Of a DNA stretch of 28,070 nt, positions 1 through 28,070 are shown in pieces; the stretch's first letter is position 1, and every line of letters begins with the position of its first letter. Made by a program: the position numbers and the translations under genes. Source of the stretch: a virus. The stretch lies in IMG/VR virus record IMGVR_UViG_3300020451_000062, positions 1-28,070 of that record. The stretch is one strand, 5' to 3'. The notes under the pieces were generated by a model, which worked only from the letters and a program-made list of their open reading frames with translations, had not been told where the DNA came from and did not search any database.

Positions 1-2
1 GC

Positions 3-596
3 AGTGTGACCAATCAAGCTATACAGGTTTTACAGGGACCATATATCACTAACACTTATGGTGGTGGTATACAATGTCAAGGTGCAACACTCAACGTTAC
101 ACCATATGCAACAGGTAGTGCAACAAGTCAAAAGCCATTTGAAGATTATTGGGATTCGCCAGTGTACGACATGTCTGACTTAGATGATAATGGTGTGCTG
201 GACAATCCTGGGAACATACTCTACTACGTTCCTACAAGAACAGCACAGAAAGATAACTATAATATTTCACTAGGTGTTAGTGCTACATGGTCAAAACCAT
301 TAGACCAAGAGGCACAACAGCAATGTAAAGAAGCAGTAGCAACACAGATAGCGTTACAAAAGCAAGTGACCGCAAACAAAAGATTAGATTTTGAGGTTGC
401 ACGATTAAAAAATTGTGGTGAATTAATGAAGGCTGGAATATCCTTCCATCCAAAGTCGCCATACTATAGCATATGTGCAGACGTTGTGGTACAGAATGTG
501 AATACCGTTGCTCCACATGGACATAATATTCCTCCTAAGATCACTGCTAATGGTAATGCTAGTGATCTAAAGACTATATCAATTGGCGATAAGTAA
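3..596 (+). CDS. Conserved cyanophage-type hypothetical protein, probably virion-associated (5' end outside window)
   Basis: This is the only plus-strand gene in the window. The frame is open to the left edge with no stop, so the gene probably starts upstream; a GTG at position 6 is a possible start, but no upstream context is available to judge it. The visible ~197 residues have a Gly/Thr/Tyr-rich N-terminal part, then a charged, probably helical stretch (QEAQQQCKEAV to VARLKNCGEL), then a Pro/His-rich end. There is no signal peptide or membrane segment in the visible part. I recognise the general type as a conserved T4-like cyanophage protein of unknown role; a virion role is inference only. 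Its last 23 bases overlap the end of the convergent peptide deformylase gene, and I see no terminator between them. Confidence 0.6.
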   Translation, partial: SVTNQAIQVLQGPYITNTYGGGIQCQGATLNVTPYATGSATSQKPFEDYWDSPVYDMSDLDDNGVLDNPGNILYYVPTRTAQKDNYNISLGVSATWSKPLDQEAQQQCKEAVATQIALQKQVTANKRLDFEVARLKNCGELMKAGISFHPKSPYYSICADVVVQNVNTVAPHGHNIPPKITANGNASDLKTISIGDK

Positions 597-1014
597 TACC
601 TTCCATGTGATCGTATTCATGTAAGAATATTCTCGCAGATAATCCATCCAACTTTAACTTATGGATTTTTTTATCTACATCTTCATATTTAACAATAATT
701 TTTTTAGGTCTTGTTATCTTTAAAAATAAATCTGGATAAGATAAACAACCCTCTTCCATTTCAACTTCTTCTGTATACGATTTGATGATACGAGGATTGA
801 AACATACTATGATCTCATTATATTCAATATCTCTTACCATTACAAACGCTCTTTCTGATATACCTATTTGATTAGCAGACAATCCTATACCGTTATGATG
901 AATCATACTATCAATCAATGTTTTTGATAGAAACTGTCTGTCTAAATTGTAGCTACACGAATCAATTCTCTTATGCAACAAAGGATCTTCTGATTTAATT
1001 AGATCTCTTATCAT
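574..1014 (-). CDS. def: Peptide deformylase, short cyanophage type
   Basis: This enzyme removes the formyl group from the N-terminal methionine of nascent proteins in the cytoplasm. All three family motifs are present in order: GIGLSANQ (residues 42-49), EGCLS (88-92, metal ligand Cys90) and HEYDH (132-136, two His metal ligands and the catalytic Glu). At 146 aa it is shorter than typical bacterial enzymes (about 165-170 aa) and stops soon after motif III, so the C-terminal helix is missing; cyanophage and organellar-type forms are known to be short in this way. Its ATG overlaps the TGA of the upstream virion/membrane gene as ATGA, so it is translated at the end of the late membrane-protein run. 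For cyanophage PDFs it has been proposed that they act on photosystem II D1 and other host or phage proteins; that role here is inference. Confidence 0.96.
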   Translation of the reverse strand: MIRDLIKSEDPLLHKRIDSCSYNLDRQFLSKTLIDSMIHHNGIGLSANQIGISERAFVMVRDIEYNEIIVCFNPRIIKSYTEEVEMEEGCLSYPDLFLKITRPKKIIVKYEDVDKKIHKLKLDGLSARIFLHEYDHMEGITYRQLI

Positions 1015-1772
1015 TTCTTCTTTCTAACTTTTAAAGGAGGTAATCCTTTCTTCTCACGATATTTATTTGCTACTATCTCACTTTTAGATAACCCACGATG
1101 GATACCTGCTTTCTTTTGTAGAGTAGCGATAGCTTTTTTTACAGCAGGTTTAATTAATCTCAATAGTAATGGTGTTGCTGCAGCTCCTGCTGTTGCAATC
1201 ACTGCGATTGCTAGTGTCGTGGATGCTTGATTTGTAGAAGGTAAAAATTTTTCAGCAGGTGTAGTAGGTTCATACAATGTTATACAGATCTTACCATCAG
1301 CACTAAGTTCATGACCAGTTACTTTCTCATCACCAGACTGTGTGAGGTCACCAACTCTCAGTTGAGCAGGACCTGGACATGCAACGTCTGTGGGTATGTT
1401 TGATGGAACCTCGGGTGAGTCTATGTCTGGTGGTTCTGGTGGTGGAACAACAGGAGGAACTGGTGCCTCTTGAGTTATAGTTAATTGATCTGGTTCATAG
1501 TCCATCGCATCATACGATGGATATTCTGCATCACAAAACACCATGATGTTATCTTCATCATCTTTGATGATCTGATTGTTCCTATCACTAAACTCATGTG
1601 CTTCAACGCACCCAGGCATATCAATAATAGGATTACCTATTATAACTGTAGCAGGGGGTGCGTATGGAATGACTTGAGTTGGAGTTGTAAGTAGAAACTC
1701 TGGTATATCGGCGTTATATATCCCTACATCTTTTATGTAAGAATTGTGGATATGTATTTTTGGGATCGTCAT
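1011..1772 (-). CDS. Hypothetical protein with proline-rich centre and C-terminal membrane segment
   Basis: I do not recognise a family with a known function. The 253-aa product has an acidic N-terminal half, a proline-rich linker around residues 103-130 (PVPPVVPPPEPPDID and nearby), then one hydrophobic Ala-rich stretch near residues 185-203 (LAIAVIATAGAAATPLLLRL) and a strongly basic tail ending in RKKK. This fits a single-pass membrane or membrane-inserting protein with a cytoplasmic basic tail. The gene lies between a membrane-anchored protein gene (gap of 6 bases) and def (ATGA overlap), in a run downstream of a late promoter motif. A virion or lysis-related role is plausible but not shown. 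No clear Shine-Dalgarno sequence precedes its ATG. Confidence 0.8.
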   Translation of the reverse strand: MTIPKIHIHNSYIKDVGIYNADIPEFLLTTPTQVIPYAPPATVIIGNPIIDMPGCVEAHEFSDRNNQIIKDDEDNIMVFCDAEYPSYDAMDYEPDQLTITQEAPVPPVVPPPEPPDIDSPEVPSNIPTDVACPGPAQLRVGDLTQSGDEKVTGHELSADGKICITLYEPTTPAEKFLPSTNQASTTLAIAVIATAGAAATPLLLRLIKPAVKKAIATLQKKAGIHRGLSKSEIVANKYREKKGLPPLKVRKKK

Positions 1773-1778
1773 AAGACA

Positions 1779-2393
1779 TTAGCAATTCTTATTCAAATCC
1801 TCAGCCATACCTCCACCTATTTCTGCACCTTGATTACCACCAAACATTGCTACCCAACCAGCAGCGACCCAACCAATAAAGGGAATACCAGAGAGAGCAG
1901 GAGCAGCACTAGCACCAATTGATGTGCCTACTAAACGTCCTGTGCCTTCTGCACTTCCGATTGCTTTGATACATGCTTCTGATTGCCTAGCCTGCGTGAT
2001 TGCAGTTGCCTGAGCACCTGTTAAACCAGGTTTCATATCTATCCATGATCTTCCGTTTGATACAGGTCCTCCTTGGTTGATCTGACCATCCATGAAGTAT
2101 TCTTCTACTACCTTCTCTGTATTATTTGCGAGTCCTAAGAATCCTGACTTGACCTTGATATCTTTTGTGATATATGCAGTCTTAGGATCGTTTGCACTAT
2201 ATGAAATAACATAACTATCATCTGTTACACTTGCCTTGTATGATGTGTAAGGACCTACAGGTATATCCAAACTTGGTAACTTGGGTGCTTCTTTTCTACT
2301 TGCAATGTAACCTATCATACCAAGATGTGAGACAGCGAATAGACTGCCTACCACACCAAATGATATCCACTTCCACTTATTAGTAAGTAACAT
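1779..2393 (-). CDS. Hypothetical membrane-anchored protein, glycine-rich C-terminus
   Basis: A 204-aa protein of unknown function. After a short basic N-terminus (MLLTNKWKW) a hydrophobic segment at about residues 10-30 could be an uncleaved signal anchor. The middle is polar. The last ~50 residues are rich in Gly and Ala with small-residue spacing (GTSIGASAAPALSG, then FIGWVAAGWVAMFGG), a pattern seen in membrane-interacting or helix-packing regions. The start is well supported: GAGG lies six bases before the ATG at the end of the preceding gene. It belongs to the run of small late membrane proteins at 3038-1011. No enzyme motif is visible. Confidence 0.8.
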   Translation of the reverse strand: MLLTNKWKWISFGVVGSLFAVSHLGMIGYIASRKEAPKLPSLDIPVGPYTSYKASVTDDSYVISYSANDPKTAYITKDIKVKSGFLGLANNTEKVVEEYFMDGQINQGGPVSNGRSWIDMKPGLTGAQATAITQARQSEACIKAIGSAEGTGRLVGTSIGASAAPALSGIPFIGWVAAGWVAMFGGNQGAEIGGGMAEDLNKNC

Positions 2394-2401
2394 AATAACC
2401 T

Positions 2402-2623
2402 CTAGAAAGGCATAGGAACAGGTAAATCTATAGGACCACTAGTGCTATCTGGTAGCATGTCTGGTAAAGATCCAGTAACTGATCCTAAAGCTGCTTCTGT
2501 AATTTTTGATTTAACGTCTTCAATGATTGCATCCTTTCTAATGAACACATATCCACCGAGACCAACTACTCCTAGTGCTACTACGCCTGAGAAGATAGCG
2601 ATTCCATTAATAATTTTTTGCAT
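2402..2623 (-). CDS. Small single-pass membrane protein
   Basis: A 73-aa protein with a hydrophobic, glycine-rich N-terminal segment (about residues 7-28, ending in GLGGYVFIRKD) followed by a polar, proline-ending C-terminal half. The positive residues just after the hydrophobic stretch suggest the C-terminal part could face the cytoplasm, but topology is uncertain. It follows the 136-aa membrane protein gene by 4 bases, so the two are probably co-translated. The function is unknown. Small late membrane proteins grouped like this in phages can be virion, lysis or superinfection-exclusion proteins, and the sequence does not decide among these. Confidence 0.75.
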   Translation of the reverse strand: MQKIINGIAIFSGVVALGVVGLGGYVFIRKDAIIEDVKSKITEAALGSVTGSLPDMLPDSTSGPIDLPVPMPF

Positions 2624-2627
2624 GATT

Positions 2628-3038
2628 TTATTTTGAGTCAGGGACTATTTTTACAGGACCTTGTTCGATCCTTATTGTTTGAGCAGGAGCAGTCTCGGAT
2701 GCCTTAGCGATAAGAAACTCCATATCTTTTTTAGATATGTTAGCACCACCACCACCATCAGCATCTTTCTTTTTCTTACCTCCAGCGGCGACGCCAAAAG
2801 TAGCTAAAGTTCCTGTGAAGACCGAAGCTATAAAGGTCGGATCAATTCTTTCTCCTCTTTCGTAACCTGGAATTTTAACATAATTTAAAGTCAAAATCCC
2901 TGCGGACCACACTAAAACGATCACTCTTATGAGTGTCGCTAAGTATTGGAGTTGTTCCTCCTTATCCTCAGCTACTTCTTTAAGTTTACCAAGAGGACCT
3001 TTCGGTTTTTCTTCGGCAACTTTTTTTGTGTCTGCCAT
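2628..3038 (-). CDS. Two-membrane-segment protein, holin-like candidate
   Basis: The 136-aa product has a highly charged N-terminus (residues 1-32), a first hydrophobic segment at about 33-52, a short polar loop (YERGERIDP), a second hydrophobic segment at about 67-84, and then a basic KKKK cluster and a Gly/charged tail. Two membrane segments with charged ends are compatible with a holin or a holin-like virion membrane protein, but no endolysin gene lies nearby and many cyanophage virion membrane proteins look similar, so this is only a candidate. It is the first gene after the late promoter motif at 3058-3065. There is no recognisable Shine-Dalgarno sequence; the ~20 bases before the ATG are A/T-rich. 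Confidence 0.75.
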   Translation of the reverse strand: MADTKKVAEEKPKGPLGKLKEVAEDKEEQLQYLATLIRVIVLVWSAGILTLNYVKIPGYERGERIDPTFIASVFTGTLATFGVAAGGKKKKDADGGGGANISKKDMEFLIAKASETAPAQTIRIEQGPVKIVPDSK

Positions 3039-3057
3039 AATATTTTATTTGCTGTTC

Positions 3058-3065
3058 TATTTATA
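3058..3065 (-). promoter_or_regulatory. T4-like late promoter motif TATAAATA
   Basis: On the minus strand this reads TATAAATA, the full T4 late consensus (gp55-type -10 element). It lies in the 27-base gap between the protease gene and the 136-aa membrane gene, about 20 bases upstream of the latter's ATG. Transcription would start only some 13 bases before the ATG, giving a very short leader without a Shine-Dalgarno sequence. Confidence 0.7.
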
Positions 3066-6000
3066 CTAGTTTTCTGGTGGTCTATAAGTATTTCCTCTAG
3101 GGTATAGTAATCCTGTTCTAGGTCTCTTGTCTTTTAGAAATTCTCTACTTGAATTAAGATAACATGCATCTGTTATTGCATTACCATTTAAAAAATCATA
3201 ATGATCTATCTCTGCAAAGGCACCTGACGCTGTGTTTGCTGGTACTGCAATTTCATCAACTTCATCAAAGAATCTAGGAAATATTTGACCGTTATTAAGT
3301 AAAGCAAATGGTCTACCAGGAGAAATGTAAACAGTTGGATTGAGATATGTAAGTGTATAATTTAAAGATCCTGGAAGAGGTCCTTGAGTCCATATATGTG
3401 GTACTGGTGGGAAACCAATTGCTTTCTTATTGATTGTTTGATCACGCATCTCAACATTATCAAGAGACATAGTGTAGTTGAGTCTAGGAGGTGGTGTTTG
3501 GTCTGTCCACTGATGTGGTACTGGTGGAAACCCAATTGGTTTTTTATTAACTGCTTGGTCACGCATCTGAATATCGCTCATCCCAAAAGTATGGTTTCCA
3601 TATGCTTTTGTTCCATTCTGCATACTAGGATCATTAAGATGTGCGTTGCCTGGTTGGAAAGCAAGAGTCCAGTTTCCATCAATAGCAGGATTAACTTTCC
3701 AATACTTATCCAGTTCACTAGAACATTGATTAGTAAACTGAAAGTTTCCTGGAACTGCTGGAGAACCACCAGTGTGTGATCTTATATTATTAACGCCACT
3801 AGCTGTAAGAATAAAATTATATGTTTGTGCGTTACCCGTAGAAGTATCCGTTACTGTTACATTGAAAGATGTATCTTGAAAATAACTACTACTAGCAGAT
3901 GATTGAAGATATCCTGTGGATGTATTGAATATTAAATTGGTACCAATTAAACTATCACCACTAATAGTCCAAGGTCCTACATCAACTGTCTCTCCACCAG
4001 ATGTAACAGCACTTGAGTATCCTAGATTAATGTTTACAACAGATCCATGTGCAATCGGACTCTGACTGATTGTTCCTTGTGCTTGATCCCATGTAAATGT
4101 TTTCTCAACAAATGGGAAGATAGCACCATTGTTTACTGAGGAGGTAAATGTAACTGTTGTAGGATCGAAGTATCCAGCATCAACAGGAAGACCAGTACCA
4201 ACACCTGTACCAGTATTATTAGCTTCTTGTGCATCAGTTCTAGTGGTTAGAGATACACTTCCAAAATGAGGACCATCAGTTTCCTGATGCGTATCAGTAA
4301 TAATACCCATAGAAAATGGTCCACTACCACCAACATCAGTATTGGTTGATGTGAATACATTACCAGTACCAAGATCAATTGTTATACTATTTGCGAGAGC
4401 ATCTTCAGCAGTGATACCCCACCATTGTCTAAGTGCTTCGGTTAAATTAATATTACCTACGATGGTTGCTATAGGAGAAGGTGTTCTGATCTGTACTTTC
4501 TTTCCTACTTTTCCTATAAAATAACCAGCATCTGCTGGGTTAAATTTGACTACAAGTAGAGAAGATGCGTTAGTGGTACTAAATGGATTAGAAACAAGTT
4601 CTCTTTCATCCATCAGATTAAGAGGATAATTAGTACTCCTACCAGCATCTGTTCTATGTCCTGCATTAGTAGTACGAATCCAGTCCTTTGCTTTTTGTGG
4701 TAGATTACTAGTGGTAGCATCGTAACCATTATGCTCAAGCCATGTCGCTATGATACCAGCAACAATAGGTGTAGAGAAAGAAGTTCCTGAAATATTATCA
4801 TAGGTTGTACTACCACTTCCATAAGAAGTATTAGCACTCCATTCATAATCAGGACATACGATTCTTTGACCTGGAGCATAGACATCTACAGAGTTTCCAT
4901 AGTTAGAAAAGTCTGCAACATTATCACCAGGTTCAGTAGCACCAACAACAATCTTAGGTTGATCAAAATCCTCTGCATTAAATCTTAAATCTTTTGGTCC
5001 TCCAGTCCTAGCTCCAGTTTTAAATTTTGCTTGTAGAGGACCTAAGAATGTATCACTTGCTGATATAAATCCATTACCAGCAGAGCGACAAATAATAATA
5101 TTATTTGATCTAGAAACAGTGCTTTCAATCTCATCTAAAATTTCTAGTTCATTGTATGGATAGTCTGTACCAGAATCATTTAATTCAATTATAGGATTAC
5201 TTCCACTGGGAGTGGTAGCACCAAAAGAAGCGTTAATAATCGCTGGTCTATTATTACCTTTGTAGTAAGCACTACTAGGATTATTATGATCTATAACTGC
5301 TTGATATGCTGAAGCAAGATCAGAAAAGGTAGCACCCAGATTACTATTGAATGCTTTAAGTGAATAGATTCTTATATCCTTAGCAATTCCATATCTCCAT
5401 CCAGAAGCTAGAATTGCACAGTTAGTTCCATGTCCATTATCATCCTCATTAGTATTTCCAACACCACTGTAGTTACTTAACTCATATACTCTATAGTCTC
5501 CTTGTTCTGATGTACCAGTTAAACTACTTCTATTGTCTGGATCATATAATTCTGGATGAAGTGCTGCTGTTGAACCAGTAGGTCTACTCGCACCTCTAAC
5601 TCCACTATCAATAATATAAAGATCAACACCATCACCCGTTTGGGTATAAGTGTATTGATTATTAAGTGCTGATCTATTTTTCTTTGAAATTCTATCTAGA
5701 TGCCACGCATTTAATCTATAGCTGAAACTACCATGTCTTGCTGGAGATGATTGATATCTGTACATCCCAGGTTGATTAGGACAATAAGGATATAAAACAG
5801 GTGGAGTGTAATTACTAGTCTGAGGTGGACCTTGAAAACTATAATTTGATTGATGACTACTACTACCAGGTGCATAGTTACCAGCGTTCCAATTACTTCC
5901 TGTGTATTCTACACCACCATTCCATATACCATCAGGAGTTGTAGATAATCTCAGTGGATAATTAGTATTTGATGAGTCGTTTTGTCTAAAGTAAAATGTG

Positions 6001-6422
6001 TATCCTGATCCCCCAGCAATACTAATTCCTGGTTTGTACCAAGTGGACTGATCAAATGAGTATTCAAATACAGGTTGTCCGTCCCACTGAACAACACGGA
6101 ACCATCTATACTGACCACCAGCAGATGTAGCCCACGTTGTATCTTGACTTGCTTCTAAACTAACTTCTGTTTCTATATCTTCTACGATAACTTCTTCTTT
6201 TATAGGATCTAATTCAATAGTTGTATCCCAAAAACATCTATGTCCACAATCATTAACATTACCTTTTACTTGGTCAATATTTTCATCAGGAATATCAAAA
6301 CTTATTATACGAAAACTTTCAAGACTCTGATGAAACTGAGCATAAGGAACTCTCGCTTCAATAGAAGCACGAATCTCTTCGAGAGGAGAATTACCACACG
6401 CTTTTACTATTAACCTTTTCAT
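3066..6422 (-). CDS. Virion-type protein with subtilisin/proteinase-K-like (S8) protease domain
   Basis: An 1118-aa multidomain protein. Residues ~1-60 resemble an I9-type protease propeptide (short beta-alpha-beta pattern). Residues ~100-235 look like a degraded cupredoxin-like domain (Cys214, Met220 kept). Residues ~238-580 form an S8 peptidase domain with the whole catalytic set: Asp272 in IIDSG, His331 in NGHGT, oxyanion Asn450 in SAGN and Ser548 in GTSFSTP; the preceding WHLDRI also matches proteinase-K-type enzymes. After that come beta-rich regions, including an Ig-like stretch around 790-890, and two tandem 39-residue repeats near 940-1020. It lies among fibre genes, so it is probably a structural component. 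Whether the protease matures virion proteins, cuts itself or degrades host surface or matrix proteins cannot be told. An ATG lies 11 bases after the preceding gene. Confidence 0.9.
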   Translation of the reverse strand: MKRLIVKACGNSPLEEIRASIEARVPYAQFHQSLESFRIISFDIPDENIDQVKGNVNDCGHRCFWDTTIELDPIKEEVIVEDIETEVSLEASQDTTWATSAGGQYRWFRVVQWDGQPVFEYSFDQSTWYKPGISIAGGSGYTFYFRQNDSSNTNYPLRLSTTPDGIWNGGVEYTGSNWNAGNYAPGSSSHQSNYSFQGPPQTSNYTPPVLYPYCPNQPGMYRYQSSPARHGSFSYRLNAWHLDRISKKNRSALNNQYTYTQTGDGVDLYIIDSGVRGASRPTGSTAALHPELYDPDNRSSLTGTSEQGDYRVYELSNYSGVGNTNEDDNGHGTNCAILASGWRYGIAKDIRIYSLKAFNSNLGATFSDLASAYQAVIDHNNPSSAYYKGNNRPAIINASFGATTPSGSNPIIELNDSGTDYPYNELEILDEIESTVSRSNNIIICRSAGNGFISASDTFLGPLQAKFKTGARTGGPKDLRFNAEDFDQPKIVVGATEPGDNVADFSNYGNSVDVYAPGQRIVCPDYEWSANTSYGSGSTTYDNISGTSFSTPIVAGIIATWLEHNGYDATTSNLPQKAKDWIRTTNAGHRTDAGRSTNYPLNLMDERELVSNPFSTTNASSLLVVKFNPADAGYFIGKVGKKVQIRTPSPIATIVGNINLTEALRQWWGITAEDALANSITIDLGTGNVFTSTNTDVGGSGPFSMGIITDTHQETDGPHFGSVSLTTRTDAQEANNTGTGVGTGLPVDAGYFDPTTVTFTSSVNNGAIFPFVEKTFTWDQAQGTISQSPIAHGSVVNINLGYSSAVTSGGETVDVGPWTISGDSLIGTNLIFNTSTGYLQSSASSSYFQDTSFNVTVTDTSTGNAQTYNFILTASGVNNIRSHTGGSPAVPGNFQFTNQCSSELDKYWKVNPAIDGNWTLAFQPGNAHLNDPSMQNGTKAYGNHTFGMSDIQMRDQAVNKKPIGFPPVPHQWTDQTPPPRLNYTMSLDNVEMRDQTINKKAIGFPPVPHIWTQGPLPGSLNYTLTYLNPTVYISPGRPFALLNNGQIFPRFFDEVDEIAVPANTASGAFAEIDHYDFLNGNAITDACYLNSSREFLKDKRPRTGLLYPRGNTYRPPEN
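3382..3598 (-). repeat. Tandem ~117-base repeat inside the protease gene
   Basis: Two adjacent in-frame copies encode the shared pattern MRDQ.(V/I)NKK.IGFPPVPH.WT, once with AVNKKP and once with TINKKA, separated by about 39 codons. The copies are also similar at DNA level (for example TGTGGTACTGGTGG in both, read on the plus strand), which suggests a fairly recent duplication. Confidence 0.8.
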
Positions 6423-6433
6423 CGTACCCCCGA

Positions 6434-8518
6434 TTAGGTGGTTCTAGCACAGAATAGAATTCCTCTAGTTCTGCCATCTTGATTGTATGATCCTGTAATT
6501 ATAGTGTAAATTTCTGATGTCCCAACAGTAATAGTATCACCTTGCTGAATGTTTGCTGATGGAGTCGCAACATCAAAATCAATCATAGCAAAATCATTAG
6601 GTAGATAGTATGGTACTGGAGCTATGTTTATACTTAAAGGAAGACCTTTAATAACTGCGTTAAAGTTAGTAGCATTAGATAACTGTTGTCGTGCATAAAA
6701 TTGACTGTTACTTTTCAATGCTACATCACCACCAATACTCCTATTTGTATGAGATAAATTAGATCTGGTGTAGATATTAACATAAGCAGTGCTTCCTGAT
6801 TTAGTACTCAATGATGTAGTTCCATAAATTGTATCAGTATATGGAGTACCCTCCGCACTACCATTTCCACTTAAACTTTCATAAGGTAAGAATCCACACT
6901 CAGCAGATCTCACACTTAGTTCATAATTATTAACAACTTGATGAGGACCACCTAAGAAACTTCTAAACCTGATGTGTGGAGCATCTTCATTAGTAGATGG
7001 TGAAATAACAGTAACACCACCTAACCACAACTCATCATAATTAAATAGTGCGGGACTTGTATAGTCATGAACAAACCAAGTCATAAAACTATTATCTCTT
7101 AACTTAGTTGATGATAAGTTAGGTTGCTTAAAAGAATAAACAACAAAGTTTGGATCAATGGAAGACTGATAAGAAATTAAATCAAGAGAGTATGCATTGT
7201 ATGCATTATAATCTGCAATTCTTTGCGCATGATCATCATATCGCATTGTAGCGAAAGATGGAACAGGACTATTAGCAATAGTAGAATCATTAAAACGTTT
7301 ATCACCATTAGGTTCATATGGTATGTCGAATTGAGGAGTTCCTTTAAAACTAGCATCGTACATCTGATTTGCTATATCATCAGCTGATACCGCTAGGTCA
7401 TTAGACCAATCATAAAGACTACCATGAGCAGTACGTGAATTACTTAAGACAGTATAATTACTAGGAAGAGTTGATGTCTGTGGACGATAACCAGATCCTG
7501 TAGAAATAGAAAGTTCTGTTCTACCATTTGTATCTGATTCAAAAGAATATGATTGATAAGTAATTCCAAATTTTTTACCTGCCTCAATTTCTCTCCTACA
7601 TACACCCCAAGGTGACACTGCGCTTTGTCGATTTTGCTTATCAAAAAATGAAGAAGTTGTACCGTAAGATTTAGCAACAACATTAGAACTAGAAGCAGCA
7701 ACTACGGTAACTGTGTGTATAGAAGTAAGTGAAGTGGATTTTAAATAATATGTTCCTGCTTGTCCAGGAGAAGGTTTCCATTTTAAATACCAACTATCAT
7801 TTTGAGTGCTCCATTGCCATGCAGCTTGGTTAACAACATTCGCTGGCATCCAACCATCTAACCAACCAGTAGTATAATTAGAAATAGTACCACTTGCTAG
7901 TGTGTTTCCTAAAGAAGTATCATTATTAGGATCATACCAAAGGAGGTATGTGTATTGAGTCATCGCTTTTAATATAAGAGTATCACCTTCAGCGATAGTA
8001 ATGTTTGCTGCTGAGGATATATTTGTAGATGCGATTGAACCATTAGCATCAATACCAGTCAAATTATTAGAAGAGTCATATTCTAGATTGTAGGTAGTAC
8101 CACCACTAGCATATCCTTCAACGAAAACAGTTACATTAATATCTTGTACACCATTAGAACCAGTACCACCAAAATCTAAATCATTTAAAGTCAGAACATC
8201 TCCATTTACGTATCCATAACCTTGACGATTAACTTTAACATATCTTACTTGTCCACCATAAGAACCTATTTCAAAACTTGCACCAGTTCCTGATCCTGTT
8301 GAAGAAGATGGGAAAACATCATACCAATAATCCCACTCATTACTACCTGAACGATCAGTATTTTGTCCACCAGTAGTCCAAGATTTAATACCACCAACTA
8401 ACCCAGTAACAGGACCCATGTGTGCTCCAACTGTGGTAAGTGCGTCTTCGATCTGATCGATAACATCACTTCTCGACCACCCGATTGGTTTACTATGTGT
8501 AGTTGCGGTTACAGTCAT
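6434..8518 (-). CDS. Large virion-type protein of unknown role (694 aa)
   Basis: No known enzymatic domain is recognised. The product is rich in Ser, Thr, Gly, Asn and Tyr, with no membrane segment, as is typical of tail or fibre structural proteins. The N-terminus (about residues 1-50) is not like the anchors of the neighbouring fibres. Residues ~90-130 carry a beta-type motif with GYGYVNGDVLTLNDLDFGG, a kind of Gly-rich repeat common in marine phage structural proteins. Residues ~175-270 (from ITIAEGDTLILKA to AGTYYLKS) have the layout of a cupredoxin-like fold but without copper ligands; this is tentative. The gene lies 3 bases downstream of the 814-aa fibre gene and 11 bases before the protease gene, so the three are probably co-expressed late genes. 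Confidence 0.75.
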   Translation of the reverse strand: MTVTATTHSKPIGWSRSDVIDQIEDALTTVGAHMGPVTGLVGGIKSWTTGGQNTDRSGSNEWDYWYDVFPSSSTGSGTGASFEIGSYGGQVRYVKVNRQGYGYVNGDVLTLNDLDFGGTGSNGVQDINVTVFVEGYASGGTTYNLEYDSSNNLTGIDANGSIASTNISSAANITIAEGDTLILKAMTQYTYLLWYDPNNDTSLGNTLASGTISNYTTGWLDGWMPANVVNQAAWQWSTQNDSWYLKWKPSPGQAGTYYLKSTSLTSIHTVTVVAASSSNVVAKSYGTTSSFFDKQNRQSAVSPWGVCRREIEAGKKFGITYQSYSFESDTNGRTELSISTGSGYRPQTSTLPSNYTVLSNSRTAHGSLYDWSNDLAVSADDIANQMYDASFKGTPQFDIPYEPNGDKRFNDSTIANSPVPSFATMRYDDHAQRIADYNAYNAYSLDLISYQSSIDPNFVVYSFKQPNLSSTKLRDNSFMTWFVHDYTSPALFNYDELWLGGVTVISPSTNEDAPHIRFRSFLGGPHQVVNNYELSVRSAECGFLPYESLSGNGSAEGTPYTDTIYGTTSLSTKSGSTAYVNIYTRSNLSHTNRSIGGDVALKSNSQFYARQQLSNATNFNAVIKGLPLSINIAPVPYYLPNDFAMIDFDVATPSANIQQGDTITVGTSEIYTIITGSYNQDGRTRGILFCARTT

Positions 8519-8521
8519 TTG

Positions 8522-10966
8522 TTAATTCTCCAGTTGCAATATTGTAAGAGTTGCAGTGATTGTTGTGTTCGCACCAGAAAGATTTTCTACAGTTACATAA
8601 ATGTTGGTACTAACTGGTGATTCAGTATTACCACCAACAGTAAATGGTGTTATAATTTGTTGTTGATTCTGACCTGAGGTGATTACTTCAGCGAGTACAC
8701 CAGAACCAGGATCAGGGTCTTCACCTACGTTCCTATTTACGTCGTTAGTTCTTGCTTGGCTACTACTATATATGCGACACCATGCTGCATCAGATAAGTT
8801 AATTTGCATCAATACATATGATTTGAATCCAACTAAATCTAACGTATCATAAGTTCCAGGTGCTAAGAGAATTGTGGTTCCACTTACAGTTGTTCTACTA
8901 GAAAGAGTACCACCTCCTCCTCCACCGCCACCAGTCGCACTAAGAACACCAGCAGCAGTAACAGCAAGACCTGATCCAATAATTACACCACCCAATTGAG
9001 AAGTTGTAGCAGGAACAATATTAGCAATACCTGTAGTCTGATCTATATTAATTGTGGTACCGTTCTTAATACCACCAAGAGATGTTGGTGATGCAATAGC
9101 GATAGCAGATGCTGAAGTGCTAAGAATTCCAGAAGAATCAATACTTAATCCAGTTCCAACTTTAACTCCTCCAAGAACAGTAGCAGATGCAGTTGGAAGA
9201 GTTACACTAGCAATTCCAGTGCTACTATCGATCGCTAATCCAGAACCAATCTTAATACCACCTAATACAGTAGTAGAAGCAACGGGAAGAGATTGAACAT
9301 TGGAACTAAGAACACCACTAGCAGTGATAGAAAGACCAGCTCCAATCATTACACCACCCAACGTTCCATTAGTTGCAACAGGCAATGTATATCCACTAGG
9401 AGCAGCACTAATCTGCCCGTTCGACGCCATGGTAATGCTAGTTCCGTCTATTCTAACGCCACCTAATACAGTTGTAGATGCTTGAGGTAGTGTATAGAAA
9501 CTAGCAGGTTTATTAAGAATTTGTGATAGACCTGATGCAGAATTCCAATCAGCATTTACTGGTTGAACACTATTGAAAGTAATTCTATTGTTAGCAGGTT
9601 CATGTGTTAATGTCGTACCACCTAGAGCAAGAATCTGATAACTAGATGTTGTACCATCCGTAGCGGTAAGAGTAACTGTAGCTTCGTTACTTGCTAAGGT
9701 AGTTCCTACAGAAAGAGTATAGTTATTTAAGTTATAATAATTAGTTCCATCATTTGTCCACTCCCATTTATCAGTAGCTTCATTCCAACGTAAGACTGTA
9801 TCAGTTGACGTGCCTCTATCAATTCTGATTGATCCATTTTGTGATGGAGTTCCTGTTGTACCATCATTAATAACAATCTCATTGTTAGATACGCTGAGAG
9901 TATTAACGTTAGTGTTAGTGGTTGTTCCCTGTACAAGTAGGTTACCAGTAACTGTGAGGTCACCAACAGATAAGTTATTAGATGTAGTACCACCTCTGCC
10001 TGTAATAGTATCAAGAGTATCAGACTCAGCAGTTAAATATGTTGGAGTAAAATTTTCCCATTGTGATGAAGATGCATTGTACTTAATGAGATCTCCTCCA
10101 GTCAAACTAGCTAAAGTTACATCAGTGAGATCAGGCAATGCAACCTGAGTTAAATATCCAGCAGCACCATGATCACCCCATCCGTATGCAGCATTCCATT
10201 CTGATAGTTTTGTTAATGTAATACTACCAGCAGGTGAAGCAGTAAATACAGGATCAACTTCTGATGCAGCTGCAGCATTTCCTGGCTCCCATTTACCAGC
10301 AGTAGAATCCCAGATGAGTGCTTGTCCGTTTGTTGGTGCTGCTGATGCTGTATCAACATCACTGAAAGTATTGATAGGAATACTGGTAAGATCTCCAGCA
10401 ACTAGATATCCATTAACACTATGATCTCCCCAGTTGTATGCTGCATTCCATTGAGTAGATCCAGAAGATCCATTACCTGTAGTGATACCTCCAGTGAATG
10501 TTGCATCAGTTGAATTAGTAAAGTTAGCAAGACCACCTACAGTTAAATTATTTACTACTACATTTGGATTACCAGATAGTCCAGTCGAACTACCAGAAAT
10601 ATTTGCACCAGTAATCAATGCTGTAGATGGATTGTATGTAAGAGTATCGTCTGCAAATGTTTCTACATTACCAGTAGCAGCAGATCCAAGAATCAAAGGA
10701 AGAGTAAGATTATCACTTCCTTTTGTTGTTACGTTAATAACATTATTTAATTCGTTTAACCATTCAGATGTACCATCATATCTAATGACTTGATCTGTTG
10801 TTAAAGAAGCTAGTGTTACGTCTGTTAGACCACCAAGAGTAGTTGATCCACCTCCACCACCAGCAGGAGAAAGAGATACCCAAGAGGTTCCATCCCACTC
10901 CCAGGTAATACCTGCTGCAGTGTGTGTAGCTCCTGTTGAAGGATTCGATGGGAATGAAATAGCCAT
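8522..10966 (-). CDS. Modular tail fibre-like protein with LGG repeats
   Basis: An 814-aa fibre. The N-terminus (MAISFPSNPSTG then WEWDGTSWV, residues 1-31) is shared with the 528-aa fibre and is probably an anchor to the tail or another fibre. Next come a DLTDVTLASLT module, two WNAAY.WGDH..GYL motifs (about residues 175-275), a GTPSQNG/RWNEATDKWEW module (~370-410) and six tandem ~30-residue units of the form LP.A..T.LGG..IG.GL.I...G (about 495-680). A nine-glycine hinge follows. The last ~115 residues (from GFKSYVLMQI to TILQLEN) form a C-terminal domain of a kind frequent in marine phage fibres, likely the receptor-facing tip. Fibre assignment is firm; the receptor is unknown. An AATAAATA motif at 10972-10979 is too close to the ATG to be a convincing promoter. 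Confidence 0.88.
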   Translation of the reverse strand: MAISFPSNPSTGATHTAAGITWEWDGTSWVSLSPAGGGGGSTTLGGLTDVTLASLTTDQVIRYDGTSEWLNELNNVINVTTKGSDNLTLPLILGSAATGNVETFADDTLTYNPSTALITGANISGSSTGLSGNPNVVVNNLTVGGLANFTNSTDATFTGGITTGNGSSGSTQWNAAYNWGDHSVNGYLVAGDLTSIPINTFSDVDTASAAPTNGQALIWDSTAGKWEPGNAAAASEVDPVFTASPAGSITLTKLSEWNAAYGWGDHGAAGYLTQVALPDLTDVTLASLTGGDLIKYNASSSQWENFTPTYLTAESDTLDTITGRGGTTSNNLSVGDLTVTGNLLVQGTTTNTNVNTLSVSNNEIVINDGTTGTPSQNGSIRIDRGTSTDTVLRWNEATDKWEWTNDGTNYYNLNNYTLSVGTTLASNEATVTLTATDGTTSSYQILALGGTTLTHEPANNRITFNSVQPVNADWNSASGLSQILNKPASFYTLPQASTTVLGGVRIDGTSITMASNGQISAAPSGYTLPVATNGTLGGVMIGAGLSITASGVLSSNVQSLPVASTTVLGGIKIGSGLAIDSSTGIASVTLPTASATVLGGVKVGTGLSIDSSGILSTSASAIAIASPTSLGGIKNGTTINIDQTTGIANIVPATTSQLGGVIIGSGLAVTAAGVLSATGGGGGGGGTLSSRTTVSGTTILLAPGTYDTLDLVGFKSYVLMQINLSDAAWCRIYSSSQARTNDVNRNVGEDPDPGSGVLAEVITSGQNQQQIITPFTVGGNTESPVSTNIYVTVENLSGANTTITATLTILQLEN
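8933..9492 (-). repeat. Six tandem fibre-shaft repeats (LGG units)
   Basis: Six imperfect in-frame units of about 27-35 codons encode LP.A..T.LGG(V/I).IG.GL.I...G.L.. . The best-matching units are the third and fourth (TTVLGGIKIGSGLAIDSS and ATVLGGVKVGTGLSIDSS). Such units probably build a trimeric beta-rich shaft and may change in copy number by recombination. Confidence 0.8.
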
Positions 10967-10978
10967 AAAGATATTTAT

Positions 10979-12565
10979 TTAATGCTTAATAATGAAAACC
11001 ATCGCATAATATGGTGGTAAGTTGTTGTGTGCTTGGTCTCCACCAGCACTTCCAGTTTGAACAACGTTAAGATTACAATCATTGTTACTTGCTGGCCAAG
11101 GACGATAACCCTGATCGACCGATGCATCTTGACGATCCCAAGAGTGAGAGTGTGAAGGCATTTGATCTACTGTTAAGGTCACTGTTGCTTCACCACCAGT
11201 AGCACCAGCAGAATAAGTGGAACCAGCACCAACAATAAACCTATTTCTTAAATCAGGAGTGTATTGTCCAACTATTGCTGCGAGAGCACCATAAGAAGCT
11301 GTTGTTGTACCATCACATAACAACCAACCTGCAGGTGCTGTAGATCCAGCATACATCATGATTGCACCAACAGGAGCAGCTTCAGTAACTCGACTATCTT
11401 TTATGAATGAACTACTAGCAGAACTCCATCTCACACCGTCTGCGTCAGCAAGACCAGTAGTATCTGTAGTTACAACTGCTTTGCCTTCATAGGTAAGCAC
11501 ACCATTAGGAGCACCAAGAGAGAATGATTGTGGAGGGTTGCTATCATTAGTAAATTTAATACTATTATCACTTAAGAATAGATGTCTTACTTTTTTATCT
11601 GCACTACCAATATCATAGGTAGCGTTTGTTGTAGGTAATAAATGAAAATCATACTGACCCATCAAAGATGTAACATCAGCATCACCATATGCTGACGCCA
11701 TTCCAGAATAAGTAGAACCATCATTAGTGAACTCCCACTGATCTGAAGTTTCATTCCAACGAATTTCTACGTTAGCAGATGTACCTCTTTCAATTGCAAG
11801 TCCACCATTTTGTGATGGAGTACCAGTTTCATCACTGTTAAGAGTTAAAATATTATCTCCAATATTAACTGTATTACTATTGACTGTGGTTGTCGTTCCA
11901 TTGACTGTTAGGTTACTACATGTAAAGTCTCCTACTGTTGTTGCTAAAGAAGTTGTATTCCCTGCAGTTAATACTTCAGTTAATGTTGGTGTGTTACCAG
12001 TTAAATCAGGAGCAACCTCCCATGAAGCACCATTGTACTTCAGAATATATCCAACCTGAGCACCATTGACTGCATCTACATCACTAAGATCATTAAGAGC
12101 AAGTGACTGCTGAGAAGTTAGAACATTTATAGTTCCAGACATATTAGGGTGTGATGTACACTGATAGTACAATGTATCAGGTGCATTCATTGGAACAACA
12201 AATGTGAGATCTGATCCATTACCAGCGTCATTGTTTGTTACACCACTATTATATGCTGTACCACCACCTGCTTGAGGACCAGTGGATTGAATTCTAAAAG
12301 GATGTCCACCTGATCTATTTTTAAAAACGTATGACTGACCTCTTATCAAATATAAAGTTGGATCCTCAGCATTTGTAGGGAATCCTTCACCAGAGAATAT
12401 GTAATGTGTGTTTGCTGTTTGTGTAAGAGTCCACGAAATTACTGGTTGCCCAGGTATATCAGTAGTATTACTTGTTACCCAAGATGTTCCATCCCAAGTC
12501 CATGTGTTACCACCAGATGTGAACACTTGATTTGAAGTAGGAGTATCGGGAAAATTTATTGCCAT
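10979..12565 (-). CDS. Tail fibre with plastocyanin-like domain and C-terminal tail collar domain
   Basis: A 528-aa protein. Residues 1-30 (MAINFPDTPT, then WTWDGTSWV) match the N-terminal anchor of the 814-aa fibre. Residues ~42-150 look like a cupredoxin domain: GGHPFRI gives His88, and LYYQCTSHPNMSGTINV gives Cys136, His139 and Met142, a full set of type-1 copper ligand types. A DLSDVDAVNGAQVGYILKYNGASWE-type module follows, then a GTPSQNG/RWNETSDQWEF module also found in the 814-aa fibre. Residues 400-528 are a phage tail collar domain (GWLLCDG, DLRNRFIVGAG, MPSHSHS, ending LPPYYAMVFIIKH), which often forms fibre tips and includes an HSH metal-type motif. The fibre role is well supported; copper binding is inference. 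The gene follows the 123-aa gene by 5 bases. Confidence 0.9.
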   Translation of the reverse strand: MAINFPDTPTSNQVFTSGGNTWTWDGTSWVTSNTTDIPGQPVISWTLTQTANTHYIFSGEGFPTNAEDPTLYLIRGQSYVFKNRSGGHPFRIQSTGPQAGGGTAYNSGVTNNDAGNGSDLTFVVPMNAPDTLYYQCTSHPNMSGTINVLTSQQSLALNDLSDVDAVNGAQVGYILKYNGASWEVAPDLTGNTPTLTEVLTAGNTTSLATTVGDFTCSNLTVNGTTTTVNSNTVNIGDNILTLNSDETGTPSQNGGLAIERGTSANVEIRWNETSDQWEFTNDGSTYSGMASAYGDADVTSLMGQYDFHLLPTTNATYDIGSADKKVRHLFLSDNSIKFTNDSNPPQSFSLGAPNGVLTYEGKAVVTTDTTGLADADGVRWSSASSSFIKDSRVTEAAPVGAIMMYAGSTAPAGWLLCDGTTTASYGALAAIVGQYTPDLRNRFIVGAGSTYSAGATGGEATVTLTVDQMPSHSHSWDRQDASVDQGYRPWPASNNDCNLNVVQTGSAGGDQAHNNLPPYYAMVFIIKH

Positions 12566-12570
12566 GTTAC

Positions 12571-12942
12571 TTAACTAGGTTTTGGATATTTTGTTTTAAC
12601 AGGGTCTACAATATCAGTCTTCCATTTATCAATACCATGATGATAGATATAATCTAGCTGCTCACCGAAACTTGGATACTCTTCATGTCTTTGCTGTTGA
12701 TATGCAACTTGAGTTGCAGCTGCTTTTAGTTCAGTATCTTTTGCTGAAACTTGATCCCAAGTTACTGGTATCAAACTCACATCATTAGATTCTATATTGT
12801 TACCATTTGCTGTACCAGTTACAACACTATAAGCTGATATAAAACTAGCACTATCAGTTACATCACCATTCAATTTTAAAACATACTGATCATCACTTAT
12901 TCCAAGTGCTAGTAATGCCTCTTGTAGTTCTATAATATTCAT
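12571..12942 (-). CDS. Small protein between fibre genes, possible fibre assembly factor
   Basis: A 123-aa soluble protein. The N-terminal ~40 residues (LQEALLALGISDDQYVLKLNG) look compactly folded. The middle is Ala/Gln-rich and helical (ELKAAATQVAYQQQRHEEYP), and the end has an EEYPSFGEQLDYIYHHGIDKW motif with a KTKYPKPS tail. That YPS..EQLD....G...W....KYP pattern recurs in small proteins encoded beside phage tail fibre genes. No catalytic motif is seen. Its ATG overlaps the TAA of the 1567-aa fibre by one base (TAATG), indicating translational coupling, and it precedes the 528-aa fibre gene by 5 bases. A chaperone or minor structural role is inference from position only. Confidence 0.8.
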   Translation of the reverse strand: MNIIELQEALLALGISDDQYVLKLNGDVTDSASFISAYSVVTGTANGNNIESNDVSLIPVTWDQVSAKDTELKAAATQVAYQQQRHEEYPSFGEQLDYIYHHGIDKWKTDIVDPVKTKYPKPS

Positions 12943-15900
12943 TATCCTGCCTCCATTAAGACCATGTTACCTTGAGAAACTGAACCGCTATTTGTATTAG
13001 AATTACGAGATGCATATAATTTATATGTAACGAGTGTATCTACAGCAGGTTGATCCCAATAAGAAATTGAGGACATTCCATCTTGATATTTAGTAGCACT
13101 CACGTTATCTCTTTGAGAGATAGCAGTTCCAACAACAAGTTCTGTTTCTACTCCGCTAACTGTACGAGTCAACTTATGTTGTCCGAGAGGAGCTGAGTAA
13201 AGATTACCACCAGTATTTGCAATTGTAAACAACATGCTACACATAACAACAATCTTACGGGTATTAGTAGTTGGAGTTATATCTACACTGAATATTTCAG
13301 TATAACCTGTGTTTAGACTAACAGAATCACTAGTGCCTTGATTAGTTCCATTTGATTGAGCAACAGCGGTAGAACCATCCTCCACGTTTATCATGGTACG
13401 GATCTGCGCAGGTGTTAACTCTTCAATATCCCCCGCACCAGTCGTTACTCTACCTAATATTTTGTCTGCTGCTGATACATTTTGAATCTTTGCATAAGTT
13501 ACTGCTCCATCTGCAAAAACTCTAGTTGTACCAGACTGAGTAAAAGTACCCGTAGCTATATGTTCATGCGTAAAGTCACGCATTGCATTTACATTAGCTC
13601 CATTTAAACTAGAAGATGAAGTTAAGTATCCAACAGCATCATGATCACCCCAACCATATGCAGTGTTAGCGTTAGAAAGATCTGGAGGAGTATATGTAAA
13701 GACACCAGTTCCATTATTATATGATAGTGCAGCAGTTCCAGCAGATGCTTGAACAACAGATAGATCTGTTAGGGCAATACCACCTGCAGCAGATAGATCA
13801 TCTGCCATCTCCCAAGAAGAACCATTGTACTTAAGAATTTTACCATTAGCAGCACCAGTTGTTGCATCTACATCACTAAGATCATTAAGAGTAGATGGTA
13901 CAGTTGGAAGAGTAACACTCATCACACCTGTAGAAGAATTGTAAGCAAGATCTCCACCAGCACTTATAGAAGCTCGTGCTCTATCGGTTGTATGATAAAG
14001 ATTACTTGATCCCTCTGATACATCATCGGTAGTAGCAGAAGAAAGACTATAACCTGCAGGTAAAGCATCAACCCATTGGTTACTAGTACCATCTTCATAT
14101 CTGATTTTTAATTTAGCTTCGTCAGACTTGAACCACAAGTCTCCGTTACTAGGTGATCCAGGTGCAGAATCACCAACAGATACACTAGCACCTCCACCAC
14201 CACCTCCAGATACAGTAGACCATGTGACGCCACCCGATCCATTACTGGTTAAAACCTGTCCACTAGTCCCGTTAGAAGTTGGATAAGTTAAACCACCAGC
14301 AACTAATCCATCAGTGTACACAAATCTCCATTTCTTAGTTGTGCTACCAAGATCATATGTTCCATCAGTAAATGGTAGTGCAGTTCCATTCAAACTTAAT
14401 CCTGCAAAAGTAGGAGAATAAGTTGCATCGAAACTAAACTGTGTTCCTACTAGATTGAGACCATTTCCAGCAGTGTATGTTGTATCAGTATCGACCTGTG
14501 CTATCCAAGCATAGTCAGTACCGTTCCAACTTAAAATTTGATTTGATGTAGCACTACCAATATTAAGATGAGAATCTACATCAGCATTGGCGTAAGATCC
14601 ACTACCACCACCGCCGCCACCTCCAACAGGATTGGCGTCAACCCATACACTAGAGTAAAGGATCTTTAATCTTCCTTTATCTGACTCCCACCATAAATCA
14701 CCTGAGCTAGGATTTGATGGAGGATCATCAGAGATAGTTACGTTAGCACCACCTGCTCCACCTGTTAGATCTGCTGCTATCTCCCAAGAACTTCCGTTAT
14801 ATTTGATAATGCTACCCACAGATGCACCAGTAACATCAACATCTGTTAATGCACCTAAGGTAGTAGCACCACTCGTTCCAGTTTGATCTGCTACCCAAAC
14901 AAAATCTGTACCATTCCAACTAAGAATCTGACCTGCTGTAGCACTAGAAGTATTGAGGTGTGTGCTTACATCAGAGTCACCATAAGATGAAGTAACACCA
15001 TTAGTCCAGTTACTTCCATTGTAATAAAGAACTTGACCTGAAGTTGGAGTTGAAATAGTAACATCAGTAAGATCATCTATATCAGTTACAGTTGATCCAC
15101 CTCCTCCAGATACAGTAGACCATGTAATATTTCCTGTGCCATCACTGGTCAAAACTTGACCTGAAGTCCCGTTGGTGTTTGGATAAAGCAAACCACCAGC
15201 AGTTAGTCTTCCAACTGAGATATTATTGATAGTAGTATTACCTCTACCAGTTACACTATCAAGAGTATCTACTTCTGCTGTTAGGTAACCTGCAGAAGCA
15301 TGGTTTCCCCAACTGTATGATTGATTCCAGTTTGCTTTATCTGTGTTTGTTGCTTGTAAATATCCAACAATAGAATGATCACCCCAGTTATATGCTGAGT
15401 TCCAATTAGAAATATTTGCACTGGTAATACCTGCTGAAGGTGATGCAGAAAATATTGGATCTGTTTCAGTTGTAATAAAATTGGTAATATCAGGTGGAGT
15501 AAATGTAAGTAAGTTTTGTGCAGAGTTAAATGTTAGACTACCAGAACCAGAAGGAATGGTGTTGTTGTTAACAACCATCGAACTATTCTGCTGCATACCA
15601 CCACCAGTAGTAACAGTAGTAGGAACCCATCTATTACCATTAGAACTAAAACTTAGAACTTGTCCATCACCAGGGTGTCCTGCTTGAACATCTAATAGAT
15701 CTCCAAGTTGTGTGATACCACCTATAGGAATCCATTCACCGTCTTGATACATTTCAAGTCGGTTATTAACATTATTATAAACTACAGATCCATTTAAAAC
15801 ATTTAGATAATCACGTTCACTTATAGTTTTACTTGGGAACTTGATGTAATCAAGTGCTTGTAGTTCTGTAATTGTTGCACCAGTAGATACAATATTATCT

Positions 15901-17645
15901 GATACAAGATATCCTTTAAGTGTTAACTCACCTTGAATAGGTTCAAACTTAATCTTATCTGAACCAGCGAGTCCTCCATTGTTATTATATTGTATTGAGT
16001 AGTCACTACCACCAGCAACAATACCACCAGAACCTGCTGCTCCTGTGTTTGGTGCAGTAGAAATATTTGTGATTCTACCACTTGGATCAACAGAGATAAC
16101 AGGAATGACTCCAGAACTACCATAAACTCCATTAGGAACTCCAGTTAAATTTGATAGTTGTGCTCCAGAACCAGTGTATGTTGTAGCATTAACAGTACCA
16201 GTAGCATTAAGACCAGTAAAAGTAGGTATTGCACTTGTAGCAAGGTCTTGAGCTACAGAGAACTCCAGTCTTGTTCCAGTTCTTGTTAGAGTAACACCAG
16301 TACCAGCAGATAAAACTACCTCTTCAGAATATCCAGTGCTATCTGTTAAACGAATACTTTTTCTGTTTGCTTCCTGTTGGTTCTCAACAGATAGATTATA
16401 TGATGTGTTGTCTGCATTGATAGTTAATCTTTTATTAACATTATCCAACGTGACTAAAGCACTACCAGTACCAATGAATCTAACAATATCATTAGAGTCT
16501 ACAGATGATGTAACACTGTTATCACCAATACTCCATCCATTATATGTTGGAGGTATAGCAGCCCAAGATGTATTTTGTCCATCAGTTGTTAGATACTTAC
16601 TAGCATTTGCTGCTTGTGCTGGTAGAAAAACATTCAGTGCTTCATTAGCAGTGGTTTTGCCTGTACCACCATATGCAATATCAATAGTTTGTGCTTCCCA
16701 TCTACCAGCAGATAGAACACCAACAGATTCTAAACTAGATGCTCTAATAACATTTCCAAGTCCTGTGCTAGTGATGACATCAGTACCATTAATTTTATAA
16801 GTTCTTCCACTAACAATATTAAAATGCTCAGAAGAAGTCCATGAGTCATCAGTATTACTCCACAGAATAGTATGAGGAGAATCACCTTTAAGTTTAATTC
16901 CACCACCATCTGCTACAGCATCTGTAGGAATTACAACATCATTTAAGTTAATAAATTTGTCTTGAGAAGATATAGTAACTGTATTACTTGTAGTAGTTGT
17001 ACCTTGTACAATTAAATTTCCACTAACAGTTACTTGCTGAAATGTAACAGGATCAGTTGGACCTACAGGTTGTCCAATTTTAATTTTATTATCACCAGTG
17101 ACTGTAACGCCACTCTCTCCAGTGTATGTTGTGTTGTCGTCGTTAACATTGATAGTAAATGTTCTACCAGACTGGGTGATTGTCGCTGCACCAGTTCCGA
17201 TTAGATTAACATCGCCATCAGTATAATTCTGTCCACCAGAACCTATTCTTGTAACAGTATTTGTATCAGTGAATGAAGAATCAATAGTAATTCTTCCACT
17301 GCTTCTTGTAAGAGAAACATTATTGCCTGCTACAAGAACAACATCGGTGTATCCAGTTCCAGATCCACCAGCAGACAATCTAATTACTTTATCTGTAGAA
17401 GGGTTAGCACCATCAATAGTGCTGAGTGTGTAAGTAGTATTATTATCTGTGAGGGGTACATTACTCCAACCCACTCCAGTAGTAGTCCTAGAAAGAACTT
17501 GTCCAGTCAATCCAGTGTCACCATTCAGAGAAATGATGCCTTCAATTAATAAAGATTTAGTAGTGGGAACTCGAAGACCTTCTACTGCTAGAGTAGGTCC
17601 ACTATTACTTTGATTGATGAGTTCATCTACTCTAATTTTAGACAT
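12942..17645 (-). CDS. Very large modular tail fibre (1567 aa)
   Basis: This is the longest gene in the window. The N-terminus MSKIRVDELINQ is shared with the 1039-aa fibre (MSRARVDQIVNQ) and is probably an anchor. The body is a mosaic of fibre modules: GYT.VVL.AG..V.LTR..G.I repeats near residues 90-180, three WGDH/WGNH units (two near 750-785, one near 1330), several DLTDVD....G...KYNGSSWE units, paired SGQVLTS..TWSTVSGGGG units, and DLW..SD...LKI linkers. Poly-glycine hinges occur in several places. Around residues 1385-1420 a DKILGRVTTGAGDIEELTPA motif precedes a ~110-residue C-terminal beta domain (RKIVVMCSMLFTI to MVLMEAG) that is likely the tip. No enzymatic domain is seen. A late promoter motif lies 27 bases upstream. 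Confidence 0.9.
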   Translation of the reverse strand: MSKIRVDELINQSNSGPTLAVEGLRVPTTKSLLIEGIISLNGDTGLTGQVLSRTTTGVGWSNVPLTDNNTTYTLSTIDGANPSTDKVIRLSAGGSGTGYTDVVLVAGNNVSLTRSSGRITIDSSFTDTNTVTRIGSGGQNYTDGDVNLIGTGAATITQSGRTFTINVNDDNTTYTGESGVTVTGDNKIKIGQPVGPTDPVTFQQVTVSGNLIVQGTTTTSNTVTISSQDKFINLNDVVIPTDAVADGGGIKLKGDSPHTILWSNTDDSWTSSEHFNIVSGRTYKINGTDVITSTGLGNVIRASSLESVGVLSAGRWEAQTIDIAYGGTGKTTANEALNVFLPAQAANASKYLTTDGQNTSWAAIPPTYNGWSIGDNSVTSSVDSNDIVRFIGTGSALVTLDNVNKRLTINADNTSYNLSVENQQEANRKSIRLTDSTGYSEEVVLSAGTGVTLTRTGTRLEFSVAQDLATSAIPTFTGLNATGTVNATTYTGSGAQLSNLTGVPNGVYGSSGVIPVISVDPSGRITNISTAPNTGAAGSGGIVAGGSDYSIQYNNNGGLAGSDKIKFEPIQGELTLKGYLVSDNIVSTGATITELQALDYIKFPSKTISERDYLNVLNGSVVYNNVNNRLEMYQDGEWIPIGGITQLGDLLDVQAGHPGDGQVLSFSSNGNRWVPTTVTTGGGMQQNSSMVVNNNTIPSGSGSLTFNSAQNLLTFTPPDITNFITTETDPIFSASPSAGITSANISNWNSAYNWGDHSIVGYLQATNTDKANWNQSYSWGNHASAGYLTAEVDTLDSVTGRGNTTINNISVGRLTAGGLLYPNTNGTSGQVLTSDGTGNITWSTVSGGGGSTVTDIDDLTDVTISTPTSGQVLYYNGSNWTNGVTSSYGDSDVSTHLNTSSATAGQILSWNGTDFVWVADQTGTSGATTLGALTDVDVTGASVGSIIKYNGSSWEIAADLTGGAGGANVTISDDPPSNPSSGDLWWESDKGRLKILYSSVWVDANPVGGGGGGGSGSYANADVDSHLNIGSATSNQILSWNGTDYAWIAQVDTDTTYTAGNGLNLVGTQFSFDATYSPTFAGLSLNGTALPFTDGTYDLGSTTKKWRFVYTDGLVAGGLTYPTSNGTSGQVLTSNGSGGVTWSTVSGGGGGGASVSVGDSAPGSPSNGDLWFKSDEAKLKIRYEDGTSNQWVDALPAGYSLSSATTDDVSEGSSNLYHTTDRARASISAGGDLAYNSSTGVMSVTLPTVPSTLNDLSDVDATTGAANGKILKYNGSSWEMADDLSAAGGIALTDLSVVQASAGTAALSYNNGTGVFTYTPPDLSNANTAYGWGDHDAVGYLTSSSSLNGANVNAMRDFTHEHIATGTFTQSGTTRVFADGAVTYAKIQNVSAADKILGRVTTGAGDIEELTPAQIRTMINVEDGSTAVAQSNGTNQGTSDSVSLNTGYTEIFSVDITPTTNTRKIVVMCSMLFTIANTGGNLYSAPLGQHKLTRTVSGVETELVVGTAISQRDNVSATKYQDGMSSISYWDQPAVDTLVTYKLYASRNSNTNSGSVSQGNMVLMEAG
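14203..14300 (-). repeat. Fibre module repeat, copy 1 (900 bases from copy 2)
   Basis: This stretch encodes the SGQVLTS..TWSTVSGGGG module. It shares a perfect 23-base run (14203-14225) with 15103-15125, and similarity continues for about 100 bases, always at an offset of exactly 900 bases. This indicates a duplicated 300-codon period or repeated module within the 1567-aa fibre gene. Confidence 0.7.
15103..15200 (-). repeat. Fibre module repeat, copy 2
   Basis: Second copy of the SGQVLTS..TWSTVSGGGG module in the 1567-aa fibre gene, aligned without gaps to 14203-14300 at a 900-base offset. It differs mainly at silent or conservative positions (NITWST here, GVTWST in the other copy). Confidence 0.7.
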
Positions 17646-17672
17646 TAGACACTACTTCCCCTGTAATAAAGG

Positions 17673-17680
17673 TATTTATC
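17673..17680 (-). promoter_or_regulatory. T4-like late promoter motif GATAAATA
   Basis: On the minus strand this reads GATAAATA, fitting the NATAAATA late pattern used by T4-like cyanophages. It lies in the 37-base gap before the 1567-aa fibre gene, 27 bases upstream of its ATG. A G-rich AGGGGAAG lies between the motif and the start and could serve as a distant ribosome binding site. Confidence 0.6.
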
Positions 17681-17682
17681 AG

Positions 17683-18267
17683 TTAGGGATAGTAATGATC
17701 GTGCAGTTTCTTTGTAGTTTCACAGTTGCGTTTAAATTTAGTGAAAATATCAGAAACCATATCATTTGCATTTGTTGGTGGTTCAGTCCATGAATCTATA
17801 TTCATGGGAGCATCATATTGTTGTGGAAGATCCCTAACCCATTGTCTCCACGCTTCCCAACCAGTATCATCTAAGTTACTCAATAGAATGTAGGGATCAG
17901 ATGATGCTAACATCTCATCTCTAGATTTCTTAGCCCTTACACTCCAAGTAATGTAATTGCGCATGTATTCTTCATCATCTTGTCTCTGTTCTGCTTCAAT
18001 TGCCGCATCCATAGCGACTTTTGCCTCGTTATAAAGTCTTTCCGCTAAGGCACTGAAAGTATTTATCTCATCTTGATCGAGAGATCTATGTTCTCCAGTG
18101 CTTAGTTCTATATCAGAAATAGCAGGAGCAACTTCATCGTCATAACGAAGACACCAATACTTCTCGTCAATTTCTGCTAGGAGGTTTTTATCTGTATAAT
18201 ATAGATCAGAATTAAATGCAACCTGTCCATCATAGTCGGTCTTACCTCTCATAAGATAAAATTTCAT
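17683..18267 (-). CDS. Hypothetical protein in the fibre cassette, tail-assembly-like C-terminal motif
   Basis: A 194-aa soluble protein. The N-terminal part (MKFYLMRGKTDYDG) begins a compact domain. The middle (about residues 80-120) is a charged, probably coiled helix (EAKVAMDAAIEAEQRQDDEE). Around residues 135-150 there is a Trp-rich motif, GWEAWRQWVRDLPQQYDAP, resembling the WR..LRDLP motif of small phage tail-fibre assembly and chaperone proteins. It overlaps the 109-aa gene as ATGA and precedes the late promoter of the 1567-aa fibre. The position and the motif suggest a fibre assembly or minor virion protein; I cannot assign a family. Confidence 0.78.
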   Translation of the reverse strand: MKFYLMRGKTDYDGQVAFNSDLYYTDKNLLAEIDEKYWCLRYDDEVAPAISDIELSTGEHRSLDQDEINTFSALAERLYNEAKVAMDAAIEAEQRQDDEEYMRNYITWSVRAKKSRDEMLASSDPYILLSNLDDTGWEAWRQWVRDLPQQYDAPMNIDSWTEPPTNANDMVSDIFTKFKRNCETTKKLHDHYYP

Positions 18268-18593
18268 TTGCTTTCTTCTATAATGCCTTTATTATTTAGA
18301 GCAGCAGAGACAATAGCAGGTACAATCTTCTGTGCTTCTAATAAATTTGCTTGTAGTTGTTGATTCTGTTCAGTAGAAACATTTCTAAAATTTTCTACAG
18401 CAGCTGCAGTAGATCTAGATTGTTGTGATGCTTCAACAATTAACATAGGTAGGAATGCTATTGTACAATCCCACTCATCAATTTCCTGTCCAGTCTGAGG
18501 ATTGTTACCTCTGACTTGAATCCACCATTTACATTCAAATTTTTTACATGGTCCATTTACCAACGGACAAAAATCACCAGTTTCTAATTTCAT
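18264..18593 (-). CDS. Four-cysteine small protein of the fibre cassette, possible metal or Fe-S binder
   Basis: A 109-aa protein. The N-terminal part holds four cysteines, C9, C16, C21 and C43 (motifs GDFCPLVNGPCKKFECKWW and DEWDCTIAFLP), all within 35 residues. This spacing suggests a metal or Fe-S site rather than disulphides in a cytoplasmically made protein. The remainder is a helix-forming Ala/Gln-rich segment (SRSTAAAVENF to AQKIVPAIVSAAL). Its ATG overlaps the TAA of the upstream 1039-aa fibre (TAATG) and its TGA overlaps the start of the next gene (ATGA), so the three genes are translationally linked. I recall similar small proteins beside tail fibre genes in other marine phages, but the function is unknown. 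Confidence 0.8.
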   Translation of the reverse strand: MKLETGDFCPLVNGPCKKFECKWWIQVRGNNPQTGQEIDEWDCTIAFLPMLIVEASQQSRSTAAAVENFRNVSTEQNQQLQANLLEAQKIVPAIVSAALNNKGIIEESK

Positions 18594-21500
18594 TAGTCTC
18601 CATTATTAAGATCACATTGTCCAGGTGCAGAGGTTACTCTTTCGCATATTATAACATCAACATACTTTACATCTAAGTCTATGCTACCAGCAGAAAATGC
18701 AGGGGATCCTGTAATATTTAGCTGAGTTGCACCACTCGTACTAACACCACCAGTGACTTCTGGATTACCAGTAATCGCCATGTTTCCTTTACCAGCACTG
18801 ATATCTCCACTATAACCACCAGCTAAGTTTCCTTTATCTGGAGTACCATTTACATAATGTGTGTGACCTGCGTTACCACCAGTGTTACCTGAAGGAATAA
18901 AACTATGACTTCGAGAACATGTACCGTCATCCCAGTCTGCTCTACCATTAAAATTAGCTCTTTGATATTGATGTGCATGACTCGCCAACTCACTTATAGT
19001 CAATCCATGGTGTCCTGTAAATAAATTTCCTACTCCTGGGGCACCATTAATATTAATTTGGAAATCAGATCCAAGGGTTGCAGTCGGACTACCATTCAAA
19101 GCAAGGTTTCCTTTATTAACAGCAAATCCAGATCCAAAGACTGCATTAACTCCACCAGCAACATCTAAGTTTCCATTACCAATGGTAGCACCGTCCGCTT
19201 TACCTACAGCAAATACATTAGTAAATGATTTATTACCACCAGTTCCAGATCCAGTTCCAGTAACAACTCTTAATGCTGATTGGTTAAGTATGGTACTAGT
19301 AACCTGTGTATATCCACAGGGAGCAGAAGCATTGTAGAAAAGTAACTTTGCTCCATTAGGAACATCAATTCTTTGTGGATTTAAAGTAATAACTTTGTTA
19401 GAACCACTCGTTCTATTAAAAGTAAATGTAGTACCAACTAAACTAACATCATCAAAATATCTACCATCTAAACTTTCAGTAGGAGTATTAGTACCATCAT
19501 TCCTCGCAGCATATAGTTGACCGTTAGCTGGGTTGAAATTCATTGTTGAAACAGCAACGTCTATTGCTGAATCTAGTTTAAATCTACCATCTAAATCTAC
19601 AGTAACAGCAGCAGGTGGATTTGGACTACCAGATGGAGCGTTTACACCTTGTGTTAGTGTTAGAACACCAGTTGTAACATCAAAAGTAGCACCAGTAACT
19701 TTAGTATCTTCTGTAATGTACCTAGCATCTAGGTCAAAACTATAAGCATCACCGTTGCTAACAGTCATGTTCATAGTTCCATTACTAAATGTAAAAGAAC
19801 TTACAGCAGTATCAACAGTAGTGATAGGAGCATACAGTGTATCAAGATAATCATATAAAGGTTCAGTCTCAATAGAAAGATTTGTATCCGCGGCTCCATC
19901 GTCTCTAACAAGATTTAAAAGTAATCTATTTGTATGATATCCACCTGGATTATTACCTGCTACTGCAAAAGTTCCTGACTTAACATACCAGTTAGGACCA
20001 GTGTCTGTGGTATATCTACCATCAAGATTGACGACGAGAGCAGCACTACCATCATTAGCACCTAGAGTTAAATTACCATTTCCAGTGTTCCATGAGGCTG
20101 ATGTAATCTTTGCATCAGTAGCACCAGCAATAGTAACATACCTATTGTCCAAGTATGTTTGAAGATCTGTTATAGGTAGAACAATATCTGATAGTGCATC
20201 TGATCTATCAAGAGTTAAAGAACCATTAATTTGACTCCAAGTTGCACCATTTACATAAGAGTTTGTATCGGATGCACTGATAGCAATGACCTGTCCTGCC
20301 TGAACCATGTTGATAGATCCAGATGCTTGGAAAGAAATACTTCCAGAAGCATATGAACCACCTGTAGTATTAGGTCCAGTAACTTGTAATTGAGTAACAG
20401 TATCAGTGTTGGTATCAGTAGCAGCAACAGTAATATTTCCGTTAGCACTGTCTCTCTGGACTGTGACGTTATTACCACCAATTATATTAACCTGATCAGT
20501 AGCACTGCCTTGTCCTGTGCCACCTGGAATTAATTGGAGACCAACACCACCTGTAATTTGAGCAGCAGTTAAATCATATGTTGTATCAGCGTCTGAAACT
20601 GCTGTAGAACTAACAGCATATTCCATGTTACCAGTCACATCATTATATGAGACTGTGATACCAGTATTAGCGTTGTTGTCTACCATTCCACCAACGATAT
20701 CTTCCACCTGTTCTGAGGTTAGTACAGTATCGTTTGCGTTTGTAGATCCTATGGTAATAATATTACCAGATCTGTTTAAAGTAATATCATCACTGGTTGT
20801 GAAAACAACTTCTGAATAGTTACCACCGTTATCAGTGATTCTAGTCTTAACATTGTTAGAAGTTGCACCATCCAGTGCAGTCATCTGATATGTGACTGGT
20901 GTGAATCCACTAGTAGATGGTAAATTATCCCAGTAAATACTACTTCCATCTGTAGTCAGGAACTTAGCAGATGCTGAAGCAACGCTAGGTGCTAGTGCTA
21001 GGAATGCAGCAGACGCAGTGGTTGATCCTGTACCACCTTTATTAACTGCGATTGTATTACCATCCCATGTACCAGTTACGTTACCACTACATGCAATAGA
21101 TCCTGCTGAGAGTGCATTGGTAACAGTAAGGGCATCAAACGTAGGAGAGTCTGATGTGTTTAATGCTTGAGGAAGACTGAATTCTGTTCCTACTAAATTG
21201 ATACCAGTTCCAGCAGTATAAGTTGTATCAACAGAACTGATACTAAAAGTGTTTGAGTTTTGTGAGATTGTGGTACTACCTGCACCCGCAAGAATCAACG
21301 TACCAGATACAGGACTACCACCTGATTCTAGAGTGGTAACTGTGTTGGTATTAACATACGTAGAGGCAACCGTAATCTGATTACCTGCTCTAGTTAAAGT
21401 TACGTTTGAACCACCAACAAATTCTACTTGAGTCGAAGAAAACTGACCTGAGGGGTCACTAATTTGGACTCCAAAATTACTACCAGAATCTACAGCAGAG

Positions 21501-21712
21501 ACCTCAAAACTAGGGAGTGTTCCCCACACCAGTTCTCCGTTGCTTCCTGTTTTAGGTATTTGGTTTGCTACTGTGGATGAAGAACCTCCATGGAGTGTTA
21601 CAGGTCCACCAATTTTTAATGGTTGATCAGCACTGACTTCAAGACCGTAAGGAAATTCTACTAAACCTGTACCTGCTTGATTGACTATTTGATCGACGCG
21701 AGCTCGAGACAT
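18593..21712 (-). CDS. Long tail fibre with LDGRY repeats and HxH-type C-terminal tip (1039 aa)
   Basis: The N-terminus MSRARVDQIVNQAG matches that of the 1567-aa fibre. The body has GGSNVTLTRAGNQITV-type units in the first half and about six imperfect shaft repeats between roughly residues 510 and 780, marked by LDGRY, LDARY or LDNRY. From residue ~787 (AKLLFYNASAPCGYTQV) a collar-related C-terminal module begins, with LRVVTGTGSGTGG. It contains HAH (residues 912-914) and HTH (950-952), the motif type that binds iron in the needle of the T4 long tail fibre tip, and alternating GNL/GNM and NGSP/TGNP units. It ends in LDVKYVDVIICERV plus a short Cys-containing tail. This is the first gene after the terminator and late promoter, so it probably leads the late fibre transcript. 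Confidence 0.9.
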   Translation of the reverse strand: MSRARVDQIVNQAGTGLVEFPYGLEVSADQPLKIGGPVTLHGGSSSTVANQIPKTGSNGELVWGTLPSFEVSAVDSGSNFGVQISDPSGQFSSTQVEFVGGSNVTLTRAGNQITVASTYVNTNTVTTLESGGSPVSGTLILAGAGSTTISQNSNTFSISSVDTTYTAGTGINLVGTEFSLPQALNTSDSPTFDALTVTNALSAGSIACSGNVTGTWDGNTIAVNKGGTGSTTASAAFLALAPSVASASAKFLTTDGSSIYWDNLPSTSGFTPVTYQMTALDGATSNNVKTRITDNGGNYSEVVFTTSDDITLNRSGNIITIGSTNANDTVLTSEQVEDIVGGMVDNNANTGITVSYNDVTGNMEYAVSSTAVSDADTTYDLTAAQITGGVGLQLIPGGTGQGSATDQVNIIGGNNVTVQRDSANGNITVAATDTNTDTVTQLQVTGPNTTGGSYASGSISFQASGSINMVQAGQVIAISASDTNSYVNGATWSQINGSLTLDRSDALSDIVLPITDLQTYLDNRYVTIAGATDAKITSASWNTGNGNLTLGANDGSAALVVNLDGRYTTDTGPNWYVKSGTFAVAGNNPGGYHTNRLLLNLVRDDGAADTNLSIETEPLYDYLDTLYAPITTVDTAVSSFTFSNGTMNMTVSNGDAYSFDLDARYITEDTKVTGATFDVTTGVLTLTQGVNAPSGSPNPPAAVTVDLDGRFKLDSAIDVAVSTMNFNPANGQLYAARNDGTNTPTESLDGRYFDDVSLVGTTFTFNRTSGSNKVITLNPQRIDVPNGAKLLFYNASAPCGYTQVTSTILNQSALRVVTGTGSGTGGNKSFTNVFAVGKADGATIGNGNLDVAGGVNAVFGSGFAVNKGNLALNGSPTATLGSDFQININGAPGVGNLFTGHHGLTISELASHAHQYQRANFNGRADWDDGTCSRSHSFIPSGNTGGNAGHTHYVNGTPDKGNLAGGYSGDISAGKGNMAITGNPEVTGGVSTSGATQLNITGSPAFSAGSIDLDVKYVDVIICERVTSAPGQCDLNNGD

Positions 21713-21739
21713 CCTATTATTTACCTAGTGCTTCCAAGA

Positions 21740-21747
21740 TATTTATA
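21740..21747 (-). promoter_or_regulatory. T4-like late promoter motif TATAAATA
   Basis: On the minus strand this reads TATAAATA, an exact match to the T4 late consensus. It lies 28 bases upstream of the 1039-aa fibre ATG and just after the intrinsic terminator of the preceding operon, exactly where a new late transcription unit should begin. Confidence 0.8.
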
Positions 21748-21756
21748 TAAGACAAT

Positions 21757-21779
21757 AAAAAAAGGGGTCCGAAGACCCC
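21757..21779 (-). terminator. Rho-independent terminator
   Basis: On the minus strand: GGGGTC, loop TTCG, GACCCC, followed directly by seven T. It is a perfect six-base-pair GC-rich stem with the very stable UUCG tetraloop. It ends transcription coming from the nrd/talC module about 33 bases after the stop codon of the 112-aa gene. The plus strand has no T-run, so it works in one direction only. Confidence 0.93.
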
Positions 21780-21811
21780 ATTAATATCTGAGCAGACCCA
21801 CCAGGGCGAGT

Positions 21812-22150
21812 TTAGGAGTCTTCCCGAGACTCATCAGCATTAGGGAATTGAATAACATTATCAAGTGAATCCATATCTCCACCAGGACGATACCCAGGGA
21901 TGTAGTCAACTCCATCTGTAACTATGTAGTCAGATGTATTGAATGTAATAGGATTATTGTTTAGTTCATCAAGATTTAGATTGATGTTACCAAGATCTAT
22001 TTCAAATACCTTAGATTTAATACCACTTACCATGGTAAGTGCTTTGAAAAGATCCTCAAGGTGATCATCTTTCTTATCATTAAGACAGTGAATAATTGCT
22101 TGTCTGATTGATTCCTCAGCAGAATCAAGATGTTCTTTTACGGACGACAT
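21812..22150 (-). CDS. Hypothetical acidic protein (112 aa)
   Basis: Last gene of the operon before the terminator. The first ~40 residues are charged and helical (KEHLDSAEESIRQAIIHC). The second half is acidic and Asn-rich (LGNINLNLDELNNNPITF), then has a Pro/Gly loop (DYIPGYRPGGD) and a low-complexity acidic end. There is no membrane segment, catalytic motif or DNA-binding motif that I recognise. It lies 5 bases after the 79-aa gene, so it is probably co-translated. Function unknown. Confidence 0.72.
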   Translation of the reverse strand: MSSVKEHLDSAEESIRQAIIHCLNDKKDDHLEDLFKALTMVSGIKSKVFEIDLGNINLNLDELNNNPITFNTSDYIVTDGVDYIPGYRPGGDMDSLDNVIQFPNADESREDS

Positions 22151-22155
22151 AATAG

Positions 22156-22395
22156 TTAAGAAGCGTTGTGTGCATAGGCGGCGACCTCTGGATCAGGGTC
22201 TAACCATTTTGTATATTCAAAATCTTCCATAGCAGTATCTAGTTGTATGGAATTATCTAGTAGGTACATATCGTTGTACCTTTCAGTCCAATCATTAAAT
22301 TTTTGTATACGGTAATCTGGTTTACCGTTAGTTTTTAGGTAACCTACCTGTACGTATCGGTAGGGGTAGCGTTCAAGTAAGACAGTTGGTTTCAT
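22156..22395 (-). CDS. Hypothetical small protein (79 aa)
   Basis: A short soluble protein, Tyr-rich (RYPYRYVQVGYLKTNGKPDY near the N-terminus) and acidic toward the end (YTKWLDPDPEVAAYAH). No family is recognised. It lies 11 bases after the small membrane protein gene and 5 bases before the 112-aa gene. No clear Shine-Dalgarno sequence is seen. Its place within a tightly packed operon and its lack of a better overlapping frame support it as a real gene. Confidence 0.68.
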   Translation of the reverse strand: MKPTVLLERYPYRYVQVGYLKTNGKPDYRIQKFNDWTERYNDMYLLDNSIQLDTAMEDFEYTKWLDPDPEVAAYAHNAS

Positions 22396-22406
22396 GATGT
22401 GCGTGA

Positions 22407-22751
22407 TTACTCGCTCATTGTAGCACGTTCTTTCTCATCCTGCAACACCTGTTTTCTACTCCAGAATGCTGCTCCAATCAGAACAACATAAAGTAAAGTA
22501 TCATTGATCATAACAAGAAAGAAAAGAAAACTACCACCAAAGCGTATCCAGTCTGGAATTCTACTAGTTATTTTCTGTATGAAAGGAGATATATTTCTTT
22601 CAAATTTATAGTAAAGAATTGCAGCAACTGTTACGGTGATCTCACTCATTGGAACAACAAAGTATAGAGATAAGAACACAAAGATAGACCAGTAATGTCT
22701 TGATGGTATCTTTCTAAGAAGTCGTACGTATTTTTTACGTAGCGTCGTCAT
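22407..22751 (-). CDS. Small multi-pass membrane protein
   Basis: A 114-aa protein with a basic N-terminus (MTTLRKKYVRLLRK), then hydrophobic segments at about residues 20-34, 38-49 and 70-95 (the last may be two short segments), and a charged C-terminal tail. It fits a two- to three-pass inner membrane protein of unknown role. It overlaps the 3' end of the Phd/YefM-like gene by 17 bases. No toxin-family motif is seen, though the arrangement after an antitoxin-like gene makes the pair worth noting. Confidence 0.72.
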   Translation of the reverse strand: MTTLRKKYVRLLRKIPSRHYWSIFVFLSLYFVVPMSEITVTVAAILYYKFERNISPFIQKITSRIPDWIRFGGSFLFFLVMINDTLLYVVLIGAAFWSRKQVLQDEKERATMSE

Positions 22752-22941
22752 GATCTCTTAAGTAATCATATTCATCTAGATCCATACTCACACAAGATTT
22801 AGCATCTTCAAAATCTGATGCAGGAACCATCATAAATTTTCTACCATCTTTTTTAACAACCAAAAAAGATTCACCCTTCTCACATTTTTCAACGTAAGTA
22901 GCATGATTGCTGTGTAGTTCTTCTTCTGTTATTTCAACCAT
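22735..22941 (-). CDS. Phd/YefM-like antitoxin-type protein (orphan)
   Basis: A 68-aa protein. Residues ~1-45 follow the N-terminal pattern of Phd/YefM antitoxins: a short strand and helix start (MVEITEEELHSNHATYVEKC), then a gap, then the hallmark strand-turn-strand (GESFLVVKKDGRKFMMVPASDFED), where xVxKKDGRxxxMV matches the usual I-T-x-x-G-x-x-x-A-V core. The ~20-residue acidic tail (DLDEYDYLRDHDDAT) is where such proteins normally contact a toxin. No Doc, RelE or YoeB toxin gene is adjacent. It overlaps talC by 8 bases and the membrane-protein gene by 17. Alternatives are an autoregulatory DNA-binding protein or a decoy antitoxin against host toxins. The family call is by eye. Confidence 0.62.
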   Translation of the reverse strand: MVEITEEELHSNHATYVEKCEKGESFLVVKKDGRKFMMVPASDFEDAKSCVSMDLDEYDYLRDHDDAT

Positions 22942-23614
22942 TGTTTATAAGTTTCTGAGTTTCTTCAAAGTCTTTCTGGAAAATATCCAGACCTACATCG
23001 GTCAGTACATGTTTGTACATACCATCAAAGATCTTAGAGGGCATAGTAACTATATCTGCACCTTGTGCAAATGAATGTTCAACATCTCCTACTGATCTGA
23101 TAGATGCAGATAAAATCTCAGGGTTATTATATTGAGCACATATATGTATAGGAAGAACCTCTCTAATTCTTCTAATTAAATTACATCCACCGAATCTCTG
23201 GTCATCTACACGACCTACGAATGGAGACAGGTATCTAGCACCTGATTTTACTGCTAGAATTGCTTGAGATACACTAAAGATAAGAGTAACATTTACCTTA
23301 GCAGCACAGTCGGTATTGATTCCAAGGTCTTTACAAACTGTAAGACCATCTGGGTCACAAGGAACTTTAATAGTTGCTTGTTCACCAAATTTTTCAAACA
23401 AACGCATACCTTCGCTAAACATTTCTTCAACAGAACCAACAACTTCCATACTGATATCTTGGATACCTGCATCAATTAGTTCTTGATATACTTCTTCGGG
23501 ATCTCTTCCTGATTTTTTAATAAGAGATGGGTTAGTAGTTACTCCATCAACCAATCCTGTATCAAATCTAGATAGGATTTCTTGTGTGTCTGCAGAGTCA
23601 ATAAAAATTTTCAT
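22934..23614 (-). CDS. talC: Transaldolase, TalC/fructose-6-phosphate aldolase-type
   Basis: Transfers a dihydroxyacetone unit between sugar phosphates in the pentose phosphate pathway, in the cytoplasm. The 226-aa length and motifs fit the short TalC/FSA subfamily: KIFIDSADTQEI at the N-terminus, DGVTTNPSLI (residues 23-32), the Schiff-base lysine Lys83 in TIKVPC, NVTLIFS with YLSPFVGRVDD after it, and ADIVTMPSKI near the C-terminus. Cyanophages commonly carry this gene to push host carbon flow toward NADPH and ribose for nucleotide synthesis during infection, which fits its place in the same unidirectional module as nrdA and nrdB. Its ATG lies 6 bases after the 89-aa gene, with no obvious Shine-Dalgarno sequence. 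Its end overlaps the antitoxin-like gene by 8 bases. Confidence 0.96.
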   Translation of the reverse strand: MKIFIDSADTQEILSRFDTGLVDGVTTNPSLIKKSGRDPEEVYQELIDAGIQDISMEVVGSVEEMFSEGMRLFEKFGEQATIKVPCDPDGLTVCKDLGINTDCAAKVNVTLIFSVSQAILAVKSGARYLSPFVGRVDDQRFGGCNLIRRIREVLPIHICAQYNNPEILSASIRSVGDVEHSFAQGADIVTMPSKIFDGMYKHVLTDVGLDIFQKDFEETQKLINNG

Positions 23615-23620
23615 AATAAG

Positions 23621-23890
23621 TTATTCTTCTATTTCAAAAAACCATTTGATAGATTTAATATAATCAAATGTACATCCAATATCTTTATCGCAGTTAGTAT
23701 CATACTTTCTGTCGCATAAAAATCGTCTTAGTTGTTCAACAGATTCAAATCTGCCTTGATGTCTTTCTTGTTCGTCATACAAATGGTACTTCATAATCCA
23801 TTCCAGAATGTATCTGTTGGTGTTTGCATGTTTCTTGAAATCATAAACAGACTTACATTGACCATGAACCATATTAAATTCGTGACCCAT
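23621..23890 (-). CDS. Hypothetical small protein (89 aa)
   Basis: The start is set at the ATG at 23890 because a strong GGAGG lies five bases before it; an upstream in-frame TTG at 23902 would include that site within the coding region and is unlikely. The product (MGHEFNMVHGQCK at the start, FFEIEE at the end) is charged and rich in aromatic residues, with four Cys (two near the end in KYDTNCDKDIGC) and no membrane segment. I do not recognise a family. Its first 100 bases overlap the 3' end of the membrane-protein gene in another frame, and it precedes talC by 6 bases. Confidence 0.75.
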   Translation of the reverse strand: MGHEFNMVHGQCKSVYDFKKHANTNRYILEWIMKYHLYDEQERHQGRFESVEQLRRFLCDRKYDTNCDKDIGCTFDYIKSIKWFFEIEE

Positions 23891-24078
23891 GCTTGCCTCC
23901 AACAGTATTTACGGTTGGTCTGTACGATGTACATGTTTCTCTCGTTCATTGATGCGTCAACAGACAGAGGTCTATTTTTTAACCACTGTTCTAGTATCAG
24001 CGAGACAACAAAACCAATAGCAAAAACATAGAATAACAGGTTCAGTAAACCTGCAATGGATAGTAGAAATACAATCAT
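23791..24078 (-). CDS. Small membrane protein overlapping the next gene (95 aa)
   Basis: The N-terminal half is a clear membrane anchor (about residues 2-29, IVFLLSIAGLLNLLFYVF onward), followed by a polar loop and a second possible hydrophobic segment (about residues 67-82, WVTNLIWFMVNVSLFMI). Its ATG overlaps the TGA of the GIY-YIG gene (ATGA), which supports it as translated. However, its last ~33 codons overlap the 5' end of the 89-aa gene in another frame. Either the two genes truly overlap by 100 bases or this gene has lost an earlier stop. The N-terminal half is the more certain part. Function unknown. Confidence 0.55.
   Translation of the reverse strand: MIVFLLSIAGLLNLLFYVFAIGFVVSLILEQWLKNRPLSVDASMNERNMYIVQTNRKYCWRQAWVTNLIWFMVNVSLFMISRNMQTPTDTFWNGL
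23896..23900 (-). promoter_or_regulatory. Ribosome binding site that fixes the start of the 89-aa gene
   Basis: GGAGG on the minus strand, five bases before the ATG at 23890. It decides this start over the upstream TTG at 23902. Confidence 0.75.
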
Positions 24079-24509
24079 TTGAAATAGTCTTTTCGGTAGT
24101 ACCTTCCTAAGATGTTAGAATTATAGTATAAAGGTGTCCCGTCGTCAAGTGCTTGAGTCAGAACATTGTTCAAAAATAATTGTCTGGTCTCCTCGTAGTT
24201 TGTTTTACCAAGAGTTTCATGTAAAGATATTATCTCTCTTGAGAAATTATCCTTTCCATAGGTTGATAAGTCGGTTTTGAGTTCGGGGCAAGATCCATAA
24301 TATCTCTTCCAGTCGGACTCCGAGGTAACTCTACGTTTTCCACCTCTGGGTTTCCTCTTCTGCACGAAATATTTTCTACCGATATACTTTTTGCCTGTTG
24401 ACTTATTAGTAATGAGGTAGACGTAACCGAAGAAATCGCCAATGTCGTCAGAAGTGAAAGGTTTACCCTCATATATCCAGGGGTTTTCGTAAACTCGTTC
24501 CTTAACCAC
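24075..24509 (-). CDS. GIY-YIG nuclease-like protein
   Basis: A 144-aa protein with a GIY-YIG core: GYVYLI (residues 28-33), then KKYIGRKYF (residues 40-48), a basic patch (KRKPRGGKRRVTSESDWKR), YYGS, the helix TDLSTYGKDNFSREIISL with candidate metal-binding Glu92, and an EE.RQL helix. This pattern is typical of small free-standing phage nucleases related to Seg/Mob-type homing endonucleases. A role in cutting host or competing phage DNA is possible, and a repair or DNA-processing role is equally so. No intron or split gene is seen nearby. The apparent start is a GTG at 24509 with no well-placed ribosome binding site. The gene follows the methyltransferase by 12 bases. Confidence 0.82.
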   Translation of the reverse strand: MVKERVYENPWIYEGKPFTSDDIGDFFGYVYLITNKSTGKKYIGRKYFVQKRKPRGGKRRVTSESDWKRYYGSCPELKTDLSTYGKDNFSREIISLHETLGKTNYEETRQLFLNNVLTQALDDGTPLYYNSNILGRYYRKDYFK

Positions 24510-24521
24510 TTGATCATAATA

Positions 24522-25475
24522 TTACTCCTCTGTATTTATGTCGCATCCAGCATCAATTAATGCCTCAGTAGCAATCTTAATAGCATCTTTAGAGATGTCC
24601 ATAGTAGTACAATCACGTTCAAGATTGTAACATGCTAGAGCAGTAGTTCCTGACCCACAGAAAGGATCTAAAACCTTACCATCAGGAGGACATGATGTCC
24701 TTATGATACGTTCAAGTAACTTAAGTGGTTTCTGTGTTGGGTACTTACGCTTGTTCTTTTCAGAACGTGAGATGAAATGAATATCATCCCAGAAATTTTG
24801 AATTGGAGACCCTTTAGACTCATCTAAATAGATTTTTTTGTATGGGAGATTAGCACCCCAATGAACAAGGTTCTGATCATGTAAAATTTTAGTTTTATCT
24901 TCAGAAAATCTCCACCCATACTGAGGATTATACCCATTATATTCATACATGTGACCGATACGAGACTTCTCTCCAGTCAACTTACCTAGTGCATAGAATC
25001 CTTTATCATCTTTGTTCTTAAAAGAGTTCTTAGCATAGGTTTCATCGAGTGGTTGATACTCTACATTGAAGTATGGATCACCTTTTCTGAATACAAGAAT
25101 AGAATCTACGATGTTACCCCACCCCTTACGGATGTTGTTCTTAGGTCCAGAACGTTTCCAAGAAATATTTGTATAAAACTTAGACCTAACGTCCTTTATA
25201 AGGTCACCTAGTACCAAAGCATTGGAATCAAAATTGTTATGAGCATACAACCAACCATTAGGTTTGAGTGCAGCAAAACAGTCTTGAATTACAGATGCAT
25301 ACCATTCAATATAGGCATCTGTAGACTCCCATTTATCATCGAATGCTACCTTTTTATCTTTTTCAAACATGAAAAATTCTCGATCCAATCCGAAAGGAGG
25401 ATCGAGGTATACAACATCATATTCGTCATCATAATTTGAGAGGTTTTCAACCCTCTCTCTCAATATTTTGATCAT
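24522..25475 (-). CDS. Site-specific DNA methyltransferase, beta class (probably N6-adenine)
   Basis: Transfers methyl groups from S-adenosylmethionine to DNA. The catalytic motif IV, DPPF (residues 25-28 in VVYLDPPFGL), lies at the N-terminus and the SAM-binding motif I, DPFCGSGTT (residues 270-278), near the C-terminus, with a variable region of more than 200 residues between them. This order (IV, recognition domain, I) defines the beta class. DPPF rather than SPPY favours N6-adenine as target over N4-cytosine. The length of 317 aa is usual for a solitary enzyme, and no restriction endonuclease of a matching system is adjacent unless the GIY-YIG protein serves as one. Protection of phage DNA or regulation of gene expression are the likely roles. 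Its ATG overlaps the TGA of nrdB (ATGA). Confidence 0.94.
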   Translation of the reverse strand: MIKILRERVENLSNYDDEYDVVYLDPPFGLDREFFMFEKDKKVAFDDKWESTDAYIEWYASVIQDCFAALKPNGWLYAHNNFDSNALVLGDLIKDVRSKFYTNISWKRSGPKNNIRKGWGNIVDSILVFRKGDPYFNVEYQPLDETYAKNSFKNKDDKGFYALGKLTGEKSRIGHMYEYNGYNPQYGWRFSEDKTKILHDQNLVHWGANLPYKKIYLDESKGSPIQNFWDDIHFISRSEKNKRKYPTQKPLKLLERIIRTSCPPDGKVLDPFCGSGTTALACYNLERDCTTMDISKDAIKIATEALIDAGCDINTEE

Positions 25476-26623
25476 AGTTTAAAATCAGAGAACGTATCTT
25501 TTTTAACGTCTTGTTTAATGCTACCAATTAGGTAGGATTCTACTTCTGTCTCTTGTGGTGCAACCTGCATACCTTTAGAAGACAACCAGTGTGCTGTCCA
25601 TGGAAGAGGATTGTTAGCGATAGGAGCATCGAAGATAGGTTTTAGTCCGATAGACTTTAGACGACGGTTAGCAGTCCATTCTACGTACTTAGAGAGTAGT
25701 TTATCGTTTAATCCAATGATAGATCCGTCTTTGAACAGGTAATTTGCCCAAGACTTTTCTTCTTCTACGCACTCTCTAAACATATTATACACGTTTCCTT
25801 CTTCTTCTTCAACTATTTGTTGCATATCAGGATCATCACCCTTTTGCCAGTTCTTAATAATGTTTTGAGTCACAGTCATGTGCTGTGATTCATCTCTAGC
25901 AATGAGTCCGATGATCTTAGCAGATCCTTCCAAGAGTTTAAGTTCGCCGAAGGCAAAAGAACATGCAAACGACACGTAGAATCTAACTCCTTCAAGGATA
26001 TAAACATTTGCAATCGCTCTGTACAGTTTTCTTTTGAGTTCATATAGTTCATCTACTGCTAGTGGTACTCCAGTTAGATTGTGCTCCCACATTCTACCAG
26101 AACCGTATTCATTTGCTGCCTGTAAGAAATTATCATATGCTCCTGTAACAGACTTTGCTCTTTGTAAAATCTTATCATCTTCTAGAATAGTATCAAAGAC
26201 CTCAGATGGATCAGGATATACATTCTTAATAATATGTGTATATGATCTACTATGAATCATCTCCATAGTCTGCCATATGTTCATACACCCTTCTAGCTCA
26301 GGTAAAGAACAGAAAGGACTAAAAGCCATCCCAGGACCACGACCTTGTACGGAGTCAAGGAGGATTTGGTACTTGAGATTGCTAGTAAATATGTGTTTTT
26401 GTGCTTCATTTAATGTCTGATAGTCTGCTCTATCTTTTTGTAGAGATACTTCTTCTGGTCTCCAGAAATATCCTAGTTGTGTCTGTGTTAATCTATCAAA
26501 TATGGGGTACTTAAACTTATCGTAACGTTGGACACCAAGGGGAGGTCCAAAAAACATTTTTTGTTTTGTGTTATCAACAATGTCTGTATTAAATACAGTC
26601 ATTCCTTTAACTTTAGTACGCAT
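25472..26623 (-). CDS. nrdB: Ribonucleoside-diphosphate reductase beta subunit (class Ia)
   Basis: The radical-generating subunit of ribonucleotide reductase, which makes deoxynucleotides for phage DNA synthesis together with NrdA. The start is set at ATG 26623 (383 aa), with GGAG five bases upstream; a longer frame from 26680 would overlap nrdA by 41 bases and lacks family similarity in its extra residues. All six di-iron ligands are visible: Asp90 (LLDSVQGR), Glu121 and His124 (METIH-like MEMIHSRSYTHI), Glu211 (ILEGVRF), Glu245 and His248 (RDESQH). The radical tyrosine Tyr128 is kept, so this is a canonical tyrosyl-radical enzyme. The length is close to T4 NrdB. It follows nrdA by 16 bases and overlaps the methyltransferase start. 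Confidence 0.97.
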   Translation of the reverse strand: MRTKVKGMTVFNTDIVDNTKQKMFFGPPLGVQRYDKFKYPIFDRLTQTQLGYFWRPEEVSLQKDRADYQTLNEAQKHIFTSNLKYQILLDSVQGRGPGMAFSPFCSLPELEGCMNIWQTMEMIHSRSYTHIIKNVYPDPSEVFDTILEDDKILQRAKSVTGAYDNFLQAANEYGSGRMWEHNLTGVPLAVDELYELKRKLYRAIANVYILEGVRFYVSFACSFAFGELKLLEGSAKIIGLIARDESQHMTVTQNIIKNWQKGDDPDMQQIVEEEEGNVYNMFRECVEEEKSWANYLFKDGSIIGLNDKLLSKYVEWTANRRLKSIGLKPIFDAPIANNPLPWTAHWLSSKGMQVAPQETEVESYLIGSIKQDVKKDTFSDFKL

Positions 26624-26628
26624 TGGTT

Positions 26629-26632
26629 CTCC
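26629..26632 (-). promoter_or_regulatory. Ribosome binding site that fixes the nrdB start
   Basis: GGAG on the minus strand, five bases before the ATG at 26623. It supports this start over ATG 26602 (where AGGA abuts the ATG with no spacing) and over ATG 26680 inside nrdA. Confidence 0.65.
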
Positions 26633-26639
26633 GTTGGTT

Positions 26640-28070
26640 CTAAATTTTACAACTGTCACAATCTTCCTCCTGTTCTGCAAAGATATCGTTTAATAGGTTC
26701 TCTAACCCTTGTTTCTTTTGTTCTTCATCATCAGAAAGATCAGTCTTAACATCATATGTATTCTGATAATAAGATGTCTTCCAACCATATTTGTATGTGG
26801 TTAAGAAATCCTGCGCCATTAAAGACACTGGTACCTCATTGTTATCATAATTTTCTGGGTTGTAACTCCAGTTACCTGAAATTGCTTGATCAAAGAATTT
26901 CTGCATAGCAGCGACAACTTTGATGTAACCATCATTACCCTTCATTTCCCAGAGAAGAGTGTAGTTATTCTTGTAAGCATAGTACTGAGGGACAATTTGC
27001 TTAAGAGGTCCTTTCTTTGACTTCTTAGTGGACAAGAATGCACGAGGTGGTTCGATTCCATTGGTTGCATTAGACACAACGGAACTGCTCTCTGAAGGCA
27101 TTTGTGCGGACAACGTGCTGTGCCTGAGTCCGTAGGTTGCGATATCATACCTAAGACCATCCCAATCATAATTCAACTCCTCACCGCAGAACTCATCAAT
27201 GTCTCGCTTGTATGTGTCGATTGGTAAGATACCATCTGCATACTTGGTGCGATTAAAGTATTTGCATGCACCCTTTTCTTGGGCGATTGCGTTGCTTGAC
27301 TTGAGGAGATAGTACTGGAAAGCTTCAGACAAGTCGTGGACTGCTTTCCATGCTGCAGGATCTTCATATTTGTAACCGTTTTTTGCTAGGTAGTGTGCTA
27401 GTCCGATAAATCCAATGCCCAAGGAGCGACGTGCAAGTGTACTAATTCTTGCTGCCTCTACTGGGTAATTCTGATAATCAATAAGTTCCTCGAGACCTCG
27501 AACGGATAGGTCACAGAGATTTTCAAGTTCATCTAACCTATTGATTTTGCCTACATTGATAGCAGACAGGATACATAATGCAATTTCACCCTCACCATCA
27601 ATATGTTGTAGAGGATCTGTGGGCAAGGTAATTTCTTGACACAGATTACTCATGTTCACTTTGTCTTTGAAGGAAGAATGACTATTACAATGGTCTATAT
27701 TCATCAAATATAAACGACCAGTCTCTGCACGTTCTTTTAGAATGTCTAGAATAAGTGCTTGAGCACGGACAGTTTTCTTCGGAATAGATTCATCAGATTC
27801 ATAACGTGTATAGAGATCATCAAACTCGTCAGACCCAAAAGCATCGTACAAACCTGGGACATCGTGAGGACTGAATAGGGTGATGTTAGCATCTGTGATG
27901 AATCTTTCGTAAAAGATTTTTGATGTTTGGATTGAGTAGTCAAGTTTCCTAACCCTATTGTCTTCAGTACCTTTGTTATTCTTTAATACTATAATATCTT
28001 CTATTTCTTGGTGCCAGATTGGGAAGTGGACAGTCGCTGATCCACCTCTAATGCCGTTCTGAGTGCAACA
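26640..28070 (-). CDS. nrdA: Ribonucleoside-diphosphate reductase alpha subunit (class Ia), C-terminal part
   Basis: The frame is open from 26640 to the right edge; the gene begins outside the window and 477 codons are visible. The first visible residues (CCTQNGIRGGSATVHFP) and LFSPHDVPGLYDAF match class Ia NrdA. The active-site loop SNLCQEITLP carries the Asn, Cys and Glu needed for radical chemistry. GEIALC holds the second redox cysteine. SYYQNTYD has the paired tyrosines of the radical transfer path, and the C-terminal EEDCDSCKI has the cysteine pair that is re-reduced by thioredoxin or glutaredoxin. No intron, intein or frameshift is seen in this part. The N-terminal region (ATP-cone and the first redox Cys) cannot be assessed. 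It lies 16 bases upstream of nrdB in one operon. Confidence 0.97.
   Translation of the reverse strand, partial: CCTQNGIRGGSATVHFPIWHQEIEDIIVLKNNKGTEDNRVRKLDYSIQTSKIFYERFITDANITLFSPHDVPGLYDAFGSDEFDDLYTRYESDESIPKKTVRAQALILDILKERAETGRLYLMNIDHCNSHSSFKDKVNMSNLCQEITLPTDPLQHIDGEGEIALCILSAINVGKINRLDELENLCDLSVRGLEELIDYQNYPVEAARISTLARRSLGIGFIGLAHYLAKNGYKYEDPAAWKAVHDLSEAFQYYLLKSSNAIAQEKGACKYFNRTKYADGILPIDTYKRDIDEFCGEELNYDWDGLRYDIATYGLRHSTLSAQMPSESSSVVSNATNGIEPPRAFLSTKKSKKGPLKQIVPQYYAYKNNYTLLWEMKGNDGYIKVVAAMQKFFDQAISGNWSYNPENYDNNEVPVSLMAQDFLTTYKYGWKTSYYQNTYDVKTDLSDDEEQKKQGLENLLNDIFAEQEEDCDSCKI

Follow-up and report, generated by a model that had tools for sequence, protein, structure and literature searches.

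A proteinase K-type peptidase with a predicted inhibitory propeptide and a putative tail-fibre/baseplate module in an apparent T4-like cyanophage

The enzymes of phage tails are usually known as cutters of sugars or of peptidoglycan. The locus described here raises the question of what a subtilisin-type serine protease does among the structural genes of a virus. The window, by which we mean the whole 28,070-nucleotide stretch analysed (positions 1 to 28,070 of IMG/VR record IMGVR_UViG_3300020451_000062), derives apparently from a marine T4-like cyanophage that carries an apparently intact proteinase K-type enzyme with a predicted built-in inhibitor. The first-pass annotation had placed the protease at 4670-6422, a span that corresponds to residues 1 to ~585 of an open reading frame of 1118 codons. 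The full-length product matches the phrog_27200 profile over its N-terminal 650 residues (E=1.1e-194), and its modular architecture is well supported: an I9-like domain, a linker, a cupredoxin-like tail module, the S8 domain, an Ig-like region, and a C-terminal region follow one another in that order. The gene and its parts are as follows.

3066..6422, minus strand: S8 protease gene (PHROG 27200 / T4-GC 519 type), 1118 aa, 121.9 kDa
6204..6422, minus strand: predicted I9-like inhibitory propeptide, residues 1-73, 8.4 kDa
6141..6203, minus strand: linker and proposed autoprocessing region, residues 74-94; low model confidence, least conserved
5739..6140, minus strand: residues 95-228, a cupredoxin-like module of the tail-fibre/baseplate type; the window copy has lost its copper ligands
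4623..5711, minus strand: proteinase K-type S8 catalytic domain, residues 238-600
5607..5609, minus strand: catalytic Asp272, DSG motif
5430..5432, minus strand: catalytic His331, HGT motif
5073..5075, minus strand: oxyanion-hole Asn450, SAGNG motif
4779..4781, minus strand: catalytic Ser548, GTS motif
3783..4472, minus strand: conserved beta-rich / Ig-like region, residues 651-880; from the family HMM and strands in the model
3069..3782, minus strand: C-terminal region of the short form, residues 881-1118; two-copy repeat

The sole Pfam match of the whole protein is Peptidase_S8 (PF00082), which covers residues 265-586 with E=1.7e-30 and a score of 106.8 bits, above the curated cut-off of 21.8. 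The catalytic set Asp272/His331/Asn450/Ser548 is intact, as first annotated, and each residue lies in its proper S8 motif. For comparison we assembled a family of 85 distinct members, comprising the window protein, four isolate phages, and 80 viral-contig sequences that remained from 120 loci after removal of 40 whose proteins were identical to or contained in others. The quartet is kept in 84 of the 85, the exception (L013) having one in-frame stop right after the His motif with the downstream residues still readable. Three pairwise comparisons gave dN/dS values of 0.37-0.55 for the S8 domain, which is thus under purifying selection; the Pfam score, the conservation of the quartet, and these ratios together rule out a chance match or a pseudogene. 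The nearest solved relative of the domain by sequence is aqualysin I, and in both aqualysin I / proteinase K and the window protein the catalytic domain opens with W-x-L-D-R-I. The predicted model aligns with 4dzt (Z 26.1, 256 residues, 2.7 A, 31% identity) and with 5wsl_A (Z 26.2). By profile, motif order, and predicted fold, the 1118-residue protein is a proteinase K-like member of peptidase family S8. NCBIfam matches to dentilisin-type proteinase PrtP and to type VII mycosins were weak, far under the curated cut-offs, and were rejected. No second S8 copy was found on the same contig in any of the six records searched, all of which were treated as fragments.

The proposal of an I9-like propeptide at the N-terminus fared well in fold and placement and failed in family membership. 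Residues 1-73 are modelled as a beta-alpha-beta-beta-alpha-beta fold with pLDDT of ~81-91, and this domain and the protease superpose together on solved zymogens: pro-subtilisin E 3whi_A (Z 29.8, 323 residues, 3.0 A), 3afg_A (Z 26.6, 321 residues, 2.8 A), and PCSK9 5vlh_A (Z 29.0, 306 residues, 2.7 A). Of the 50 structural matches listed, 16 begin at model residue 1 or 3 and extend across the protease, and these 16 are propeptide-bearing entries. Residues 1-78 alone match no Pfam family at E<=10, Inhibitor_I9 included, and a profile of the N-terminal domain gave one match among PDB sequences (E=0.049). Residues 1-73 are therefore predicted, from the model, to act like an I9 inhibitor while lying outside the Pfam I9 family. 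A link between this domain and the N-terminus of the cyanophage S-BM3 peptidase was not significant when S-BM3 was excluded from the profile (iE 0.18). The linker that follows is the least conserved part of the chain (identities of 2/20 to L002, 4/20 to L003, and 4/21 to P-HM2). Model pLDDT falls below 50 over residues 80-101, where cleavage is proposed, and in 10 of the 50 structural matches listed the structural equivalent of the mature N-terminus lies at ~92-94. If cleavage occurs after the I9-like domain, the tail module would become the new N-terminus. A hydropathy scan revealed no apparent signal peptide of the kind found at the N-terminus of secreted prepro-subtilases, the best hydropathy of any 19-residue stretch that begins in the first 30 residues being 0.28; the protein would consequently leave the cell only through lysis or within the virion.

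The module between inhibitor and protease had been called cupredoxin-like, a label that suits the family. His-Cys-His-Met is the ligand pattern of cupredoxins, the type 1 copper proteins; 79 of the 85 family members carry HCHM, whereas the window copy has YCQM and lacks the copper-ligand set. No cupredoxin entry appears among the structural matches listed for either model, which does not exclude that fold because the protease dominates these match lists. The middle modules of two relatives, P-HM2 and L018, match phage tail families, with best values of 4.7e-18 for phrog_30742 (tail fibre), 3.3e-16 for phrog_693 (tail fibre), 4.2e-7 for phrog_708 (baseplate wedge), and 0.001 for phrog_677 (tail-fibre connector). 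Residues 95-228 of the window copy match a tail family weakly (phrog_708, 0.0017), and an HMM of the module family detects the window's own fibre gene at 10979-12565 (iE=2.7e-8). Profile comparison, in which the strong matches come from relatives, points to homology of this module with the tail-fibre/baseplate modules of T4-like cyanophages.

Downstream of the protease, the Ig-like domain and tandem repeats described in the first-pass annotation were each borne out in part. Residues 651-880 are conserved in the family, with no Pfam match in the window copy. Two 70-nt repeat copies (3388-3457 and 3505-3574) are 81% identical with a start-to-start spacing of 117 nt; Tandem Repeats Finder gave only two trivial arrays. 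The C-terminal region had no matches in phages or in PHROGs, and its best PDB match had E=0.96. A scan of viral contigs with this region confirmed no match, an outcome that carries no weight since the region is present in L001.

The protease gene stands last in a fibre cassette, in agreement with its earlier description as set among fibre genes.

6434..8518, minus strand: upstream neighbour, 694 aa; full-length homologue S-SCSM1 gp140, labelled 'virion protein'
8522..10966, minus strand: tail-fibre gene, 814 aa; phrog_9729, 1.3e-31
10979..12565, minus strand: tail-fibre/collar gene, 528 aa; Collar 1.7e-10, phrog_677; shares the tail module with the protease
12942..17645, minus strand: large tail fibre, 1567 aa

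S-SCSM1 has a mass-spectrometry virion proteome, according to PMC9602691. The setting of the window is uncommon among its relatives. Downstream context could be counted for 53 of the 80 loci, those with a closed reading frame plus at least 700 nt beyond it; the neck gene gp13 follows in 48, window-type fibre-cassette genes in 3, and frames are broken in 2 (L013, L041). Upstream, where 64 of the 80 loci could be counted, 61 are of the P-HM2 type and 3 of the window type. In S-BM3, the protease gene stands shortly after gp8 and ahead of a tail-fibre gene. When 14 window proteins were compared with 13 from the P-HM2 neighbourhood, just two of the former found a match, the protease and the fibre gene with the module, both to the P-HM2 protease. 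Two structural neighbourhoods that share only protease and tail module leave no common fibre substrate visible, and the earlier suggestion that the enzyme matures fibres is in that form unsupported. Its separation from T4-type prohead proteases was upheld: a T4 gp21 / S77 enzyme was rejected as a candidate since S8 is the only Pfam match and the relative P-HM2 encodes a separate gp21.

The family is patchily distributed (7 cyanophage records in a set of 50,697 from phages), and three Prochlorococcus phages with host MED4 carry a long form of the protein. The matches in a library of viral structures were chiefly to the homologue from MED4-213. One match came from cellular genome contigs, a 56% identical sequence on a 7-kb contig of a Dehalococcoidia MAG, which is most simply a misbinned phage contig. 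Matches in Acinetobacter 'phage' MD-2021a were set aside as phage evidence, as they are surrounded by bacterial genes (iscS, pheP). A single sentence of a 2010 paper (PMC3037559) mentions an 'S8 peptidase' in P-HM1/P-HM2. We found no paper describing a virion or tail subtilase, and a cyanophage S8 peptidase named only in PMC3037559, an absence that is weak evidence given that most subscription journals lay outside the search.

We put at about an even chance the reading that the protein is a tail-borne proteinase K/aqualysin-type subtilase that processes itself and cuts host surface proteins at adsorption. In such a mechanism, the N-terminal I9-like domain would fold over the active site and silence the enzyme inside the infected cell. 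The enzyme would then cleave itself within the flexible linker, somewhere around residues 74-92, to release an inhibitor of ~8 kDa and leave a protein of ~111-113 kDa in which the tail-fibre/baseplate module comes first, followed by the protease and the Ig-like domains. Through its tail module the protease would dock onto the tail or fibre apparatus. Once the phage adsorbs, the enzyme would cut cyanobacterial surface proteins, by analogy with the action of tailspike depolymerases on sugars. It is possible, though we hold this broader proposal more tentatively, that a clade of marine T4-like cyanophages possesses a tail-mounted proteolytic counterpart of the tailspike, uninhibited only after assembly, which at adsorption removes or reshapes proteins on the surface of the host, and that its cassette has moved between neck-proximal and fibre positions; S-BM3 would add YHYH, a second putative hydrolase, in the same chain.

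The placement of most relatives next to neck and tail-completion genes counts against action at the host surface in that it would equally suit a role in assembly. A protease that cuts other structural proteins of the phage, be they of fibres, neck, or tail, while virions mature would need no action on the host, and it would explain why the gene adjoins structural genes, gp13 in 48 of 53 loci and the fibre cassette in 3; virion proteins are, moreover, often processed by phage peptidases (PMC7824862). We nevertheless regard this role as rather unlikely, because the window and P-HM2 have no fibre partners in common, head maturation in P-HM2 is served by gp21, and an assembly function fits poorly with so patchy a distribution. 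There is a smaller chance that the enzyme is made late, freed at lysis, and then breaks down debris of the host or decoy receptors, whether virion-bound or not. The lack of a signal peptide and the late activation expected of a self-inhibited zymogen both agree with this, but a soluble protein would not need a fused tail module. That module and the structural-gene location also make it very improbable that the protease acts on host proteins during infection without entering the virion, even though it would be active in the cytoplasm after inhibitor removal.

A final alternative is that the subtilase fold persists because it binds a partner, like that of PCSK9, whose prodomain stays bound, and that the protein at most cuts itself. 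The predicted placement of the I9-like domain on the active site and the presence of PCSK9 chains among the best structural matches listed are consistent with such a scaffold. The retention of all four catalytic residues in 84 of 85 members argues for catalysis, although self-cleavage alone could explain it, and the sequence most closely resembles those of active, secreted enzymes, for example aqualysin I; a catalytically silent scaffold is therefore improbable. If a zymogen-type protease is indeed fused to a tail module, it would widen the phage repertoire at the cell surface; the architecture hints that certain phages may cut proteins of the host surface while attaching. The role is testable in culture, as the long-form phages have MED4 as host, and could help to show which proteins of the cell surface restrict infection in highly abundant photosynthetic cells of the sea.

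Among known proteins, those of P-HM1, P-HM2, and MED4-213 (PHROG 27200 / T4-GC 519) are 42-44% identical to the window protein over residues 1-652 and share its domain order, from the I9-like domain through tail module and S8 domain to the Ig-like region. They are longer, at 1827-1840 aa, and contain another cupredoxin-like insert and an extended C-terminal part; their genes, annotated as hypothetical, precede gp13 rather than lying in a fibre cassette. The peptidase S8 of S-BM3 (WDS61281, 2648 aa) has the same post-Asp motif, GASRPTG..AALHP, and is likewise encoded between tail genes, but its N-terminal region is joined directly to the protease, cupredoxin-like domains lie inside and after the protease, and a YHYH domain is added. 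Aqualysin I and proteinase K share the catalytic fold; they are secreted and have the inhibitor immediately ahead of the catalytic domain, whereas the window protein has no apparent signal peptide and a tail module between inhibitor and protease. T4 gp21, the prohead protease, is like the window enzyme a phage-coded serine protease, but of a different family. In the jumbo phages Atu_ph07 and Phosso, an S8 domain also forms part of a long protein with Ig domains that is encoded close to tail genes, in Atu_ph07 as gp329, two genes from the tail-fibre gp327. These S8 domains are just 26-28% identical to that of the window, the module HMM finds no tail module in the proteins, and they are probably an independent acquisition; according to PMC6102473, the Atu_ph07 virion proteins detected by mass spectrometry fall mostly in clusters, including CDS 284-329.

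The window encodes a subtilisin-type protease, one part of which we treat as a tail module.

3066-6422, minus strand: S8 protease open reading frame, 1118 aa
5739-6140, minus strand: putative tail module, residues 95-228 of the protease

Peptidase_S8 is the one Pfam domain of the 1118-aa protein (residues 265-586, E=1.7e-30), and Asp272, His331, Asn450 and Ser548 occupy exactly the positions at which the first-pass annotation had recognized a catalytic set; the interval then considered covers residues 1-585, and a further 533 residues lie beyond it. Among 50,697 phage records searched, relatives of the protein were present in seven cyanophage records (P-HM1, P-HM2 and MED4-213, two each; S-BM3, one), and five other phage records shared the S8 domain alone with the window protease. 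Two profile scans of viral contigs, from which the best 80 of 148 and the best 80 of 136 confirmed relatives were retained, yielded 80 proteins once identical and contained ones were dropped; the window and four isolate phages bring the family to 85 members. All four catalytic residues are kept in 84 of these. The sole exception, the contig gene L013:2949-4871, has an in-frame TGA stop directly after the His motif, and a frameshift in the C-terminal part of another relative (L041:812-3901) breaks its reading frame; sequencing error or genuine loss may account for the broken frames. The S8 domain is under purifying selection, not of an extreme kind, as dN/dS values (Nei-Gojobori) for the window against relatives L001, L002 and L003 are 0.42, 0.37 and 0.55. 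The window protease is real, intact, and conserved.

The presence of transaldolase, ribonucleotide reductase subunits, and T4-type fibre genes assigns the window to a T4-like cyanophage. A peptide deformylase-like gene (574-1014; phrog_2890, 3e-47) lies near the fibre cassette. L134, a 7-kb Red Sea contig from a Dehalococcoidia MAG whose protease domain is 56% identical, probably derives from a cyanophage and was misbinned, and the L011 contigs, named 'Acinetobacter phage MD-2021a', look like host DNA because bacterial metabolic and transporter genes surround their S8 protease.

Residues 1-73 are predicted with good confidence, in two separate structure models, to fold as beta-alpha-beta-beta-alpha-beta. 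When a 650-residue model (built on A5, an alignment of 75 rows; mean pLDDT 71.4) was compared with solved structures, 16 of the 50 matches listed aligned from model residue 1 or 3 on through the catalytic domain, and all 16 bear propeptides, for example:

Pro-subtilisin E (3whi_A): Z 29.8, 323 residues, 3.0 A
ProN-Tk-SP (3afg_A): Z 26.6, 321 residues, 2.8 A
PCSK9 with prodomain (5vlh_A): Z 29.0, 306 residues, 2.7 A

Because these structures align through the N-terminal domain and the protease together, the model places residues 1-73 on the protease in zymogen geometry. This placement falls short of full certainty, given the mean pLDDT, the lack of a Pfam I9 match for the N-terminal domain, and an iE of only 0.18 for the S-BM3 N-terminus against a family profile built without S-BM3. 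The linker that follows (residues 74-94) has low model confidence and is the least conserved stretch, sharing 2 of 20 residues with L002 as compared with 54 of 73 in the preceding domain. Since ten of the 50 listed matches, each of them a mature enzyme, align with their first chain residues opposite model residues 92-94, a maturation point may lie before the tail module; this position is tentative, as further mature enzymes in the list align only from about 234-238. Self-cleavage in the linker would leave the tail module, a presumably active protease, and Ig-like domains as one chain of about 111-113 kDa.

The first-pass description of residues 95-228 as cupredoxin-like suits the family, in which 79 of 85 members have the His-Cys-His-Met ligand set, but the window copy reads YCQM, as does L001. 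The corresponding residues are FTSL in L003 and HNTM in L064 and L066, and S-BM3 is unaligned there. With the ligand set lost, copper is dispensable for whatever the window's protein does. The modules of two relatives tested, P-HM2 and L018, match tail fibres (phrog_30742, to 4.7e-18; phrog_693, to 3.3e-16), a baseplate wedge (phrog_708, to 4.2e-7), and a tail-fibre connector (phrog_677, to 0.001). Apart from the family of the protease itself, the window's module matches phrog_708 alone, weakly (0.0017), and the module profile picks up the window's fibre gene at 10979-12565 (iE 2.7e-8). In S-BM3 a domain of the cupredoxin-like kind is inserted within the protease, which marks the tail module as mobile. 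The S-BM3 homologue (L006:14737-22683) also carries a YHYH domain (E=2.7e-37), for which PMC7824862 predicts a metal-dependent hydrolase activity associated with the tail; a single tail-region protein would thus hold two putative hydrolases.

The protease occupies two structural neighbourhoods: downstream sequence could be read for 53 relatives, of which 48 immediately precede the neck gene gp13, three belong to a window-type cassette and two have broken frames, and upstream sequence for 64, of which 61 are P-HM2-like and three window-like. Fourteen window proteins compared with 13 from the P-HM2 neighbourhood gave matches for the protease and its module only, an argument against a dedicated fibre substrate. 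A virion location may be suggested by the neighbours. S-SCSM1 encodes a full-length homologue of the adjoining 694-aa protein under the label 'virion protein', and PMC9602691 puts the number of virion proteins identified in this phage by mass spectrometry at 45. In Atu_ph07, a distant S8 protein is gp329, and gp327 is a tail fibre both in the paper and under RefSeq numbering; according to PMC6102473, most virion proteins detected by mass spectrometry fall in clusters including CDS 284-329. The window's 1567-aa fibre and its separate 528-aa collar protein (window 10979-17645) have a fused counterpart in L001, a 1682-aa fibre (L001:345-5393) that pairs residues 1-1287 of the former with the latter as its C-terminus, apparently a swapped or displaced fibre tip. 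The window protease lacks an apparent N-terminal hydrophobic segment, so it could reach surface proteins, its proposed host substrate, only as part of the virion or after lysis.

An S8 peptidase in P-HM1 and P-HM2 is already known. Sullivan et al. 2010 (PMC3037559) list 'S8 peptidase (T4-GC518)' among 70 genes common to both phages and missing from other cyanophages sequenced by 2010, and propose a possible link between such genes and infection of MED4; GenBank labels the P-HM gene (L005:20001-25484) T4-GC 519, an apparent numbering slip. Literature searches, mostly on virion and tail subtilases, found no published account of the protein's architecture, inhibitor, or tail module. A zymogen-type subtilase fused to a tail module is unusual and can be tested using cultured phages. 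The nearest solved structure by sequence is aqualysin I (4dzt, 9.7e-22), whose catalytic domain starts with the same W-x-L-D-R-I motif as the window protease.

Follow-up and report, generated by a model that had tools for sequence, protein, structure and literature searches.

The window analysed here is a whole stretch of 28,070 bases from an IMG/VR virus record. Its gene content is that of a T4-like cyanophage, with genes for transaldolase, peptide deformylase, ribonucleotide reductase subunits and several tail fibres, and its nearest DNA matches are Prochlorococcus and Synechococcus phages. The tail fibre protein P0001 comprises, from the N- to the C-terminus, an N-terminal segment, a cupredoxin-like domain, a linker/repeat region and a collar domain. 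The N-terminal segment (MAINFPDTPTSNQVFTSGGNTWTWDGTSW) resembles the start of the adjoining 814-aa fibre ORF. The features of P0001 are as follows:

10979–12565, minus strand: tail fibre protein P0001, 528 aa (PHROGs tail fibre families; Pfam Collar)
12116–12442, minus strand: cupredoxin-like domain, residues 42–150, modelled as 41–151 with nine beta strands (AlphaFold2, Foldseek, HMM)
12302–12304, minus strand: His88, candidate first His ligand, in the motif HPFRI (92% conserved)
12158–12160, minus strand: Cys136, candidate thiolate ligand (95% conserved)
12149–12151, minus strand: His139, candidate second His ligand (94% conserved)
12140–12142, minus strand: Met142, candidate axial ligand (99% conserved)
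11234–11368, minus strand: phage tail collar domain PF07484, residues 400–444 (Pfam)
11144–11152, minus strand: HSH (HxH) motif, residues 472–474, in the collar region (sequence)

An earlier note on this DNA had placed H88, C136, H139 and M142 in this minus-strand ORF, and the sequence has them at exactly those positions. The note was also right on the residue limits of the domain, and its nucleotide coordinates (12115–12441) were off by one base from the true span of 12442–12116. Its description of P0001 as a collar-domain fibre agrees with Pfam, in which PF07484 scored 41.2 bits, above the cut-off of 24. By analogy with other fibres, the HSH motif in the collar region may be a second metal site, differing from the cupredoxin site. 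The adjoining minus-strand fibre ORFs 8522–10966 and 10979–12565 have common N-terminal and internal segments (e.g., GTPSQNG...RGTS...RWNE), which suggests module exchange between fibres. Elsewhere in the window, the PHROG label "NAD synthetase" of a 144-aa ORF (24075–24509, minus strand) may mislead; this ORF has matches to several families of homing endonucleases as well.

The AlphaFold2 model of the fibre domain, built from a 55-sequence alignment, showed nine strands with a mean pLDDT of 95.9 and a pTM of 0.88. In the model numbering (+40), C136 ends strand 91–96, H139 and M142 are located in the loop preceding strand 103–109, and H88 is located two residues ahead of strand 50–53. As modelled, this is the strand layout of type-1 copper proteins. 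The predicted topology, the fold matches and the covariation of the ligand columns point to a convergence of the four ligands in space. Foldseek returned 26 PDB matches at E ≤ 1e-3, all of which were cupredoxins or multicopper oxidases. This places the model among the Greek-key beta sandwiches of solved cupredoxins. The matches include rusticyanin and AcoP, which were the best fold matches, as well as Cu nitrite reductase and a pseudoazurin engineered to carry the ligand loop of amicyanin. The TM-scores of these matches ranged from 0.42 to 0.61 by query length, and such moderate values reflect a distant family.

The family profile search gave plastocyanin as the best match (E 3.7e-4), followed by weaker matches to nitrite reductase, auracyanin and amicyanin. 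The earlier note had claimed a plastocyanin-like fold, to be checked by HMM and structure-prediction searches, and both kinds of search recovered cupredoxins. Pfam PF00127 Copper-bind (plastocyanin/azurin) scored 14.5 bits on the fibre domain, below its cut-off of 21.2, and matched 17 of the 55 relatives at E < 0.1. The best NCBIfam match, the amicyanin equivalog TIGR02657, scored 15.3 bits, also below its cut-off (110.2). Since the domain falls below both cut-offs, it represents a separate, apparently unnamed cupredoxin family. A profile comparison with a rusticyanin sequence aligned only around the C-terminal ligand loop and is given no weight here. Judged by its predicted structure, the segment of residues 42–150 is a cupredoxin, and a chance motif was ruled out by the fold, the profile matches and the conservation.

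The Met is two residues nearer to the Cys than in plastocyanin, as the earlier note had claimed. Its view of this spacing as an odd cupredoxin variant did not hold, because the alignments showed that Cys-x2-His-x2-Met is the ordinary loop of amicyanin and Cu nitrite reductase. HMMER paired the prolines of HPF and of the plastocyanin PHN motif, which shifts His88 by two residues. Multicopper oxidases use an HPF motif whose His is a type-1 ligand, and on this basis the shift is probably a local misalignment. C/H/H/M sites can take other soft metals in vitro. It is nevertheless very improbable that the site binds a different metal (Zn or exclusively Cu(I)), or that the Cys acts as a redox or disulphide switch instead of a type-1 copper ligand. 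In fold and in the order and spacing of its ligands, the domain corresponds to type-1 copper proteins, and it has no Cys other than Cys136; both points count against such readings.

The complete candidate type-1 copper ligand set that the earlier note saw in P0001 recurs across the family. The exact H/C/H/M set was present in 103 of 118 non-redundant homologues (<70% identity), and in 79 homologues (<70% identity) M142, C136, H139 and H88 were conserved at 99%, 95%, 94% and 92%, all in the top nine columns, although both counts are biased upward by search patterns (QCTSHPNM and LYYxC) that include ligand residues. For this reason, a control sample was selected through a DNA pattern encoding YN-x-GVTNNG, a stretch that includes no ligand residue. 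The ligand set was intact in 5/8 and 46/50 non-redundant domains of this sample (51/58 altogether). Domains from eight isolated phages showed H/C/H/M in all 11 cases.

In decayed sites, H88, C136 and H139 were usually lost together, and the Met was mostly kept. The decayed states were YSQM, YANM, YSEM, ISQM, LSEM, YASM, SSDM, ESYM, ENDA and ASER, and the only clear partial losses were FCHM and RCYM. One homologue had HCHQ, with Gln at the axial Met position; Gln is the axial ligand in stellacyanin. Among 4186 column pairs, corrected mutual information ranked H88–H139 third, C136–H139 sixth and H88–C136 fourteenth. The ligand state required 10 changes on a poorly resolved tree built without the ligand columns. 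An underpowered independent-pairs test of joint loss gave 2–3 pairs on supported branches and none contrary for the H/C/H pairs. At the sequence level, the ligand conservation and joint decay favour a metal site that is maintained by selection and is probably of the type-1 copper kind.

Two further groups of sequences were observed in the family. The L048–L079 group (e.g., L051:2344–6240) is a viral clade with 2–3 neighbouring domain copies that have lost the whole His, Cys and His set. A divergent cupredoxin-like subfamily (L150:2588–8326; L008 residues 199–244) carries CHSHTGQG / CHHHTGQG, with Gln replacing the axial Met.

The window itself contains a second, decayed copy of the domain:

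5757–6008, minus strand: cupredoxin-like domain, approximately residues 139–222 of the subtilase ORF 3066–6422 (profile-profile match)

This minus-strand ORF encodes an S8 domain, and the cupredoxin-like domain lies upstream of the protease domain. The profile-profile comparison of the subtilase copy with the fibre domain gave an E-value of 5.8e-9 and a probability of 95.9. In the alignment, Tyr155 and Gln217 replace both His, and Cys214 and Met220 are kept. L279 (78% identical) shows the same replacements. A cupredoxin-bearing fibre or spike gene was found next to or near a subtilase-type gene in L003–L009, in L154 and in P-SSM2 (genes 297–298; L151). Subtilase-type genes near cupredoxin fibres often have a C-terminal cupredoxin domain of their own, and the subtilase-type ORFs of L004–L006, L008 and L009 carry the domain too. 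A functional link between the virion protease and the cupredoxin domain is possible.

The decayed copies bear on an alternative that we consider rather unlikely, namely that the domain is a purely structural beta-sandwich. It would then derive from a secreted cupredoxin and serve as an Ig-like spacer or adhesion domain with no natural copper, the ligands persisting by ancestry and packing. Clades in which H/C/H are replaced (YSQM, YANM, YSEM and others) keep the fold, the window subtilase copy has decayed while its P-HM2 relative keeps all four ligands, and the domain is shuffled among many tail proteins, all of which agree with such a role. However, the ligands are among the most conserved columns of a family whose members are often <50% identical. 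The mostly all-or-none loss of H/C/H also behaves as one metal site and not as independent packing residues.

At E ≤ 1e-3, tblastn matched the domain to 335 phage records, and at 1e-2 to 347; nearly all of them were Synechococcus or Prochlorococcus phages, and all matches were <60% identical. The earlier note had supposed that similar domains may occur in other marine phages, and this proved correct. The domain is not a peculiarity of the P0001 fibre but recurs widely in virion proteins. In most records it forms the C-terminal ~105 residues of cyanophage gp9 (S-SM1, P-TIM40, Syn9), and it is found also in fibres, spikes and subtilases. With the gp9 N-terminal part as the query, enteric T4-like phages were matched too, but they were absent among the tblastn matches of the domain. 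The gp9 fusion therefore looks marine-specific at this sensitivity. For scanning genome contigs, alignment A1 was too diverse and A2 was used instead.

In long fibres and spikes, the domain is located near the N-terminus, as in P-SSM2 (58–162), S-SCSM1 (101–196) and the podovirus P-GSP1 (20–117). A further copy is present in the P-SSM2 fibre around residues 730–837, and in S-H9-1 the domain is at the C-terminus of a subtilase. The closest relative of the window domain (L002, 86% identity) occupies residues 1003–1110 of a much longer fibre with the same collar-type C-terminus, indicating transfer of the module from one fibre gene to another. The domain-bearing long tail fibre subunit of S-SCSM1 is listed as "virion protein" in its record, and the virion proteome of this phage has been measured by mass spectrometry (PMC9602691).

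The location of the domain in fibres and in the fibre connector gp9, with a gp9 fusion only in marine phages, would suit a part in host recognition. The copper-loaded domain might dock to a cyanobacterial surface protein that is copper-related or redox-active, or act as a "copper Trojan horse". The HxH motif in the collar region of P0001 adds to this idea, for which the iron proposed for HxH fibres is a precedent (PMC11705849). We regard such recognition as quite improbable, since in the window, P-SSM2, P-GSP1 and S-SCSM1 the domain is near the N-terminus, which is usually the virion-proximal end, and not at the tip.

Cell relatives of the domain were found in Bacteroidota, Proteobacteria, marine group II archaea and others. 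Many of them have lipoprotein or signal-peptide-like N-termini and look exported from their sequences, and some are single domains of ~130–160 aa. No copper genes were evident beside the cell relatives in L118, L127 and L147, whose neighbours were inspected by eye. The virus or cell label required 13 changes on a weakly resolved tree, so exchange between viruses and cells is likely. The contigs L082 (Planctomycetota MAG) and L083 (Rickettsiales MAG) encode phage-fibre-like proteins with the domain and are probably phage contigs binned with cells, not cell genes.

The reading that we hold to be probable is a mobile cupredoxin accessory domain on the virion, which would bind one Cu; the metal would stabilise it and possibly tune its contacts. 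Copper occupancy of the fibre domain itself appears likely. One copper ion would be held by His88, Cys136, His139 and Met142. The domain would form a compact, stiff accessory module that directly follows the N-terminal segment and is exposed at the tail or fibre surface, and the copper would stiffen the fold and the exposed ligand loop. The copper-loaded domain may influence contacts to an adjacent virion protein or to the surface of the host. The earlier note suggested stability, redox sensing or binding to a host surface as roles of a bound copper, and each of these is a candidate role. A structural role is most likely; no result of the analysis pointed to electron transfer, and a contact with the host is possible. 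In several fibres the domain lies close to the N-terminus, which favours a location by the baseplate. The loss of the site in several scattered viral lineages that keep the domain indicates that the fold can serve without copper. The widely varying positions and partner domains suggest a generic role, which counts against the copper-binding reading, as does the assembly of virions in the cytoplasm, where free copper is scarce. In a broader version of this reading, most marine T4-like cyanophages would carry working type-1 copper in the fibre connector and fibres. Its loading would control attachment or triggering, tails would form a pool of copper ligands, and copper would be a variable of infection. 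We consider this broader version improbable.

Cupredoxins have long been known; within the open-access papers and family libraries covered, a domain with an intact site is undescribed in phage adsorption proteins. No cupredoxin or plastocyanin-like domain in phage tail fibres was found in the open-access literature, which held only loosely related work, and none of the annotations examined names the C-terminal domain of gp9 a cupredoxin. A conserved copper-type site occurs unnamed, in these annotations and libraries, in hundreds of marine phage records. The commitment of a T4-like phage to a cell is timed and directed by gp9 and the fibres. Since relatives of the domain occur in the adsorption machinery of 335–347 phage records, many ocean viruses may carry copper at the point where they grip the host. 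If loaded, the domain would give very abundant viruses an external metal cofactor and would tie the infection of Prochlorococcus and Synechococcus, which are copper-sensitive hosts, to copper. If empty, it would show a redox-protein fold reused as a structural module. A study of cyanophage coevolution reported mutations in gp8 and short tail fibre genes (PMC9910659), and the text of that paper makes no mention of gp9.

The nearest published idea is that of iron in HxH fibre motifs. In T4 gp37 and marine phage fibres, iron is reported to be held by HxH motifs in octahedral coordination with histidine ligands (PMC11705849). These sites place a metal on a phage fibre, as is proposed for P0001, but they are not a globular cupredoxin. 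With a loaded fibre domain, the idea of iron in fibres would be broadened to include a true metalloprotein fold.

Among phage proteins, the C-terminal ~105 residues of cyanophage gp9 (phrog_677, baseplate wedge tail fibre connector) are the same domain with ~50% identity. P0001 is without the gp9 N-terminal part, and its phrog_677 match is limited to profile positions 284–410 of 412. The BFVD fold matches of the fibre domain included P-SSM2 PSSM2_298, a tail spike/proximal tail fibre (E 1e-14), and the long tail fibre proximal subunit of S-SCSM1 (E 4e-14). Both have the domain near the N-terminus of a long fibre, and their distal parts differ from P0001. The petE plastocyanin genes of cyanophages are a separate matter from the fibre domain. 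The At5g54830-like domain PF25489, whose name derives from a plant protein, matched 32 of 55 fibre-domain family members at E < 0.1 (best 8e-6), and all cases examined were below the cut-off, including one cell relative with a score of 26.4 against 27.

Among characterised copper proteins, plastocyanin, rusticyanin and AcoP have the same fold and ligand order as the fibre domain, but their Cys-His-Met loops are longer, and instead of belonging to virions they act as electron carriers or reside in the periplasm. Amicyanin (TIGR02657) and the type-1 domain of Cu nitrite reductase share with the fibre domain both the cupredoxin fold and the Cys-x2-His-x2-Met loop, and their alignment to it covers the C-terminal half. 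Their first ligand lies in a PHN motif, whereas the fibre-domain family has HPF. Unlike the virion fibre domain, they are free or enzyme-linked periplasmic electron carriers.
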